64,000 nucleotides of DNA from Flectobacillus major DSM 103 (GTDB taxonomy: Bacteria; Bacteroidota; Bacteroidia; Cytophagales; Spirosomataceae): positions 3,600,790 through 3,664,789 of the forward strand of contig NZ_KE386491.1 in assembly GCF_000427405.1 (NCBI RefSeq), read 5' to 3'. A program made the translations under genes and the position numbers. Positions 1 to 64,000 of the stretch are shown in pieces. Under the pieces are notes generated by a model that saw only the letters and a program-made list of their open reading frames with translations, searched no databases and was not told where the DNA came from. The stretch's first letter is position 1. Every line of letters starts with the position of its first letter.

Positions 1-1
1 T

Positions 2-55
2 CGTACCAATATCAACGAGGTTATTTACGATGCCATCAAACGAGGTATTAAGTAA
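2..55 (+). CDS. C-terminal end of an unknown protein (partial)
   Basis: The window opens inside what may be a reading frame: frame 2 runs without a stop for 17 codons, ends INEVIYDAIKRGIK, and stops at TAA (53-55). The residue composition looks like a genuine protein end. A strong hairpin follows about 65 bases later, as expected after a gene. Too little remains to name a family. The other two forward frames are less protein-like. This is an inference from composition only. Confidence 0.3.
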   Translation, partial: RTNINEVIYDAIKRGIK

Positions 56-121
56 TAAGGTTTGTAATTAGAAAATGAGAGGATTTGAAGATTTTATAAA
101 CTTCATTTCGAGCTAATTGCT

Positions 122-170
122 AAAGTGCCTTAGATATAAAAATTTTTATTTGTTGTATCTAAGGCACTTT
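122..170 (+). terminator. Intrinsic terminator-like hairpin
   Basis: A perfect 15-bp inverted repeat (122-136 with 156-170) surrounds a 19-base AT-rich loop. The right arm ends in TTT and is followed by another T. It would terminate the gene that ends at 55. Confidence 0.6.
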
Positions 171-251
171 TACCTTACTTACATTAATATTCTTTAATTA
201 TCAGTCAGTTTGTCACTGACACGATGAAGTCATCTTGACTTTTGTAGCACC

Positions 252-499
252 ATGAAAAGGTTGCTAATATTTGTTTTGCGAACCATACCAAGAAACTTTT
301 TTATATACCACGTACTCGGCAAAGATATAATAGACTCAGCAAAAATTGGTCACTTAGCTGTAAAAAGACGAGGGTTTAAACCACAAAACCACCTTTGTGA
401 GAGCATTAACTGCATTCTTTATAAATTAAAGACTGCCAACCGCATTGTGGGGTTCAATGGTATTTACTACCTACCAAAAGCTTATTCATTACTCATAAA
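252..499 (+). pseudogene. Decayed IS5-type (DUF4096) transposase, N-terminal fragment
   Basis: Translation from ATG 252 gives KRGFK and then ILYKLKT (up to base 434), which are the conserved start of the DUF4096 region of IS5-family transposases. In intact members this is followed directly by GVQW..LP.KSLF. Here those residues (GVQWYLLPTKSLF) occur in another frame, starting at base 449, after 14 extra bases (435-448). The second frame then stops at 500-502. No DDE catalytic domain can be recognised downstream before the next gene at 637, and no terminal repeats were found. The fragment is therefore a relic with an internal 14-base insertion or scramble and a lost 3' part. The family assignment rests on remembered motif order, not on a search. 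Confidence 0.5.
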
Positions 500-636
500 T
501 AGTACATCAACTGCAATATTAGCATGAATAGAGAGTTTATTACATACAACGCTTTCAGGTTGGATAGGGTTTAACATTATCGCATTAATTGTGATAGCAA
601 TTAAGTAAATTAAAAGCCCAGATGACCCATAATTTA

Positions 637-3282
637 TCAAAGCGTAAAAATCAGTTTTGTCCATATCTGTCTCGGACGAAGTCTAAAATTAGTGGATATA
701 AACGAATTATCTGAAAAGCTCAAAGTCTGAAAATTCATTTCATTAGTTAAGTTTTGAAAGAATAAACTCAAATCAACATTTCCTTTTTTAAAATGATAAT
801 TTGCCACACAATCCATCAAAAAATAACGCTGAAGTTGATTTTGCTCATCGTCAATTTGATATTTATTGGCTTCAATACCAAAAGTTAGATTTGGGGAAGG
901 AAGAAAGTCAATCTTAGTTTTGAAGTTTAATTGCTCAAAGGTATTTCTAGTATTCAGTGTTTCTGTTTTAACAGAATTCGATGAATGTATAGCGTTAACA
1001 TCAAATTGTAGCCGAAGCCATTTCTTTGGATTTGAATTTATAATCAACGCTATAATATTGCTCTTATTTTCAATTTTTGCGGGCTGATTATTAGAAAATA
1101 GTCTTACAGAATTTCTTACTTCGTTACTATTACTAATGGTTAATTTAGTTTTTATGGTATGAAAATATTTACTGGTTTGTAAAAATCCATTGAAATTTTG
1201 GGTTGTATTATCGGATGCAATTCTAACCTGTTTGATATAAATTCCATCATTGGTTTGTTCTTTTAAAAGATTGCTCTGAACTTCTCCGAATCCAATAACG
1301 GCATTCATAAACCAGAAGTGAATCATATTTTTAAAATTCAACCTTAAACTTACAGAGTGTCGTTGGTTATCAGGAATTTGCCCTACGTTTCGTTCAATAT
1401 TTCGATAATTTGTCAATAAAAAAGACTTATAAAAGTCATCTATTTCAGCGATGTTATACTTGAAATTATACTTAAAAGTGGTACTCCATTTCGCAGAAAA
1501 AATATAGGTCATAGAGAGATTTGGCTCAATAACAAAACGATTCTTCTCAAGATTTAACCAGTTTATAGAACTCACAGGCAAAGCAAAGTTAATTTTTAAG
1601 TTCTCCTTATTTACAGTATAGCCCATCTCACCAAATACTCGCCAGTAGGAAAGACTTTGATTATTTGAAAGTAGAGAAGAATCTCCAATGAGTTTCGCAG
1701 AAGAAAATCCCGATAAATTTGAAAATAGGCTTTGGTCCGAATATTCAGCTCCTATTTTAGTATTTAGTTTCAACTTTTTGTTAGCTAAAAAATTGGTATA
1801 AAAACTGAAAAAAGACTTTCTTAATCTTAAATCTTGCAAGGTATTTTGTTTCAAGGTTTGATTGTTTGAAAGGACATTCAAGTTCTGAGGAGAATTCAAA
1901 TAATAACCCAATGCCTTAAATTCAATTATATTACCCGATGCGGATTTCTGCTGGATTTTCAATTCATCCGAAATCCATTGGGTATCGTATTGGTTTTGTT
2001 GATTTATGTTTTGCGTTTTTCCAAGGTTATCATTTTCTAGGATGCCTTCAGCATTTTGCCAACCCGCTTTTACAAACAATTTATTGCTGAAGTAATAGTT
2101 AGGCTGATTAGCTATGGTTGATAAAGTACCCTCTAACTGATTAATATTCTTTATATTATTTTGCTTTTCTGTAACCAAAAGTGTATCATTTCCCAAAAAG
2201 TATCGACTTTCAAGCCAGCCTTGATTTGCCTGTTTATCCTTCAAATACTCAATGTTTAAAACTATATCATATTTTTTTTTGAGCGTCCAAAGATTTTTGG
2301 ATGTGAAAAGGCGACTCTGATTAAAGTTTAAATATTTTTGATTGACAGGTGGCTTACTAAATTCAATAATTGATAAAAGCGGATGCAAAACCTTTTGAAA
2401 TAAATACTGTGGACTTACATCTATCAAGTCTTCAATCGTAAGAGATTGCGTTGATGAAAGTAAATCAGTTCCAACGTTATTGTTTTTAATAACACTAAAG
2501 GACTGGTTATTTTTTGTAATCTTGATTAGATTTAAGCTATTATCGTACAGAACATTTTCTTCATCAAAACCACCACCAAAATGTGCCGTTTTTATCCATT
2601 TTGCTTTTACAGATTCTTTAAAAATAACATTCATCCCCGCTTTGGGGGAATAAACTATATCTTTCAGCACACTTATAGGCTGATGATTTTCAAGAATTTC
2701 AACCCGTTCAATATCTTGCCAACGGAAATTGTCATTGGCAATTTTATACTTCCCTTCAAACAAGTCCTTGCCTTCAGTATAATATTTATTGATGGGTTCG
2801 CCATTGTATTTTATCGTTCCATTTTCGCTGAGTTCAATACCTGGGAGTTTTTTAAGAACATCACCTAAACTTCGGTCTGTATTATTTCCAAATTGTTTAA
2901 TATCATAAGCAATAGTATCGTGACTGATGCGGACAGGAGGAGTTTTCACAATCACTTCTTTTAGTTCGATTGCTTGCGGAGTGAGGATAAAATCTTGAAT
3001 TAAATTGTTTTTTTTAATGATTCTTTCTTGCGTAGCAAAGCCCATAGAAGCCACTACAAGCTTAATGGTGTCAGATAAAAAAGGCTTATCAAATCGAAAT
3101 TGTCCCTTTGAGTCAGTAATGGCAAAGGACTGAATAATATCTTTTGGGGACTTGTACGCCCTAATACTTACCCCTTGAAGAGGATGCTGTTGAGAATCCA
3201 TAACACGACCCGACAGCAACTGAGAAAACCCCGAAAAATGTAATAATGTTGATAAAAACGCTACAGTACTTATCTTCTTCAT
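637..3282 (-). CDS. TonB-receptor-like outer-membrane beta-barrel protein with carboxypeptidase-regulatory-like domain
   Basis: An 881-residue exported protein. Residues 1-20 form a signal peptide (MKKISTVAFLSTLLHFSGFSQ). A carboxypeptidase-regulatory-like beta-sandwich follows (about 22-110, starting SGRVMDSQQHPLQGVSI), then a plug-like region with LKKLPGIELSENGTI and YYTEGKDLFEGKY (about 125-220), then a long region of alternating aromatic strands that fits a 600-residue outer-membrane barrel. The C-terminus ends in a strand with hydrophobic last residues (WTKLIFTL), as barrel proteins do. It lies 8 bases downstream of a GLPGLI-family gene, and such pairs are common in Bacteroidota. Known relatives are annotated as TonB-dependent receptors or outer-membrane beta-barrel proteins. 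The substrate is unknown; a clear Ton box was not seen. The link to the upstream peptide gene is an inference from position. Confidence 0.85.
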   Translation of the reverse strand: MKKISTVAFLSTLLHFSGFSQLLSGRVMDSQQHPLQGVSIRAYKSPKDIIQSFAITDSKGQFRFDKPFLSDTIKLVVASMGFATQERIIKKNNLIQDFILTPQAIELKEVIVKTPPVRISHDTIAYDIKQFGNNTDRSLGDVLKKLPGIELSENGTIKYNGEPINKYYTEGKDLFEGKYKIANDNFRWQDIERVEILENHQPISVLKDIVYSPKAGMNVIFKESVKAKWIKTAHFGGGFDEENVLYDNSLNLIKITKNNQSFSVIKNNNVGTDLLSSTQSLTIEDLIDVSPQYLFQKVLHPLLSIIEFSKPPVNQKYLNFNQSRLFTSKNLWTLKKKYDIVLNIEYLKDKQANQGWLESRYFLGNDTLLVTEKQNNIKNINQLEGTLSTIANQPNYYFSNKLFVKAGWQNAEGILENDNLGKTQNINQQNQYDTQWISDELKIQQKSASGNIIEFKALGYYLNSPQNLNVLSNNQTLKQNTLQDLRLRKSFFSFYTNFLANKKLKLNTKIGAEYSDQSLFSNLSGFSSAKLIGDSSLLSNNQSLSYWRVFGEMGYTVNKENLKINFALPVSSINWLNLEKNRFVIEPNLSMTYIFSAKWSTTFKYNFKYNIAEIDDFYKSFLLTNYRNIERNVGQIPDNQRHSVSLRLNFKNMIHFWFMNAVIGFGEVQSNLLKEQTNDGIYIKQVRIASDNTTQNFNGFLQTSKYFHTIKTKLTISNSNEVRNSVRLFSNNQPAKIENKSNIIALIINSNPKKWLRLQFDVNAIHSSNSVKTETLNTRNTFEQLNFKTKIDFLPSPNLTFGIEANKYQIDDEQNQLQRYFLMDCVANYHFKKGNVDLSLFFQNLTNEMNFQTLSFSDNSFISTNFRLRPRQIWTKLIFTL

Positions 3283-3290
3283 CCAACCTA

Positions 3291-4100
3291 TTATTTCTCA
3301 GTAAGTTCCATTGGATTATATGAACGTTTGGGTAAACTTGTGGGGAGGGATTCAAACGTAAAGCCATTTCGACCATCACTTAAAAACGGTAATGGATCTT
3401 CATTAAATTGCTTTCTTAATTTTAAATATTCTTCTCTTGATACTTTTTGTATTTTACTATTAGAAGAAATTAAAATATCTCTATTTATTTTTTCGATTCC
3501 AATACACGAAAAACTATAGTGCCCCTTACTTTCTTCAACTTTTAATATTAGCCCGGGTAAACCTGTAAATTTCCAAGGTCCTTCACTAATATTAATTTCT
3601 GGGGTAAACCATGCTTCATAACTACGTCCCCTAAACTGGCAAATTGCCTTTTGACAAATGTAATTCAAAACTCGCAAAGTATCTTCTTTAATTTCCCAAC
3701 TGATATTAGGTACAGGTTCTAGATAGGAGTAATTAAATATTCCTAAATTTTCAAAAGTAGTTAATTGCTTGGTGTCAGTATTTTTGAGAATAACCCTATC
3801 TTTTCCTCTTCTATTTTTGGGGATATTTAACTGGCTCAAATCAAACATCCCCGTTTTTTTTACTTGTTCCTCCAAGTTTTTTTTTGTTTCTGCAAGTGAA
3901 ATACTATAAAACCTACTTTGCATTTTGCCTATTTCTAAGCCCATTACATCATAGTTTTTTTTCGATAAATCTGTGGTATCTGCAACAGACGTTTCATTAT
4001 ATCTAACCATTAAGTATGCTTTATCTACGATTGTTTGAGCAAAACAAGAAGTAGAAACATTAAAGCAAACAAATAGTGAAATTGAAAATGATAATTTCAT
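3291..4100 (-). CDS. GLPGLI family protein, exported
   Basis: The family-defining motif GLPGLI is present inside WKFTGLPGLILKV, preceded by an AWFTPEI segment, which is the usual arrangement in this Bacteroidota-specific family of exported proteins of unknown function. From the Met at 4100 it encodes 269 residues with a signal peptide (MKLSFSISLFVCFNVSTSCFAQ); two in-frame Mets lie upstream (4112, 4127), but 4100 places the signal peptide best. It is co-directional with, and 8 bases upstream of, the outer-membrane barrel gene, so the two are almost certainly co-transcribed. Upstream lies a hairpin and then the small secreted peptide gene. The function is not established; periplasmic or surface location follows from the signal peptide. 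Confidence 0.85.
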   Translation of the reverse strand: MKLSFSISLFVCFNVSTSCFAQTIVDKAYLMVRYNETSVADTTDLSKKNYDVMGLEIGKMQSRFYSISLAETKKNLEEQVKKTGMFDLSQLNIPKNRRGKDRVILKNTDTKQLTTFENLGIFNYSYLEPVPNISWEIKEDTLRVLNYICQKAICQFRGRSYEAWFTPEINISEGPWKFTGLPGLILKVEESKGHYSFSCIGIEKINRDILISSNSKIQKVSREEYLKLRKQFNEDPLPFLSDGRNGFTFESLPTSLPKRSYNPMELTEK

Positions 4101-4132
4101 GATTGTATTCATAAAAATTTGGAGCATTTTTA

Positions 4133-4174
4133 AAAAGATATAATAAATTCCTTATTGCATTTATTATATCTTTT
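4133..4174 (-). terminator. Hairpin between the peptide gene and the GLPGLI gene
   Basis: A perfect 15-bp inverted repeat (4133-4147 with 4160-4174) with a 12-base loop. On the minus strand the distal arm ends in TTTT and is followed by a further T-rich stretch. It lies downstream of the small peptide gene and just upstream of the GLPGLI gene, so it can act as a partial terminator that makes the peptide mRNA more abundant, or as an mRNA-stabilising 3' structure. Confidence 0.65.
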
Positions 4175-4260
4175 CGGATTAGAAAATACTACCCCACAAA
4201 GATATGCGTCTGCGTTGAGTGTCTTAGTCAATATAAGGTAGATTTGTCAAACATCGAAGC

Positions 4261-4524
4261 TTATGATTCACAAGTAGCCGCCTCTGCCACGAGTATCTTA
4301 TCAATTATTTCTTGCAAAGTGTCCCCACAAGCCCATCCTCTAGGACCACAAGAAAGAGTTACTGAAACACATGAAACTACTTTCGCAGATTGCTTACTTT
4401 GTCTGTGATGTACTGTTTTTGTATTTAATTTTTTAGACTTAATCGCCTTTACATTAGATTTTGCCATTGTCCCAAAAGACAATAAAACAGTACAAATAAC
4501 ACTTAGAATTAACTTTTTTTTAAT
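4261..4524 (-). CDS. Small secreted Cys-rich peptide, unknown family
   Basis: The frame encodes a hydrophobic, lysine-led segment (KKKLILSVICTVLLSFGTMA) that is a convincing signal peptide, then a basic linker and a C-terminal part with four Cys (CVSVTLSC, GWAC, ATCES). The first ATG (4467) lies after the signal core, and a TTG (4482) lies inside it. The reading frame is open back to a stop (TAA, 4540-4542) with no ATG, GTG or TTG before the lysines. The coordinates given start at an ATT (4522-4524) directly before the lysines, giving 87 residues. A frameshift in the 8-A run at 4514-4521 is the alternative. A promoter lies about 80 bases upstream and a hairpin follows. I do not recognise the family. 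It could be a secreted signalling or antimicrobial-type peptide, but that is speculation. Confidence 0.6.
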   Translation of the reverse strand: MKKKLILSVICTVLLSFGTMAKSNVKAIKSKKLNTKTVHHRQSKQSAKVVSCVSVTLSCGPRGWACGDTLQEIIDKILVAEAATCES

Positions 4525-4607
4525 ATCTTTTGTTAAGTTTTAATTATGAAAAGATTAAGACCTATAAGCCCCATCAGGTCATCAAACTACGGTGGGGTTT
4601 ACTTATT

Positions 4608-4639
4608 CAAAGGTATGAAGGTTTCTTCTGTAATATCAA
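4608..4639 (-). promoter_or_regulatory. Bacteroidota-type promoter for the peptide gene
   Basis: On the minus strand TACCTTTG (4608-4615) matches the TAnnTTTG -7 element, with TTG (4637-4639) 21 bases upstream as a -33 element. The predicted start near 4601 gives a leader of about 75-80 bases. This leader contains a GC-rich inverted repeat (around 4567-4600) of unknown role. Confidence 0.5.
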
Positions 4640-4664
4640 CTAGTACTGCTACTGAAATTACGTA

Positions 4665-4714
4665 AGTAAGAGTACTGAAATTTCAACTAATGTCAATATT
4701 TTAGTACTCTTACT
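4665..4714 (-). terminator. Hairpin overlapping the end of the response regulator gene
   Basis: A perfect 12-bp inverted repeat (4665-4676 with 4703-4714) straddles the stop codon of the response regulator. It could end that transcript and separate it from the peptide promoter. It lacks a clear U tract, so the role is uncertain. Confidence 0.4.
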
Positions 4715-5328
4715 AAATATTGTGCTATACCTATTAATGTATATTTAGAAGGTAATTGTAGTTTTTTACGAATAGAAAGCCTGTGAGATTCTACTGTCCT
4801 TGGGGAAATAAATAGCTTCATAGCAATTTCAGTTGTCATACTCCCTTCTGCAACTAATACTAAAACTCTCATTTCCGCTTCACTCAAAATTGAACTATTT
4901 TTTACCGCTGTTCTCAAAACTTCAGTTGGAAAATTTTCAAAGCTTTGGTTGTTCATACCCACTAAAATAAGAGCCTTTCGAGTGGCTTGTTCAAAACGTT
5001 CAGGTAACACTGGTTTTTGTAGATAATCTACAGCGCTAAATTGTATTGCTTCAATGATTCTTTCGACATAAGCAGAAATAAAAATAACCTGTGTTTGCTC
5101 ATGAAAACGTAAACTCTCATATAAATCAATACCCGATAGCCTCGGCATATTAATGTCGGTAATCAATAAATCAGTAGGAGATTTAAGAAGATAAGCTAAT
5201 GCTTCAAGTGGATTAATGAAAGTCGCTTTTAGCTCCAAATAAGGAATTTGATTTATGTAGTGGATAAGTATATCTAAGTTAGACTGTTCATCATCCACAA
5301 GAACACAGGTGAGAATTTTAGGTGTCAT
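4693..5328 (-). CDS. NarL/LuxR-type response regulator
   Basis: A 211-residue two-domain response regulator. The receiver domain (about 6-120) has the acidic pair D12/D13, the phosphoacceptor D58 in LLITDINMP, S85 in FISAY, and K105 in DYLQKP. The C-terminal GerE-type helix-turn-helix (about 148-205) has the typical LSEAEMRVLVLVAEG and RTVESHRLSIRKKL pattern. It would bind DNA when phosphorylated. No sensor kinase gene is adjacent, so it is an orphan here. It lies just upstream of, and on the same strand as, the secreted peptide/GLPGLI/barrel set, so it may regulate it; this is inferred from position only. A hairpin at its end suggests a separate transcript. Confidence 0.9.
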   Translation of the reverse strand: MTPKILTCVLVDDEQSNLDILIHYINQIPYLELKATFINPLEALAYLLKSPTDLLITDINMPRLSGIDLYESLRFHEQTQVIFISAYVERIIEAIQFSAVDYLQKPVLPERFEQATRKALILVGMNNQSFENFPTEVLRTAVKNSSILSEAEMRVLVLVAEGSMTTEIAMKLFISPRTVESHRLSIRKKLQLPSKYTLIGIAQYLVRVLKY

Positions 5329-5354
5329 TTTCTTTAATTTTGTAGATTTTCAAA

Positions 5355-5386
5355 CAAAAATAATAAAATTATACATTTCAAAAATA
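5355..5386 (-). promoter_or_regulatory. Two -7-like elements upstream of the response regulator
   Basis: On the minus strand, TATTTTTG occurs twice (5355-5362 and 5379-5386), and both fit TAnnTTTG. Neither has an ideally spaced -33 TTTG, and the region is AT-rich, so chance matches are possible. Confidence 0.3.
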
Positions 5387-5612
5387 CAATACTTTTTCTT
5401 AGAAACCCTGACAACTATTATTTGGTGCGTTTATTTAATGAAATTCATCACTGGTTCAAGTCTGTGACTTTGACCTATTCTTTCAAAAGTTTACAACTTT
5501 AGTATTCTTTAATGACCATCTAGTTCCTCACCAACACTATGTGATGATAGGGACAAAAAAACAAACTTTAGTGCCTACAACCTACTAACATAAATTTAAC
5601 TTCTACAAAAAC

Positions 5613-6074
5613 ATGAAAAAGTACTTTTAGCTTTTCGCCTTCTTATCTTAATTTTTTGTCATCAGGAATTTTACCTTACAGAGGGTCTGGGGTTTTGATA
5701 TTGATGAAAACTTTTTAAGTATTGCCTCCTATAGAGTACATGCACCATTTCGTGCGAGTTTACATAAAATTACGATTGTAAGGATATCAGGAAAATGAAG
5801 CCTTACTATCCATTACAAACTCTTATAATAAGTCCTCTTGCTATGATAGAAAAGAAGAGTGGGATAACTCTGAAACGTTAACTCCATTTATAGCCCTAAA
5901 AAAGGCAAAGTCGGAAAAAAAATTATCGCAGAAGACAGCTCAGCACCAATAGAACTCTACAATATTGTACTAATAGCTCAAGATGCACTTAAAGCTCTTA
6001 ACAAGGGAGTTCCACTAGAGAAATTATATATCCGAGTAGAACTCTATCAATATAAAATTCCATTATTCTTGTAA
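5613..6074 (+). pseudogene. Decayed gene for an exported protein of unknown function
   Basis: From ATG 5613 the frame starts MKKYF, hits TAG at 5628 and soon after TAA, then reads on as WGFDIDENFLSIASYRVHAPF up to a TGA near 5795. Protein-like sequence continues in another frame (NKSSCYDRKEEWDNSETLTP, then FIALKKAKSEKK) and, after an A-run near 5920, in a third frame (KIIAEDSSAPIELYNIVLIA... to KIPLFL, stop at 6072-6074). Together these look like one gene of roughly 150 codons with two nonsense codons and two frameshifts. The residues are coherent and plausible in each segment, but I do not recognise the family. No intact ORF spans it. Confidence 0.55.
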
Positions 6075-6148
6075 CTCTTTCTCAAAGTGTCATATATATA
6101 ATAGAGTCATATTTGATTTTTCAGTTATATCTATGACGCTTTTGATAT

Positions 6149-6199
6149 GAAAATACATCCTAACTACCAAGTATATATCAGTCGTCAGAATGTATTTTC
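6149..6199 (-). terminator. Hairpin after the peroxiredoxin-like gene
   Basis: A perfect 10-bp inverted repeat (6149-6158 with 6190-6199) starts 7 bases beyond the stop codon of the minus-strand gene. The distal arm ends in TTTTC on the minus strand. The loop is long (31 bases). Confidence 0.45.
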
Positions 6200-6205
6200 C
6201 TCAAC

Positions 6206-6781
6206 CTACAAACTTCCCAAAATATCCTTGATAGCGGCTCTTTCCTTGTAGTTTTCGTCAAAATGCACAAAGGTTATTTTGCCAGACTGGTCAATCACAT
6301 ACGTAGCAGGTACGGGCAATTGCCAATCGCCCTGTATTTTGGCCAAATCTAATCCATAGCCCTTATATTTCTGTTGATTGGGTGTTGTCATCGTGTACAA
6401 TACATTCCAATCTTTCATAATTTGGCGGTCTTTGTCATAAATAATCGAAAAAGACGCTTTAGTTTTTTCTACAGCCTTCCCAATAGCCTCCTCTGGCTCA
6501 GGCGTAATGGCAATAACCCGAACCCCTTTTTTCTCAAATTCGGGCAAAGCCTCCTCTAGTTGGCTCATGTATTTGTTACAATAAGGACACCACGCCCCTC
6601 GATAAAACATCACTACTACTTTACCCTTGGCCAAAAGCTTGGGCAGGCTAATAGAATTGCCTTTGTGGTCGTTTCCAGAAAGAGCTGGAGCTTGCTGCCC
6701 AACCTTCAGAGCTTGTGGCTCACCTTGTGCTTTTACTAACAAACTACTGATAGTCAGGCACATCAAAAATAAAAACTTCAT
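6206..6781 (-). CDS. Exported peroxiredoxin-like (AhpC/TSA) protein
   Basis: A 191-residue thioredoxin-fold protein with an N-terminal signal peptide (MKFLFLMCLTISSLLVKAQ), so it acts outside the cytoplasm. The redox site is FYRGAWCPYC with Cys65 and Cys68, typical of the peroxiredoxin-like AhpC/TSA branch. Other landmarks are VIAITPEP, the SIIYDKD segment, and VPATYVIDQSGKI, which is the conserved cis-Pro region followed by the family's central strand. It probably reduces peroxides or disulfides in the periplasm, but whether it is a true peroxidase cannot be told from sequence. It is transcribed away from glyA as a single gene ending at a hairpin. Confidence 0.85.
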   Translation of the reverse strand: MKFLFLMCLTISSLLVKAQGEPQALKVGQQAPALSGNDHKGNSISLPKLLAKGKVVVMFYRGAWCPYCNKYMSQLEEALPEFEKKGVRVIAITPEPEEAIGKAVEKTKASFSIIYDKDRQIMKDWNVLYTMTTPNQQKYKGYGLDLAKIQGDWQLPVPATYVIDQSGKITFVHFDENYKERAAIKDILGSL

Positions 6782-6921
6782 ATAGATTTTCGGTTTAAAT
6801 AAATTTGAAACAAAGATGAAATATTAAAAATTATGAAAATGTAATTTGGCTGACAAATGAAAAAATGTTTTTACAATCCATTTTTTAAGAGTATTTTTAC
6901 TGAGTAAATACAAAAAAGCAC

Positions 6922-6963
6922 AGGGTTTTATCATTATTTAATGATTAATTAATACAAAACCCT
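6922..6963 (+). promoter_or_regulatory. Hairpin in the leader of glyA
   Basis: An 8-bp inverted repeat (6922-6929 with 6956-6963) encloses a second inverted repeat (6930-6935 with 6940-6945). It ends 33 bases before the glyA start. It does not match a riboswitch that I know, and has no U tract on the plus strand. Confidence 0.3.
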
Positions 6964-6996
6964 TGCATACACAATCACTCAATCACAATTTGCGAA

Positions 6997-8289
6997 ATGG
7001 CAACAGCAACTTTCACGCTCGAAAGAGATACTGAAATTTTCAATTTGATTAACCAAGAAGCACACCGCCAAGAATTTGGTATTGAACTTATTGCTTCAGA
7101 AAACTTCACATCAAAACAAGTAATGGAAGCACAAGGCTCTGTGCTTACAAACAAATATGCAGAGGGTCTTCCGGGCAAACGTTACTATGGTGGCTGTGAA
7201 GTAGTTGACCAAATCGAAACTATCGCTATCGAACGTGCCAAAGCTCTTTTTGGTGCTTCATGGGCCAACGTGCAGCCACACTCTGGTGCACAAGCTAATG
7301 CAGCTGTATTTTTGTCTTTCTTGAACCCAGGCGACAAAATCCTTGGTTTCAACTTAGCACATGGTGGTCACCTTTCACACGGCTCACCAGTGAATTTTTC
7401 AGGTAAATATTTCCAACCATTTTTTTATGGTGTAGAGGAAGAAACAGGTTTGATTGATTGGGATAAAGTAGAAGCAACAGCATTGAAAGAGCGTCCAAGA
7501 TTAATTATCTGTGGAGCCTCTGCTTATTCTCGTGATTGGGATTATGCTCGTTTGCGTACTATTGCCGACCAAGTTGGAGCGTTGTTATTGGCCGATATTT
7601 CTCACCCTTCTGCATTGATTGCAAAAGGCTTGTTGAACAACCCAATGCAGCATTGTCATATCGTAACTACTACAACCCACAAAACTTTGCGTGGCCCTCG
7701 TGGTGGTTTGATTATGATGGGACAAGATTTTGAAAACCCTTTTGGATTTACGACATTGAAAGGTGATTTGAAAATGATGTCAGCTTGTTTGGACGGTGCT
7801 GTATTCCCAGGAACACAAGGTGGCCCATTAGAGCACGTAATTGCAGCCAAAGCTGTAGCTTTTGGCGAGGCATTGACCGACGACTTCCAAGCTTATGCTG
7901 AACAAGTGAAGAAAAACGCCTTGGTAATGGCTCAAGCATTTGTTGACAAAGGATACAAAATTATTTCGGGTGGTACAGACAACCACTTGATGTTGATTGA
8001 CCTTCGTCCAAAAGGATTGACTGGTAAATTGGCCGAAAATACATTGGTTAAAGCAGACATTACTATCAACAAAAACATGGTACCATTCGACGACAAATCG
8101 CCGTTTGTTACTTCGGGTATGCGTGTTGGTACTGCTGCAATGACTACACGTGGTATGAAAGAAGCAGAAATGTTACATATCGTTGAGCTTATCGATAGCG
8201 TATTGATGAACCACGATAACGAAACATTTATCTCTTCTGTAAAAACAGAAGTAAATAAGTGGGTAGAAAATTTCCCTCTTTACAGATAG
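6997..8289 (+). CDS. glyA: Serine hydroxymethyltransferase
   Basis: A 430-residue PLP enzyme, of full family length, that interconverts serine and glycine while loading tetrahydrofolate with a one-carbon unit in the cytoplasm. Visible landmarks: ELIASENF near the N-terminus, [15 protein letters not shown], the QPHSGAQAN motif, and the PLP-lysine segment [14 protein letters not shown]. It uses strong codons compared with its neighbours, consistent with high expression. It stands alone with its own leader hairpin and an excellent terminator. The start is fixed by conservation of the early FNLINQE region. Confidence 0.97.
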
Positions 8290-8327
8290 TATCAAACTGT
8301 TGGTAAAAGGTAATAACACATAGCCAT

Positions 8328-8366
8328 AAAAAACCCTGACAACTACAGACGCTGTCAGGGTTTTTT
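8328..8366 (+). terminator. Intrinsic terminator of glyA
   Basis: A 13-bp perfect stem (8328-8340 with 8354-8366) rich in CCCTGAC, with a 13-base loop and T run, 38 bases after the glyA stop. Confidence 0.9.
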
Positions 8367-8481
8367 GCGTTTTTCATGTAACTTTGTAAGCAAGCAACAA
8401 GCAATAGGCTTTGAGCTGTCGGCTAAAAGTATTATACCTATTGTAGGTACAGCCCTTATAAATCTAATCATTAACTAAAGA

Positions 8482-9333
8482 ATGGCACTAGACCAAGAAT
8501 TTGACGAGGAATTAGAAGAAGGAATTGAAGGTACAGAAATGACCTTTATTGAACATTTAGAGGAACTTCGTTGGCATATAATCCGTTCGCTCGGCTCTAT
8601 TTTAATATTTACGATTGCGGCATGGATATACCGTACAGAAATATTTGGTGGTATTATTATGGCTCCAGCCAAATCTGATTTCTGGACCAATCAAGTACTT
8701 TGCAAGATTGCCGATGCTACAGGAATGGAAGGATTGTGCTTCAGACAAGCCAATTTTATCTTACAAAGCCGTGAAGTTTCTGGACAATTTATGATGGCTC
8801 TGACCCAATCTATCATTGTTGGTCTGCTATTTGCTTTTCCGTATTTCTTCTGGGAAGTTTGGCGTTTTATCAAACCAGGCTTAAAAGACACCGAAAAGAA
8901 AGCGGCTCGTGGGGCTGTTTTCTGGGTATCGCTTTTGTTTTTTATGGGCGTTAGCTTTGGGTATTTTATTGTAGCTCCAATGGCTATCAACTTTTTGGCT
9001 AATTTCAAATTGGACGAAAGTATTCAAAACCAATTTGACATCAACGACTATATTTCGTTGTTATCAATGTTGACCTTGGCTTGTGGGCTTACTTTTCAAT
9101 TACCTATGATTTCGTTTGTACTTTCACGCATTGGTATTTTAACACCGTCGTTCATGCGTGAATACCGCCGCCATGCCCTTATTGTTATCTTGATTGTGGC
9201 TGCTATTATTACGCCATCGCCCGATATTATTTCACAATTATTGGTAGCAACCCCTCTCTTTGGTTTGTACGAAATTAGTATTTGGGTGTCGTCGAGTGTC
9301 AATAAGCAACGTGAAAAAGAAATGATGGAATAA
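8482..9333 (+). CDS. tatC: Sec-independent protein translocase TatC
   Basis: A 283-residue polytopic inner-membrane protein with the TatC signature: MTFIEHLEELRWHIIRS at the N-terminus (the conserved Glu-rich E-L-R element that helps bind twin-arginine signals), FPYFFWEVWRFIKPGL, and the C-terminal LSRIGILTPSFMREYRR followed by ITPSPD. About six membrane segments can be counted. TatC is the receptor for twin-arginine signal peptides and, with TatA, moves folded proteins across the membrane. No tatA gene is in the window. An acidic N-terminal extension precedes the conserved region. It has its own terminator. Confidence 0.96.
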   Translation: MALDQEFDEELEEGIEGTEMTFIEHLEELRWHIIRSLGSILIFTIAAWIYRTEIFGGIIMAPAKSDFWTNQVLCKIADATGMEGLCFRQANFILQSREVSGQFMMALTQSIIVGLLFAFPYFFWEVWRFIKPGLKDTEKKAARGAVFWVSLLFFMGVSFGYFIVAPMAINFLANFKLDESIQNQFDINDYISLLSMLTLACGLTFQLPMISFVLSRIGILTPSFMREYRRHALIVILIVAAIITPSPDIISQLLVATPLFGLYEISIWVSSSVNKQREKEMME

Positions 9334-9356
9334 CTTTTCTTCTTGTAAAGTTTTCA

Positions 9357-9389
9357 ACGCAATCGTTCAACACGATTGCGTTTTTTTTT
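9357..9389 (+). terminator. Intrinsic terminator of tatC
   Basis: A perfect 9-bp stem (9357-9365 with 9373-9381) with a 7-base loop, followed by eight further Ts. Confidence 0.9.
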
Positions 9390-9491
9390 AACAAAGCTTT
9401 TACGCAACGTTTCCCACAATTATTCTGTCATAAAATAGAAACACAATCCACTATGTATCGTTAATCCTGTATCACAACAAATGACCCTCTT

Positions 9492-12400
9492 ATGAAAAAA
9501 ATAATAACGCTATGCTGTGTTCTACTTGGTAATGTAATTTTCGCACAAAATAAAGCTTTATACTCGGCCAATGAGCAACAGGCAATCCAAGTAATGTCAA
9601 AAGAAATTGCGAAAAAACAAAGCGATAATTATGACAAAGCCTTGGCTGTAGCTCAGAAGAAAAATTGGCAGATTTCTGGCGAATATAAAGACGGACGACG
9701 ATTTCAATTAAAGGGTATTGACGATACAGGGCAACCACTCTATTTGATTACCCATAGCAATGCCAAGTCGAGTGCTGCCTCAAGAACCAACACCCTTTAC
9801 AGTGGCGGTAGCCTTGGACTCAACCTCAATGGTGGTAGTTCTTTTATGACAGGTAAATTGGGTATATGGGACGGCGGACGTGTCTATGCTAGCCATGTCG
9901 AGCTAGTCAACCGTGTTAGCCAACAAGATAACCCTACATCTACCGACCAGCACGCCACACACGTTTCGGGAACGATGATTGCCTCTGGGATTTCGGCTCA
10001 AGCCAAGGGTATGGCCTTTGGGGCTAGCCTCAAAGCATGGGACTATAACAACGATAATACCGAAATGGCTAATGCTGCCACGGGTCTTCTGGTTTCAAAC
10101 CACTCTTACGGTTATTTGGCAGGCTGGAATTATGATTCTTCTATTAGCAAATGGCGTTGGATGGGCAATACCAGTATCAATACTTTTGAAGATTATAAGT
10201 TTGGCTTTTACGATACAGAAACCCAAACTTGGGATAGAATTTCGTATAATGCTCCTTATTACCTTATCGTAAAGTCGGCGGGCAATAACCGTGGCGAAAC
10301 AGGGCCTACCAGTACAAGCGAAGTATATTATATTGGAAATGGAAGCGATACCAGTACCGTAGCTCGTAGCAAAAACAACAGCTATGATATTATATCAACA
10401 ACAGGTAATGCCAAAAATATATTGACTGTTGGGGCTGTTAATACACTTGATAGCCCTCCTACACAGGCTTCTGATATAAAAATTTCGAGCTTTAGTAGTT
10501 GGGGGCCTACCGACGACGGTCGTATCAAACCAGACATTGTTGGGGTTGGGGTTAATATTTTTTCTACCTCCAACACTTCTACCACAAGTTATACTACCCT
10601 TAGTGGTACGTCGATGTCTAGTCCACATGTAGCGGGTAGCTTATTTTTACTTCAAGAGCTTTATGCCCAACAAAATGATGGGCTATTTATGCGGTCGGCA
10701 ACCCTAAAAGGGCTTGCTATTCATACAGCCGAAGATGCGGGCAATGCGGGGCCTGATTATATTTATGGCTGGGGATTACTCAATATGGAAAAGGCGGCTA
10801 TCGCTATTCTGAATAAAGATTTTACCCATTCTATCACAGAACGAACTTTAGCTCAAGGAGGTAGTTTTGCACAAAAGGTGGTGGCCTCTGGCAAGGGTGC
10901 TCTTCGTGCTACTATTAGCTGGACAGACCCCGCTGCTACAGCTTCGTCGGTTACGGTGGCTAACTTTAATAATAGAACCCCAAAACTGGTAAATGACCTA
11001 GATATACGCATCTCAGACGATGAAACCAATACCTTCTTGCCATTTGTGTTGAACCCCGACAAACCAAGTGATGTAGCTACCAATGGTGATAATATCAGAG
11101 ACAACATTGAACAAATTTTAATACCCAACCCTATTCCAGGAAAAACTTATACCATAACTATTTCACACAAAGGAACTCTTACCAATAGCTCACAAAACTA
11201 CTCGTTGATTATTAGTGGCCTTGGCGGAAAATCTTACTGTGCAATTACGCCAAGCACTGCCGCAGATTATTTAGATACGCTGAACTTAGGTACAAATAGT
11301 GTTTCGACAGGACAAATTGTACAGCTCGACATCAAATTTAAAGATACGTCTAGCAAAAATATCAGAGCATTTGTTGACTGGAATCTTGATGGTGATTTTG
11401 ACGATACCAACGAAAGTATTTTAAGCCTTCAAGGATATACTTCAAGCACATACTCGGGTAAGGTGACAATTCCACAAGGAATAGAAATCGGAAATACTAC
11501 TATTCTGAGGGTAATTTGTAGCGATGCTAACAGTACAATAGCCTCAAGCTGTGGAACTATTGCCAAAGGTGAAGTAATGGAAATACCACTAAAGATTGTT
11601 CGTCCTATGTACGATTTAGCAGTTTCAGAACTTATATCGCCCGAATCAACCTTATTTTGTAGTAATACAGCCTACAATCAAGTAAGTGTGAGTATCAGAA
11701 ACATTGGTTCAGAAAACATTAGTAATATTCCTATTACCGTAAAAGTAGCAAATAGTAGTGGTACTGTTGTGGCTACCTTAAATGGTACATATTCAGGAAC
11801 ATTAAGTTCGCTACAATCAGGTACGGCAGTACTCAGTGGTACATTTAATACTATAGCTGGCGAAACTTATACCTTTGCCACAGAAGCAACCCTAAGCACC
11901 GACCAAGATAATAGTAATAATGTAGCAACCTTTAGTAGAAAAGTAGCCAGTCCTGTAGCACCCTCTGCTCAGGCAGTGCTGTGCGAAGGAGCTAGCAGCT
12001 TAGTTATTAAGTCGTCTAGTTCGTCGTCGTTGTTATGGTACGATCAGCTTTTGGGAGGGAATCTGTTATTTACAGGTGGTAGTGGCAGTTTTACGACACC
12101 CACCAACACCCAAAAGGTATATGTAACCTCTGGCGATTTATCGGGTAGTATAGGAGCCAAAAGTAAATATACTTTTGGAGGAGGCACGTACTATGATTCA
12201 TTTGGCCCAGAAATTATCATGACTACCCAGCTTCCTATTGTACTAAAAAGTGCCAGAGTTTACGTAGGAACTGCTGGTACTATCAAATTTAGTGTAACTC
12301 GTATGTCGGACGGTACACCTATTTCGTCGGTGACGGTCAATGTAAATGCTACTCGTACTACAGCCAATAGTACCCGTAGCAATAACCAATTGATCGATGA

Positions 12401-13430
12401 TAAAACCGACCAAGGTATCGTAATACCATTAAATTTGAAGATTCCAGAAGCAGGGACATACCTTATTTCACAAGATTGTACCGATGGAGCATCTATTTTT
12501 AGAAGTAATAAAAATGCAGATACTACCAAAACAGGAGATTTAGTGGGCTATCCTTTTGTGATTAATAGTGCAGTAAGCATTACTGGTGCATTGTATGAAG
12601 GCAGTACTATCAAAACAGGCTATTATTATTTATACGACATTGATGTTAGCTCGTTAGAATGCCCAAGCCCACGTGCCGAAGTAGCTATACAAACCATTAC
12701 AGCCCCTCAAGTAAGTATTACGCCAACCAATACTGTTAGCTTTTGCCCCGATGCCACCGCCACACTAACGGCTTCGAGCAATAGCAACTATGCTTATCAA
12801 TGGCTAAGAAATGGCACAAAAATCACAGGGGCTACTCGAAATACCTATACCATTAGTACAGCAGGAAGTTATAGTGTTAATGTAGTCGACAATGGCTTGT
12901 GTAGTGTAACGTCTTCGGCAGTTGTTGCAACTGCCCTAAGCCCTATTGCACCTGTATTAAGCTGGAGTGGTAGCAACCTTACATTACAGTCTGGCAATAG
13001 CCCTACATGGTATGTCAATGGTAATGAACTGGCTATAGCCAAAGGTTTGGCTAATATTGTGCCTATTCAGTCAGGATATTATAATGCTAAGGTTCTCGAT
13101 GCCAACGGCTGTACGGCTTATTCAAATGGTGTTACAATTACAATTACGGCTGTTGAAGAAGAACCACTTTCGGACGGTATCGCCAAGGTATTTCCTAACC
13201 CTACTAGTGGAAAAATTACGGTAAAATTTCCGAACAGTACAGGACTAAAATCGGTACAGGCTCAGTTAATTAACTTTTTTGGAATGGTACTCGAAACCAA
13301 AGATTTAGAGAAACAAAGTGATGCCTATACAACCTCATTCGATTTAGCGTCATTAGGTGCAGGCAGCTATTTTGTCCGCATTACGGCCGATAATCAGGTA
13401 AAAGTATTAAAGGTTTCATTGAACCAATAA
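9492..13430 (+). CDS. Subtilisin-family (S8) protease with type IX secretion tail
   Basis: A 1312-residue secreted protease. A signal peptide (MKKIITLCCVLLGNVIFAQ) is followed by a short pro-region and the S8 catalytic domain with Asp127 (GIWDGG), His154 (HATHVSG) and Ser374 (SGTSMSSPHVAG). Next are a pre-peptidase C-terminal/jelly-roll-like region (about 460-570), a GEVED-type domain (FVDWNLDGDFDDTNES), CARDB-like and Ig-like repeats, and a C-terminal sorting domain of about 80 residues beginning VFPNPTSGKITV and ending with GAGSYFVRI and a short tail. That last domain directs substrates through the type IX system to the cell surface or medium. The protein probably degrades external protein. 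It is flanked by terminators, so it is a single-gene unit. Confidence 0.93.
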   Translation: MKKIITLCCVLLGNVIFAQNKALYSANEQQAIQVMSKEIAKKQSDNYDKALAVAQKKNWQISGEYKDGRRFQLKGIDDTGQPLYLITHSNAKSSAASRTNTLYSGGSLGLNLNGGSSFMTGKLGIWDGGRVYASHVELVNRVSQQDNPTSTDQHATHVSGTMIASGISAQAKGMAFGASLKAWDYNNDNTEMANAATGLLVSNHSYGYLAGWNYDSSISKWRWMGNTSINTFEDYKFGFYDTETQTWDRISYNAPYYLIVKSAGNNRGETGPTSTSEVYYIGNGSDTSTVARSKNNSYDIISTTGNAKNILTVGAVNTLDSPPTQASDIKISSFSSWGPTDDGRIKPDIVGVGVNIFSTSNTSTTSYTTLSGTSMSSPHVAGSLFLLQELYAQQNDGLFMRSATLKGLAIHTAEDAGNAGPDYIYGWGLLNMEKAAIAILNKDFTHSITERTLAQGGSFAQKVVASGKGALRATISWTDPAATASSVTVANFNNRTPKLVNDLDIRISDDETNTFLPFVLNPDKPSDVATNGDNIRDNIEQILIPNPIPGKTYTITISHKGTLTNSSQNYSLIISGLGGKSYCAITPSTAADYLDTLNLGTNSVSTGQIVQLDIKFKDTSSKNIRAFVDWNLDGDFDDTNESILSLQGYTSSTYSGKVTIPQGIEIGNTTILRVICSDANSTIASSCGTIAKGEVMEIPLKIVRPMYDLAVSELISPESTLFCSNTAYNQVSVSIRNIGSENISNIPITVKVANSSGTVVATLNGTYSGTLSSLQSGTAVLSGTFNTIAGETYTFATEATLSTDQDNSNNVATFSRKVASPVAPSAQAVLCEGASSLVIKSSSSSSLLWYDQLLGGNLLFTGGSGSFTTPTNTQKVYVTSGDLSGSIGAKSKYTFGGGTYYDSFGPEIIMTTQLPIVLKSARVYVGTAGTIKFSVTRMSDGTPISSVTVNVNATRTTANSTRSNNQLIDDKTDQGIVIPLNLKIPEAGTYLISQDCTDGASIFRSNKNADTTKTGDLVGYPFVINSAVSITGALYEGSTIKTGYYYLYDIDVSSLECPSPRAEVAIQTITAPQVSITPTNTVSFCPDATATLTASSNSNYAYQWLRNGTKITGATRNTYTISTAGSYSVNVVDNGLCSVTSSAVVATALSPIAPVLSWSGSNLTLQSGNSPTWYVNGNELAIAKGLANIVPIQSGYYNAKVLDANGCTAYSNGVTITITAVEEEPLSDGIAKVFPNPTSGKITVKFPNSTGLKSVQAQLINFFGMVLETKDLEKQSDAYTTSFDLASLGAGSYFVRITADNQVKVLKVSLNQ

Positions 13431-13505
13431 ATTTTTCAAAAAGCTTTTAAGGATTCGAGAATATACACTAGTATTTTCTGATTAGCTAGTCCAGCTTCTT
13501 TATAC

Positions 13506-13537
13506 CAAAGGCGTTATACCATTGCATAACGCCTTTG
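13506..13537. terminator. Bidirectional terminator between convergent genes
   Basis: A perfect 11-bp inverted repeat (13506-13516 with 13527-13537), between the plus-strand protease and the minus-strand GH43 gene. Confidence 0.8.
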
Positions 13538-13547
13538 ATTTGATATA

Positions 13548-15308
13548 TTACTTATCTCCTATTACTCCGCTCAAAGCCGAAACACCATTTTCGTTAAAGG
13601 CCTCAATCGCATAAAAGTATTTTTGTCCTAAATTTAAAGCCCTTATTTGTAAGGCATTGGGCTGGTCGGCATATACCTGATAAGTTTGATATAATTTATC
13701 TTTTTCAATACCCCATCGAATATTATATCCAACAGCATTAGAAACTTTGTTCCATTGAATATCTACATTACGCTCATCTTTCTGTCTTTTTGCCTGCAAT
13801 CCAGTAGGCATTTCGGGTAATTTGCCTAAACCGTTACCAAAAACACGGATTTCGCCAATAGCCAGATTTACAGCTTTTACATACGTATGTTCATATTTTA
13901 GGTATCGTCCCTTATATGGTTTTGTAAGCTCTATATAGGCACAAGCCCTATCTCGTTTGGGTTCTTGGCTAAGGTCGTGCAGAAGCTCCCATTTCTTACC
14001 ATCTTTTGACCCCCAAAGCTTGAATTGAGTATACACCGACGAGTCAGAATCAAAGACATTATTTTTATAATCAATATAATTTACCTGTACAGCCCTGATT
14101 TCGGACTCATGTTGTAAATCGATACTAACCCATTCGCCAGCCTTATTTTGTTTGGCCACCCAAAAAGTTTGACGACCTTCATCGGTCAAATTTTTAGCTA
14201 TATGAATCGTATCTTGAACCGATGAAACCGTAACAGGTTTTTGGTAAGACAATAGCATCCAGCCCGTAAACAAAGCATCTCTATCTTGCCATTTTTGGGT
14301 TGGCAAATAATGTGGCCAATCGCCAAAACGAGTATTTGAAAACATCTGTCCATCGGAATCAAAGCCCGCAGGAAACATCGAGATACGGCGTTCCATTGGC
14401 CAGTTTACCGCCAGCCAAGGTGTGCCAGTATTCCAGTAATTGCCATAATTGTCTTGGAAAGTATTGCCATGCCCCGCCCCTGTCATATACCCACCTGGGC
14501 GATACGAAATAGGATTGTAAGGAGCATACGTAAATGGCCCAAGGGGGTCGTCGCCAATATATGTACCATTGCCATAAACATTGTATTCAGTGCCAGGCCC
14601 TGCATATTGCAAATAGTATTTCCCTTTGTGTTTGGTCATCCAAGCACCTTCAATAAAAGGCTTTACCCAATCGGCATGGTCGGGGCCAAACCGCTCCCAG
14701 CCATGTTGATATGGATCTAAAAAAACCAAAGGTTTATAATCTGTTTTATCCTTATAAGTCAGTTTTTTACTTTTGTCAAGCTCTGCTCCAAAAATCGGGT
14801 ATACATTCGACGACCCCCAATACATATACCATTTATCGGTATCAGGGTCATGAAATAAAGCAGGATCCCAGGGGCCAATATCTTTGGGTAATTGTGGCAA
14901 CCACCGATTCAAAAATTTCAATTTCCCTTTTTCTGGCTCGGTCGAATAAAAAATAGGACGTTGCTGAAAGGTTGATTGAAATAAATAAAGTGTATCTCGT
15001 ACAGACACCGCCGCAGGAGCACACATATCCTCCATTGGCCATTTGTCGGGCACAATATAGTTCCAGCTAAACAAATCTTTTGAATGCCACCAACCTCCTG
15101 AAATGGTTACAAATAAAAAATACTCGCCTTTGTGGTTAATAATTACAGGGTCGGCACCTGAACGATACGAAATATGTTCGTTCATCTGCTCAAAATTGTA
15201 CCTATAACCAATATCAATAGGGTTACAGTACGTACTTGGTACTTTCTGAGCAAAACTTGTCCACTGTAACAACAGCAAAACAGCACTTAGTTGAAAGAGT
15301 TTCTTCAT
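13548..15308 (-). CDS. GH43-type glycosidase with discoidin-like and fibronectin type III domains
   Basis: From the Met at 15308 it encodes 586 residues, with signal peptide MKKLFQLSAVLLLLQWTSFAQ. The five-bladed propeller of family 43 is recognisable: catalytic-base region YRSGADPVII, the second Asp in GPWDPALFHD, and the general-acid region EGAWMTKHKGKYYLQY. A galactose-binding-like (F5/8 type C) domain follows (about 355-490; VSIDLQHESEIRAVQV, YLKYEHTYVKAVNLAIGEI), and then a fibronectin type III domain (about 500-586). It likely removes arabinose or xylose from plant polysaccharide outside the cytoplasm; the exact linkage cannot be read. Two upstream Mets (15317, 15344) are less likely starts. 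No SusC/SusD pair is adjacent. Confidence 0.88.
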   Translation of the reverse strand: MKKLFQLSAVLLLLQWTSFAQKVPSTYCNPIDIGYRYNFEQMNEHISYRSGADPVIINHKGEYFLFVTISGGWWHSKDLFSWNYIVPDKWPMEDMCAPAAVSVRDTLYLFQSTFQQRPIFYSTEPEKGKLKFLNRWLPQLPKDIGPWDPALFHDPDTDKWYMYWGSSNVYPIFGAELDKSKKLTYKDKTDYKPLVFLDPYQHGWERFGPDHADWVKPFIEGAWMTKHKGKYYLQYAGPGTEYNVYGNGTYIGDDPLGPFTYAPYNPISYRPGGYMTGAGHGNTFQDNYGNYWNTGTPWLAVNWPMERRISMFPAGFDSDGQMFSNTRFGDWPHYLPTQKWQDRDALFTGWMLLSYQKPVTVSSVQDTIHIAKNLTDEGRQTFWVAKQNKAGEWVSIDLQHESEIRAVQVNYIDYKNNVFDSDSSVYTQFKLWGSKDGKKWELLHDLSQEPKRDRACAYIELTKPYKGRYLKYEHTYVKAVNLAIGEIRVFGNGLGKLPEMPTGLQAKRQKDERNVDIQWNKVSNAVGYNIRWGIEKDKLYQTYQVYADQPNALQIRALNLGQKYFYAIEAFNENGVSALSGVIGDK

Positions 15309-15692
15309 GTTATTCATAGAATTGATATAGGTAAGTAAGAACACCGAATCATGAATTCTGCCTTATGAACATAAACAACTAGTTATTAAGCAATTGCTAT
15401 ATTTATACCATTACTTAATTTACCTCAGTAGCATATTTCTAATCAAGCATTTACATTACCTTGTGAGAATTGTTTTATTTTTCTGCATACTAAATTATCA
15501 GGTATTTTGGAGTAAACCATATTTAGTCCATATAAGTCCTCATAAAAATAGAGGTTTATTGAAAAAATACCTTTCAATAGTTCCTTTTCCGAATATTTGG
15601 GTCTTGACCTTTTATCGTTTAAATTGCCTTTAAATCTACTCTTTCTTGCTACAGCCAAACTCTACCTATCATTTAAACCCAAGTTTATTGTA
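15309..15692. other. Intergenic region between divergent genes
   Basis: 384 bases between the GH43 gene (minus) and a lipoprotein gene (plus). It is AT-rich. It must hold promoters for both, but no element fitting both -33 and -7 consensus was found. No small gene or RNA was recognised. An open plus-strand frame continuing upstream of 15693 is not protein-like. Confidence 0.5.
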
Positions 15693-16133
15693 ATGAAACC
15701 ATTTAGAATATTAGTATTGCCTATTTTTTTTATTGCCTGTCAAAAAAACACTACTACCCAAGAATCCAGCACCAAGGGCAATTTATCGCTGAGAGATACA
15801 CTTTGTTATGAACAAAAATTAGAAAAAGATCTTACTACCTTACAAATGTTTATACAAGGCGATAGTATTCATGGGAAATATAGTATCCAGCCATTTGAAA
15901 AAGATGGAGCAATTGGTACTGTAAAAGGAATCAGGAAAGGCTCGACTATGACGCTACTGTATACGTATGTTATTGAGGGAGCAACCCAAATTGAAGAAAC
16001 CCAATGGAAAATTGAAGGGGAGAACGTAATACGAAAATGGGGCGAAATAGAAGATAAAAACGGCATACTGGTACTGAAATATCCAGAAAAAGCAATTTTT
16101 AATGATACCCTTTCAAAAGTATCTTGTCAATAA
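15693..16133 (+). CDS. Small lipoprotein of unknown function
   Basis: The start at 15693 gives 146 residues beginning MKPFRILVLPIFFIACQKNT. FIAC is a lipobox, so the mature protein is a lipid-anchored envelope protein starting at the Cys. The rest has strands with regularly spaced polar residues (SIHGKYSIQPFEKDGAIGTVKG, cut here at 20 or fewer per motif: TLLYTYVIEG, TQWKIEGENVIRKWG), like small beta-barrel or lipocalin-like Bacteroidota lipoproteins. An upstream in-frame extension (from 15597) lacks protein character and would spoil the lipobox position, so it is rejected. The family is not recognised. Confidence 0.7.
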   Translation: MKPFRILVLPIFFIACQKNTTTQESSTKGNLSLRDTLCYEQKLEKDLTTLQMFIQGDSIHGKYSIQPFEKDGAIGTVKGIRKGSTMTLLYTYVIEGATQIEETQWKIEGENVIRKWGEIEDKNGILVLKYPEKAIFNDTLSKVSCQ

Positions 16134-16136
16134 CAG

Positions 16137-16167
16137 CATAGGGCTTACCTTATTGGCAAGCCCTATG
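16137..16167. terminator. Bidirectional terminator between convergent genes
   Basis: A perfect 10-bp GC-rich stem (16137-16146 with 16158-16167), just past the lipoprotein stop on plus and the DUF1456 stop on minus. Confidence 0.8.
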
Positions 16168-16179
16168 TTATCATTTCGA

Positions 16180-16434
16180 TTATTTATCAACTTTCTTCTC
16201 AGAACGAGGTTTCTCTGGGCGAGGGCCACGGAGGTGTATTACCAAGCCATTAAGAAAGTTACGGAGAATTTGGTCACCGCAAGGCTTATAATTGGGGTGG
16301 TCTTCACTTCTAAAAAATGCCCCCAATTCAGCTTTCGAGATATTAAAATCTACTAATTTGAGTATGGCTACAATTTCGTCATCACGCAGCTGTAGGGCTA
16401 CTCTCAACTTTTTAAAAATATCATTATTTGACAT
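16180..16434 (-). CDS. DUF1456 family protein
   Basis: 84 residues resembling one half of the YehS/DUF1456 family: NNDIFKKLRVALQLRDDEIV, a DVxxS-like turn region (FNISKAELGAFFRSEDHPNY), and the conserved end LRNFLNGLVIHLRG. Family members such as E. coli YehS have two copies of this unit; here there is one, followed by a short basic tail (RPEKPRSEKK). The function is unknown. It is the last gene of a minus-strand unit with an RRM protein (23 bases upstream), a pseudouridine synthase and a VF530 protein, so an RNA-related role is a reasonable guess. Confidence 0.8.
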   Translation of the reverse strand: MSNNDIFKKLRVALQLRDDEIVAILKLVDFNISKAELGAFFRSEDHPNYKPCGDQILRNFLNGLVIHLRGPRPEKPRSEKKVDK

Positions 16435-16457
16435 ATCTGTTCCTTAATTTTTCGTTG

Positions 16458-16802
16458 TTACCAACTATTGCCTCCACGTTTGTCTTTCTTGGGGCCATTG
16501 CCTATTCCCTTAAAGTACCCTCCATTCTTTTTAGGTTTGGTATCCTTTACACTTGTTTTGTATTTAGGAACAGACTTATTCACAATAAGCTTACGGCCAT
16601 CGAGTTCTGACTCGTTCAAAGCCTGAATAGCCGCCAAAGCCTCTTCGTCGTTAGGCATTTCAACAAAGCCAAAACCTTTATTTTGACGAGTGATTTTATC
16701 AATTACAATTTTGGCTGAGCTTACCTCTCCATAAGCTTCAAACAATTCTTTCAGGCCAGCGTCTTTTAGTTTGAAAGGAAGACTTCCTACATAAATATCC
16801 AT
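16458..16802 (-). CDS. RNA-binding protein with a single RRM domain
   Basis: 114 residues. The RNA recognition motif fills residues 1-80, with RNP2 as IYVGSL and RNP1 as KGFGFVEM, both with the aromatic residues that stack on RNA bases. A basic, Gly-rich tail (about 85-114; KKNGGYFKGIG, KKDKRGGNSW) can add affinity. Such small RRM proteins are widespread in Bacteroidota and act on many mRNAs after transcription; they are analogues of the cyanobacterial Rbp proteins. It is co-directional with the upstream pseudouridine synthase (29-base gap) and the downstream DUF1456 gene (23-base gap). Confidence 0.93.
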   Translation of the reverse strand: MDIYVGSLPFKLKDAGLKELFEAYGEVSSAKIVIDKITRQNKGFGFVEMPNDEEALAAIQALNESELDGRKLIVNKSVPKYKTSVKDTKPKKNGGYFKGIGNGPKKDKRGGNSW

Positions 16803-16831
16803 TTGTTTTTCTATTTCGTGTTAGTTGTTCT

Positions 16832-17743
16832 TTAAAATAATCCTGTAAATTTTTTCGGAATCGGTGTTTCAAAATGCAGCGATTCTTTCGTTACAGGGTG
16901 TACAAATGTAAGTACCCAAGCGTGCAAGCCCAACCTCTTGATAGGGTTGACCTTTGAGCCATATTTGGCATCGCCAATTACAGGATGCCCAAGGTCTTGC
17001 ATGTGTACTCTTACTTGGTTTTTGCGACCCGTTTCGAGGGTTACTTTCACCAATGAATAATTGTTGTTTGATTTCAGGGTTTGATAATGTGTAATAGCCT
17101 TTTGCCCGTTATTGGGGTTTTGCGACGAATACACAATAAAAGCCTTACTTTCTACCAAATATGATTCTACCGTACCGTCGGATTGAGGTAATTTGCCTTC
17201 AGTAACAGCCAAATAGATACGTTCTTTGGTAGCATGCCAAGACTCTTGAAGGAGTTTTTGGACTTTTTCACTTTTGGCATACATCATCAAGCCCGAGGTT
17301 TCACGGTCAAGCCGATGTACCACAAAAATACGATTGGAAGGGTTTGTTTTTTTGACATGATTGCTCAGAATAGAATAAGCTGTAAGCTCTTTTTCTTTAT
17401 CTGTCGAAATCGACAACATCCCTTCGTCTTTGTTAATAACAATCAGGTGTTGGTCTTCAAAAATAATACTCAGCCCTTTATAAGGTTTTTCCTGATATGC
17501 TTTTAATGTTTTGATAGTTACTTCTTGTCCCGGAATTAAAGGATGATTAAACTGTGTGGTGGCTCGGCCATCTACCAGCACTTGTTTATCTCGCAAAATA
17601 GTCTTGATATTTACCCTACTTTTATGGGGCATCTTGGCAATCAAAAACACCATTAATTCGGTATTTTCGGTTACTTGAAATAACAAATCCGAAGATTTGG
17701 TTGATTTATTGGGGGCTTTGGCAGCCCAGTTATTTGGTTTCAT
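16832..17743 (-). CDS. RluA-family pseudouridine synthase
   Basis: 303 residues from the Met at 17743 ([11 protein letters not shown]). An S4-like N-terminal region (about 30-85; [15 protein letters not shown]) precedes the RluA catalytic domain. The catalytic motif HRLDRETSG carries the invariant Asp, and the later [20 protein letters not shown] is the expected RNA-contact segment. It converts uridine to pseudouridine in rRNA or tRNA; which site cannot be told. Its start overlaps the end of the VF530 gene by 14 bases, so translation is probably coupled. The longer start at 17773 overlaps the upstream gene further and adds no conserved sequence. Confidence 0.92.
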
Positions 17744-17984
17744 GGATGTTACTTTTACGCTCGATATCGACAAGGGTCTTCAGATATAATTCTTCTACTT
17801 TTTGTCTTGCCCAAGGAGTTTTGCGTAAAAACGCCAAACTAGACTTGATACTTGGGTCAAAGTTAAAGCAACGAATATCAATAAGTTGCCCTAATTGATT
17901 CCATCCAAAATAGGCTACCAAATGATTTAGCATCATTTCGAGGGTTACGCCATGTAGTGGGTTATTTGCTTGCTGATTAGACAT
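17730..17984 (-). CDS. VF530 family protein
   Basis: 84 residues with the full VF530 signature: [48 protein letters not shown] (cut) and KVEELYL. The fold is known structurally as a small helical DNA-binding-like domain, but the function is unknown. It is the first gene of a four-gene unit with RluA, RRM and DUF1456 proteins. A -7 promoter element ends only five bases before the ATG, so the mRNA may have almost no leader. Confidence 0.9.
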
Positions 17985-17988
17985 AATA

Positions 17989-17996
17989 CAAAGGTA
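17989..17996 (-). promoter_or_regulatory. -7 element directly upstream of VF530
   Basis: TACCTTTG on the minus strand is a perfect TAnnTTTG. It ends five bases from the start codon (17982-17984). A good -33 TTTG was not found at the expected distance. Confidence 0.5.
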
Positions 17997-18041
17997 GAAT
18001 AATCTACTGGAAAAACAGCATGATTGTTGATGTGTACTCTG

Positions 18042-19289
18042 CTAAAAAGACCAATAGATAAGAGCTACTGCCGAAAATGCCATGACCAAAAAGGTTATGA
18101 CACCAAAGAAATTTGACCAAAAGGTATTCACAAATCGCCCCATAATAAGCTTATTATTGCTAATATGAATAATTATGGCTATCAATACTGGAGCTGTAAC
18201 ACCATATAATACGGCAGTATAAATAAGTGCTTTGATGGGGCTAATTCCCATAAAATGAACAAGCAAGCCTACCAGTAAAGATACTATCAAGGTTATATAA
18301 AAACCTCTGGCCTCATGAAATTTCTTGTCGAGCCCCTCTTCCCAGCCAAAGGTTTCGGCCATCATATAACTCAACGAACCTGCCAAAACTGGAACAGCCA
18401 ACAAGCCCGTTCCTATAACGCCAATCGCAAATAACAAATACGCCATGTCGCCAGCCAGTGGCTGCAAGGCTCGGGCGGCTTCTTCTACGGTTTGAACTTG
18501 AAAGATACCTGCATGATAAAGTACTGTTCCTGTTGTTAGAATAATAAAATAAAAGACAACATTGGTCAACAACATTCCCCATTTTACATCGCTTTGCATT
18601 GAATGAATCACTCGCTTGTCGACTATCAAATGTTTTTGATTTACTTCTTCGACCTCCATAGATGCCTGCCAAAAAAACAAGTAAGGCGAAATAGTAGTCC
18701 CTAAAATACCTACTAAGGCCAAAAAATAGTCGGATGAATATTCAATTTTAGGAATTATGGTGTCTATTAGCACTTGTGTCCACTGAATATTTGACAAAAA
18801 GGGTATAATAATATACCCAAACAACACAATACAAAGCCATTTGAGAATAAGTGCAATACGGCGATACGATAAATAAACTATCCCAAAAATCAATAATGCT
18901 GTGAAGGCAATTGAAAAGACAAATGGTGAGATTTGTGGAACAATCAAATGCCCGACTGCTCCCATGCCTGCAATATCAGCACCTATATTGAGGATTATCG
19001 ACGGAAAACTGACGATTAAAATGAGGTACAGGATTTTTTTAGAATAATACTTTTTAATTGTCCCCATCAACCCATAACCAGTAGCAAGGCCAATTCTAGC
19101 ACACATTTCTTGAATAGATACCATTAGGGGGTAGGTAAAAATAGCTGTCCAAAGCAATTTTGAACCAAACTGAGCCCCTGCTTGCGAATAGGTAGCAATT
19201 CCCGAAGGGTCGTCGTCGCTTGCTCCTGTAATAAGGCCAGGACCAAGCACCTGCCAGAATTTTAGTAGTTTTTTTGAGATTTTATTCAT
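18042..19289 (-). CDS. Nramp-related metal ion transporter with altered metal site
   Basis: 415 residues from the Met at 19289 (MNKISKKLL), with about eleven membrane helices and the LeuT-like Nramp pattern. In helix 1 the canonical DPGN is D27-P-S-G, so the metal-binding Asn is Gly. In helix 6, where classical MntH has MPH, this protein reads ISPYLFFWQAS, so the metal-binding Met is Ser. Asp27 is kept. These changes remove the soft-metal ligand that favours Mn/Fe, so Mg or another ion is possible, as in known Nramp-related Mg transporters. The start at 19343 is less likely because MNKIS begins the conserved region. It is a single gene 57 bases upstream of the VF530 unit. Confidence 0.85.
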   Translation of the reverse strand: MNKISKKLLKFWQVLGPGLITGASDDDPSGIATYSQAGAQFGSKLLWTAIFTYPLMVSIQEMCARIGLATGYGLMGTIKKYYSKKILYLILIVSFPSIILNIGADIAGMGAVGHLIVPQISPFVFSIAFTALLIFGIVYLSYRRIALILKWLCIVLFGYIIIPFLSNIQWTQVLIDTIIPKIEYSSDYFLALVGILGTTISPYLFFWQASMEVEEVNQKHLIVDKRVIHSMQSDVKWGMLLTNVVFYFIILTTGTVLYHAGIFQVQTVEEAARALQPLAGDMAYLLFAIGVIGTGLLAVPVLAGSLSYMMAETFGWEEGLDKKFHEARGFYITLIVSLLVGLLVHFMGISPIKALIYTAVLYGVTAPVLIAIIIHISNNKLIMGRFVNTFWSNFFGVITFLVMAFSAVALIYWSF

Positions 19290-19464
19290 TAATGAGATTT
19301 TTTTTGATTGAATGTACACTTGCAAGCTTAATGGGAATGACATTTGTTAGATAGTACATCAGTAAAGTTTACAAAAAAATAATGAACTAATCAGTAATCC
19401 TTTACGTAAATTTGTGTGATTTATTCAACATATTTGTTCAACCCATTATTTCCTAATTTTATTC

Positions 19465-19683
19465 ATGACTACCCTAAGGCCTATTGCTTCCAAGTTTTGG
19501 TTTAATCTCAAAACTAATTTGTATCACTCTCTTTTTTACAGTGTTCCATTCGGCATGTTTCTAACGACATGTAACTTCCTTTTTGAATTTGTTAAAAAAA
19601 GTTTTTTTGATTGGTCATTTGTTTATTTACCCACACTTTTCTTAGTGATTTTGGGTTGTATTTTTGAGAAAAGGCGTAGCTAA
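19465..19683 (+). CDS. Small membrane protein of unknown function
   Basis: 72 residues: a short polar N-terminus, two hydrophobic segments (about 21-41 with SLFYSVPFGMFLTTCNFLF, and 50-66 with FVYLPTLFLVILGCIF), and a basic end (EKRRS). The topology suggests a two-helix inner-membrane protein. It is followed at once by a good terminator overlapping its stop, and a CATATTTG/TTTG promoter-like pair lies about 50 bases upstream. No family is recognised. It is kept because of its signals and membrane pattern. Confidence 0.5.
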   Translation: MTTLRPIASKFWFNLKTNLYHSLFYSVPFGMFLTTCNFLFEFVKKSFFDWSFVYLPTLFLVILGCIFEKRRS

Positions 19684-19695
19684 CAAACGCCTTTT
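19669..19695 (+). terminator. Terminator overlapping the end of the small membrane protein gene
   Basis: A perfect 9-bp stem (19669-19677 with 19687-19695) ending in TTTT. Confidence 0.75.
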
Positions 19696-19700
19696 ATGAC

Positions 19701-19753
19701 AAGAGGTCGCAAAATTTGCCCATTTTTTGGCGAAATTTTACGACCTCTTTTTT
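19701..19753. terminator. Second, longer terminator hairpin
   Basis: A 9-bp outer stem (19701-19709 with 19741-19749) and an imperfect inner stem over 19710-19740, followed on plus by a run of Ts. It separates the small plus-strand gene from the convergent minus-strand gene at 19771. Confidence 0.8.
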
Positions 19754-19770
19754 TATAACAATAAGGCTTA

Positions 19771-20790
19771 TTATGGTAAGCTCAACAGAAATCCAATAGT
19801 AAAATTGGCATCCCAGTCAAACACAAACTTATCGCAACCCGTAGATTCAGCAATAGCTTTGTAAATATTTAAGCCTGCTTTTGATTTTGCATTTTCGAGC
19901 TTATAAGCTGAAGGTAAATCCAACACGGTATATCGCTCTTTATCTTTTCTAACAGCTTTTGCAAGTTCAAAAGGCACACCTCCTATAATAAAGCATGTTT
20001 TTCTGCTTTCGGCAGGAATCTGTTTGGCTTTAGCCTTAATTTCTTTGGCAACGGTTTCGTCGTCTACGCCATTTTGAAAGTACTTAGCACCATACGATTC
20101 CAACGAACGAATAGCCGAACCTTCATGCCAAGAGATTTTGGTATTGCCTGAGCCAATATCTACCACAAAAGATTTGTCGGCAAATTCTTTGGGCTGTACT
20201 ACTTTTAGCCCTAATATACCTTCTTGTTCGGGTGTAACAGTGTTTACAAAGTAATTGAGGGTTTTTAGAGCCTTAATAATTTTTTGTGTTCCTTCAGCTT
20301 TTAATGCCCCTGAGCTTACAACAAAATGGATTTCTTTTCCACCAACACCATAATCAAGCATACCACCGATATATTTTTTCAAGCCTGCTCGTACATCTTC
20401 GTCGGTAGCCATATTTTCGGTAACAAGGCTATTTCCAAATTCTGCTTTTTCGAGTTTCCAGTTTTTATCTTTGTCGATTCTTACCACAAAAGAGTTGAAT
20501 CCACTAGCTCCTAGTTCTACTACCCCCTTGAGCTTGCCCGCAATAGGCACTGGAGCAGTATAGTCGAATGAGCCCTTTGTGGTTGAGCTGGCCACATTGT
20601 CAGAGTTTTCGGCAGAAGCCGAGCTACTATTATCGGGAAGTGTTGACGAGGCGATTGGTGCTTCGGTCGAATCGGTAGTTTTGAGCTTTTCGAGGACTTC
20701 TTTTCCACCAAATTTTTTGAATCCAAAATAGAATGCTGCTAACACTAATCCTGTAATGAGCAATCTTCCTGCTACTGTTAAACGTTGCAT
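19771..20790 (-). CDS. Membrane-anchored Ppx/GppA-like (ASKHA-fold) protein
   Basis: 339 residues from the Met at 20790 (MQRLTVAGRLL). One transmembrane helix (about 8-26) is followed by a Ser/Thr/Ala-rich linker (about 35-75) and a domain with the actin-like ATPase order: a first phosphate loop VVELGASGFNSFVVRI, a second FVVDIGSGNTKISW, and an adenosine-side loop FIIGGVPFELAKA. This matches the layout of Ppx/GppA polyphosphate or (p)ppGpp phosphatases (DxGSNSxH..., then GGGST...), but the Asp of loop 1 is Glu and the second motif is GSGNT. With an N-terminal anchor it probably faces the periplasm, where ATP is absent, so a binding or sensory role is possible. The product is not assigned. Confidence 0.6.
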   Translation of the reverse strand: MQRLTVAGRLLITGLVLAAFYFGFKKFGGKEVLEKLKTTDSTEAPIASSTLPDNSSSASAENSDNVASSTTKGSFDYTAPVPIAGKLKGVVELGASGFNSFVVRIDKDKNWKLEKAEFGNSLVTENMATDEDVRAGLKKYIGGMLDYGVGGKEIHFVVSSGALKAEGTQKIIKALKTLNYFVNTVTPEQEGILGLKVVQPKEFADKSFVVDIGSGNTKISWHEGSAIRSLESYGAKYFQNGVDDETVAKEIKAKAKQIPAESRKTCFIIGGVPFELAKAVRKDKERYTVLDLPSAYKLENAKSKAGLNIYKAIAESTGCDKFVFDWDANFTIGFLLSLP

Positions 20791-21198
20791 GATGATAAGG
20801 TTTTGGTTTATAACAATAGAATTAAGAACTGAGCCACTGCTCAATATGTATCAATAATAGTCTATGACATTAAAGCTAACAAATACTTTGGGTTTCTCGG
20901 CTATAAATGCGTTTATTTGGTTAAATGAGTGGGTGAACATAAAAGCTAGTAATCTTGGCAGATACTGCATTCTTTTTCTTTTCTCGAACTAATTTACCAT
21001 AATTTTAATAAGAAATGTACACAAGCACAAAGACTTAGCTAAAAATCCCTTGTTTTATTTTATTTTTTTTGTACAACAAATAAGCTATATTGTACAATAA
21101 TTGAATACAAAATTAGGCCATAGACGGGGTGTCTACGACCTAATAGTATATAAATTGAGAAGCTTAATATATGGAGATTCTTTTTTATCAAATCGGTA
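20791..21198. other. Intergenic region with one terminator hairpin
   Basis: 408 AT-rich bases between two minus-strand genes. At 21112-21144 an imperfect hairpin (stems 21112-21117/21139-21144 and 21121-21125/21131-21135) is followed on the minus strand by TTTTG, so it should end the transcript of the Arg/Tyr/Asp-rich protein gene. No gene was recognised in the rest. Confidence 0.55.
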
Positions 21199-21735
21199 TT
21201 ACCAACCTCGGTGGCCATGTCCTCGGCTTGGTGGTGGTACAATCACTACAGGAGGAGGTACAACAATAACTCTGCGACGGCGATAGCTATAATCACGGTC
21301 ATCGTAGTGGTATCGTCCACGATTGCGAATATCGTAAGGGTTGCGTGGGTCTACTGGATAATACCTATCGGCCCAGCGTTGGCGATGCGAGCAATAGCTG
21401 TATGAATCACAATTACAACGATAGTCATAATCGTTATAGCGGCCATGTGAATGGTTATCATAAATTGGGCGTGGGTCATAGGGGTTACGAGCGTCATAAA
21501 TTCTACTTCTTGAATCAAAAGGATTACGGTCGTCTAAAGGATAATACCCTGCATTATCGCCTCTTCGGTTATCGGCTCGGTCATCATAACGGCGGTTGTC
21601 ATCTTGGCGGTTATAATCTGGTCGATTGTAATCATCTCTTCTGTCGGGGTATCCTTGAGCGGTAGCCTTTGGCACTGCCATCATAAGCATCAATCCTAAT
21701 GCCGAGATAGCCAAAATAAAAAGGTTGCGTTTCAT
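21199..21735 (-). CDS. Secreted Arg/Tyr/Asp/Asn-rich low-complexity protein
   Basis: 178 residues. The signal peptide (MKRNLFILAISALGLMLMMA, ending VPKATAQ) is followed by about 120 residues made almost only of D, N, R, Y and P with repeated RNPYDPR/RNPYDIR and DRNPFDSR units, then a hydrophobic Pro/Val patch (VIVVPPPVVIVPPP) and an end rich in G, H and R (HGHRGW). The high Arg and Tyr content and lack of Cys pairs suggest an unstructured envelope or extracellular protein. The C-terminal layout is shared with a lipoprotein at 53451-53693. No family is recognised. The codon pattern and signal peptide argue that it is a real gene; the plus-strand frames here are shadows. Confidence 0.75.
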   Translation of the reverse strand: MKRNLFILAISALGLMLMMAVPKATAQGYPDRRDDYNRPDYNRQDDNRRYDDRADNRRGDNAGYYPLDDRNPFDSRSRIYDARNPYDPRPIYDNHSHGRYNDYDYRCNCDSYSYCSHRQRWADRYYPVDPRNPYDIRNRGRYHYDDRDYSYRRRRVIVVPPPVVIVPPPSRGHGHRGW

Positions 21736-21976
21736 ACTTGTTCGATTTGATAAGCTATTAAAGCACTTTTAATACTAAATAGATTGGTTGATTTGTATAT
21801 AAAACGGCAAAGCCAAAAGGCTATTTTAGGGGTATGTGTTAATGATATGTTAAAGCTATCAAAGGTACAAATTAGCAGCGTTGCTATTTTTCTAAGGTAA
21901 ATCTAATTTAGCAATAGCAACATTTGCACAATGATTGATGTTACAGCAAAGACCTCATTAATATAACAGACAAAAA

Positions 21977-22663
21977 ATGACAACAGAAATTATTATTTCC
22001 CTGATTACGCTTATTGTTTTAGAAATTGTCTTGGGTATCGACAATATCATTTTTATTTCTATTCTTTCCGATAAACTCCCCGTCGATAAACGCAAAAAAG
22101 CCCGATTGGTTGGCTTAAGTTTGGCACTGGTAACTCGCCTGATTTTGTTGGCGGGTATTAGCTGGATTATGAAGCTCGACAAAACACTATTTGTAGTTTA
22201 TGATATAGCTATTTCGGGAAAAGGGCTTATTCTTATTGCAGGAGGGCTATTTTTATTGTACAAAAGCAATAAAGAGATTTTTGAAAAAACTGAAGATAGT
22301 CACGACGAAAAGCCATTTGTGTACAAATCTTTTGGCAAAATTATAGGCCAAATATTGGTACTAGACCTAGTATTCTCGATTGATAGCATTATTACAGCCG
22401 TTGGGCTTGTCGACGAGCTTTGGGTAATGTATGTGGCTGTTATTGTATCTATTTCGATAATGCTTATGGTAGCAGGCACAATAAGTAGTTTTATTACTCG
22501 ACATCCTTCGCTCAAAATTTTGGCTTTGTGTTTTTTGATGATGATAGGTATTACCCTTATTGCCGAAGGTTTGGCATTTCATATTCCTAAACAGTACATT
22601 TATTTCTCGATGGCGTTCTCCTTTTTTGTCAATATTATTCAAATTAGAAAAACAGAAAAATAA
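21977..22663 (+). CDS. TerC family integral membrane protein
   Basis: 228 residues with about seven membrane segments and the TerC signature: LEIVLGIDNIIFISIL near the start (with conserved E, D and N) and LDLVFSIDSIITAVG in the second half (with the matching acidic residues). These paired motifs form the probable metal site. TerC proteins take part in metal (Mn) export, often at the Sec pathway or in tellurite resistance. Here it stands alone, without ter genes, so general metal homeostasis is more likely than tellurite resistance. It ends at a strong terminator. Confidence 0.92.
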   Translation: MTTEIIISLITLIVLEIVLGIDNIIFISILSDKLPVDKRKKARLVGLSLALVTRLILLAGISWIMKLDKTLFVVYDIAISGKGLILIAGGLFLLYKSNKEIFEKTEDSHDEKPFVYKSFGKIIGQILVLDLVFSIDSIITAVGLVDELWVMYVAVIVSISIMLMVAGTISSFITRHPSLKILALCFLMMIGITLIAEGLAFHIPKQYIYFSMAFSFFVNIIQIRKTEK

Positions 22664-22674
22664 GCTATCAAAAA

Positions 22675-22713
22675 AAGTCGCCTATCGTAAAGGTTATCTA
22701 CAATAGGCGACTT
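22675..22713 (+). terminator. Intrinsic terminator of the terC-like gene
   Basis: A perfect 11-bp stem (22675-22685 with 22703-22713) with a 17-base loop, followed by ATGTTTTT. Confidence 0.8.
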
Positions 22714-22854
22714 ATGTTTTTAATAGGCTAAAGGTTTTCCCTATACTTAATTATAAAATTCTGAATGATTTTAAAGAGGCTAAACTTGTAAAAAGGCTTG
22801 CTTTCATTCATAACAACGAAATCAGCAAGCACCATCCTACACTTCTACTAATAA

Positions 22855-23241
22855 TTAGTTGATTGAGATTTCACGAGATACTTCAACCGATTTTGGCGTT
22901 TCCAGATTGATATTCTTAATCACTTTTTCTGTACCGTCGGTAATCTCAAATATATATTTGCCGTCTTTCAGAGCATCAAGGTCAAATTTGCCATGATATG
23001 AATCAGTGCCTTTAGCTACAGTTTCTGTTGACAATATCTCCCCTTTTTCAGTTTTTACCAGAATCGTCACTTTTTTACCAACTACCTTTTCGATTAGCAC
23101 GTTCATTTTATTGGTATTCTTGCTTTGATACATACCTACCTCAAAGCTCTTGGTTTTGGTGGGTGTATTGGTATCGTTATTGGCCAAGGTTGCAAAAGAC
23201 ACAACCGATAAAAGGGCAAAAGTTTTAACGAAAGTTTTCAT
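22855..23241 (-). CDS. Small secreted protein, paralog 1 of a tandem triplet
   Basis: 128 residues with signal peptide MKTFVKTFALLSVVSFATLA. The mature part has the layout NNDTN, KTKSFEVGMYQSKN, then KMNVLIEKV, strand-rich stretches, KFDLDALKDGKYIFEITDG and a Val/Ile-rich end. This recalls the Ig-like C-terminal fold of type IX secretion tails (LxxGxYxxxI), but it forms the whole protein. It is the most divergent of three tandem copies, with roughly half its residues matching the others. The function is unknown; a periplasmic or surface location follows from the signal peptide. The spacer upstream is nearly identical to the one before paralog 2. Confidence 0.75.
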   Translation of the reverse strand: MKTFVKTFALLSVVSFATLANNDTNTPTKTKSFEVGMYQSKNTNKMNVLIEKVVGKKVTILVKTEKGEILSTETVAKGTDSYHGKFDLDALKDGKYIFEITDGTEKVIKNINLETPKSVEVSREISIN

Positions 23242-23299
23242 GATATTATTAATTTTTTAAATACTTGATAACAGAAGATTAAATACGATTTTTTGATTA
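23242..23299 (-). repeat. Intergenic spacer repeat, copy 1
   Basis: The 58 bases before paralog 1 are nearly identical to 23696-23753 before paralog 2; I count two differences. The repeat carries the translation start region and ends in the previous paralog's 3' end, so it marks a tandem duplication. Confidence 0.8.
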
Positions 23300-23695
23300 C
23301 TATTTGTTCACGGTGATTTTACGTGTTACGTCGGTATTGGCAGGCGAATGTAAATTTACTTTTTTGATGATTTTTTCAGTACCATCTGTAATTTCAAAAG
23401 TATATACACCATCTTGCAATTCGCTCATATCAAATTTGCCGCAATATGAAGGCACTTTTTTGGCTACGGTTTCTTGGTGTAATACTCTACCGTCTTCGTC
23501 TTTCAATACAATTGAAATTCGTTTGTCAGTTACTTTCTCAAGCATCAAGTTCATCTTGAGCGAGTTTTTACTTTGGAACATTCCTATTTCAAAAGTTTTC
23601 GTTTTGTTAGGAGCGTTGGTGTCGTTGTTGGCAAAAGTTACAAAAGACACAACTGATAAAAAGGCAATAGCGAAAGTTTTAGCGAAAGTTTTCAT
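23300..23695 (-). CDS. Small secreted protein, paralog 2 of a tandem triplet
   Basis: 131 residues. The signal peptide (MKTFAKTFAIAFLSVVSFVTFA) resembles that of paralog 1, while the mature part is nearly identical to paralog 3: I count five differences in about 108 residues (A/S, D/N, R/K, K/Q, T/I). Motifs include KTKTFEIGMFQSKNSLKMNL, PSYCGKFDMSELQDGVYTF and IIKKVNLHSP. The gene is therefore a mosaic of its neighbours. A single Cys is present in the mature part. The fold is likely an Ig-like beta-sandwich; the function is unknown. Confidence 0.75.
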   Translation of the reverse strand: MKTFAKTFAIAFLSVVSFVTFANNDTNAPNKTKTFEIGMFQSKNSLKMNLMLEKVTDKRISIVLKDEDGRVLHQETVAKKVPSYCGKFDMSELQDGVYTFEITDGTEKIIKKVNLHSPANTDVTRKITVNK

Positions 23696-23753
23696 GATAT
23701 TATTAATTTTTTAAATGCTTGATAACAGAAGATTAAATACGATTTTTTGATTA
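23696..23753 (-). repeat. Intergenic spacer repeat, copy 2
   Basis: Matches 23242-23299 almost base for base and lies in the equivalent place, between paralogs 3 and 2. Confidence 0.8.
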
Positions 23754-24152
23754 TTATTTGTTCACGGTGATTTTACGAGTTACGTCGATATTGGCAGGTG
23801 AATGTAAGTTTACTTGTTTGATGATTTTTTCAGTGCCATCTGTAATTTCAAAAGTATATACACCGTCTTGCAATTCGCTCATATCAAATTTGCCACAATA
23901 TGAAGGCACTTTTTTAGCTACGGTTTCTTGGTGTAATACTTTGCCGTTTTCATCTTTTAGTACAATTGAAATTCGTTTGTCAGTTACTTTCTCAAGCATC
24001 AAGTTCATCTTGAGCGAGTTTTTGCTTTGGAACATTCCTATTTCAAAAGTTTTCGTTTTGTTAGGGCTGTTGGTATCGTTGTTGAATGCATTAGCTACTA
24101 ATGACATTACTGTTAAAGTTGAAATTGCGAATAATCTTACGAGCGTTTTCAT
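23754..24152 (-). CDS. Small secreted protein, paralog 3 of a tandem triplet
   Basis: 132 residues, the first gene of the minus-strand triplet. Its signal peptide (MKTLVRLFAISTLTVMSLVA) differs from those of the other two, but from NNDTN onward it is almost the same as paralog 2. It presumably has the array's main promoter upstream of 24152. The strand pattern and DGVYTFEITDG segment suggest a compact Ig-like exported domain. No family is recognised. Confidence 0.75.
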   Translation of the reverse strand: MKTLVRLFAISTLTVMSLVANAFNNDTNSPNKTKTFEIGMFQSKNSLKMNLMLEKVTDKRISIVLKDENGKVLHQETVAKKVPSYCGKFDMSELQDGVYTFEITDGTEKIIKQVNLHSPANIDVTRKITVNK

Positions 24153-24798
24153 GATATGTATTTGTTGTTTAGAAAGTTCTTTTAAAATGCTTGATTACTT
24201 TTTGTATTTGTTTAATGTATTGAAATTTCTGTGCCAATAGGTTATATCATTGATTTTCAGCTGTTTAATATTTTTAGGTATAATAATTATTGTTCGGTAA
24301 TGATACATACAATGTTCGGTTTAGTATCAATTGACTTCTTTTCTGCTTGATTTCTGTATCAAAGTTATATGTTTTGGATAGTACCTTGCAATACAAAATA
24401 CCGTAATCGGTCGCTTACTTCTTTAAATGGTAATTATCCAGTATAACTTGTGAATTGTTTGGTTTAAGCGACTGCTAATTAAGATGAGTGGTTATTGGTA
24501 AGTACTGATTCTTTCGAGGTACAACCATAAGATGCAAGCTTGATAGCGAATGTTGCACGAAGGTTATGCTTTTTTTTATTAATTTTTCATGTAATTATAT
24601 AAAGAAGCAATTATTTGGGTTGAAAGGCAGCACATAATAGACTTATAAAGACAAAAAAACTCAGGTGCGTATAGCACCTGAGTAAAATAATGGCCGTGAA
24701 ATAATTTAAACGTATTGTAGATTTGGCACATAAATCTCCCTCAAAATCAGGATTAAATGATTTTAAAGATTATTATTGAATTGCCAAACAATTTCAGC
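24153..24798. other. Intergenic region with GH3 terminator
   Basis: 646 AT-rich bases. A perfect 10-bp hairpin (24659-24668 with 24674-24683; loop of 5) is followed on the minus strand by seven Ts and is an excellent terminator for the GH3 gene. The rest must hold the promoter of the paralog triplet, but no clear TAnnTTTG with a spaced TTTG was found. No tRNA, small gene or repeat was seen. Confidence 0.6.
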
Positions 24799-26832
24799 CT
24801 AATAACCTAACCCCTCACCAAACCTAAAAAGGGCATATCCCTTGGATTTGAGATAACCCGGCACATCCGATTGGTTTTCTAAAACTGCCTTTGTCGATAT
24901 AGGCGTTGTAAAAGGCATTTTGCCAGTAGGGTTAAATCGTCCTGTAATTACATCAAGTAATGCTTCAGGGCTTGTGCCGAATGTAGCCAAAACCGTTTTT
25001 AATTGTGCATTGCCATCAATTTCATCAATTACCCAAGGACTCGAATAATTAATGGCTACAATCGTTGGCTTTGATTGTATCAGATCATTGATATGTGCTA
25101 TGTCTATTTTATTTTTGGACAGGGTCAGTTCTATTGGGCCACCTGTTGAGCTAAATAGACTCCCAGCATTGGGCTTTAGCCAAACTACAATAACATCTGA
25201 TTCTTCTTTGGTAGCAACAAACTCTACAGGCCAAGTACCCTTAGGAGGATTAATAACAGCAATAGGATTTGAGCCATTATTATAATAGCTTTCAAAATAC
25301 ACCTTTGTTTTTGGGGCAAGCGGAAGCAATTTATTTTGATTACGAAGCAACACAATTGACTTCCGAAGAGCTAAATCTGCCTTTTTCTGAAATTTAGCAT
25401 TTCCGACTGTTTCTACCGCTTTGGCTACATCTACATAAGGGTTTTCAAAAAGGCCTAATGCAAACTTTTCACGCAATAAGCGAGTCACAGATTCATTGAT
25501 ACGGGCTTCGCTCACCAATCCTTTTTTGACCGTTTCGAGTAATAAGGTGGGGTCGGCACTTCCCGAAAATATGTCGACACCACATTGAATAGCCTTTTGG
25601 TAGCGTTCGAGTATCGTGAGATTTTCTACCCCCCAAGGCATCATGTCGATAGGGCCAGTATCAGAGTTAATAATACCATTGAATCCCATTTTTTTGCGTA
25701 ACAAATCATCAATAATACCTTTGTTATAAGCAAAAGCAACCTCTTGGTACTGTGTTCCGATAGGTTTTGCATAATAGGGCATTATAGCCGATGTTCCTGC
25801 GTCGATAGCCGCTTTGAAGGGTTTTAAGTGATATTCAAACATTTTTCCAGGATAATGTTGGTCTTTGCCCCAATCAAAATGAGGGTCTTGTCCTTCTACT
25901 TGTGGGCCTCCTCCTGGAAAATGCTTGATAGTAAGAGCAACAGATTTGTTACTCAAGTGCTTACCCTGAAAACCCAGCACAATCTCGCGTGTCATATTGG
26001 CTACCCAATCGGCATTTTCGCCAAAAGTACCTTCTATACGTTGCCAGCGGGGTTCTGTAGCCAAATCGGCCATATACATATAGCCCTTTCGTAAACCTAC
26101 GGCAGTCCATTCTTGGGCGGCTATTTCAGCAAACTCACGGGTTAGTTTCAAGTCGTTCATAGCCGATAACCCCAGTTCGCCAGGCCATTTTGAAAATGCC
26201 GTTGTGCCAACACTCAGCCCAATCGAGGCATCGACAGTAATATGGTTACGTGGATTGGAAGTAATAATCGATGGTATTCCCAGACGGGTACTTTCAGACA
26301 AAGCCTGTAGGTTGTTGGACCACTCTGCCAGTATTTTGGCACTGGTATTGGCTCGTAAAATAAAATGCCTCAAATGAAAATCTCGAATAGCCTTTGTTGT
26401 ACCTGCCGCTGTTACCATCGGATTGGGCAGGGGTTTTCGGGTAAACATATTCATGGTTTGAACGAGGTCTTCTTCATTGAAGCCACTGGTAATTTCGGTC
26501 TTGGGTACATTGGCCTGAAAAGATGCGTCACCCGCCAAACGAGTTGTACTAATAATCATAAAACCTATTTTCTCTTCAAGGGTCATCTGAGCAATAAGGT
26601 TTTTGATACGTACCTCGGCAGGCAGTCGCCAGTCTTCGTAGGGGTCTAATTTCTTGTTTTTATTGAGGTCCTTAAATACCAATCCTTTCACCTTGAGTAG
26701 CTCTACACTGCGGTGTCCGAGTTGGGGCTGGGCAATTTTCTGAGCCAATAAATGCCCTGATGTTACCAAAGAAACCCATAACATGAGTAAAATACTTTTG
26801 GGGTTGTACAACCGTTTTGGAAAATAATTCAT
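24799..26832 (-). CDS. Glycoside hydrolase family 3 enzyme, exported
   Basis: 677 residues from the Met at 26832 (MNYFPKRLYNPKS), with a signal peptide ending near LLAQK. The N-terminal GH3 barrel has the early MTLEEKIGFMI, RLGIPSIITSNP, and KHFPGGG, and the nucleophile Asp in FNGIINSDTG. The C-terminal alpha/beta sandwich (about 480-677; KSIVLLRNQNKLLPLAP, and FGTSPEALLDVITGRFNPTG) completes the two-domain type. It should remove beta-linked glucose or xylose from short sugars in the periplasm. A short insert rich in Asn/Asp (FKDLNKNKKLDPYEDW) precedes the barrel, as in many Bacteroidota GH3s. No sugar-uptake pair is adjacent. Confidence 0.92.
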   Translation of the reverse strand: MNYFPKRLYNPKSILLMLWVSLVTSGHLLAQKIAQPQLGHRSVELLKVKGLVFKDLNKNKKLDPYEDWRLPAEVRIKNLIAQMTLEEKIGFMIISTTRLAGDASFQANVPKTEITSGFNEEDLVQTMNMFTRKPLPNPMVTAAGTTKAIRDFHLRHFILRANTSAKILAEWSNNLQALSESTRLGIPSIITSNPRNHITVDASIGLSVGTTAFSKWPGELGLSAMNDLKLTREFAEIAAQEWTAVGLRKGYMYMADLATEPRWQRIEGTFGENADWVANMTREIVLGFQGKHLSNKSVALTIKHFPGGGPQVEGQDPHFDWGKDQHYPGKMFEYHLKPFKAAIDAGTSAIMPYYAKPIGTQYQEVAFAYNKGIIDDLLRKKMGFNGIINSDTGPIDMMPWGVENLTILERYQKAIQCGVDIFSGSADPTLLLETVKKGLVSEARINESVTRLLREKFALGLFENPYVDVAKAVETVGNAKFQKKADLALRKSIVLLRNQNKLLPLAPKTKVYFESYYNNGSNPIAVINPPKGTWPVEFVATKEESDVIVVWLKPNAGSLFSSTGGPIELTLSKNKIDIAHINDLIQSKPTIVAINYSSPWVIDEIDGNAQLKTVLATFGTSPEALLDVITGRFNPTGKMPFTTPISTKAVLENQSDVPGYLKSKGYALFRFGEGLGY

Positions 26833-27227
26833 AGTTAAGAAGGTATAAGTTGAAAAAGATTGTTTTTCCATAAAACCTATTTATGGAGATACTCGTTGAC
26901 CATTATAAATTGAAGGAAGTGAGGTTTGAGAGGGAAACTTTCATCGAAATAAGCTAGGTGTACTTACAACTCTATAAAGCATCAAGCATAGGTTTTCTAC
27001 TCTAACCTACTGAAGTACAAGTATATTTATAGTTTCGGGGAAAATATGGCTTCAATTATCCTATTTTATTGGCCATCCTAGCCTGATACCATTCTTACGG
27101 GTAGAGTTCCATTCTTCCAATCTTTATTGGTGTAATCTCCCAATCACCCTAATATTGTATCAGTTATCACGGTATTATTGCCAAAAAATGAGTAAATTTC
27201 AATCAATCCTAAAACACTTGTAAAGCC
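26833..27227. other. Intergenic region between divergent genes
   Basis: 395 bases between GH3 (minus) and the coiled-coil gene (plus). It is AT-rich and presumably carries both promoters; no element good enough to name was found, nor any hairpin or small gene. Confidence 0.5.
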
Positions 27228-27911
27228 ATGTCAACAGAAGAAAAAAGTCTAGGACGAAAAATACTGAGTTTTTTTATTCAGGAAGAAAGCTCTGGCGCTC
27301 CTACCAAGCCTGTCGAAAATGTACCTGTGAGTAGGGTTGAAAATACCCCTATTGCTGAACGAAAAGCCGATACTACAGTAGGAACAGACAAAAAGTTTGT
27401 CGACCACTTTGTTCAACTCATCGAAAAATCAAACCTCAAAGGCCCCGACTACTTTGAGTTTATGCAAACCATGAAAAGCTTGGCAGGTTTGGGCTTGTCT
27501 GAAGAAAAGCAATTTCAGGCTGCTTGGGCAAGTTTCCGTACTATGGGTGGTGTTTCGGACATCACAATTCTGACATCGACAGCCAACGAATATATTGGTA
27601 TATTGGAGCAAGACAAAACAGCATTTTTGAAAAATGCCGATGCTGCCATTGCCGAAAGGGTGGGCAGCTTGCAGGCTAATCTCAAGCAAATGCAAGACGA
27701 CAATAAAGCCATGACAGAGCAAATATTGGCTCTTCAAAAGAAAATAGAAGTCAACAACGAGGCTATCAAAAAAGTATCGGTAGAAATAGAAGAGCAAAGC
27801 GAGAAAATCACCAACAACAAAGCTAGTTATTTAGTAACCTTTGATTTTTTTGTAGAGCAAATCAAGGGTGATATTTACAAAATACAACAACATTTGCTTG
27901 GAAAGGCTTAA
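27228..27911 (+). CDS. Soluble coiled-coil protein, partner of the PspA-like gene
   Basis: 227 residues without signal peptide or membrane segment. After a Ser/Pro/Glu-rich N-terminus (1-50) comes a helical domain (about 55-125; KFVDHFVQLIEKSN, YFEFMQTMKSLAGLGLSEEK, WASFRTMGG), then a long coiled coil (about 128-205; EQDKTAFLKNADAAIAERVG and NKAMTEQILALQKKIEVNNE) and a short C-terminal helix. It lies 108 bases upstream of, and on the same strand as, a two-helix membrane protein with PspA-like coiled coils. Both contain the same kind of Lys/Glu/Asn coil, so they may form a complex. I do not recognise a named family; a role in envelope stress is inferred from the neighbour. Confidence 0.75.
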   Translation: MSTEEKSLGRKILSFFIQEESSGAPTKPVENVPVSRVENTPIAERKADTTVGTDKKFVDHFVQLIEKSNLKGPDYFEFMQTMKSLAGLGLSEEKQFQAAWASFRTMGGVSDITILTSTANEYIGILEQDKTAFLKNADAAIAERVGSLQANLKQMQDDNKAMTEQILALQKKIEVNNEAIKKVSVEIEEQSEKITNNKASYLVTFDFFVEQIKGDIYKIQQHLLGKA

Positions 27912-28019
27912 GGTCGAGTAGTAACGTATTATCACAAAGTCGTTTTTAGAACAGCATATGATATGTTTTTGCAATACCCTTTTATCATTATTCAAGAATT
28001 TAACCAAAACCCACATAAA

Positions 28020-29030
28020 ATGGCAGATTTATCACAAATTGGCGGTGGTGAGCAATCACAAAAATCGTTCTGGAGCAAGCCAGAAGGTATCACGTCTCTC
28101 CTTTTTCTAGGAGCAGTAGGTGCATTAGGTTTGTACTACTTCAATCAAATTGTTGTATTTCTTATTAAAGTAACTGAAAACACCTTGTATTTGGCGGGGC
28201 TATTGGCGGTGTTAGGGCTATTTGTATTTTTGATTACTAGCAAAGATGTACGTACAGCCGCTTTCTTTTTGTTCAAAACATTTATGCGAAAAATCGCAGG
28301 TTTGGTTATTCAGCTCGACCCTATCGCTATCATGAAAATCTATGTTCAAGATTTGAAGGAAAAACGTCAAAAAATGTCGGGACAAATAGATATTCTTGCT
28401 GGACAATTAACCAAGCTCAACAAGAAAATAACTGAAAATAATGAACTTATCAAACAAAAATTTGCCGAAGCCAACAAGGCAAATACCATGATTGATAAAC
28501 CCGGCATGAAAGAAGCCGCTTCTTTGGCAACAATCGAAGGGGCAGGCTTACAAGAAATGAATGAAAAGCTTTTGCCTTTACAAAAAAATATGAAAACGGT
28601 ATTGGGCTTTATGGAAAAGGTACAATCTTCGGCCGATTATATTATCAAAGAAACCGAGATAAAAGTGAAGCTCAAAGAAGCCGAATACGAAATCGTAAAA
28701 AGTAGCTCGAATGCCCTCAAAACAGCCGTGAGTATCTTTAAGGGTAACCCCGACAAGAAGTTTTATTTTGACGAATCAATGGAATATATCCAAGATGATA
28801 TGAGCAAAAAACTAGGCGAAATGAAACGAGCTATGGATTTGTCGATGGACTTTATCAATGGTGTCGATATTCAAAACGGTATCTTGACCGACAAAGGTCA
28901 AGCCATGTTGGAAGCCTACAACAAAGGAGAGTTTAGATTGATAAGCTTAGATTCGCCTTCTGGCGGCTCAAATAGCCCCAAAGAAATCAACCCTCCTAAA
29001 GATTCGGGCTATCGTAGTTTATTAGAATAA
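28020..29030 (+). CDS. PspA-like coiled-coil protein with two N-terminal membrane helices
   Basis: 336 residues from ATG 28020 (MADLSQIGG). Two hydrophobic helices (about 28-45 and 54-75) are followed, from about 100, by a PspA/IM30-type segment: LDPIAIMKIYVQDLKEKRQK, ILAGQLTKLNKKITENNELI and FAEANKANTM, the same order as in PspA (Asp-Pro start, then a hairpin of two long helices). The rest is helical up to a low-complexity Gly/Ser/Pro tail. Classical PspA has no membrane helices, so this is a tethered version. It probably maintains or senses membrane integrity; that is an inference from the coiled-coil pattern. The upstream in-frame extension to 27963 is not conserved-looking and is rejected. 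A terminator follows. Confidence 0.7.
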   Translation: MADLSQIGGGEQSQKSFWSKPEGITSLLFLGAVGALGLYYFNQIVVFLIKVTENTLYLAGLLAVLGLFVFLITSKDVRTAAFFLFKTFMRKIAGLVIQLDPIAIMKIYVQDLKEKRQKMSGQIDILAGQLTKLNKKITENNELIKQKFAEANKANTMIDKPGMKEAASLATIEGAGLQEMNEKLLPLQKNMKTVLGFMEKVQSSADYIIKETEIKVKLKEAEYEIVKSSSNALKTAVSIFKGNPDKKFYFDESMEYIQDDMSKKLGEMKRAMDLSMDFINGVDIQNGILTDKGQAMLEAYNKGEFRLISLDSPSGGSNSPKEINPPKDSGYRSLLE

Positions 29031-29036
29031 TATCAT

Positions 29037-29069
29037 AAACGCCTTATCTGATTGTCGGATAAGGCGTTT
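29037..29069 (+). terminator. Intrinsic terminator after the PspA-like gene
   Basis: A perfect 12-bp stem (29037-29048 with 29058-29069), loop of 9, followed by G and seven Ts. Confidence 0.9.
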
Positions 29070-29176
29070 GTTTTTTTGTAGTATTTGTTTTATTATCAGG
29101 CTTTTATTGGCAGGTCATTTATCTTGAAAAGACTATAGGTAACACCTACCATTCACGTAATAATTCAAGAACATAG

Positions 29177-29207
29177 TTTGAGTTTATGATTATATAGCCT
29201 AATTTTG
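29177..29207 (+). promoter_or_regulatory. Consensus Bacteroidota promoter for the acyltransferase
   Basis: TTTG (29177-29180), a 19-base spacer and TAATTTTG (29200-29207) match TTTG-N19-TAnnTTTG exactly. The start codon is 51 bases downstream. Confidence 0.75.
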
Positions 29208-29257
29208 TTATCCTTAATGCCCTTAGGGGCTTGAGATATGCTAAATTAACAATTTTC

Positions 29258-30442
29258 ATGACGAATAATCACTTATCCAAATCACTCTCTACACTGTCAG
29301 ATACTAGCCCAAGTGTGCCTAAAAAACAACTTTATTTCCCAAATTTGAATGGTGTCCGTTTTATTGCGGCCTTTAGCGTACTGTTTCATCATATTGAGCA
29401 GGCCAAAAATGTATTTGGTATCGATAATATTTATACCAATCACATTATCAAGCAAATGGGAAAACAAGGAGTAGGCTTGTTTTTTGTATTGAGTGGTTTT
29501 TTGATAACATATTTACTTTTGCATGAAAAAGGCAAAAACCAAGGTATCAATATCAAGAACTTCTATATCAGACGAGTTCTTCGTATTTGGCCTATTTATT
29601 TTATTATTGTTATTGCTGCCACGCTGATATTTCCGAATATCCCTATCATGTACGAGTTTAGTGGAAATACCAAGTACAATGATCCTTATTTTTACCCTCG
29701 TTTATCGTTATTACTGATTGTATTACCCAACCTCAGTTTTGTGTTTTACGAATTGCCTTATATGTGTTCGCAAACTTGGTCGATTGGTGTCGAAGAACAG
29801 TTTTATTACCTTTGGCCGTGGCTAATTCGTGCCAATACATGGAAAAAACGGTTGGGCATTATTGCTATTTTTATTGCCGGAACAGCTGCGATATTTGCTT
29901 TTTATTTTCATTTTTTCACAGATTACACTACTGCTGATTTGCCTAAATTGCTCAACTTTTTTATGAGTCAATTTCGTATATTAATGATGGTAATGGGTGG
30001 GCTAGGTGCGTACTTAGTATTTACCAAACATGCTATCCTAAAGGTATTATTCCTAAAAAAAGTACAATATATTGTTTATGCCATCTTGCTAACTATTATC
30101 ATATTAGGGATTCAATTTAAGGGACTAAACCTAGAGGTTTATAGTATTTTCTTTTGTTATTTCATTGTAAACGTAGCGGCTAATCCCGACACTATTATCA
30201 ACCTAGAGTATTCGGTGATTTCGTATCTTGGCAAAATATCGTATGGGATTTATATTTATCATATTGCTGTCAATATATTTGTCATTAATTTATTAAAGCC
30301 TTATCAAAATATTTGGACAAATTTACACTATAATATCGTCATGTATACGTTTACAGTAGGTCTAACTATCTTGATTGCTAGCCTATCTTATCATTTCCTT
30401 GAACAAAAATTATTAGCCTTCAAAGAACGATTTAGTCATTGA
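29258..30442 (+). CDS. Acyltransferase 3 family membrane protein
   Basis: 394 residues from ATG 29258 (MTNNHLSKSLS). About ten membrane helices; the conserved start LNGVRFIAAFSVLFHHIEQ has the His expected to take part in catalysis, and FVLSGFLITYLLL, NFYIRRVLRIWPIYF and WSIGVEEQFYYLWPW are family hallmarks. Members move acyl groups (acetyl, succinyl) onto sugars of surface polysaccharides, glycopeptides or lipids in the inner membrane. It has its own consensus promoter, and a polytopic protein follows after 17 bases, so both probably modify a surface glycan. The start at 29231 lacks a good context and is rejected. Confidence 0.92.
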   Translation: MTNNHLSKSLSTLSDTSPSVPKKQLYFPNLNGVRFIAAFSVLFHHIEQAKNVFGIDNIYTNHIIKQMGKQGVGLFFVLSGFLITYLLLHEKGKNQGINIKNFYIRRVLRIWPIYFIIVIAATLIFPNIPIMYEFSGNTKYNDPYFYPRLSLLLIVLPNLSFVFYELPYMCSQTWSIGVEEQFYYLWPWLIRANTWKKRLGIIAIFIAGTAAIFAFYFHFFTDYTTADLPKLLNFFMSQFRILMMVMGGLGAYLVFTKHAILKVLFLKKVQYIVYAILLTIIILGIQFKGLNLEVYSIFFCYFIVNVAANPDTIINLEYSVISYLGKISYGIYIYHIAVNIFVINLLKPYQNIWTNLHYNIVMYTFTVGLTILIASLSYHFLEQKLLAFKERFSH

Positions 30443-30459
30443 TTCTGAGCTAACCAGAA

Positions 30460-31737
30460 GTGATAAAAAAGTACTACTCAGTTTTTAACTTTGATATATT
30501 CATTATGCCAGTACTGTATGTTTTTTTAGTGAAGTTATTCTTAACAGTCATGGCCTGTATTGCTGAGTATGTTCTTTGGAAAAGATATGATATTTGGCAA
30601 AAGGTTTTTGAAACACATAAACCATTAATAATTAGCACCATAGTGTTTATAACAAGAATTATTCCCTTCATTGTGGTGTTTGTGCTTGTTAAAGAATTAC
30701 CTCGGGGCGATATTCCTTTCTTTTATTATAAAGCCAGTCACGCACTTCAGTTAGATATGGTTTATAAAGACTTCTGGTCTTTTCATGCCCCATTATTCTC
30801 TTACTTTTTGGCATTACCTTTATTGATAGTGCATCATCCTAGCTCTATTGTAGCGTTGATGTTGGTTGGCGAAGTATTTTGTGCTATTTATACTTATCAA
30901 TATTATCAAAAAATAGATCCTTCGGCTTTTCGCAAGCTAGTACATTATTTGATAATGCCCGCCCCCATGATTATCTGTTTGTTTGGGGGTCAAGAAGATA
31001 TTTGGCTTTGGGGTTTTGCCCTTTGGGGACTAAATGTGTTGATTAAAACCCAAAACGAGTGGAAATTTGGTTTGGTAATTGCTTTGGCATTGCTTTCACT
31101 CAAAGTAACTTTTGCATTCTTCCTTTTCCCGCTTTTCTTTTTACTCAAAAACAAAACGAAATTTATTGGAGCTTTGTGTGCTGTTGGTATTCCTAGCCTC
31201 ATGATCTTATATAACTTGGTAGGCTGGGATTTTTTGATGCTCATCAAGCATACCGAAGACCCCTACTCGCCCAATTTATTCTCGGTTTTACGCCCATTGT
31301 TTGGTCATAGCGTAGACATCACCAAAATGAACTGGATTGGGTTAGCTTTGTTTTTGTCTTTGGCTACGTGGATTGGCTACCAAGCCCGTAACAAAGACCT
31401 TCAACAAGCATTTCCTCTTTTGTTTGTTATTACCTTTGGCCTTATGCAGCTTTTTTTGCCTAGTGCTATGGCCTATTATATGTTTATTTACTTTATTGTA
31501 CTGGTATTTGACCAATGGCAAACCCAAGACATTCGTTATTTGGTATTGCTATTGGGGTTCAATTTACTGTTGGTAGTGCAGCCATTTGTTTATGTGTATT
31601 TAAAAAACCCTGTATTTGCCAGCTTTACCGCATTAAGTTCGCCCATGTTGCTATTAGAATACTTACTAGAACTGGCCTTTGTTGTATTATTAACCTATAC
31701 AATTTGGAAAACCTATCACAAATTGCAGAAAATATAG
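30460..31737 (+). CDS. Polytopic membrane protein, GT-C-like glycosyltransferase candidate
   Basis: 425 residues from a GTG start (MIKKYYSVFNF); ATG 30505 (MPVLYVFLVK) is an alternative, 410 residues. About ten to twelve membrane helices. Between early helices lies an extracytoplasmic loop with RGDIPFFYYKASHAL and FHAPLFSYFLALP, similar to the acidic first loop of GT-C sugar transferases (dolichyl or undecaprenyl mannose type and DUF2029-like proteins), where an Asp acts as base. This is a layout match only. It follows the acyltransferase by 17 bases and is almost certainly co-transcribed, so assembly or modification of a surface glycan is the likely role. Confidence 0.6.
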   Translation: MIKKYYSVFNFDIFIMPVLYVFLVKLFLTVMACIAEYVLWKRYDIWQKVFETHKPLIISTIVFITRIIPFIVVFVLVKELPRGDIPFFYYKASHALQLDMVYKDFWSFHAPLFSYFLALPLLIVHHPSSIVALMLVGEVFCAIYTYQYYQKIDPSAFRKLVHYLIMPAPMIICLFGGQEDIWLWGFALWGLNVLIKTQNEWKFGLVIALALLSLKVTFAFFLFPLFFLLKNKTKFIGALCAVGIPSLMILYNLVGWDFLMLIKHTEDPYSPNLFSVLRPLFGHSVDITKMNWIGLALFLSLATWIGYQARNKDLQQAFPLLFVITFGLMQLFLPSAMAYYMFIYFIVLVFDQWQTQDIRYLVLLLGFNLLLVVQPFVYVYLKNPVFASFTALSSPMLLLEYLLELAFVVLLTYTIWKTYHKLQKI

Positions 31738-31832
31738 GTGTATTCGGCAGCTTTTCCAGAAAACAGCCATGAGATAAATACCTCAAAATCATATCTCTAA
31801 CATTAATACTGGGCATTGGCTTTTCTTTTCTG

Positions 31833-31840
31833 TAACTTTG
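31833..31840 (+). promoter_or_regulatory. -7 element upstream of the helicase gene
   Basis: TAACTTTG fits TAnnTTTG exactly. The -33 element is poor (TTG with a 14-base spacer). The helicase ATG lies 69 bases downstream. Confidence 0.45.
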
Positions 31841-31908
31841 CAGAAAAGAAATAAAGGTTTTGTCTTCCAAAACCAACTGGTTTTTTGACAAAGCATGATG
31901 CAGAGAAT

Positions 31909-33288
31909 ATGACATTTGAGGATTTTCAATTAAATCGACAACTACTCAACGCCATCACCGATTTAGGTTATGACGTTCCTTCGCCCATACAAGAACAAGC
32001 CATTCCATTAGTAATGGGTGGCCACGATGTGCTAGGTATTGCCCAAACAGGTACAGGAAAAACAGCAGCATATTTATTGCCTATTTTGATGAAAGTCAAA
32101 TATGCCCAAGGAAAAGATATGCGTGTGCTGATTTTGGCACCTACTCGTGAGCTTGTTATGCAAATAGACACCGCTATTACCGAACTGGCCAAATATACCG
32201 ATATTCGTCACGTTGCCATTTATGGTGGTTTGGGGCCTAAAACCCAAATCGAAACAATCAAAGCTGGCATAGATATTTTGGTAGCTACGCCAGGGCGTTT
32301 TATGGATATTTATCTCAAAGGCGAAATTGGTGTAAAAGAACTGAAAACGCTAGTTTTGGACGAAGCCGATAAAATGATGGATATGGGTTTTATGCCCCAA
32401 ATTCGTAAAATTTTAGAGGTTATTCCTTCCAAAAAACGCCAAAACCTACTATTCTCGGCAACATTTCCTCCACGTGTAGAAGAGCTTTCTCATGAATTCT
32501 TAGAATTTCCTAAAAAAGTAGAGGTAAGCCCTCAGGCTACTACAGCCGAAATGGTCAACCAGATATTGTATGAAATGCCAAACTTCAAAACAAAAATCAA
32601 CCTAATCGGAATGTTGATGAAGGATATTGAGCGTTTCAAACGAGTAATTATTTTTTGTAGAAGTAAAGAAGTAGCCGATAACATTTTTAAATTTTTAGCT
32701 CGCAAAATCGTTCCCGAAAACAAGATAAAGGTAATTCATGCCAACAAGGGGCAAAATACCCGTATCAATTCTATGGAGGCTTTTCGAGAAGGCAATGTAC
32801 AAGTACTTGTAGCTACCGATGTGGCCGCTCGTGGTATCGACATTCAAATGGTGAGCCATGTAGTAAATTTTGATGTACCTATCATTTATGAAGATTATGT
32901 ACACCGAATCGGCCGCACAGGACGTGCCAACCACACGGGCGAAGCCATTACTTTTATGACCGAAGCCGAAGAATATCATATCAAAAAAATCGAAAAGATT
33001 ATCAAGATGGAAATTCCTCGCCAGCCACTACCCGATGAATTGGTGATTGAAGAAACACCTTTTATCGAAAAACAGGAAATGCTGCGTGAAATAGATGCTC
33101 AGAAGAAAAAAGAAGACCCTAATTTTAAAGGAGCATTTCATGAGAAAAAAGACCGCCGTGTGAAATCGAAGGAAAAGCAAGAAAAACAGAAAAAACAAAT
33201 GATTTCGAGCGGTAGAGCCCCCAAAAATACCTCATACCGTGGCAAGAGCAATGGCGGTTCTAGCAGAAGAAATACCAACAAAAAGTAA
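31909..33288 (+). CDS. DEAD-box ATP-dependent RNA helicase
   Basis: 459 residues from ATG 31909 (MTFEDFQLN). The order of motifs is complete: Q motif (PSPIQEQAIP), Walker A AQTGTGKT, APTRELV, DEAD, SAT, and in the second domain RGID and HRIGRTGR. The C-terminal 80 residues are very basic (KKDRRVKSKEKQEKQKKQ; then RRNTNKK), a typical RNA-binding tail. It unwinds RNA and is likely used in ribosome assembly or mRNA decay at low temperature; RhlE-type is the closest comparison. The longer frame from 31885 depends on a TTG codon and is less likely. The gene ends at a good terminator. Confidence 0.95.
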   Translation: MTFEDFQLNRQLLNAITDLGYDVPSPIQEQAIPLVMGGHDVLGIAQTGTGKTAAYLLPILMKVKYAQGKDMRVLILAPTRELVMQIDTAITELAKYTDIRHVAIYGGLGPKTQIETIKAGIDILVATPGRFMDIYLKGEIGVKELKTLVLDEADKMMDMGFMPQIRKILEVIPSKKRQNLLFSATFPPRVEELSHEFLEFPKKVEVSPQATTAEMVNQILYEMPNFKTKINLIGMLMKDIERFKRVIIFCRSKEVADNIFKFLARKIVPENKIKVIHANKGQNTRINSMEAFREGNVQVLVATDVAARGIDIQMVSHVVNFDVPIIYEDYVHRIGRTGRANHTGEAITFMTEAEEYHIKKIEKIIKMEIPRQPLPDELVIEETPFIEKQEMLREIDAQKKKEDPNFKGAFHEKKDRRVKSKEKQEKQKKQMISSGRAPKNTSYRGKSNGGSSRRNTNKK

Positions 33289-33310
33289 TAATAATATTGA
33301 ACTAGCGTTA

Positions 33311-33346
33311 AAATAAGGAAAAGCAACTAGCGGTTTTTCCTTATTT
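33311..33346 (+). terminator. Intrinsic terminator of the helicase gene
   Basis: A perfect 12-bp AT-rich stem (33311-33322 with 33335-33346), followed by TTTG. Confidence 0.7.
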
Positions 33347-33462
33347 TTTGTAAATTGGGGTAAAATCTCTTAAAAAAACTAACCCTTGTTTTTTATAAGG
33401 CATAAAAATAAAAGCGTTAAAAAAAACATTTTCAAGTTATTGGAGTGTGTTTACCACCACTT

Positions 33463-34197
33463 ATGAGACAGTTATTATATTTCTTCATTATTACTTCGGG
33501 TTTTAGCACGATAGCCCAGACCGACGCTGTTCCACTAGCGAGTAATAGGCCACTTTCTAAAAAGGAAACGGCCCATCTCGATAGTCAGGATGTTCGATAT
33601 CTCCCGTTATTTGGTAGTAAAAAAATATTACAGGAGCAACTCGTTAAAAACGCAGATTTTATCTCGCAGTGCGAAACAAACTTTACGACAAAAGCAGATG
33701 CTAGTAAATTTTTTGCTGAACGGGGTTGGGAATACCTTGGTGAGGGTCTTTTAGACACAGCTACTTATCGTTTTAATTTAGCGTATTTATTAGATACCGA
33801 AAATATGGATGTTTTTTGGGGTCTAGGTTCTATTAGTTACCAAAAAAATAACTTTGAACAATCAGCGGCTTTGCTCAGAAAAGGTTTACAATTGTCGCCC
33901 GACAATGTGGCTTTGATGGTAGATGTGGCTACGGTACAGATTGCTTGCTTTAAAGAAAAAAGAGATTGTAACGATATAGACGACGCATTGAGTTTGTTGG
34001 AAAAGTCTGTAAAAATGGATTCAACCAATGCCAATGCTTGGCTGAAATATTCTATTGCAGAGTTTCAGTTAGAGCATTTCGACAAAGCCTGGGAATACCT
34101 CCACAGATGCCGAGCCTTAGATCTGAGCTTTGTAGACTTAAATTTTGTACAAGAGCTAATCGCCAAAAAAGAAGACCCTATGGGAATGTTTAAGTAG
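33463..34197 (+). CDS. Exported tetratricopeptide-repeat protein
   Basis: 244 residues from ATG 33463, with signal peptide MRQLLYFFIITSGFSTIAQ. After a linker, helical repeats fit the TPR pattern in the second half: WEYLGEGLLDTATYRFNLAY, FWGLGSISYQKNNFEQSAAL with RKGLQLSPDN, and the last one WLKYSIAEFQLEHFDKAWEY. These should bind a partner protein in the envelope. A Cys pair (CFKEKRDC) lies in a loop. The partner is unknown. The frame start upstream (33445) is not an ATG. It is a single-gene unit with a terminator. Confidence 0.8.
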   Translation: MRQLLYFFIITSGFSTIAQTDAVPLASNRPLSKKETAHLDSQDVRYLPLFGSKKILQEQLVKNADFISQCETNFTTKADASKFFAERGWEYLGEGLLDTATYRFNLAYLLDTENMDVFWGLGSISYQKNNFEQSAALLRKGLQLSPDNVALMVDVATVQIACFKEKRDCNDIDDALSLLEKSVKMDSTNANAWLKYSIAEFQLEHFDKAWEYLHRCRALDLSFVDLNFVQELIAKKEDPMGMFK

Positions 34198-34230
34198 GCT
34201 CACGGCCAAAACTCCCTAAAAAATATTCAG

Positions 34231-34258
34231 AAGTCTGTTCATTCAATTGGGCAGACTT
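34231..34258 (+). terminator. Intrinsic terminator of the TPR gene
   Basis: A 7-bp stem (34231-34237 with 34252-34258), loop of 14, followed by four more Ts. Confidence 0.65.
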
Positions 34259-34357
34259 TTTTGTTGGCTATTAATTCACCAAAGTATCATTGTGAGTATA
34301 GTTTAATATGATTATTTTGCGATATAATTTGAATATATCAATCAACTAAACCCAACT

Positions 34358-35851
34358 ATGCAATACATCGGCTCGATTGACCAAGGTACAACAAGTACAC
34401 GTTTTATTATTTTTGACAAACAGGGTAACATGGTTTCGGTAGGGCAAAAAGAACACGCCCAGATTTATCCACAAGCTGGCTGGGTAGAACACGATGCCGA
34501 CGAAATCTGGCAAAATACCCAAGAGGTAATAGGCTTGGCACTTGGCAAAGCCAATCTTTCTTCGATTGATTTGGCGGCCGTTGGCATTACCAATCAACGA
34601 GAAACCACTGTTATCTGGAACAGGCATACAGGTGTACCTTATTATAATGCCTTGGTTTGGCAAGATACTCGTGTGGGAAATATGGTACTCGACCTTCAGA
34701 AAGAAGGGGGTGCCGACCGCTTCCGTGAAAAAACGGGTTTGCCATTGGCTACCTATTTTAGTGGCTTAAAAATAAAATGGCTTCTCGAAAATGTAGAGGG
34801 GGTTCGTGAGGATGCCGAAAAGGGAGATGCTATTTTTGGCAATATGGATACTTTTGTGATTTGGCATTTGACGGGTGGAGCAGACGGCGGTATTCATGTA
34901 ACCGACGTAACCAACGCTAGCCGAACCCAACTGATGAACTTACACACCTTGACTTGGGACACCGAAATACTGGAGGTGCTTGATATTCCGATACAGATGT
35001 TACCGCAAATTCGCTCTAGTAGCGAAGTGTATGGCGAAGCCAGAGGTGTACTTACGGGTGTTCCTGTAGCTGGCGACCTAGGCGACCAGCAGGCAGCCTT
35101 AGTTGGTCAAACGTGTTTTGCCGCAGGCGAGGCCAAAAATACGTATGGTACAGGCTGTTTTATGTTATTGAATACAGGTACAAAACCTACACCTTCTTCG
35201 CATGGCTTGCTCACAACGGTTGCTTATCAGTTTGGCAACGAGCCTGTGCATTATGCCTTAGAGGGCTCTGTAGCTATTACGGGGGCGTTGGTTCAGTGGC
35301 TTCGTGATAACCTAGGATTGATTGAAAAAAGCTCGGATATAGAAACACTAGCCAATTCGGTAGAAGACAATGGTGGCTGTTATTTTGTACCTGCATTTTC
35401 GGGCCTATATGCTCCTTACTGGAAATCCGATGCCCGTGGTGTAATTGTTGGGCTAACCCGTTATGTCAACAAAGGACACATAGCCCGTTCGGCTTTAGAA
35501 GCAACGGCCTTCCAGACACTGGAGGTATTGGAGGCGATGGAAAAAGATGCCAATATAGAAATATCATCGCTACGGGTAGATGGTGGAATGGTCGTAAACG
35601 AAACCTTGATGCAGTTTCAGTCAGATATGGTAGATGTGCCAGTGGTTTGTCCTGCTATGATAGAAACTACAGCTCTTGGGGCTGCTTATGCAGCAGGTTT
35701 GGCTGTAGGCTATTGGAAAGACTTGGACGACCTCAAACAAAATTGGGGTATTGCCAATACTTGGCAACCAAATATTGCTCCAGAACAACGAGAAAAATTA
35801 TACCATTTTTGGAAAAAAGCAGTTCAACGAAGCTTCGATTGGGAAGAATAA
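34358..35851 (+). CDS. glpK: Glycerol kinase
   Basis: 497 residues, full family length, cytoplasmic. It phosphorylates glycerol to glycerol-3-phosphate with ATP. Seen: [15 protein letters not shown] (first phosphate loop), [40 protein letters not shown], and the second loop [32 protein letters not shown] and a late [17 protein letters not shown] complete the FGGY pattern. Neither glycerol facilitator nor glycerol-3-phosphate dehydrogenase genes are near, so it is an orphan here. An effective terminator ends the unit. Confidence 0.97.
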
Positions 35852-35865
35852 ACCTACCATAACAG

Positions 35866-35900
35866 CAACACGACAGGCAATTCTATTACCTGTCGTGTTG
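35866..35900. terminator. Bidirectional terminator between glpK and the penicillin acylase gene
   Basis: A perfect 12-bp GC-containing stem (35866-35877 with 35889-35900), loop of 11, between convergent genes. Confidence 0.8.
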
Positions 35901-35942
35901 AATGAATTATAGCTACCAGATACTTTCTACAAAATATCCTAT

Positions 35943-38360
35943 TTATTCAGGTTTGAGCAGTTGTGTACCCGTTTTTACTTGTTCAACATCTGCTTTTCTA
36001 TTCAATTCTCTTCTAAATGTACCTTTGACAAACATTTTTGCTTGGTCTTGATAATGCTTACTCATAAAATAACCCGATTGTCCAGTGGGGTTGACACTAA
36101 TAGCTTCGTAAGGTTTTGAAAAATCCAATATCCGACGAAGAGCCGGCCCATAGCTAACTTTATATAACCCCGTAGAGTCCAATGGAAAATCAAGATTATT
36201 GATTACCTCTTTACCAGCATTGACAGGAAAAGGCCCTACATTAAAGATTTTGTTCATAGGTTTTTGCCGACCTACAGGATGCAAATGCTCAATAGTGTGT
36301 ACTTTTTTCCATTGCCAATCGCTGATATTATTGCCAAATTGCTTCGACAGGTCTTGATAAGCCAACAATAAAGCACTTTTTAGAATACTCCTTCGGGTTT
36401 CGATGGCTTTGGTGTTTGTATTATCCCACCATTTTGATTGGTCATTTACGATAAAGTTGGGCAATGATCGCTTCAATGTTTGTGAATTCAGAAAAGCCTT
36501 AAAGCCCTCCTCTCCTAGCTCATCTTTGAAAGTGGCTTCATAAAAGCGATATAAAAACCGATAATAAATAGTAGGTTCGATAGCCTCCAAAGTATGTGAG
36601 CCATCCCAAGAAAGCAATTCTTTATGGCCGCTTTCATTAACAATATCGGCAATACTTTTCAGAACCCTAGGAGCAATTACATTTTTAGTATCAGTTATCA
36701 TTTTTTGTACGTCGTGGGTTGTCCAATCATTTTTAGGTGTATCCAACAATTCTCGAATACGAGTAGCCCGGTCGGGGGCAACATAGTAGCCAGCCACCAA
36801 ACCCGTACCCATATCTTCGGGCTGATTATTGGCCGAATATACAAATCCACTCGACGGATTTACGGCATGAGGGTTTTGTGAAAAATCTAGCCATCCTTCT
36901 ATTTCATCTTTGCCACTAGCTCCGTCCAAAATGGTAAAAGGTCTTACATGAGCAGGTCGTTTGGGCAATTTGGCTGAAGCCCACCAAGCAATATTTCCTT
37001 TAATATCGCCATACATAATATTGAGGCCCGGGAAATGAATCATTGAAGCGGCCGCCGATGCGTCGGTAACATCTTTGGCATGAGCCAAATCATAAAACAC
37101 TTTAAGTGATTGGTCGGGAAATTGTGTTAAAACCCACCATAAAGCAATTGGCGATTTTTCTTGGGCAAATTTTTTATCAAACTCATTAATCAAAACCCCA
37201 TGACGAGAAGAGCGATACGTTACTGCTACGTCGGGTTTTCCTTTTACTTTGATGGTTTCTTTTCGCAAACTCAAATCCTCCCAGTGGTCTTTAAACCACA
37301 CCTGATTAGTATTTTGAGGATTCACTTTTTCTCGATAAAAATCTACGTCATCATTCTCAAACATCGTAAGCCCCCAACCAGCATATTGGTTATGCCCCAA
37401 AACAGCCATAGGAATCCCTGCGATAAAGTTGCCATAAAAATTTTGATTAGGATATACCAAATTGGCTTCAAAAAATACTGATGGCTGCGAATAGGCAATA
37501 TGGGTATCGTTGCTAAAAATCACCCCTTTACTTTTAGTTTTTTTACCTGAAATCACCCACGAATTTGACCCATGAAAAGTCGGAAATGGGGCATTCTTCT
37601 GTATTTCAAGCACTTTATTGCCCAATGCCATCAATACTTGTTCGGTAGACTGAACGGCCTTTTTTTCATAAGAAATAGTAGGGTTAGTCGTAACAATAGC
37701 TTTATTAACAGGAATTTTCTCGGCATTTTTGGCCCAGCCTGTCACTAAATCTTTGAGATACTCTTCGCCAAGGCTTTGCTGAACAAAAGTCAACAGAGGA
37801 TCGGCACGAAAGGCATCGGCAAATGAAAAACCCATATACCCCTGAATAATATGGCAGTCGATATTGGTAAACGGGGTTTTGGGAATACCCAATAATTGGA
37901 ACTCAACGGGGGTATCACCTTTTTCAATAAAGGCGTTAAGCCCCTTTATGTAGGCATTGGCAGCATTGATATAAGGAGCATTTTGGGGATATTCGCTCAC
38001 GGTTTTTTCAGCATATTTTCTCAGAGCCAAGCTTCTAAAAAACTTATCACTTTCTAAAGTCATATCGCCAAAGACCTCAGACAAACGCCCGTCAGCAAGC
38101 CGACGGAGGGCTTCCATCTGAAACAAACGCTCCTGAGCGTGTACATAACCAAGAGCAAAATAGGCATCCTCTTCAGAATCGGCATAAATATGAGGAATAC
38201 CATAATTGTCCCAAACCACCTCTACTTGACCTTTTAGGCCTGCAAGCACCTGTTCGGCATTATGATTGGCAACCTTTGATTTTAGCCAAATAAATACCCC
38301 AAGACCCAGTAATGTTATGATAATTAATAAGCCTAATAAAATTCTTTTTACAATTCGCAT
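35943..38360 (-). CDS. Penicillin acylase family Ntn hydrolase
   Basis: 805 residues. One membrane anchor or signal helix at the N-terminus (about 7-26; LLGLLIIITLLGLGVFIWL) is followed by the alpha chain (YGIPHIYADSEEDAYFALGY), a spacer, and the beta chain starting at Ser265 in HGSNSWVISG. After autocleavage that Ser is the N-terminal nucleophile. Later motifs GIPMAVLGHNQYAGWGLT and the NNQPED region are typical. Family members cut amide bonds in N-acyl compounds: beta-lactams, acyl-homoserine lactones, or acylated amino acids. The natural substrate here cannot be told. It stands alone with a -7 element 41 bases before its start. Confidence 0.93.
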   Translation of the reverse strand: MRIVKRILLGLLIIITLLGLGVFIWLKSKVANHNAEQVLAGLKGQVEVVWDNYGIPHIYADSEEDAYFALGYVHAQERLFQMEALRRLADGRLSEVFGDMTLESDKFFRSLALRKYAEKTVSEYPQNAPYINAANAYIKGLNAFIEKGDTPVEFQLLGIPKTPFTNIDCHIIQGYMGFSFADAFRADPLLTFVQQSLGEEYLKDLVTGWAKNAEKIPVNKAIVTTNPTISYEKKAVQSTEQVLMALGNKVLEIQKNAPFPTFHGSNSWVISGKKTKSKGVIFSNDTHIAYSQPSVFFEANLVYPNQNFYGNFIAGIPMAVLGHNQYAGWGLTMFENDDVDFYREKVNPQNTNQVWFKDHWEDLSLRKETIKVKGKPDVAVTYRSSRHGVLINEFDKKFAQEKSPIALWWVLTQFPDQSLKVFYDLAHAKDVTDASAAASMIHFPGLNIMYGDIKGNIAWWASAKLPKRPAHVRPFTILDGASGKDEIEGWLDFSQNPHAVNPSSGFVYSANNQPEDMGTGLVAGYYVAPDRATRIRELLDTPKNDWTTHDVQKMITDTKNVIAPRVLKSIADIVNESGHKELLSWDGSHTLEAIEPTIYYRFLYRFYEATFKDELGEEGFKAFLNSQTLKRSLPNFIVNDQSKWWDNTNTKAIETRRSILKSALLLAYQDLSKQFGNNISDWQWKKVHTIEHLHPVGRQKPMNKIFNVGPFPVNAGKEVINNLDFPLDSTGLYKVSYGPALRRILDFSKPYEAISVNPTGQSGYFMSKHYQDQAKMFVKGTFRRELNRKADVEQVKTGTQLLKPE

Positions 38361-38400
38361 AGTTAAGAGTTGGTTGATAAGGTACGGATTAGATTATCAT

Positions 38401-38408
38401 CAAATTTA
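38401..38408 (-). promoter_or_regulatory. -7 element for the penicillin acylase gene
   Basis: TAAATTTG on the minus strand fits TAnnTTTG; the start codon is about 40 bases downstream. The -33 element is weak. Confidence 0.4.
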
Positions 38409-38572
38409 ATCTTTTCCCTGTAATATCAGATAGCATATTTTCGACAAAAATTTATCTTTATCCTATTAATTGTATTTATATTTACCCTTTATTAAAGAAC
38501 AGTATAGAACAGTTTTCTTTTAGAGCAAATTATTATTCAAACTATTTCACTATCTAATTATCTCCCGTTTAT

Positions 38573-41500
38573 ATGAAAAAAACATTTGGGACATTTATGG
38601 CAGTATTTTGTCTGGCTATGACAAGTATTTTTGCACAGATGTCAAACCCTTTACAAGGGAAAAAAGTATTGGTTTTTTCTAAAACCGCTGGCTTTCGTCA
38701 TAGCTCTATTCCTTTTGGCTTGAAGGCTATTCAGGATTTAGGGCAGAAATATCATTTTCAGGTAGACTCAACCGAAAATTCGACCAAATTCACTGAAGCA
38801 AACCTTAAACAGTATGCTGTTGTTGTTTTTATGAGTACAACAGGCGATGTCCTAAACCCTACACAACAAATTGCTTTTGAACGCTATATCCAAGCAGGTG
38901 GTGGCTATATGGGTGTACACGCTGCTTCCGATACTGAGTACGACTGGCCTTGGTATGGCAAATTGGTAGGTGGGTATTTTAATGGACACCCAGGCAAGAA
39001 TGTATCGAACGTACAAATGGGTAAATTTATCACCAAAGATAAAAACCATATTTCTACCAACTTTATGCCTGATACTTTTGAGCGTAAAGACGAGTTTTAT
39101 AGCTTTAAGGATTTCAACAACGATGTAAAAGTATTGTTGACCGTTGACGAAAACTCTTATAAGGAAGGTACTATGGGCGATTTTCACCCAATGTCATGGT
39201 ATCATGAATACGACGGTGGACGTGCTTTTTATACCAACTGGGGGCACACTCACGAAACCTTTTCCGATGAGCTTCCACTGAATCATATTTGGGGCGGTTT
39301 GCAGTGGGCAGGCTCAGGGCCAGCACTCGACTATTCAAAAGCAAAAAGTGAATACGCCCCTGAAGACAACCGTTTTACAAAAGTAGTTTTGGACAAAAAT
39401 CTGGACGAACCTACCGAATTGGCCGTATTAGACAACGGTAAAGTACTATTTACAGAAAGGAAAGGCTTATTGAAAGTATACAACCCTACTACTAACAAAA
39501 CTAAAGTGGTAGGTGATTTGCAAGTTTATAAGAAGTTTGAGTATGGTTTGATGGGTATCAATATCGACCCAAAATTCAATACCAACAAATGGATTTATTT
39601 GTTTTATAGCCCTTCTTACGAAGTGGCAGGTGCCGATACCGCCAACCGCCTTTCTCGCTTTGTATACGACGACGTAAAGGATACTTTGGTGTATAGCTCA
39701 GAAAAAGTATTGATTCGTGTACCTGTAAAACGTACGGATTGCTGTCATACGGGTGGTTCTATCGAATGGGATAGCAAAGGTAATTTATTCCTTTCTACTG
39801 GCGACGACACCAACCCTTTTGCTTCTGATGGATTTGCTCCTATCGACAACCGCAAAGGTCGTCAAGGATGGGACGCTCGTGCTACTTCATCAAATACCAA
39901 CGACCTAAGAGGAAAAATCCTTAGAATTAAACCTACCGACGACGGAAGTTATACGATTCCAGAAGGCAACTTGTTTCCTGTAGGAACAGAAAAAGCTCGT
40001 CCCGAAATTTATGTAATGGGTAACCGTAACCCTTATCGTATTTCGGTTGACAAACGCACAGGTTATTTGTATTGGGGAGAAGTAGGCCCAGATGCAGGTG
40101 AAAATTCGGAAAAATATGGCCCACGTGGACACGACGAGGTTAACCAAGCCCGTCAAGCAGGTTATTTTGGATGGCCTTTGTTTGTCGCTAACAACCGTCC
40201 TTACAGACAACGTAATTTTGAAGATAATTCGGTACAAGACCTATTTGACCCAGCACATCCTGTCAACAACTCGCCTCACAATACAGGTTTGACCAATTTG
40301 CCTCCTGCACAAAAAGCATTTATTTATTATCCTTATGCCGAATCGCCCGAATTTGGGCCAATTGTAGGTAAAGGTGGCCGTAATGCTATGGGTGGCCCTG
40401 TTTTCTATTATGATGATTACAAAAATTCTAACGTAAAATTTCCGAAATATTTTGACGGAAAATTCTTTGCGTACGATTGGGCTCGTGATTACATCAATAT
40501 TGTAACTATGAAACCAAATGGCGATTTTGTATCGATGGAAAGATTCCTGCCAAATACTACTTTTAGCCACCCTATGGATATGCAGTTTGCCAAAGATGGC
40601 TCTTTGTATCTACTAGAATATGGCCAAAACTGGTTTGCTCAAAACCAAGATGCTCGCCTTTCTCGTATCGAATTCAATGCTGGCAACCGCAAACCATTTG
40701 TGGCTGTAAAAGCCGACAAAATAGCAGGTGCTGTACCATTGAAAGTAAACTTCTCGTCGGCGGGAACAAAAGATTATGATGGCGATTCATTCAAATACGA
40801 ATGGACATTTGCCAAAGGTGCCGCCAAAAGCACTTTGGCTAACCCTAGCTTTACTTTTACAAAAGCTGGTATTTATAACGTTACGCTGAAGGTAAAAGAT
40901 ATTGCGGGTAATGTATCGGAAGCTTCTGTAGAAATTAAAGTAGGAAACGATATTCCGAAAGTAGCTTTAAATATCAAAGGCAATAAGTCTTTCTTCTGGA
41001 ACGACGAGAAAATTGCTTATGAAGTAAAAGTAAACGACAAAGAAGATGGCTCGTTGGACAACAAAAAAATCAAAGAAGAAGACGTACATGTCAATATCGA
41101 CTATTTGGAGGGCTTTGACAAAACTGTAATAGCACAAGGTCATCAACAAAACATGAGTGTTTTGGCGGGCAAGCGTTTAATCGAATTATCAGACTGTAAG
41201 GCTTGCCACTCTGTCGATAAAAAATCTATTGGCCCTGCATACAAAGAAGTAGCAAAAAAATACAAAGGCGTAGGCCGTATCGAAAGCAAACTTTCTGACA
41301 AAATCATCAAAGGTGGTGGCGGTGTTTGGGGCGAGCAAGCGATGGCTGCTCACCCACAAGTAAGTAAAGCCGATGCTACCGAAATGGTAAAATATATTTT
41401 GTCGCTGGCCGATGAAAGCAAAGCCAGCAAACCTGTAAAAGGCGAATACCTTACCAAAGATACAGGCAAAGCAGGTACATATATTTTCTCGGCAAGCTAC

Positions 41501-41950
41501 ACCGACCGTGGTGCTGGCAATATTGGCTCTCAGAATGGTACAAAAACACTATCATTGAGAAGTGCCAAGTTTAAGGCTCATACCTACGATTCGCAAAAAG
41601 AAACCATGAAAGTAAAAATAGATGGTATCGGCGAAATCGTAGCAGCCCTAGCCGACAAAGGTTATATTGCTTTTGAAAATATTGATTTTACAGGTATTTC
41701 AGGATTTGACTTAGCAGCATTTGCCTCAGACGAGCGTACTGTTGGAGGAAAAGTTGAATTACACTTAGACTCTCCTACTGGCCCAGCAATCAGTTCGGCC
41801 GATGTTGTAAAAGGCAGTACCAATCCCATAACACTATCAACACAAGGCATTACAGGTACACATCAGTTATACTTTGTATTTGTAAATCCAGAAGCAAAAG
41901 GCAAAGCTTTATTTGCCGTTTCAGATATTACAGCTATTAAAAGCAAATAG
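38573..41950 (+). CDS. ThuA / sugar dehydrogenase / PKD / cytochrome c / carbohydrate-binding fusion
   Basis: 1125 residues, exported (signal MKKTFGTFMAVFCLAMTSIFAQ). Order: a ThuA-like domain (about 28-245; KVLVFSKTAGFRHSSI, GGGYMGVHAASDTEYDW, and FYTNWGHT); a beta-propeller of the PQQ/sorbosone dehydrogenase type (about 270-690; LDEPTELAVLDNGKVLFTER, GLMGINIDPKF, RTDCCHTGGSIEWDSKGNLF, and LRGKILRI, VMGNRNPYRISVD); a PKD domain (about 705-790; VNFSSAGTKDYDGDSFKYEW); a cytochrome c domain with CKACH at about 875-879 and a later Met ligand region; and a CBM6-like domain at the C-terminus. It probably oxidises a sugar at the outer face and passes electrons through its own heme. Such fusions are frequent in Cytophagales. 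Confidence 0.93.
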   Translation: MKKTFGTFMAVFCLAMTSIFAQMSNPLQGKKVLVFSKTAGFRHSSIPFGLKAIQDLGQKYHFQVDSTENSTKFTEANLKQYAVVVFMSTTGDVLNPTQQIAFERYIQAGGGYMGVHAASDTEYDWPWYGKLVGGYFNGHPGKNVSNVQMGKFITKDKNHISTNFMPDTFERKDEFYSFKDFNNDVKVLLTVDENSYKEGTMGDFHPMSWYHEYDGGRAFYTNWGHTHETFSDELPLNHIWGGLQWAGSGPALDYSKAKSEYAPEDNRFTKVVLDKNLDEPTELAVLDNGKVLFTERKGLLKVYNPTTNKTKVVGDLQVYKKFEYGLMGINIDPKFNTNKWIYLFYSPSYEVAGADTANRLSRFVYDDVKDTLVYSSEKVLIRVPVKRTDCCHTGGSIEWDSKGNLFLSTGDDTNPFASDGFAPIDNRKGRQGWDARATSSNTNDLRGKILRIKPTDDGSYTIPEGNLFPVGTEKARPEIYVMGNRNPYRISVDKRTGYLYWGEVGPDAGENSEKYGPRGHDEVNQARQAGYFGWPLFVANNRPYRQRNFEDNSVQDLFDPAHPVNNSPHNTGLTNLPPAQKAFIYYPYAESPEFGPIVGKGGRNAMGGPVFYYDDYKNSNVKFPKYFDGKFFAYDWARDYINIVTMKPNGDFVSMERFLPNTTFSHPMDMQFAKDGSLYLLEYGQNWFAQNQDARLSRIEFNAGNRKPFVAVKADKIAGAVPLKVNFSSAGTKDYDGDSFKYEWTFAKGAAKSTLANPSFTFTKAGIYNVTLKVKDIAGNVSEASVEIKVGNDIPKVALNIKGNKSFFWNDEKIAYEVKVNDKEDGSLDNKKIKEEDVHVNIDYLEGFDKTVIAQGHQQNMSVLAGKRLIELSDCKACHSVDKKSIGPAYKEVAKKYKGVGRIESKLSDKIIKGGGGVWGEQAMAAHPQVSKADATEMVKYILSLADESKASKPVKGEYLTKDTGKAGTYIFSASYTDRGAGNIGSQNGTKTLSLRSAKFKAHTYDSQKETMKVKIDGIGEIVAALADKGYIAFENIDFTGISGFDLAAFASDERTVGGKVELHLDSPTGPAISSADVVKGSTNPITLSTQGITGTHQLYFVFVNPEAKGKALFAVSDITAIKSK

Positions 41951-41973
41951 CGATTAATGTTTTGAAAAGTAAA

Positions 41974-42016
41974 AAAACCTCTCCAGATTGTTTAAATTTG
42001 GAGAGGTTTTCTTTTT
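41974..42016 (+). terminator. Intrinsic terminator of the ThuA fusion gene
   Basis: A perfect 11-bp stem (41974-41984 with 42000-42010), followed by CTTTTT. Confidence 0.85.
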
Positions 42017-42043
42017 AATCCATATTTTCAGACCTTTTTCGGT

Positions 42044-42889
42044 ATGTTCAATATTCTTTCTCAGCCTTACCCTCATGCACAATCAGCCCGCAAAAATATT
42101 ACCTTGGCCATTGGTACTGGTCTATTTGTAGCCCTTTTTCTCACCTACTTTCAGCCATTTGGTTCTAACAACTGGCAAGACCCCAATAAGCTTTGGTTGC
42201 TGAGTGGCTTTGGGTTAGTTACTACCACACTCATGTTACTCAACTCATTCCTTGTTCCCAAAGCTCTGCCCAATGCTTTTGTTGAGCAATCATGGACAAT
42301 GCTCAAGGAAATCACATTTGTTGCTTATCATATTCTCAGCATAGCCATTGGTAATGTACTTTATGCTCAGCTAACGGGCCTGATGGATCCCCAAATCAGA
42401 GGGGCATTTTCAATGATTATTTATACATTTACACTAGGTATTATTCCTACCATTGTAATAATCTTAATCAACTACATTTATCATCTCAAGCTATATGCTA
42501 TAGAAAAGCACAATATTCCTAGCAATACCATAAAGCTATCAGACCACAATTTATTAATCACACTTACCTCCGAAAACGAAAAAGACCATATTTCTTTTTT
42601 AGAACAAGACCTATGCTATATCGAATCAAGCGATAATTATTGTACCGTTTATTTTTTGAAAGAAAATAAGCTTTATAAAGAAATTTTAAGAAGTAGCTTG
42701 AGTAGACTAGAGAGTATTTTACCACAAAATACCAACTATGTACGTTGTCATCGTTCGTTTGTTGTGAATTTAGGAAAAATAGAAGCAGTATCGGGCAATG
42801 CCCAAGGCTATAAGTTTCATCTCTATAACCAAAGCCTTACCGTACCAGTATCCCGCAAATATGCTTCCATTGTAGAGCCGTTTAAGTAA
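42044..42889 (+). CDS. Membrane-bound LytTR transcriptional regulator
   Basis: 281 residues. Four membrane helices (about 20-39, 50-70, 88-112, 120-148) are joined to a C-terminal LytTR DNA-binding domain (about 165-280), with ISFLEQDLCYIESSDNYCTV, LRSSLSRLESILP and NYVRCHRSFVVNLGKIEAVS, the last being the conserved strand-turn segment. No receiver domain is present, so the membrane part itself is the likely sensor. It is an orphan: no kinase is near. Its targets may be the flanking ThuA fusion or itself; that is position-based inference. Confidence 0.88.
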   Translation: MFNILSQPYPHAQSARKNITLAIGTGLFVALFLTYFQPFGSNNWQDPNKLWLLSGFGLVTTTLMLLNSFLVPKALPNAFVEQSWTMLKEITFVAYHILSIAIGNVLYAQLTGLMDPQIRGAFSMIIYTFTLGIIPTIVIILINYIYHLKLYAIEKHNIPSNTIKLSDHNLLITLTSENEKDHISFLEQDLCYIESSDNYCTVYFLKENKLYKEILRSSLSRLESILPQNTNYVRCHRSFVVNLGKIEAVSGNAQGYKFHLYNQSLTVPVSRKYASIVEPFK

Positions 42890-42898
42890 TAGAGACAA

Positions 42899-42933
42899 GG
42901 CACAAAGAACCGAATTTGGTAGTACTTTGTGCC
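42899..42933. terminator. Bidirectional terminator between convergent genes
   Basis: A perfect 9-bp stem (42899-42907 with 42925-42933), between the LytTR gene and the SDR gene. Confidence 0.65.
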
Positions 42934-42946
42934 CATAACAACCAGC

Positions 42947-43765
42947 CTAAACAACAGGCTTGGTATAAGTATAATCTAAAGGATTGGCATATTTAAACTG
43001 ATAGCCAGTTTTGTCAATCAGTTTTTGGACATCTACAATTTTGAAAGGAACTGGTGCCATTGGCTCGGTGAATGTCGGCTTGTCGTATCCCAAATCTTCA
43101 CAATTCTTCAAATAAATATCTTTTCGAATAGGGTGAATCGGTGAAACAGCATTGAAGGTTTCGTTCCAGAAGCCATGTTCTATGATCCAAGCAACAACTC
43201 CTACGGCATCATCTTGATGAATATAATTGACAGGTACATCGGCTGTACTAATGGTTCTGCCAGCAAAGTATTTGGCAGGTATACGCTCGCTACCCATCAG
43301 CCCACCGTATCGCAAAATAGTTAAACCTTGGGCTGTTAATTCTTTTTTCAGAATAAGCTCAGTTTTTACCATCGTATTTTGCTCGATAGTCGAGCTTTCT
43401 TCGGTTACAGTGTCGTTGTCGTCGAGGTAAACCGACGTTGACGATATATATATAACAGCTTTTAAGGGCGATTGCTTAATGACTGGGATAATATGCTCTA
43501 TCTGTTCAACATGGTGGTTGACACCCAACTTTCCTGCTTTTGGCGGAATAGCGATTACCAATACGTCGGCATCACAAAAGTTGGCTAAAAGCTGAGCATC
43601 GGCACTTGGACTAAGCTGAATAACAGCAGGTATAATACCTGCCTCTAGCAAACGTTGCGTTTTGGCTTCGGAAGTTACCGACCCTTTTACCTCAAAACCT
43701 TTTGTTAGTAAAAATTGCCCCAAAGGGAATCCCAACCAGCCACAGCCTAAAATACTTACTTTCAT
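42947..43765 (-). CDS. NAD(P)-dependent epimerase/dehydratase-like (SDR) protein
   Basis: 272 residues with a Rossmann start KVSILGCGWLGFPLGQFLL (GxGxxG-type), AVIYISSTSVY as the SDR active-site strand with YLDD following, and ILRYGGLMG. The catalytic Tyr-x-x-x-Lys is not in canonical form (SSTSVYLDDNDTVT), as in the YeeZ-type branch. The enzyme activity is unknown. It lies downstream of nadD on the same strand (70-base gap), so it may share its transcript. Confidence 0.85.
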   Translation of the reverse strand: MKVSILGCGWLGFPLGQFLLTKGFEVKGSVTSEAKTQRLLEAGIIPAVIQLSPSADAQLLANFCDADVLVIAIPPKAGKLGVNHHVEQIEHIIPVIKQSPLKAVIYISSTSVYLDDNDTVTEESSTIEQNTMVKTELILKKELTAQGLTILRYGGLMGSERIPAKYFAGRTISTADVPVNYIHQDDAVGVVAWIIEHGFWNETFNAVSPIHPIRKDIYLKNCEDLGYDKPTFTEPMAPVPFKIVDVQKLIDKTGYQFKYANPLDYTYTKPVV

Positions 43766-43835
43766 ATTTTTGTTTATTATAGTCTACAATACAATATCGT
43801 TATTCAGGAGCAGTGTATTTACTTTTCATAAACGA

Positions 43836-44408
43836 CTACTGATAAAACTTTTTCCTAATAATATATTCCTCTACAGCCTCGGGTACCATGTATTTAATAG
43901 AATGTTCATTTTTCAGACATTCCCGAATAAAGGTAGCCGAAATATCTAACGAAGGGGCATTCACTAATTTTACATTGGGATGATTCACTAAATCAGTTGG
44001 GGCAGAATGAGGTCTTGGATATACATAAAGGCCAAAATATTCAAGGATTTTATCTGCATTTTTCCAATTAGGAAACTGAGCCAGATTATCGCCTCCGATA
44101 ATCAATTTAAAGGAATGTTGTGGGTATTTTTCTTGCAAACGAATCAGCGTATCGATTGTATAAGAAGGTTTTGGCATCGAAAATTCAATATCTGAAGCCC
44201 TAAAAAGGTTATTATCGAGAATAGCCTTTTCTACCATATCGAGCCTATCAAATTCATGCAGAAGCGATTTATTCTTTTTAAAGGGATTTTGAGGCGAAAC
44301 CACAAACCAGATTTGTTCTAAATCGGTGGTGGTAGCCATTACATTTGCCACTATCAAATGCCCTGTATGGATAGGATTAAACGAGCCAAAGAATAAGCCA
44401 ATATTCAT
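43836..44408 (-). CDS. nadD: Nicotinate-nucleotide adenylyltransferase
   Basis: 190 residues from the Met at 44408 (MNIGLFFGSFNPIHTGH). GSFNPIHTGH is the nucleotidyltransferase signature (T/HxGH), FVVSPQNPFKK the nucleotide-side loop, and the late DISATFIREC the ISSTxIR-type motif. The enzyme makes deamido-NAD in NAD biosynthesis, in the cytoplasm. The frame is open upstream to 44522 but lacks conserved sequence. It lies 73 bases downstream of gmk on the same strand. Confidence 0.95.
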   Translation of the reverse strand: MNIGLFFGSFNPIHTGHLIVANVMATTTDLEQIWFVVSPQNPFKKNKSLLHEFDRLDMVEKAILDNNLFRASDIEFSMPKPSYTIDTLIRLQEKYPQHSFKLIIGGDNLAQFPNWKNADKILEYFGLYVYPRPHSAPTDLVNHPNVKLVNAPSLDISATFIRECLKNEHSIKYMVPEAVEEYIIRKKFYQ

Positions 44409-44481
44409 GCGAAGAAATGCGGGATTAGGAGTAAAAGTATTTGAGCGACTCTTATCACCCAAATACTTTTCAGAGAAGAAA

Positions 44482-45051
44482 CTATTTGGTAAAATCGTCA
44501 AACAACTTTTGAGCTTTGGCAACGGCCTCGTCCAAATTGTCGTTTAATAGTACTATATCAAATTGGTCTTGAAAAGACATTTCAAAATTCATTTTAAAAA
44601 CTCTTTTCGAGATAGAATCCTCCGAATCGGTACCTCGCTCACGAAGTCTTTTTTCCAACTCCTCTACACTTGGTACTTTTACAAAAATCGAAAGGGCTCT
44701 ATCCTGATAATATTCTTTGAGTTTTACACCGCCTCTTACATCTACATCAAAAATCACGTGTTTGCCTTCAGCCCATAGCCTTTCTATTTCGGCTTTCAAA
44801 GTACCATAATAAGCCCCAGGGTACACCTCTTCCCACTCTACAAATTCGTGATTAACAATTTTTTTCTTGAATTCATCGGGTGTCATAAAATAGTAATCCT
44901 TACCATTTTCTTCGTTGCGACCACGTTTGTCACGTGTACACGCCGATATAGAAAAGCCAAGATTGGTATTATTGGCTAAGAGATGTTTTACAATAGTAGT
45001 TTTTCCCGACCCAGAAGGGGCTGAGAAAATAATAAGTTTTCCGTTTTCCAA
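44482..45051 (-). CDS. gmk: Guanylate kinase
   Basis: The P-loop [10 protein letters not shown] near the N-terminus, the [17 protein letters not shown] nucleotide-binding segment, [11 protein letters not shown] and [10 protein letters not shown] define guanylate kinase, which phosphorylates GMP to GDP. No ATG lies in frame upstream. The best start is the TTG at 45051 ([11 protein letters not shown] follows), giving 189 residues, the usual length. A farther TTG (45117) lies inside a promoter-like -7 element and so should not be translated. It is first in a gmk-nadD-SDR series. Confidence 0.94.
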
Positions 45052-45114
45052 TTTCGAGAACAATTCAATGAGTGAAAGAAAGCCAACAAGCCTAAATAAC
45101 CTAGGCCTGCGATA

Positions 45115-45122
45115 CAAAATTA
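45115..45122 (-). promoter_or_regulatory. -7 element for gmk
   Basis: TAATTTTG on the minus strand fits TAnnTTTG. Transcription would start near 45108, giving a leader of about 57 bases before the TTG start at 45051. Confidence 0.45.
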
Positions 45123-45315
45123 GTAGTGTACGAATGATTGAAATTTTCGGAGGTAGGATATTCGATTTATGAAACTTACACCTTCTTTATTCAATTCAAT
45201 ATTAATCATATCCCGAAACTTCATATCCGATATAACATCTAAACTTTTGTACACTTCTTATACAAAATAGCCGATAGCCATTTGTAAAAGCCTTCTGTAA
45301 GGCTACAAAATTAAA

Positions 45316-45362
45316 AGGTTATTAAGTTATATCCGTAAAAGTACGATAAAACTTAATAACCT
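45316..45362 (-). terminator. Terminator after the anti-sigma-like gene
   Basis: A perfect 13-bp stem (45316-45328 with 45350-45362), loop of 21, followed on the minus strand by TTTTAATTTTG. Confidence 0.75.
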
Positions 45363-45389
45363 AATGGGGTAATGTATTGTTAAAGAGAC

Positions 45390-45674
45390 CTATACAATGC
45401 CACTTATTTTCTTTTTGATACAATCAATTAATGCAGTAGGTACACATTTTTTCTCTAGCCTCAGCTTCATAGCATCCTTAATACACGTCTCCAATTCATA
45501 ACCTTTCTCACATGGCAAGCACTTATCCATGTTTTGTTTGAATTGGGCAATTTGTTCGTCTGTAGCTTGGCCGTCAACAATAAGTTGAACTAGCTTCATA
45601 CATTCACTTTGATGCTCGCAATGAGTCTTTTTTTGTTGGGGAACACCCTGCACCTTCTCAGCCTCGGAAATCAT
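45390..45674 (-). CDS. Probable anti-sigma factor (small zinc-finger type)
   Basis: 94 residues, no membrane helix. The pattern HCEHQSECMKLVQLIVDGQA followed by a helix and CLPCEKGYELE holds His and Cys in the order of zinc-binding anti-sigma domains (H..C..C-x2-C). It lies 187 bases downstream of an ECF sigma gene on the same strand, which is the usual place. It should bind and hold the sigma factor, releasing it on a redox or other signal. A second Cys pair near the C-terminus (CIKDAMKL, KKCVPTALIDC) is unusual. Zinc binding is inferred, not shown. Confidence 0.75.
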   Translation of the reverse strand: MISEAEKVQGVPQQKKTHCEHQSECMKLVQLIVDGQATDEQIAQFKQNMDKCLPCEKGYELETCIKDAMKLRLEKKCVPTALIDCIKKKISGIV

Positions 45675-45861
45675 GTCTTTATAGAATTAAGCAGTTAACT
45701 TGGTTATTTTCTCTTGAATTTGAATCTATTTTGTCAAAAAATTACCTAACAAATCACATAGCGTGATATAAATCAAGTAGTTAATGAACAGAGTGATTTT
45801 GAAAAAAATTCCTGAATTGTAAAAAAGTTTTAATTGTTGACAAATGTCATACTTTTTAGGG

Positions 45862-46482
45862 CTAATTTTCTGCCAAACTGTCAGCATTAACATCGTACCC
45901 TAAGGTTTTTGCATAGCTTTTCAACTTTTCTTTCAAAAGCATTCTAGCCCTGTGTAACCTTGAACGAACCGTACCAATCGGAATATCTAAAATCTTAGCC
46001 ATTTCCTCGTAGGTAAATCCTTCAATATCACAAAGAATAATAACCGTTCTAAAATCAACGGGAAGGGCGTTTAAGGCATTGGCAATTTCGTCGCCAATTA
46101 AGTCTTGAACGGTTTCGGCACGTAAATCTACGGTTTGGGTAGTTTCGGCATCTTCTTCCGAGTTGTAGGTAGTTTCTACATCTTGATAGTCGACTTTTGA
46201 GGGTTCTTTTGATTTTTTTCTAAAATCATTAATAAAACTATTCTTCAGGATTCTGAACAACCATGCTTTGGCATTAGTTCCTTCCTCGAAAGAATTAATA
46301 AAACGGAATGCTTTGAGATAGGTATCTTGCACAAGGTCATTTGCATCGTCTTCATCGTTGGTCAGACGGAAAGCGAAGTTGTACATAGAATCTATATGAG
46401 GCATAAACTCCTTCTCGAAAACTCTGTGTTTTTCGGCATCCGTGTAGGTTTGGAGTGTTTGGATTTCTTCTGGCTCTGACAT
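45862..46482 (-). CDS. ECF-family RNA polymerase sigma factor
   Basis: 206 residues. Region 2: SMYNFAFRLTNDEDDANDLV, QDTYLKAFRFI, AWLFRILKN; region 4: LPVDFRTVIILCDIEGFTYEEM (cut), AKILDIPIGTVRSRLHRARMLLKEKL. The acidic linker (VDYQDVETTYNSEEDAETTQ) is long. It directs polymerase to a special set of promoters, in Bacteroidota often for envelope or oxidative stress, together with the small downstream gene as anti-sigma factor. The gap of 187 bases between the two is larger than usual. Confidence 0.95.
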   Translation of the reverse strand: MSEPEEIQTLQTYTDAEKHRVFEKEFMPHIDSMYNFAFRLTNDEDDANDLVQDTYLKAFRFINSFEEGTNAKAWLFRILKNSFINDFRKKSKEPSKVDYQDVETTYNSEEDAETTQTVDLRAETVQDLIGDEIANALNALPVDFRTVIILCDIEGFTYEEMAKILDIPIGTVRSRLHRARMLLKEKLKSYAKTLGYDVNADSLAEN

Positions 46483-46804
46483 AGCTGATGATGATGAGTC
46501 TCTTTTAAAAATAAAACATTATCAATCTGATTTGCAAAGAATCTGTTTGTTTACAACACTATCCTTTTCGTAAAATCCTTTGAATCCAAATTCAATAACG
46601 CTGGAAAACTAATGTGTACAAACAATTTGCCAAGAATGATTTTTGTCAGTATCCTGACAAAAAGGCATGATACTAGGAACTTTCTATTGAAGATAGGTGT
46701 CAACACTTATTTACTACCAATAAAACAAACTATGCTTTGGGCTAGAATAACCAAAATAACAAGTATGGTGAAGTACAATATACTGAATTTCAGGCTAAAA
46801 GTAA
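46483..46804. other. Intergenic region with a terminator for mreBCD
   Basis: 322 bases. At 46640-46663 a perfect 10-bp inverted repeat with a 4-base loop and A/T-rich outer ends lies about 140 bases past the mreD stop and can end the mreBCD transcript. The rest should hold the sigma gene's promoter, which was not identified. No gene was seen. Confidence 0.5.
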
Positions 46805-47311
46805 CTATTCCTTTCGGAAAAACTGCACAATGACAATCACAAAGTTAGTAAAAATCATACTAGCGGCCACTTTCAACAAAACATGAAAAAACAGTCCCCA
46901 ATCCGACGCTTCTAGCATAAATAATACTAAATGATGAATGAATGTTAGTACCCCCAAATAAGACAAAAACCAAGTAAATCCCATAGAACGTAGGGTTAAG
47001 ACTTGTCTTTCATCGTAGCCCCGCTGAGGGGTCAGTAATGTAATAACAGATGGCCTTAAATAGGCTACCAAAGTAGCAGCAGCGGCATTTGCCCCAATCG
47101 TATTATAAAAAATATCGACAAATACACCTGCCAAAAAACCTAATACGACCAATTGTAAACGGCTGGTTTCAAAGGGAAGTAAAAGTATGGCTGCAATATA
47201 TACAAAACAAAAGGCATAGTCAAATAGCACAAGCTGACGAACAAAAAACACTTGTAAAAGTAGATAAAATACAAATGTTAAAATCTGTGGAATAATATTT
47301 CGAGGAGTCAT
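46805..47311 (-). CDS. mreD: Rod shape-determining protein MreD
   Basis: 168 residues with about five membrane helices and little polar sequence. Identification rests on position as third gene behind mreB and mreC, length, and the pattern of conserved helices (ILLPFETSRLQLVVLGFLAG, VDIFYNTIGANAAAATLVAY). MreD works with MreC in the inner-membrane complex that guides lateral wall synthesis. The gap to mreC is 77 bases. Confidence 0.88.
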   Translation of the reverse strand: MTPRNIIPQILTFVFYLLLQVFFVRQLVLFDYAFCFVYIAAILLLPFETSRLQLVVLGFLAGVFVDIFYNTIGANAAAATLVAYLRPSVITLLTPQRGYDERQVLTLRSMGFTWFLSYLGVLTFIHHLVLFMLEASDWGLFFHVLLKVAASMIFTNFVIVIVQFFRKE

Positions 47312-47388
47312 TGATTTGAGTCGTGATTTTCAGTTAAGATACAGCCTATGAATACCTTCAAAAGTGGGTATTACACCGAGTATCAGAC

Positions 47389-48240
47389 TTATTTTTTCTT
47401 GGTTGTAGGGGCCATAGGAACGTCCTCTAATTGTTTCAACTCCTTTTCAAGCTTATTCTTAATCACGTATACATACGACAACGAGTTGAAATTGGTTGCA
47501 ACCTTCACCTGAATATCATGAAAAGTCATATCTTTTTTTACACCAACATTGGCCACATATCCAATCGTAATATCGGGTGGAAATACATAGTTATAATCAG
47601 ACGTAACAATTGTGTCTTTTACCTGAACCGACTTGTAACGCGACACATCGGTCATTTCTACAAAATCAGGGTTCTTGCCGTCCCATTTTACCGAGCCTAT
47701 TTCATTATTTCTTCGTACTTTGGCCGACATCGTGTACTCCGAGTGCAAAACCGATATTACCCTAGAAAGGTGTTCGCTACACGATTTGATTTTGCCAACA
47801 ACCCCTGTCGATGAAATCACCCCCATACCCGGAGCCAGGCCATCGGCTGTACCTTTATCAATAGTAATATAGTTATTGAACTGGTTGGTACTCAAATCCA
47901 ATACTTTGGCCACAATAGGATGAAAACGAGATGCCACAGCCGAATCAGCTTTGTAGTTGATCTTGGGCTGCACCAACTGTTGTGCTTGCATTCTTAAAAC
48001 CGCTTCTCTCAATCGGGTATTTTCATTGGCCAAATCTCTATTGACATCCTGTAGGTTGGAATATGCCTTTATGGCATTTGAAGTTTTGAGAGCCTGTGCT
48101 GCATAATAATTAGTTGTATTAAAAAATACAGCATTAGGATAGTTATTATAAGAATAAAAAAACCACAAACTCAGTACTTCCAATAATACGAACACAATGA
48201 AAGCTCGTTGCTTTGAAATGAACTGGAATAGTCTATACAT
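47389..48240 (-). CDS. mreC: Rod shape-determining protein MreC
   Basis: 283 residues from the Met at 48240 (MYRLFQFISKQRAF). One membrane helix (about 10-30) is followed by a coiled coil (about 60-90; NRDLANENTRLREAVLRMQA) and the beta-rich MreC core (VAKVLDLSTNQFNNYITIDK, GTADGLAPGMGVIS, TGVVGKI). It links cytoplasmic MreB to the periplasmic wall-building enzymes. The upstream in-frame start at 48291 is less likely. A hairpin lies between mreB and this gene. Confidence 0.94.
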   Translation of the reverse strand: MYRLFQFISKQRAFIVFVLLEVLSLWFFYSYNNYPNAVFFNTTNYYAAQALKTSNAIKAYSNLQDVNRDLANENTRLREAVLRMQAQQLVQPKINYKADSAVASRFHPIVAKVLDLSTNQFNNYITIDKGTADGLAPGMGVISSTGVVGKIKSCSEHLSRVISVLHSEYTMSAKVRRNNEIGSVKWDGKNPDFVEMTDVSRYKSVQVKDTIVTSDYNYVFPPDITIGYVANVGVKKDMTFHDIQVKVATNFNSLSYVYVIKNKLEKELKQLEDVPMAPTTKKK

Positions 48241-48306
48241 TTTGTACGAGTTGGATGTAAGTTCAAAACTTTGTGAAAACGAGAATGACAATGTTTTCTC
48301 AAAAAA

Positions 48307-48350
48307 AAAGTGAATGAAAGAATGACTTAATGCAAGCTCTCATTCACTTT
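48307..48350 (-). terminator. Hairpin between mreB and mreC
   Basis: A perfect 11-bp stem (48307-48317 with 48340-48350) followed on the minus strand by nine Ts in total. It looks like a full intrinsic terminator 18 bases past the mreB stop, so mreC and mreD may depend on readthrough. Confidence 0.75.
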
Positions 48351-48367
48351 AATCCGATTCAGTATTT

Positions 48368-49393
48368 CTATGAAATAAGAATTGGTTTATAATGATCAAG
48401 ATGCTTCAAGACCTCGCCTGTGCCTCTTACTACAGCTCTTAACGGGTCGTCGGCAATATGGATAGGAAGTTTTGTCTTATTGGCAATACGTTTATCCAAG
48501 CCATGTAACAACGCTCCTCCACCTGTCAAGTGAATACCATTATGATAAATATCGGCCGAAAGTTCTGGTGGCGACACTTCCAAGGCTTTCATTACAGCTT
48601 CTTCTATTTTAGAAATAGATTTATCCAATGAATAAGCGATTTCAGAATATGTCACTTTTATTTCTTTCGGTATACCCGTCATCAAGTCACGGCCACGAAT
48701 TTCGTAATCTGCTGGTGGGTTGTCTAATTCTGGCAAAGCCGACCCAACCTCAATTTTGATTAATTCGGCCGAACGCTCACCAATCAACAAATTATGTTCA
48801 CGACGCATATAATCTACAATATCACGCGTGAATACATCGCCCGCAATACGTACCGAAGCCTCACAAACAATACCCGACAAAGCAATTACTGCAATTTCGG
48901 TAGTACCACCACCAATATCTACAATCATTGAGCCATTGGGCTGTTCAATGTCGATACCAATACCAATAGCCGCAGCAATTGGCTCGTGTACCATGTATAC
49001 CTCTTTGGCACCTGCGTGTTCGCATGAATCTTTTACGGCACGTTTCTCAACCTCTGTAATACCCGATGGAATACATACCACCATACGATGCGAAGGTGTG
49101 AAAAAACGACTGCCAGTATCAATCATTTTAATCATACCACGAATCATCAATTCGGCAGCCGTAAAGTCGGCAATAACACCATCTTTTAAAGGACGAATTG
49201 TTTTTATATTTTCATTGGTTTTTTCGTGCATCTGCATCGCTTTATTGCCAATCGCCAATACTTTATTGGTAACTTTATCTAAAGCAATAATAGATGGTTC
49301 ATCTACCACAATTTTATCTTTATGAATGATAAGGGTATTTGCTGTACCCAAATCAATAGCAATGTCGGAAGTCAGGAAACTAAATAATCCCAT
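48368..49393 (-). CDS. mreB: Rod shape-determining protein MreB
   Basis: 341 residues from the Met at 49393 (MGLFSFLTSDIAIDLG). Actin-fold motifs are complete: IDLGTANTLI (phosphate 1), GGGTTEIAVIAL (phosphate 2), and LTGGGALLHGLDKRI (adenosine). MreB polymers under the inner membrane direct elongation of the cell wall with MreC and MreD. The upstream frame to 49450 has no conserved residues. It is first of the mre set, with a long leader region in front. Confidence 0.97.
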   Translation of the reverse strand: MGLFSFLTSDIAIDLGTANTLIIHKDKIVVDEPSIIALDKVTNKVLAIGNKAMQMHEKTNENIKTIRPLKDGVIADFTAAELMIRGMIKMIDTGSRFFTPSHRMVVCIPSGITEVEKRAVKDSCEHAGAKEVYMVHEPIAAAIGIGIDIEQPNGSMIVDIGGGTTEIAVIALSGIVCEASVRIAGDVFTRDIVDYMRREHNLLIGERSAELIKIEVGSALPELDNPPADYEIRGRDLMTGIPKEIKVTYSEIAYSLDKSISKIEEAVMKALEVSPPELSADIYHNGIHLTGGGALLHGLDKRIANKTKLPIHIADDPLRAVVRGTGEVLKHLDHYKPILIS

Positions 49394-49948
49394 TTGATTA
49401 GTTCTTATTGGCTTGTTTTTTTTAAATCTAAATTTTGTACTAAACAACAAATGTTATTAGCTGGTCACATTCTATGTACTCCCAAACTGAGTACATTTCT
49501 TTAATCAAACTAGTGGTTTAAATCGGTATATTACCATAAATTAAAAGGTCAGTAATTGTACAAAATAAAAACAAATGAGCTATCCATTCAACTGATTATC
49601 AAACGCTTAATTACTCACTTAATCACTAATTTATTCAATTACTTAATAGGCTCATTGTCAGAACAAAATCTATCTATAAGTGTATCAAGGGCTTAGTGGG
49701 TGTGCTCTATTGTGTGTGTCAATGAATACATAAAACGAAAAATCTTCAGAAATATCGTATATGCACCTCTAAATACTATTGATAAACTATCTCTAACATA
49801 AGCATTTTCTGCAAGTTATCGAAAACTTTACACTATCCCAAACGCTAGTCTATTACGATATTCTTGTAAAAGTGCAAAATTAGATAGAAAGTTGGAGATT
49901 TTACCCTTATCGCTCGAAAATTTATGACTTAAATATTTTTCCCAAAAA

Positions 49949-49970
49949 AATAGTATGCAAGCATACTATT
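49949..49970. promoter_or_regulatory. Perfect 22-bp palindrome, operator candidate
   Basis: Two 10-base arms (49949-49958 and 49961-49970) are exact reverse complements around AA. It lies just upstream of a -7 element and would overlap the -33 region, a position expected for a dimeric repressor of the TetR or similar type. No regulator gene is adjacent. Confidence 0.5.
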
Positions 49971-49973
49971 TTA

Positions 49974-49981
49974 TATATTTG
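49974..49981 (+). promoter_or_regulatory. -7 element for the acyl-CoA dehydrogenase gene
   Basis: TATATTTG fits TAnnTTTG. No -33 TTTG lies at the expected distance because the palindrome occupies it. The leader would be about 160 bases. Confidence 0.4.
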
Positions 49982-50148
49982 AAATGTTATAATTAAGCTT
50001 TTGTAATTTATATACGACATAGCTTTGGTAACGGCTATTGTTCAGATAATCAAGTAACAACAAGATTCACAGCAACAAAAGTTAGTAAGTATCAACGTCG
50101 ATTAAATTAGTAATTATTACATATCATCAATTAGACTTATAATAGACT

Positions 50149-51309
50149 ATGACTACGACATTTGAAGGATTAAGCTTTCAGCTTTCAGAAGAGCATTTGG
50201 CTGTTCAACAAGCCACCCGTGATTTTGCCCAGACAGAATTGTGGGCAGGAGTTATAGAGCGTGATGAAAAAGAGTTTTTCCCCGACGAACTTGTACAAAA
50301 AATGGCCAATATGGGACTCATGGGTATGATGGTTTCGCCCCAATATGGTGGGGGTGGTATGGACACCGTTTCGTATGTTCTTGCCATGGAAGAACTCTCA
50401 AAAGTAGATGCTTCGGCTTCGGTGATGGTTTCGGTCAACAACTCATTGGTTTGTTATGGGCTAGAAGCTTTTGGCACAGAGGAGCAAAAACAAAAATACC
50501 TTACTCGCTTAGCTACTGGCCAAACCATCGGGGCATTTGCCCTTTCTGAACCAGAAGCAGGTTCGGATGCCACCTCGCAGCATACTACAGCCATAGATAT
50601 GGGCGATTATTATTTATTAAATGGTACAAAAAACTGGATTACTAATGGCGGCCGAGCAGGCATATATTTGGTAATTGCCCAAACGCATCCCGAAAAAGGC
50701 CATAAAGGTATCAATTGCCTCATTGTAGAAAAAGGCATGGAGGGTTTTCAGGTTGGTAAAAAAGAAAATAAATTAGGAATCAGAGGCTCAGACACGCACT
50801 CGCTGATGTTTACCGATGTAAAAGTACCTAAAGAAAATCGTATTGGACCCGACGGCTTTGGTTTTAAGTTTGCCATGTCGACACTTAACGGTGGGCGTAT
50901 TGGTATTGCCTCGCAGGCTCTTGGTATTGCCTCTGGTGCTTACGAATTATCGTTGAAGTATGCCAAAGAACGCAAAACTTTTGGAAAGCCGATTGCCGAG
51001 CATCAAGCCATACAATTCAAACTAGCCGATATGGCTACCCAAATAGAAGCCGCACGGCTCTTGTGTTTTAAGGCAGCACTCGACAAAGACAATCACCACG
51101 ACTATGTCAAATCGGCGGCTATGGCCAAGTTATTTGCTTCGCAAGTAGCCATGGACACCGCCATCGAAGCCGTACAAATACACGGAGGATACGGCTACGT
51201 CAAAGAGTTTCATGTAGAACGAATGATGCGAGATGCCAAAATCACCCAGATTTATGAAGGAACATCCGAAATTCAGAAAATTGTTATTGCTCGTGAAATT
51301 TTACGATAG
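50149..51309 (+). CDS. Acyl-CoA dehydrogenase
   Basis: 386 residues, full length. FAD-binding ALSEPEAGSDA, NGTKNWITNGG, the middle strand domain, and helical C-terminus with KERKTFGKPIAEHQAIQFKL and IHGGYGYVKEFHVERMMRDA. The catalytic base is the Glu in TQIYEGTSEIQ, as in short- and medium-chain (butyryl/2-methylbutyryl type) enzymes. It removes two hydrogens from an acyl-CoA in fatty acid or branched-chain amino acid breakdown, passing electrons to ETF. No other beta-oxidation gene is nearby. A possible operator palindrome lies upstream. Confidence 0.96.
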   Translation: MTTTFEGLSFQLSEEHLAVQQATRDFAQTELWAGVIERDEKEFFPDELVQKMANMGLMGMMVSPQYGGGGMDTVSYVLAMEELSKVDASASVMVSVNNSLVCYGLEAFGTEEQKQKYLTRLATGQTIGAFALSEPEAGSDATSQHTTAIDMGDYYLLNGTKNWITNGGRAGIYLVIAQTHPEKGHKGINCLIVEKGMEGFQVGKKENKLGIRGSDTHSLMFTDVKVPKENRIGPDGFGFKFAMSTLNGGRIGIASQALGIASGAYELSLKYAKERKTFGKPIAEHQAIQFKLADMATQIEAARLLCFKAALDKDNHHDYVKSAAMAKLFASQVAMDTAIEAVQIHGGYGYVKEFHVERMMRDAKITQIYEGTSEIQKIVIAREILR

Positions 51310-51388
51310 TCCTTTGGGGCCAATCCCCCCCAAAAGGACTATTTATTGCTTACTATATTGCTGGATATTACTACAAAAAATTGTAGCG

Positions 51389-51438
51389 AAAAGGTGAGCG
51401 ATTCATAACTTATATTGGTTGTGAATCGCTCACCTTTT
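51389..51438 (+). terminator. Intrinsic terminator of the acyl-CoA dehydrogenase gene
   Basis: A perfect 17-bp stem (51389-51405 with 51422-51438) followed by T residues. Confidence 0.9.
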
Positions 51439-51631
51439 TATTTTTTCGTTAATACTACAAAACCAAATTTTGTGCTATATCCTTGGAAAAACACAAAAAC
51501 TATGAAATATTCAAATAATATTTTCCGTTATAACCCCTACAACAAAAGGCAATTCTTAGGATATTACAATAATATATTCGTCTAAATCGAATGATTAGAT
51601 AAAAAAATACTAATACTTTTTTTATTTATAT

Positions 51632-51662
51632 TTTGGAATTTTAATGCGATTTATTAGTTTTG
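51632..51662 (+). promoter_or_regulatory. Consensus Bacteroidota promoter for the AraC regulator gene
   Basis: TTTG (51632-51635), 19-base spacer, TAGTTTTG (51655-51662): an exact TTTG-N19-TAnnTTTG. The start codon is 52 bases downstream. The remaining bases from 51439 to 51631 are AT-rich and hold nothing that I recognise. Confidence 0.75.
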
Positions 51663-51713
51663 TCCTAAATTTATCTATCATTGTTTTCAATTTATCGAAA
51701 ATAAGCCGCAGAA

Positions 51714-52640
51714 ATGGAAGATTATAACAAAATAATAGAGTCACTTGGTGTTAAGTTCATCAAATCTCGTAACATTAGAATATTACAACCAATCAGAATC
51801 AAGAATTTCTATGATGTAGAAAACACACTCTTGATTTTGTACAACGGTGAGGTATCATTTGGCGAAGAAGCCACCCATGCAGAAGTTGGAGATATGCTAT
51901 TTATCCCAGGAGGAAAGATGCTTTCTCTTACTTATGGTAATGCCGATAAGCCCAAAATTGTTACCAACGAAGAGTTCATGACACATCGTGAATTGTACTT
52001 TGAGCCAAATATGGATTCATCTCGTATTGGTCAAGTAGAAAACTCTTTTGGTTTGGTAGCTTTTGAAGCAAAGGTATTTGATTCGGTAAACTTCTTTACT
52101 TCGTTAGATATTCCTCCTTTTTTGATTAAAAGAGACGATAAACTAGCTCACATGCTCAACGAAATCCTTCGTGAAGATATGAGCGATGTACTTGGAAAAG
52201 GGCGTGTTATCAAAATCAAAACGGAAGAAATTGTTATCGAAATTATTCGTTACATTATCAAAAACCGTTTGTTTGTTGAACAACTTGCCACCAACAGTAC
52301 TTATTTCAAAGACCCACGCTTAATCGACATCTTTGCGTATATCAAAGACAATATCGGTGGTGATTTATCCAATAAGGTATTGGCAAACGTTGCTAACGTA
52401 TCAGAAGACTATGTTGGACAATATTTCAAAATGTTGACTGGTATCAACCCACAAGACTATATCGAGTATCAACGTATGGAAGCTGCTGTAGGTTTGTTAC
52501 GTACTTCCAAAAAGTCTATCCGTGCTATCGGTGCTGAGGTTGGTTACAAAGATACCGCTTATTTCTGTCGTCGTTTCAAAATGATGTTTGGTATTCCTGC
52601 TGGAAAAATGCGTCGTCGTGAATCATTGATGAACCTATAA
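51714..52640 (+). CDS. AraC-family transcriptional regulator
   Basis: 308 residues. An N-terminal cupin-like part (about 20-110; NTLLILYNGEVSFGEE, EVGDMLFIPGGKML) is followed by a helical linker and the AraC DNA-binding domain (about 205-300), with LANVANVSEDYVGQYFKMLT, NPQDYIEYQRMEAAVGLLR, SIRAIGAEVGYKDTAYFCRR and FKMMFGIPAGKMR: two helix-turn-helix units. The effector is unknown. It is a lone gene with a consensus promoter and terminator, and its codon use suggests good expression. Confidence 0.94.
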   Translation: MEDYNKIIESLGVKFIKSRNIRILQPIRIKNFYDVENTLLILYNGEVSFGEEATHAEVGDMLFIPGGKMLSLTYGNADKPKIVTNEEFMTHRELYFEPNMDSSRIGQVENSFGLVAFEAKVFDSVNFFTSLDIPPFLIKRDDKLAHMLNEILREDMSDVLGKGRVIKIKTEEIVIEIIRYIIKNRLFVEQLATNSTYFKDPRLIDIFAYIKDNIGGDLSNKVLANVANVSEDYVGQYFKMLTGINPQDYIEYQRMEAAVGLLRTSKKSIRAIGAEVGYKDTAYFCRRFKMMFGIPAGKMRRRESLMNL

Positions 52641-52695
52641 CATAAGTTTTGTCGGCTTATAAGGATATACGATTTCACTTTCAAAATTGATATAG

Positions 52696-52721
52696 AAGCC
52701 TCTGGATTTATTCAGAGGCTT
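52696..52721 (+). terminator. Intrinsic terminator of the AraC regulator gene
   Basis: A perfect 9-bp stem (52696-52704 with 52713-52721), loop of 8, followed by Ts. Confidence 0.85.
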
Positions 52722-52739
52722 TTTTGCTAGATAGCTCAT

Positions 52740-53363
52740 TCAAGGATTAATTTTATCATTAAGCTTACTTAATTGCTTAATATCTACCAAACGAATCACA
52801 TCTTTCTTTGAAAATTTCAAAAGCCATAAGCCCAATAAATCTCCTTTTTGGCGATACACAATGCTATCAAGTTTAGTTTTGGCTGTCAATTCCTGTAATT
52901 GTGCTTGCGAAAGCCCCTTCAGTTGGTTTTCTAATACAATCGGAGCGGTATAATAATAATATTCTTGGTCGTCGCTTTTTTGGATATTATCAATTTGTGG
53001 CAGATGGTTCTCGGCATTATATTGATAGGCATCCAATATTTCATTAACCTTTGGACCCAAACTAGAACTTTGTAACTTTATGGGGCTTCCTACCCAAATA
53101 CTAATCCGATACGTTTTCTGCAACGAGTCTAAAAGTGCTTGATTTTGCACATTTTTCACCAAATTTGTATTTAGCGTTTGGGTGATTTTTTTACCCCAGT
53201 CATCTACCTGAGCCGTAATTTGGGCACTATTGATGCGTTTTACCTGTCTTTCTTTCAGCTCCTTTACAGCAGCCGTTGTGTCTATTCTTTTACTAAAATC
53301 ACAACTTAACAAAAGGCTGTTGCTCAATAGCACACAGACCCATATTTTTGAGATATTCTTCAT
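52740..53363 (-). CDS. Lipoprotein of unknown function
   Basis: 207 residues from the Met at 53363 (MKNISKIWVCVLL). The signal segment ends NSLLLSCDF with a lipobox Cys, so the mature protein is lipid-anchored. The rest is mostly helical with a polar surface (AAVKELKERQVKRINSAQIT, LVKNVQNQALLDSLQKTYRI). No domain is recognised. A TATCTTTG promoter element lies just upstream. An upstream in-frame extension to 53411 is rejected because it lengthens the signal and runs into the promoter. Confidence 0.75.
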   Translation of the reverse strand: MKNISKIWVCVLLSNSLLLSCDFSKRIDTTAAVKELKERQVKRINSAQITAQVDDWGKKITQTLNTNLVKNVQNQALLDSLQKTYRISIWVGSPIKLQSSSLGPKVNEILDAYQYNAENHLPQIDNIQKSDDQEYYYYTAPIVLENQLKGLSQAQLQELTAKTKLDSIVYRQKGDLLGLWLLKFSKKDVIRLVDIKQLSKLNDKINP

Positions 53364-53379
53364 AACAAAACTTTTTTGG

Positions 53380-53414
53380 CAAAGATACAAGCTTAACAAC
53401 TGAATTGACACAAA
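53380..53414 (-). promoter_or_regulatory. Promoter of the lipoprotein gene
   Basis: TATCTTTG (53380-53387) on the minus strand is a perfect -7 element. A TTTG (53411-53414) lies 23 bases upstream, slightly long. The start codon follows within about 20 bases. Confidence 0.55.
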
Positions 53415-53416
53415 AA

Positions 53417-53439
53417 AACCGAATCGTGTTGATTCGGTT
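53417..53439 (-). terminator. Terminator of the small lipoprotein gene
   Basis: A perfect 9-bp stem (53417-53425 with 53431-53439), loop of 5, followed on the minus strand by seven Ts in total. Confidence 0.85.
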
Positions 53440-53450
53440 CTATGAATATT

Positions 53451-53693
53451 CTACCATCGGCCTCGGCCACGATGTTTGTACGAATAACGTGGCTGGTGGC
53501 CATACCTTGGTGGTATAACTACTACGGTACGGGGTGGTGGTACTACGTATCGATAACTCGGACGGCCATAGTAAGGTCGGCGATAACCATAATCATAACC
53601 TCTTACATGCGTTACACACGACGAAAGCATCATTGATATTCCCATCAACAATACCATTATAAAACCTAGTTTTTTGATTTGAAGCTTTTCCAT
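53451..53693 (-). CDS. Small Tyr/Arg-rich lipoprotein
   Basis: 80 residues. A positively charged start and hydrophobic core (KKLGFIMVLLMGISMM) end at LSSC, a lipobox. The mature part is rich in Tyr, Arg, Gly and Pro (YDYGYRRPYYGRPSYRYVVP), then PPPRTVVVIPPRYGH and ends HRGRGRW. The order Pro/Val patch, then His/Arg/Gly, then terminal Trp is shared with the larger secreted protein at 21199-21735. The function is unknown; the location is the envelope. Confidence 0.7.
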   Translation of the reverse strand: MEKLQIKKLGFIMVLLMGISMMLSSCVTHVRGYDYGYRRPYYGRPSYRYVVPPPRTVVVIPPRYGHQPRYSYKHRGRGRW

Positions 53694-54172
53694 AGCAATA
53701 ATATTTATTGTTTAAAACAATTACTGTGGTTTTATGAAGTATCGAGGCTTCATATTTTTTGTTTTTAGAATACCTTATTATCACAATAGTTTAATCTATT
53801 CCTAAAATAAACTATTGAAAATAAAAGAGATAGCTTTTACAAAACGGATAATATTGGATTATAGTCTGTAAAAGTAATAAATACCGTAGCCGCCCAAAGG
53901 TAGATTCTGAAAAGTAAGTGTAGAACCAAGAAAAAGTATTTTTACGATACTTGAGCTTTGATTGAAGCCCCAAGCTTGATAAACACACTCCTTCTTTGTG
54001 CAGGTATCTAACTATTAGACAATAACATATCAACTTACCCCTATTTTATGGCAAAGAATTTTGTATCTTTGCACCCTGAAATTGGAAAATATGGATTTAG
54101 TAATACCGAATTTGAAAACATTTCAAACCTAGGGCATGCTAGTTACCAACCAACATCTAACATCCACGACAA
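53694..54172. other. Intergenic region with a prfA promoter element
   Basis: 479 bases between divergent genes. Its one clear signal is the -7 element TATCTTTG at 54064-54071, about 102 bases before prfA. The rest is AT-rich; no small gene, hairpin or RNA was recognised. Confidence 0.55.
54064..54071 (+). promoter_or_regulatory. -7 element for prfA
   Basis: TATCTTTG fits TAnnTTTG exactly and is followed by GCACC; the -33 element is not clear. Confidence 0.5.
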
Positions 54173-55243
54173 ATGATAGAACAATTAGAAGCCATCCGTG
54201 AGCGTTTCGAAGAAGTTGCCCAACAAATTACGCAACCCGAAATCGTTTCGGATATGAAGAAATTCAAGACGATTAGTAAAGAATATAAAGACCTCGAAAA
54301 AATCGTAAATCAGTACAAAGAATACCAAAACGTATTATCTAATATTGATTCGGCTAAAGAGGTTATTGCCACCGAAAAAGATGAAGATTTTCGTGACATG
54401 GCCAAGGCTGAGTTAGACGAGCTTTTGCCTAAAAAAGAAGAAATCGAACAGCTTTTGAAAGAAATGCTTATTCCTAAAGACCCTAACGATTCAAAGAACA
54501 TTATCCTTGAAATCAGGGCTGGTACAGGTGGCGACGAAGCTGGTATTTTTGCAGGCGACTTGTTTAGAATGTATCAGCGTTTTTGTACGCTACAAGGTTG
54601 GCAGTTTCAGGTAATGGACTTTACAGAAGCGTCGTCGGGAGGCTACAAAGAAATCGTGGCAAGTGTACAAGGTGAGGATGTTTATGGTAAAATGAAATTT
54701 GAATCGGGTGTACACCGTGTACAGCGTGTACCTGCTACCGAATCGCAAGGACGTATTCATACTTCTGCGGCAACTGTAGCGGTATTGCCCGAAGCTGATG
54801 AGGTAGATGTTGTCATCAATATGAACGATATTCGTAAAGATACGTTCTGTTCGTCGGGTGCGGGTGGCCAGTCAGTAAACACTACTTATTCGGCAGTAAG
54901 GGTAACGCACCTTCCTACGGGCTTGGTAGTACAATGCCAAGATGAACGTTCTCAAATCAAAAACTTTGAGAAAGCCATGACCGTATTACGTTCGAGAATC
55001 TACGAAATGGAATTAGAGAAACAACAGTCGGCTATTGCTGGTAACCGCCGTTCGATGATTGGCTCGGGCGATCGTTCTGACAAAATCCGTACTTACAACT
55101 ATCCACAAGGCCGAGTAACCGACCACCGTATTGGTTATACAGTTTATAACCTTCCTGTAGTAATGGATGGCGAAATTGGTGATTTTATCGAAAACCTTCG
55201 TATTGCTGAAAATGCTGAAAGATTGAAAGAAGGTAATGTATAA
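54173..55243 (+). CDS. prfA: Peptide chain release factor 1
   Basis: 356 residues, the normal length. The N-terminal coiled domain is followed by the codon-recognition and catalytic domains: [38 protein letters not shown], and the GGQ motif in [17 protein letters not shown], which triggers hydrolysis of peptidyl-tRNA at UAA and UAG. The C-terminal [20 protein letters not shown] and DHRIG are also present. No prmC methyltransferase gene is next to it. Confidence 0.97.
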
Positions 55244-55287
55244 ATAGAAGTGCTAAATGCAGCCTCACTTCTTATATTACTATCAAT

Positions 55288-55329
55288 ACCCATGATGTAC
55301 AAAAGAGAATTCTTTTGTACATCATGGGT
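55288..55329. terminator. Bidirectional terminator with a 19-bp perfect stem
   Basis: Arms 55288-55306 and 55311-55329 are exact complements around a 4-base loop. It lies between convergent prfA and the GNAT gene. It has no long U tract. Confidence 0.7.
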
Positions 55330-55345
55330 TGTATTGGCCAAATAG

Positions 55346-55828
55346 CTATATTTTCCTTTCAAAAAAATGTGTATCCACTGCCATAATAGGAAAAGATGCT
55401 GGTAGGTCTTGTTTGGCAATCAAGCTAAAACCATTGCGTTCATAAAACCGAATAGCAGCTTGAAGGCGTTCTAGTGTGCCAAGATATATAGCATTGATAC
55501 CACCCTCTTGAGCCGACGATAGCAACAAATCAAACAGTTTTTGAGCTATTCCAAATTCCTTGCCTCGGTACTCTTTTTTAACAAACATTTTACGGATTGC
55601 ACCTATTTCGCCATCGCAATCTATCAGTGCAATAGTACCAACTACCTTATCTTCATGTTTGGCTACCCAAAAATTCCCTCTTCCTTGCTGATAAAAAGTA
55701 GGAATATTCAATAAATCCTGTTGCTCGTTGATAGTAATTGGCACTTGAAATTCTTTTTGCTGAATTGTCAAAATTAAATCTACAATCTGCTCAGTATCTT
55801 GATTTTCAAAAGATTGAATTTGTATCAT
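55346..55828 (-). CDS. GNAT-family N-acetyltransferase
   Basis: 160 residues. Acetyl-CoA-binding segment FVKKEYRGKEFGIAQKLFD (the R/QxxGxG/A-type loop, here RGKEFG), the preceding strand GTIALIDCDGEIGAIRKM, and the last part NAIYLGTLERLQAAIRFYER followed by NGF, all in the order of GNAT enzymes. It transfers an acetyl group to an unknown small molecule or protein. No partner gene is adjacent. Confidence 0.92.
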   Translation of the reverse strand: MIQIQSFENQDTEQIVDLILTIQQKEFQVPITINEQQDLLNIPTFYQQGRGNFWVAKHEDKVVGTIALIDCDGEIGAIRKMFVKKEYRGKEFGIAQKLFDLLLSSAQEGGINAIYLGTLERLQAAIRFYERNGFSLIAKQDLPASFPIMAVDTHFFERKI

Positions 55829-55982
55829 ATCTCCATTATTTTAGTTAACAGTCACCATAGGTAAACACTTACGTAAGTGATTACGCAAATATTTATTTTA
55901 TTTATGAATTATCAAATAGCATAACCTTATTTTTTAATAAAACCCTTGAAATTTATTATTCTGCCTAAAAAACATGATAAAA

Positions 55983-56014
55983 AAAGGTGTAAACATGGTT
56001 GTGTTTACACCTTT
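55983..56014 (-). terminator. Terminator of the sensor kinase gene
   Basis: A perfect 13-bp stem (55983-55995 with 56002-56014), loop of 6, followed on the minus strand by TTTTT in and past the arm. Confidence 0.85.
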
Positions 56015-56028
56015 AATATTATTTGAGT

Positions 56029-57057
56029 TTATTCTTTCGAGAGTTTAAAAGAGAAGGTAGTACCTCTGTCGGGCTTAGAAGCTACTGCAATTTTGGTTTT
56101 ATGAGCATTTAAAATATGTTTAACAATAGCCAATCCCAAGCCTGATGAGCCATCCGAACGGCTACGAGCTTTATCTACTCGGTAAAATCTTTCAAAAATT
56201 CTACTCAAATGCTCTGGTGCAATACCTGGCCCATTATCTTTTACCGAAATTTTCCAATCTTTTCTGTCTTCTTCAAATACCACTACCACTTTACCTTTTT
56301 CATGCCCATATTTAATGGCATTTTCGACAAGGTTAGTAATTACCTGCCCTATTCGTTGGGAATCGGCACGTACCCACACCCGCTCTTCGGGCGATTTGAT
56401 TTGTAGGGTAACCTCTTTGGTCAAAGCCTTGCTTTCGAGTTGCTCAAATACCTCTCGGGTAATCTGTTTAATATCAATTTTTTCACGGTTCATTCTAATA
56501 TCACCCGTTTCCATTTGCGAAAGTGTCAGCAAATCTTTCACCAAAATATCGAGGCCATCCAAGCTTTTAGCAGCCTTTGTCAAAAACTTTTCCCGCACTC
56601 GTTCATCGTCCATAGCACCATCCAACAACGTATGGACAAACCCTTGAGCGGCAAAAATAGGCGTTTTGAGTTCGTGCGAAACATTGGCCAAAAACTCTCT
56701 GCGGTATTTCTCAAGTCGTTTTAGTTCATTAACTTCCTGCTCTTTTTTAGAAACATAAACAAATAGCTCGTCGTTGAGCTTTTTGAGCGGATTGGCATTT
56801 TTATAGAGTTTTTTGCGAGAAACGCCAAAATCCTTCATTTTGAGGCGATTAATCGTATCATACATCTTGTTGATTTCTTGAAAAACCAGATAATCGAGGG
56901 TAAAGTAAATCAATAACCCACCAATAATAAAAGACGCTACAAAACAGATAAAAAGGATATTGAGGTTGGCTTCGGGTAAAAAAGACAAAAAAGCCGTGGT
57001 CAGAATGGCAATAACAACGGCCAATAAAGAGGCTAATAACTTTGGATTTAATAACAT
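56029..57057 (-). CDS. PhoR-like sensor histidine kinase
   Basis: 342 residues from the Met at 57057 (MLLNPKLLASLL). Two membrane helices (about 7-27 and 33-53) with almost no periplasmic loop; a linker with HAMP-like helices; the H-box with His128 in ANVSHELKTP; the N box NLVENAIKYGHEKG; G1 VKDNGPGIAPEH; F box IFERFYRVDK; and G2 GSSGLGLAIVKHI. It phosphorylates a response regulator. None is adjacent, so it is an orphan here. The short outer loop suggests sensing within the membrane or by a partner. The upstream extension to 57168 overlaps the purB promoter and is rejected. Confidence 0.94.
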   Translation of the reverse strand: MLLNPKLLASLLAVVIAILTTAFLSFLPEANLNILFICFVASFIIGGLLIYFTLDYLVFQEINKMYDTINRLKMKDFGVSRKKLYKNANPLKKLNDELFVYVSKKEQEVNELKRLEKYRREFLANVSHELKTPIFAAQGFVHTLLDGAMDDERVREKFLTKAAKSLDGLDILVKDLLTLSQMETGDIRMNREKIDIKQITREVFEQLESKALTKEVTLQIKSPEERVWVRADSQRIGQVITNLVENAIKYGHEKGKVVVVFEEDRKDWKISVKDNGPGIAPEHLSRIFERFYRVDKARSRSDGSSGLGLAIVKHILNAHKTKIAVASKPDRGTTFSFKLSKE

Positions 57058-57157
57058 ATTCTCAATTTTAAGGATTGAATCTTCAAAGTTTGAGTTTTTT
57101 TTCCAAACTCTTTGTGTTTGTTGTGTTAAATCTAAAGAAGTGCAAGCAAAAACTTTG

Positions 57158-57165
57158 TACCTTTG
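57158..57165 (+). promoter_or_regulatory. -7 element for purB
   Basis: TACCTTTG fits TAnnTTTG exactly. The start codon lies 18 bases downstream, so the leader is only about 10-12 bases. Confidence 0.55.
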
Positions 57166-57183
57166 CACTTTGAAAGCATAATT

Positions 57184-58530
57184 ATGGAACTAAATCAATT
57201 AACTGCCATTTCTCCCGTTGATGGGCGATATCGTAAGCAAGTCGAAAGCCTTGCTCCTTATTTTTCAGAGTTTGGACTTATCAAGTACCGTGTCCGCATT
57301 GAAATTGAATATTTTATTGCACTTTGCCAAATTCCATTGCCACAACTTGAAGGTGTAAACGCCAATCTTTTCTCATCATTGAGAGACATCTATCTGAACT
57401 TTACAGAAGAAGATGCTCTTTGGATTAAAGAAACTGAAAAAGTTACGAATCACGATGTTAAGGCAGTTGAATACTTTATTAAGCACAAACTTGCTAATTT
57501 TGGTATTGAGCAATATTTGGAGTTTATCCACTTTGGCTTAACCTCCCAAGACGTTAACAATACCGCTATTCCACTTTCGTTGAAAGAAGCAATGGAAGAT
57601 GTATTAGTACCCAAATTGCAGGAAGCCATAGCCAAAATTAAATCTTTGGCCAAAGAATGGAAAGACGTTGCTTTATTGGCACATACACACGGCCAACCAG
57701 CCTCTCCTACTCGTTTAGGCAAAGAGCTTTTGGTTTTTGCCGAACGCCTCGACCGCCAGATGGACTTGTTAGCTACGATTCCTTATTCAGCAAAATTTGG
57801 TGGAGCTACAGGTAACTTTAATGCACATCATGTTGCTTATCCCGAAACTAGCTGGGTAGATTTTGGCAACAACTTTGTACAATCGCTTGGCCTTTCAAGA
57901 AGTAAATACACTACCCAAATTGAACATTACGATAATTTGGCGGCATTGATGGATAACCTAAAACGTTTGAATAATATCATTTTAGATTTAGACCGTGATA
58001 TTTGGACTTACGTTTCTATGGGATATTTCAAACAAAAAATCAAAGCTGGCGAAGTAGGTTCTTCGGCTATGCCTCATAAAGTAAATCCTATCGACTTTGA
58101 AAACTCGGAAGGAAACGTTGGTATCGCCAATGCCCTTTATGAATTTTTGGCAGCCAAACTTCCTGTTTCTCGTTTACAAAGAGACTTGACCGACTCTACT
58201 GTGCTTCGCAACCTTGGTGTACCAATTGGGCATCAGTTAATTGCATTAACGGCATTGTTGAGAGGCTTAAATAAACTAGAACTCAACCAAGATGCTATCA
58301 ATACCCATTTAGAAGACAACTGGGCAGTAGTAGCAGAGGCCATTCAAACTATTTTACGCCGTGAAGGTTATCCACAACCTTACGAAGCCCTAAAAGCTTT
58401 GACTCGTAAAAATGAAAAAATCACCGACAAAACTATCGCCAATTTTATCGATGCCCTCGAAATTAGCGATAAGGTAAAATATGAATTAAAAAGAATTACC
58501 CCATTTAATTATTTAGGAATATTGGAGTAA
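57184..58530 (+). CDS. purB: Adenylosuccinate lyase
   Basis: 448 residues from ATG 57184 (MELNQLTAISPVDGRYR). Fumarase/aspartase superfamily: TSQDVNNTAIPLS, THGQPASPTRLGKEL, and the signature loop GEVGSSAMPHKVNPIDFENS, whose flexible Ser-rich part acts in catalysis. The enzyme makes fumarate twice in purine synthesis, from SAICAR and from adenylosuccinate. It belongs to the longer bacterial type close to E. coli PurB. The trp attenuator region follows it. Confidence 0.97.
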   Translation: MELNQLTAISPVDGRYRKQVESLAPYFSEFGLIKYRVRIEIEYFIALCQIPLPQLEGVNANLFSSLRDIYLNFTEEDALWIKETEKVTNHDVKAVEYFIKHKLANFGIEQYLEFIHFGLTSQDVNNTAIPLSLKEAMEDVLVPKLQEAIAKIKSLAKEWKDVALLAHTHGQPASPTRLGKELLVFAERLDRQMDLLATIPYSAKFGGATGNFNAHHVAYPETSWVDFGNNFVQSLGLSRSKYTTQIEHYDNLAALMDNLKRLNNIILDLDRDIWTYVSMGYFKQKIKAGEVGSSAMPHKVNPIDFENSEGNVGIANALYEFLAAKLPVSRLQRDLTDSTVLRNLGVPIGHQLIALTALLRGLNKLELNQDAINTHLEDNWAVVAEAIQTILRREGYPQPYEALKALTRKNEKITDKTIANFIDALEISDKVKYELKRITPFNYLGILE

Positions 58531-58588
58531 GCTACAGCCTATATATTACTGGCTTGGGGCAATATTCAAATATTTTATGCAAACTTTT

Positions 58589-58618
58589 TTTGAAAACCGA
58601 ATTTTCCGTTTATGTTTG
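58589..58618 (+). promoter_or_regulatory. Promoter of the trp operon
   Basis: TTTG (58589-58592), an 18-base spacer and TATGTTTG (58611-58618) form a near-consensus Bacteroidota promoter. Transcription would start about 58625, 27 bases before the leader peptide. Confidence 0.75.
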
Positions 58619-58651
58619 CAGTCAAATAAAAAATACCCAATTCAAATAACA

Positions 58652-58708
58652 ATGACTCATACATTCAAAAATACAGCATGGTGGTGGCAACTGACGAATC
58701 TCGGTTGA
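58652..58708 (+). CDS. trpL: trp operon leader peptide with three consecutive Trp codons
   Basis: ATG 58652 to TGA 58706-58708 encodes 18 residues, MTHTFKNTAWWWQLTNLG. The TGG TGG TGG run is at 58679-58687, directly before the left arm of hairpin 1:2. Its position between a promoter and a terminator upstream of trpE, with the arrangement of alternative hairpins, is that of a transcription-attenuation leader. Ribosomes short of charged tRNA-Trp would stall on the three codons. The peptide itself likely has no further function. Confidence 0.9.
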   Translation: MTHTFKNTAWWWQLTNLG

Positions 58709-58783
58709 GCAGTACTATTTTGTATTTTCGATAAGACTATATATGTTCGAAAAGGCTTACTGTTCAACCAGTAAGCCTTTTTT
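58688..58783 (+). promoter_or_regulatory. Transcription attenuator of the trp operon
   Basis: Three mutually exclusive structures can be drawn. Hairpin 1:2 pairs 58688-58694 with 58701-58707 (7 bp, one G-U). The antiterminator 2:3 pairs 58703-58714 with 58758-58769 (12 bp, one G-U). The terminator 3:4 pairs 58751-58762 with 58769-58780 (12 bp perfect, loop of 6) followed by six Ts (58778-58783). A ribosome stalled on the Trp codons covers segment 1 and frees segment 2 to pair with 3, letting transcription continue into trpE. With plenty of Trp, the ribosome reaches the stop codon, blocks segment 2 and the terminator forms. All pairings were read from the sequence; the mechanism follows the enterobacterial model. 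Confidence 0.9.
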
Positions 58784-58895
58784 GTTATCTATTGGTTTAA
58801 AAAAGTACAAAAAACCTTAACCCAATCGCTATTACACATACCCAATAACTATTAACCGAGTCCTAAAAGGTAGTGAGGGCTACCAGTCAAGCAAC

Positions 58896-60302
58896 ATGAA
58901 ATTTACAGTAAAAACCACTCAAAAAAAGAAATTAGCGGATACTATCACTCCTGTAGGGGTTTTTCTTAAACTCCGCAATAAGTTTAAGAATACCGTAATT
59001 TTGGAAAGTGCCGACTACCACGGAAAAGAACACGGCTATAGCCATATTGCTTGCGACCCAATCGCAAGTTTTATTCTTGACAATGATATTGTTACCCAAA
59101 CTTTCCCTGATGGCAGTACCGAAACTTTTCCCTTGGCCAAACGCAAAGATGCTGTACAGGCTCTTATGAATTTTGCTCAGCGTTTTGAATGGGAACGTAA
59201 ACCCGATTTTGCTCCAATGGCCAATGGTATGTTTGGGCATATTTGTTACGATGCCGTCGAGTACTTTGAAGATATTGAGATTCAAGAGAAAAATGAGAAT
59301 ACCGAAATCCCTCAGATTATTTACTATGTGTACCGCTACGTAATTGCAATTAATCATTTCAAAGATGAACTTTCTTTGTATGCTCATCAGTATACCGACA
59401 ACCAAACGGCTTCGCTAGACGAGCTAGAAATGTTGTTAGATATGCCTCATTATGCCACCAAATCGTTTAGAGTAGTAGGCAACGAAATTACCAATGTAAC
59501 CGACGACCAAATGCGTGAAGTTGTCAAAACTTGTATTCAACACTGTTTACGGGGTGATGTATTCCAGATTGTACCTTCTCGCCGTTTTAGCCGCACATTT
59601 GAAGGCGACGATTTTCAGGTGTATCGAGCCTTGCGTTCTATCAATCCTTCGCCTTATATGTTCTATTTCGACTACGAGAACTATCGTATCTTTGGGGCAT
59701 CGCCCGAAAAACAAATACAAATTAAAAATGGGCAAGCCGAAATTCACCCGATTGCGGGTACGTTCAGACGTACAGGCGACGATGAAAAAGATGCCGAATT
59801 AGCCAAACTCCTACACGCCGACCCCAAAGAATCAGCAGAACACGTAATGTTGGTTGACCTAGCAAGAAACGACCTTTCGAGAAGCTCAGACACCGTAAAA
59901 GTAGAGACCTTCAAAGAAGTTCAATTTTTCTCGCATGTTATTCACTTGGTGTCTAAAGTAACGGGCCAGATGACCGCAGGCACAAACCCACTACAATTAG
60001 TTGCCGATACTTTTCCAGCAGGTACGCTGTCGGGGGCCCCAAAGCACAATGCCATGAGTATTATCAATCGCCTCGAAACCACCAATCGCCATATTTATGG
60101 CGGAGCTATTGGCTATATGGATTTTGATGGCAATTTTAATCATGCTATTGCTATCAGAACATTCTTGAGCAAAAACAACACGCTCTATTATCAGGCGGGT
60201 ATGGGTGTTGTGGCCAAATCGGTTATTGAAAGCGAGATGCAAGAAGTACACAACAAGCTGGCGGCTCTCAGAAAAGCCCTCGAAGTAGCCGAAACGGTAT
60301 AA
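58896..60302 (+). CDS. trpE: Anthranilate synthase component I
   Basis: 468 residues. ILESAD near the N-terminus is the tryptophan feedback site (LLES type). The chorismate-binding core has IVPSRRFSRTFEGDDFQVYR, SPYMFYF, FGASPEKQIQI, IHPIAGTFRRTG, and ETFKEVQFFSHVIHLVS; then TFPAGTLSGAPKHNAMSIIN and YGGAIGYMDFDGNFNHAIAI. With TrpG it converts chorismate and glutamine to anthranilate. It follows the attenuator by 112 bases. Lengths and motifs are normal. Confidence 0.97.
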   Translation: MKFTVKTTQKKKLADTITPVGVFLKLRNKFKNTVILESADYHGKEHGYSHIACDPIASFILDNDIVTQTFPDGSTETFPLAKRKDAVQALMNFAQRFEWERKPDFAPMANGMFGHICYDAVEYFEDIEIQEKNENTEIPQIIYYVYRYVIAINHFKDELSLYAHQYTDNQTASLDELEMLLDMPHYATKSFRVVGNEITNVTDDQMREVVKTCIQHCLRGDVFQIVPSRRFSRTFEGDDFQVYRALRSINPSPYMFYFDYENYRIFGASPEKQIQIKNGQAEIHPIAGTFRRTGDDEKDAELAKLLHADPKESAEHVMLVDLARNDLSRSSDTVKVETFKEVQFFSHVIHLVSKVTGQMTAGTNPLQLVADTFPAGTLSGAPKHNAMSIINRLETTNRHIYGGAIGYMDFDGNFNHAIAIRTFLSKNNTLYYQAGMGVVAKSVIESEMQEVHNKLAALRKALEVAETV

Positions 60303-60371
60303 TATTCTATTTTTCAAAAAACTTTACTTGACTGCTGAAAGCGATTTGCCCAAAGCCCAATCAATACAATC

Positions 60372-60938
60372 ATGAAAATATTAGTGCTCGATAATTACGA
60401 CTCTTTTGTATATAACCTTGTGTACATTCTAAAAGACATGGGGCAAGACGTAGATGTTTTCCGAAATGACAAAATTGCGTTGGAAGACGTAAAAAAATAC
60501 GACAAAATTTTACTTTCGCCAGGGCCTGGTATTCCAGAAGAAGCAGGTATTTTATTAGATGTTATCAAAGAATATGCTTCTAGCAAAAGTATTTTTGGGG
60601 TATGCCTTGGCCACCAAGCTATTGGCGAAGCCTTCGGTGCAAAGCTCCTCAATATGGGCGACGTACTTCATGGTGTAACCACCAAATGTATTGTTACACA
60701 ACCCAACGAGCTACTATTTCAGGGCGTACCTAACGAAGTGGAGGTTTGTAGATACCACTCGTGGACAGTAGTACCCGAAACCATGCCAGAAGATTTGATC
60801 GTTACGGCAGTTGATGAAAAAGGATTTGTGATGGCCGAAGCTCATACCAAATATGATATTCGGGGAGTACAGTTTCATCCTGAAGCCTATTTAACACAAT
60901 ATGGGGTAAAAATGGTAGCTAACTGGGTAAATTCCTAA
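60372..60938 (+). CDS. trpG: Anthranilate synthase component II (glutamine amidotransferase)
   Basis: 188 residues. Class I amidotransferase triad: Cys in GVCLGHQAIGEAFG, His and Glu in GVQFHPEAYLTQYG. NYDSFVYNLVYIL at the start and SPGPGIPEEAG are also typical. It supplies ammonia from glutamine to TrpE. In many species the same protein also serves p-aminobenzoate synthesis; no pabB-like gene is here. The gap to trpE is 69 bases. Confidence 0.96.
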   Translation: MKILVLDNYDSFVYNLVYILKDMGQDVDVFRNDKIALEDVKKYDKILLSPGPGIPEEAGILLDVIKEYASSKSIFGVCLGHQAIGEAFGAKLLNMGDVLHGVTTKCIVTQPNELLFQGVPNEVEVCRYHSWTVVPETMPEDLIVTAVDEKGFVMAEAHTKYDIRGVQFHPEAYLTQYGVKMVANWVNS

Positions 60939-60986
60939 GCGTTACAGCCTTTTTGACCATTGCCAACCGATAACATTATCTAAATC

Positions 60987-61973
60987 ATGAAATTTTACCT
61001 CAATAAAAGAATAGCTGGAAATACCCTTAGCAAAAGTGAAGCCCAAGAGGCCTTATCTATTATAGGAAAAGGTGAAGCCAATCCGTCTCAGATTGCCTCT
61101 TTTCTTACTACCTACATGGTGTTTCCTATTACTCCCGAAGAACTCGAAGGCTTTAGGGATGCCATGTTGGACTTGGCGGTAACGGTAGACCTTTCGGCGT
61201 ATACTCCCATGGATTTGTGTGGCACTGGTGGCGATGGAAAGGACACCTTCAATATCTCTACAACAGCTTCTTTTGTGGTAGCAGGAGCAGGACAAAATAT
61301 TGCCAAACATGGTAATCATGGTGTTTCGTCGCTAGTGGGGTCATCTACGGTATTAGAATACTTAGGGGTGAAGTTTTCAAATGACGAAGCCTACCTTCGT
61401 CAAAAAATAGAACAAGCGGGTATTTGCTTTTTGCATGCACCGTTATTTCATCCGGCTATGCGATTCGTAGGGCCTATCCGAAAAGAATTAGGACTAAAAA
61501 CCTTCTTTAATATGCTTGGGCCTATCTTGAACCCTGCCAAAGTTGAAAAGCAAATTACTGGTGTCTATAATGAAGAAGTACTAAAGCTGTACGGCTCTAT
61601 TTTTCAAAAGTCTAACAAAAATTTTGGGGTATTATATGGCCTCGATGGCTACGACGAAATTTCGTTGACGGGCGATTTTCTATTGATTACTCAACGAGGT
61701 ATAGAAACCATTTCGCCAAAACATTTAGGTTTCACAAAATGTAGTCCAGAAGAGTTATATGGTGGCTACACCGTTGAAGAGTCGGCCAAAATATTAACCT
61801 CTATCTTAGAAAACAGAGGAACTAAAGCACAGACAGACGTAGTCCTAGCCAATGCTGCTACAGCCTTGTATTGTGCCAATAATAATTTGAGCCTCGACGA
61901 CGCTGTTTTACAGGCAAAAGAATCCTTAGCAAGTGGTAAGGCTTTAAATGCCCTGAAAAAGTTTATTGATTAG
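60987..61973 (+). CDS. trpD: Anthranilate phosphoribosyltransferase
   Basis: 328 residues. The phosphate-binding motif CGTGGDGKDTFNISTTASFV, KHGNHGVSSLVGSSTVLEYL, and FFNMLGPILNPA match TrpD. It joins anthranilate to phosphoribosyl pyrophosphate. The gap to trpG is 48 bases. Confidence 0.97.
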   Translation: MKFYLNKRIAGNTLSKSEAQEALSIIGKGEANPSQIASFLTTYMVFPITPEELEGFRDAMLDLAVTVDLSAYTPMDLCGTGGDGKDTFNISTTASFVVAGAGQNIAKHGNHGVSSLVGSSTVLEYLGVKFSNDEAYLRQKIEQAGICFLHAPLFHPAMRFVGPIRKELGLKTFFNMLGPILNPAKVEKQITGVYNEEVLKLYGSIFQKSNKNFGVLYGLDGYDEISLTGDFLLITQRGIETISPKHLGFTKCSPEELYGGYTVEESAKILTSILENRGTKAQTDVVLANAATALYCANNNLSLDDAVLQAKESLASGKALNALKKFID

Positions 61974-62004
61974 TAAATACTCAAAACCATTTTGCCCTTT
62001 ATCC

Positions 62005-62796
62005 ATGACAATTTTAGATAAAATTATAGCCAACAAAGCACTCGAAGTACAAGCCCGCCAAGCTCAGGTATCTATTGATACCCTAACGAAGAAAGGGTAT
62101 TTTGCCAAAAGTACTAATTCGCTAAAAACGAGTTTGCTTAATCCTGCCTCGTCGGGTATTATAGCCGAATTCAAACGAAAATCTCCCTCTAAGGGTATTA
62201 TCAATGCCAATGTTACCGTAGAAGACGTAACCAAAGGTTATGTAGAAGCTGGAGCTGCGTGCTTGTCGGTACTTACCGATATTGACTTCTTTGGAGGCTC
62301 TGACGAAGATATTCTCAAGGCCCGAAAAACCAACCCTACGATTCCTATTTTACGCAAAGATTTTATCATAGACGAATACCAAATCTATGAGGCAAAAGCT
62401 CTTGGAGCAGATGTTATTTTGCTGATTGCCGCCAACCTTACACCTACTCAAATATTGAAACTAGGCAAAGTTGTAAAAAGCTTGGGTATGGAAACTCTTT
62501 TGGAGGTACACGATAAAGGAGAACTTGATAGAAGTATCTGCGAATATATTGATGTTGTTGGGGTAAACAACCGTAATCTCAAAAACTTTGCAGAACAAAA
62601 TGTCAATGCGTCGTTGGAACTAGCCGACAAAATACCAAGCAGTTTTATCAAAATATCAGAAAGTTGTATTTCGCAGCCCGAAACTATCAAGCAGCTTCAG
62701 GCAGTAGGTTATAAAGGTTTTTTGATTGGCGAAACATTTATGAAAACAGAAGTACCTTCTCAAACCTTAAAATCGCTAATTGCTCAAATTCAGTAA
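62005..62796 (+). CDS. trpC: Indole-3-glycerol phosphate synthase
   Basis: 263 residues from ATG 62005 (MTILDKIIANKALEV). IIAEFKRKSPSKGIIN, LSVLTDIDFFGGSDEDIL, PILRKDFIIDEYQIYEAKAL, LLEVHDKGEL, VGVNNRNLK, and ISESCI give all catalytic Lys, Glu and Asn positions of the TIM barrel. It closes the indole ring. It is a stand-alone enzyme; TrpF is separate. The in-frame region from 61966 overlaps trpD and is not conserved. Confidence 0.97.
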   Translation: MTILDKIIANKALEVQARQAQVSIDTLTKKGYFAKSTNSLKTSLLNPASSGIIAEFKRKSPSKGIINANVTVEDVTKGYVEAGAACLSVLTDIDFFGGSDEDILKARKTNPTIPILRKDFIIDEYQIYEAKALGADVILLIAANLTPTQILKLGKVVKSLGMETLLEVHDKGELDRSICEYIDVVGVNNRNLKNFAEQNVNASLELADKIPSSFIKISESCISQPETIKQLQAVGYKGFLIGETFMKTEVPSQTLKSLIAQIQ

Positions 62797-62849
62797 ATTA
62801 ATCGTTGGTTTGAGAACTTAAATCACTGAAAATTCTAATTTTTTTTCAG

Positions 62850-62857
62850 TATTTTTG
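62850..62857 (+). promoter_or_regulatory. Possible internal -7 element before trpF
   Basis: TATTTTTG fits TAnnTTTG in the 104-base trpC-trpF gap, the largest gap in the operon. There is no well-spaced -33 element and the surroundings are T-rich, so this may be chance. Confidence 0.3.
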
Positions 62858-62900
62858 TTTTTTATAAACATTTACAACCTAACACTAACCGTTCCATACC

Positions 62901-63539
62901 ATGAGATTAAAAATCTGCGGAATGCGAGATGCCGAGAACATTCGCCAACTGTTAGCCTTACAGCCAGACTACATGGGGTTTATTTTTTACGAAAAATCAA
63001 GCCGATTTGTTGCCGACCAACTAGACGAAGACCTATTGAGGTCTTTCCCTAAATCAACTCGAAAGGTGGGTGTGTTTGTCAACGCAACACAATCATATAT
63101 CCTTGATATGGTAAAAAAGTACAGCTTAGACTATGTACAGCTTCATGGCGAAGAACTTCCAGATTTTTGTAAAAATCTCAAATTTAAGGGTGTAAATATT
63201 ATCAAGGCATTTGCATTAGATAATTCATTTAATTTTGGGAAACTCCACAATTATAAACCTCATTGCGATTTCTTTTTGTTTGATACTAAAGGCGAACAAG
63301 CAGGTGGCAATGGCATCACATTCGACTGGTCGTTGCTGAGAAGATACGACAACGAAAAGCCATTTTTTCTAGCTGGTGGTATTAGCTTAGAGAATGCTGC
63401 TCAGGTATTGGAAATGAGAACCCTCAAAATTCATGCGATTGATGTGAATAGTAAATTTGAAATAGCTCCTGCTTTAAAAGATATTGACAAAATAGCCGAG
63501 CTAATAAAAATATTAAAACCTGAAGAGGTTGAACTTTAG
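62901..63539 (+). CDS. trpF: Phosphoribosylanthranilate isomerase
   Basis: 212 residues. KICGMRDAENI holds the catalytic Cys; MGFIFYEKSSRFV, KVGVFVNA, VQLHGEE, LFDTKGEQAGGNGITFDWSL (with the catalytic Asp) and LAGGISLENA complete the pattern. The segment AIDVNSKFE replaces the more usual DVSSGVE form. It opens the ribose ring by Amadori rearrangement. The gap to trpB is 30 bases. Confidence 0.95.
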   Translation: MRLKICGMRDAENIRQLLALQPDYMGFIFYEKSSRFVADQLDEDLLRSFPKSTRKVGVFVNATQSYILDMVKKYSLDYVQLHGEELPDFCKNLKFKGVNIIKAFALDNSFNFGKLHNYKPHCDFFLFDTKGEQAGGNGITFDWSLLRRYDNEKPFFLAGGISLENAAQVLEMRTLKIHAIDVNSKFEIAPALKDIDKIAELIKILKPEEVEL

Positions 63540-63569
63540 CTACTAAAGCTAGTACTAGCTTCCAAAAAC

Positions 63570-64000
63570 ATGACGACAACACAACAATATAATGTTAATG
63601 AAAAAGGGTATTATGGGCAATTTGGCGGAGCGTTTATTCCTGAAATGCTTTACCCGAACGTCGAAGAACTCAAAGAACGTTATTTAAGTATTATTGAAGA
63701 AGCATCTTTCAAAGCCGAATACAATGCTTTACTAAAAGACTATGTAGGCCGCCCAACACCTCTATTTCTTGCTGAAAGGCTTTCTGAAAAATACCAAACA
63801 ACGATATACCTCAAAAGAGAAGACCTCTGTCATACAGGTGCTCATAAGGTAAATAATACGATTGGGCAGGCCTTATTGGCCAAACGCTTGGGCAAACGCA
63901 AAATCGTAGCCGAAACAGGGGCTGGTCAGCATGGTGTAGCTACTGCTACGGTGTGTGCCTTGATGGGGCTTGAGTGTATTGTATATATGGGCGAAATTGA
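63570..64000 (+). CDS. trpB: Tryptophan synthase beta chain (partial, cut by the window end)
   Basis: The first 143 residues are present: [49 protein letters not shown], and the PLP-lysine region [20 protein letters not shown], then [20 protein letters not shown]. TrpB joins indole and serine to make tryptophan in a complex with TrpA, whose gene should follow outside the window. It is the last gene of the trpEGDCFB series seen here. Confidence 0.97.

Follow-up and report, generated by a model that had tools for sequence, protein, structure and literature searches.

The trp attenuator of enterobacteria (Rfam RF00513, Trp_leader) joins tandem Trp codons to alternative 1:2, 2:3 and 3:4 pairings, with segment 2 lying some 15 nt beyond the Trp codons. 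Bacteroidota have an Rfam entry of their own, RF01692 (Bacteroid-trp, Bacteroidete tryptophan peptide leader RNA); Table 1 of Weinberg et al. 2010 (PMC2864571) gives it as a likely cis-regulatory RNA of Bacteroidetes. For Flavobacterium psychrophilum, transcript data gave clues to leader-peptide attenuation before amino-acid operons (PMC9723704); where the main text of that study names such 5' elements, they are those of pheA and hisG, not trp.

The locus described here lies in a 64,000-nt stretch of Flectobacillus major DSM 103, the whole of which was analysed and is called the window. The leader region sits between purB (stop at 58530, same strand) and trpE (58896), and the gene order after it is trpEGDCFB. 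We conclude that it is almost certainly a ribosome-stalling transcription attenuator of this operon. The nearest named relatives of the TrpE protein are from Flectobacillus, at 92% identity; the best NCBIfam model for trpE, TIGR00564, scored 417.7 bits, under its 517.7 cut-off, and the gene name rests also on the operon. The features are as follows.

58589..58592, plus strand: TTTG, upstream promoter box of Bacteroidota type (sequence; a TTG box is common in relatives)
58611..58618, plus strand: TATGTTTG, promoter box (TAnnTTTG) 33 nt upstream of the leader ATG (sequence; enriched in relatives)
58652..58708, plus strand: leader peptide ORF MTHTFKNTAWWWQLTNLG, 18 codons and stop TGA (ORF and translation)
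58668-58676 with 58720-58728, plus strand: outer helix enclosing 1:2, with weaker pairs on through the Trp codons (predicted fold; RF01692 consensus layout)
58679..58687, plus strand: three tandem Trp codons TGGTGGTGG (sequence)
58688-58694 with 58701-58707, plus strand: helix 1:2 (anti-antiterminator or pause hairpin), 7 bp, one G.U (pairing, predicted fold, covariation)
58703-58714 with 58758-58769, plus strand: helix 2:3 (antiterminator), 12 bp, one G.U (pairing, z −5.2 at this locus, covariation)
58750-58762 with 58769-58781, plus strand: helix 3:4 (intrinsic terminator), 13 bp, with six T at 58778-58783 (pairing, terminator scan, covariation)
58896..60302, plus strand: trpE, anthranilate synthase component I, the regulated gene (profile match and operon)
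60372..60938, plus strand: trpG (profile match)
60987..61973, plus strand: trpD (profile match)
62008..62796, plus strand: trpC, start taken at 62008 (profile match)
62901..63539, plus strand: trpF (profile match)
63570..64000, plus strand: trpB, running off the window (translation 64–73% identical to trpB-first genes of relatives)

The initial annotation had already proposed the promoter, an 18-residue leader with three Trp codons in a row, a 7-bp 1:2 hairpin directly behind them, a 12-bp antiterminator and a 12-bp terminator with six T. All of these were found again, the terminator with its six T but a helix of 13 bp rather than 12; a terminator scan listed it at 58749-58782. It had also seen that the segments overlap, and the arm coordinates agree: the overlap means that 2:3 excludes both 1:2 and 3:4. 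Predicted energies were −5.9 kcal/mol for the 1:2 core, −23.3 for 1:2 with the outer helix, −17.2 for 2:3 and −18.6 for 3:4. The fold predicted without a ribosome is the extended 1:2 hairpin plus the terminator; when the part through segment 1 and the 3' end of the terminator are omitted (58688-58775), helix 2:3 is predicted to win.

These parts suggest the following sequence of events. RNA polymerase would start about 30 nt ahead of the 18-codon leader ORF, and the 1:2 hairpin, lengthened by the outer helix, would be made while a ribosome begins the leader. With ample Trp-tRNA the ribosome would pass the three Trp codons and reach the UGA inside segment 2; segment 2 would then be covered or kept in 1:2, the 3:4 terminator would form, and transcription would stop near 58783. 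With scarce Trp-tRNA the ribosome would stall at the Trp codons, covering segment 1 and opening the outer helix, and the freed segment 2 would pair with segment 3, letting polymerase continue into trpE. The leader is expected to be translated, with an RNA end at 58783 and readthrough set by Trp supply.

Short ATG ORFs with at least two tandem Trp codons number five on both strands of the window, two of them with three such codons, and of the five this leader alone has, within the next 120 nt, a hairpin resembling a terminator at −10 kcal/mol or lower. We looked for the same arrangement up to 600 nt upstream of trpE in 258 genomes, one region per genome (5 at the level of genus, 95 family, 78 order and 80 class), drawn from some 371 genomes in which trpE had a match; three duplicates (L019, L026 and L051) were dropped, and some regions end at contig ends (e.g. 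L169 and L261). A leader ORF with at least two tandem Trp codons was present in 205 of the 258, whereas the reverse strand gave one in 10 of 258. This comparison is conservative, because forward leaders had to start within 420 nt while the reverse control took in the whole 600 nt. By level the counts were 5/5 for genus, 86/95 for family, 56/78 for order and 58/80 for class; leaders with at least three Trp codons numbered 5, 67, 36 and 42, respectively. Chance ORFs probably account for a few of the 205, such as MWWY in L201. Among the 53 regions that gave no tandem-Trp leader, sorting by eye recognized 13 with a W-x-W leader and terminator and 5 with a single-Trp N-G-W-Q-G leader at the same place, also with a terminator. 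Another 5 were trpB-first operons with the leader ahead of trpB instead, and the remaining 30 fell by eye into none of these classes. Separately, at 2564-2599 on the minus strand of the window lies a chance-like ORF, MDKNGTFWWWF, with three Trp codons and no terminator behind it.

Structure was assessed in a larger, partly redundant set of 244 distinct regions, 184 of them with ATG-started leaders. A hairpin with a T tract followed within 230 nt in 183 of these 184; one of the 183, the probable chance ORF in L201, has a weak one. The 2:3 duplex was compared with dinucleotide shuffles of the sequence lying between Trp codons and terminator. Of 181 loci, 115 reached p ≤ 0.05 and 59 reached p ≤ 0.01 (median z −2.35), with 66 missing p ≤ 0.05; among loci with a genome handle alone, 99 of 145 reached p ≤ 0.05. 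Segment 2 starts 14–17 nt past the last Trp codon (quartiles; median 16), and 15 nt past it at this locus, so that it falls just beyond a ribosome that has stalled at these codons. Terminators start 52–63 nt past the last Trp codon (quartiles). The motif TGA[AG]CAG was considered as a general mark of segment 2; it looked general by eye, yet was present in only 57 of 181 loci and was set aside.

Covariation was measured in a family alignment of 88 sequences with 86 distinct rows, two identical rows and two sequences without a terminator within 140 nt being excluded. Helix 3:4 had 92.5% of cells paired and 170 double-change cells, where 200 shuffles gave no more than 72; helix 2:3 had 79.7% and 71, where they gave no more than 40; helix 1:2 had 73.3% and 84, where they gave no more than 67. 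All three beat each of the 200 shuffles in both percentage paired and double-change cells. Versions of the helices slid along the alignment weigh more than the shuffles, since shuffling loses relatedness. Helices 3:4 and 2:3 beat all slid versions on both measures. Helix 1:2 was ahead of its slid versions in percentage paired and had 84 double-change cells against 68–70 (slid by 2–3 columns), but in pairs showing any double change it had 5, and slid versions had as many as 7. Covariation is therefore strongest for 3:4 and 2:3 and weaker for 1:2. The initial annotation had staked its trp attenuation reading on conservation of the Trp run and the pairings in relatives; both are conserved, and the leader counts and the covariation of 1:2, 2:3 and 3:4 support that reading.

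In the outer helix, leader codons ahead of the Trp run pair with the linker that follows segment 2, both in the predicted fold and in the RF01692 consensus. In a per-locus duplex test that uses no alignment columns, its pairing reached p ≤ 0.05 in 50 of 195 loci, whereas a control stretch farther upstream did so in 6 of 195; at this locus alone p was 0.126. Covariation by columns of the family alignment did not support it (59.4% of cells paired where shuffles reached up to 59.0, and 66 double-change cells where they reached up to 67). The evidence is modest, and we take the outer helix to be a real but loosely kept part.

A terminator in this position could be the plain end of the purB transcript, with the leader ORF there by chance, since purB ends on the same strand only some 220 nt before the hairpin. 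But a promoter-like site and the leader intervene between the two, and the leader-plus-terminator unit upstream of trpE is kept behind other genes and very different upstream DNA, even rRNA and tRNA genes (as in L041 and L106). Leader conservation (205/258 against 10/258) and covariation likewise contradict this reading, to which we give practically no credence. The sensor might instead be something other than a ribosome, namely a T-box for uncharged tRNA-Trp, a Trp riboswitch or a Trp-binding protein, any of which could act on an identical terminator and antiterminator pair. None would explain why tandem Trp codons stand at a fixed distance from segment 2, and no Rfam family, T-box included, reached its gathering score anywhere in the window; we consider such a sensor highly improbable.

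Besides attenuation, the leader RNA or its peptide could have a second role in trans, of the sort reported for the Sinorhizobium leader peptide peTrpL (PMC7298713). Released leader RNA and peptide would indeed arise in Trp-rich cells. The locus itself gives no sign of a trans role, however, and outside the Trp run the peptide differs from genus to genus, as a cis element would; an added role of this kind seems very unlikely. Two marks of the mechanistic class of ribosome-mediated trp attenuators are found here: a conserved tandem-Trp ORF before the first trp gene, and a mutually exclusive antiterminator and terminator with covariation.

Signals for starting the transcript and the peptide were also compared across leaders. 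Of 200 leaders, 143 have a TAnnTTTG box no more than 110 nt ahead of the ATG, whereas a control stretch taken farther upstream has one in 13 of 200; a TTG box stands 17–23 nt before the TAnnTTTG box in 108 of the 200. We take TTTG/TAnnTTTG to be the Bacteroidota promoter consensus. A generic sigma-70 scan found no promoter at 58589-58618, as expected for a promoter of Bacteroidota type. There was no excess of Shine-Dalgarno sites: a Shine-Dalgarno-like tetramer was present in 5 of 200 leaders, against 7 after shuffling. Ahead of the ATG, A made up 58% of bases at −3 and 56% at −2 in the 200 leaders, and for 145 of 173 leaders the start region was less paired than when shuffled. The TAnnTTTG box and the A-rich starts free of Shine-Dalgarno sites presumably reflect Bacteroidota rules of promoter use and initiation. 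The repressor TrpR (PF01371) had no match over cut-off in 98 Cytophagales genomes, with four weak matches under it.

Leaders of the identical type precede trpB-first operons too. L119, L125 and L212 carry the whole leader-plus-terminator unit twice in tandem upstream of trpE, both copies with three consecutive Trp codons. In five further loci (L366–L370, from genomes G576, G561, G524, G480 and G503) a separate trp leader lies before trpD and trpE is elsewhere; the gene downstream is 51–53% identical to the TrpD of the window, and in these genomes trpE follows a tandem-Trp leader of its own in four cases and a W-L-W leader in the fifth. Trp alternates with other aromatic residues in leaders upstream of trpE in L231 and L259 (FWFWQW and FWFWYWY), which might read Phe or Tyr too. 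The single-Trp leaders (L031, L032 and L284–L286) have N-G-W-Q-G where sister species have N-W-W-Q-G, with the terminator kept; they are natural losses of one regulatory codon.

Judged by its sequence, a second leader-peptide attenuator sits before ilvD in the same genome.

Locus 3220-3480, minus strand, of the ilvD region in this genome (L359, G000:C6): ilvD leader MNISKLVNIVLVVILLSCIV (leader and terminator scan)

In all five genus genomes ilvD is preceded by an Ile-, Leu- and Val-rich leader and a terminator of about −20 kcal/mol; at the other four of these loci, L357, L358, L360 and L361, the leader is MNISKLVNIVLVVILLSCIV or close kin. The arms of the antiterminator co-vary between species, GTGTGAGA pairing with TCTCACAC and GGTATGAGA with TCTCATACC. 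This genome's copy matched no Rfam amino-acid leader family at E ≤ 5. The 600 nt ahead of hisG and of PDT, scanned at five loci each, showed no comparable leader-terminator unit.

New here are the class-wide spread of the trp leader, the outer helix (on modest evidence), the lack of both a Shine-Dalgarno excess and a TrpR match over cut-off, the variant and tandem forms, and the putative second attenuator before ilvD. It is possible, though we would not call it probable, that ribosome-stalling attenuation is a general and ancestral means of amino-acid sensing in Bacteroidia, serving trp in most of the class and ilvD in this genus, and working without Shine-Dalgarno sites and without TrpR. The outer helix would then send an untranslated leader to termination and for that reason demand close coupling of transcription and translation, which to our knowledge has been little studied in Bacteroidota. 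If the attenuator works, the ribosome and polymerase of Bacteroidota need mutual timing, and the trp leader would be a natural reporter of translation speed in a phylum where most leaders lack Shine-Dalgarno sites.

Rfam models at their gathering scores found nothing in the window, and RF01692 surfaced only in a permissive search. In a 351-base search it matched this locus at 38.0 bits (E 0.0048), missing its cut-off, the gathering score of 49; model positions 1-131 align full-length to 58632-58761, before the trp genes. A genome-wide search with stricter filters gave no RF01692 match at E ≤ 0.01 in this genome. The cut-off was reached by none of 20 Cytophagales and related leader loci, this locus included, and in 14 of 296 class genomes (E ≤ 0.01 in 26); matches in relatives lie ahead of trpE, trpB and trpD. 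Compared by eye, only 8 of the 58 class-level genomes (out of 80) with a tandem-Trp trpE leader have an over-cut-off match there. The RF01692 model thus picks up just a minor share of the leaders of its kind: as the entry exists and few leaders pass it, the kind is known and the catalogue entry narrow. The attenuation reading of the initial annotation is supported, with the amendment that the element already has this Bacteroidota entry. It had called the element enterobacterial-style, which is apt for the Trp codons and the 1:2/2:3/3:4 logic but leaves out the outer helix.

RF00513 was not among the six matches at E ≤ 10 for this locus. With the enterobacterial attenuator the element shares tandem Trp codons, the 1:2/2:3/3:4 logic and the spacing of segment 2; unlike it, it has an outer helix, no Shine-Dalgarno excess and no TrpR partner. 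With RF01692 it shares the phylum, the site before trp genes, tandem UGG codons, an outer hairpin over the Trp codons and, in the alignment, the start of segment 3 (AAAAAGGCUUGUC), whereas the model stops within segment 3 and so is without the 3' arm of the terminator. This locus is a fresh member of the already known Bacteroidota trp-leader kind.
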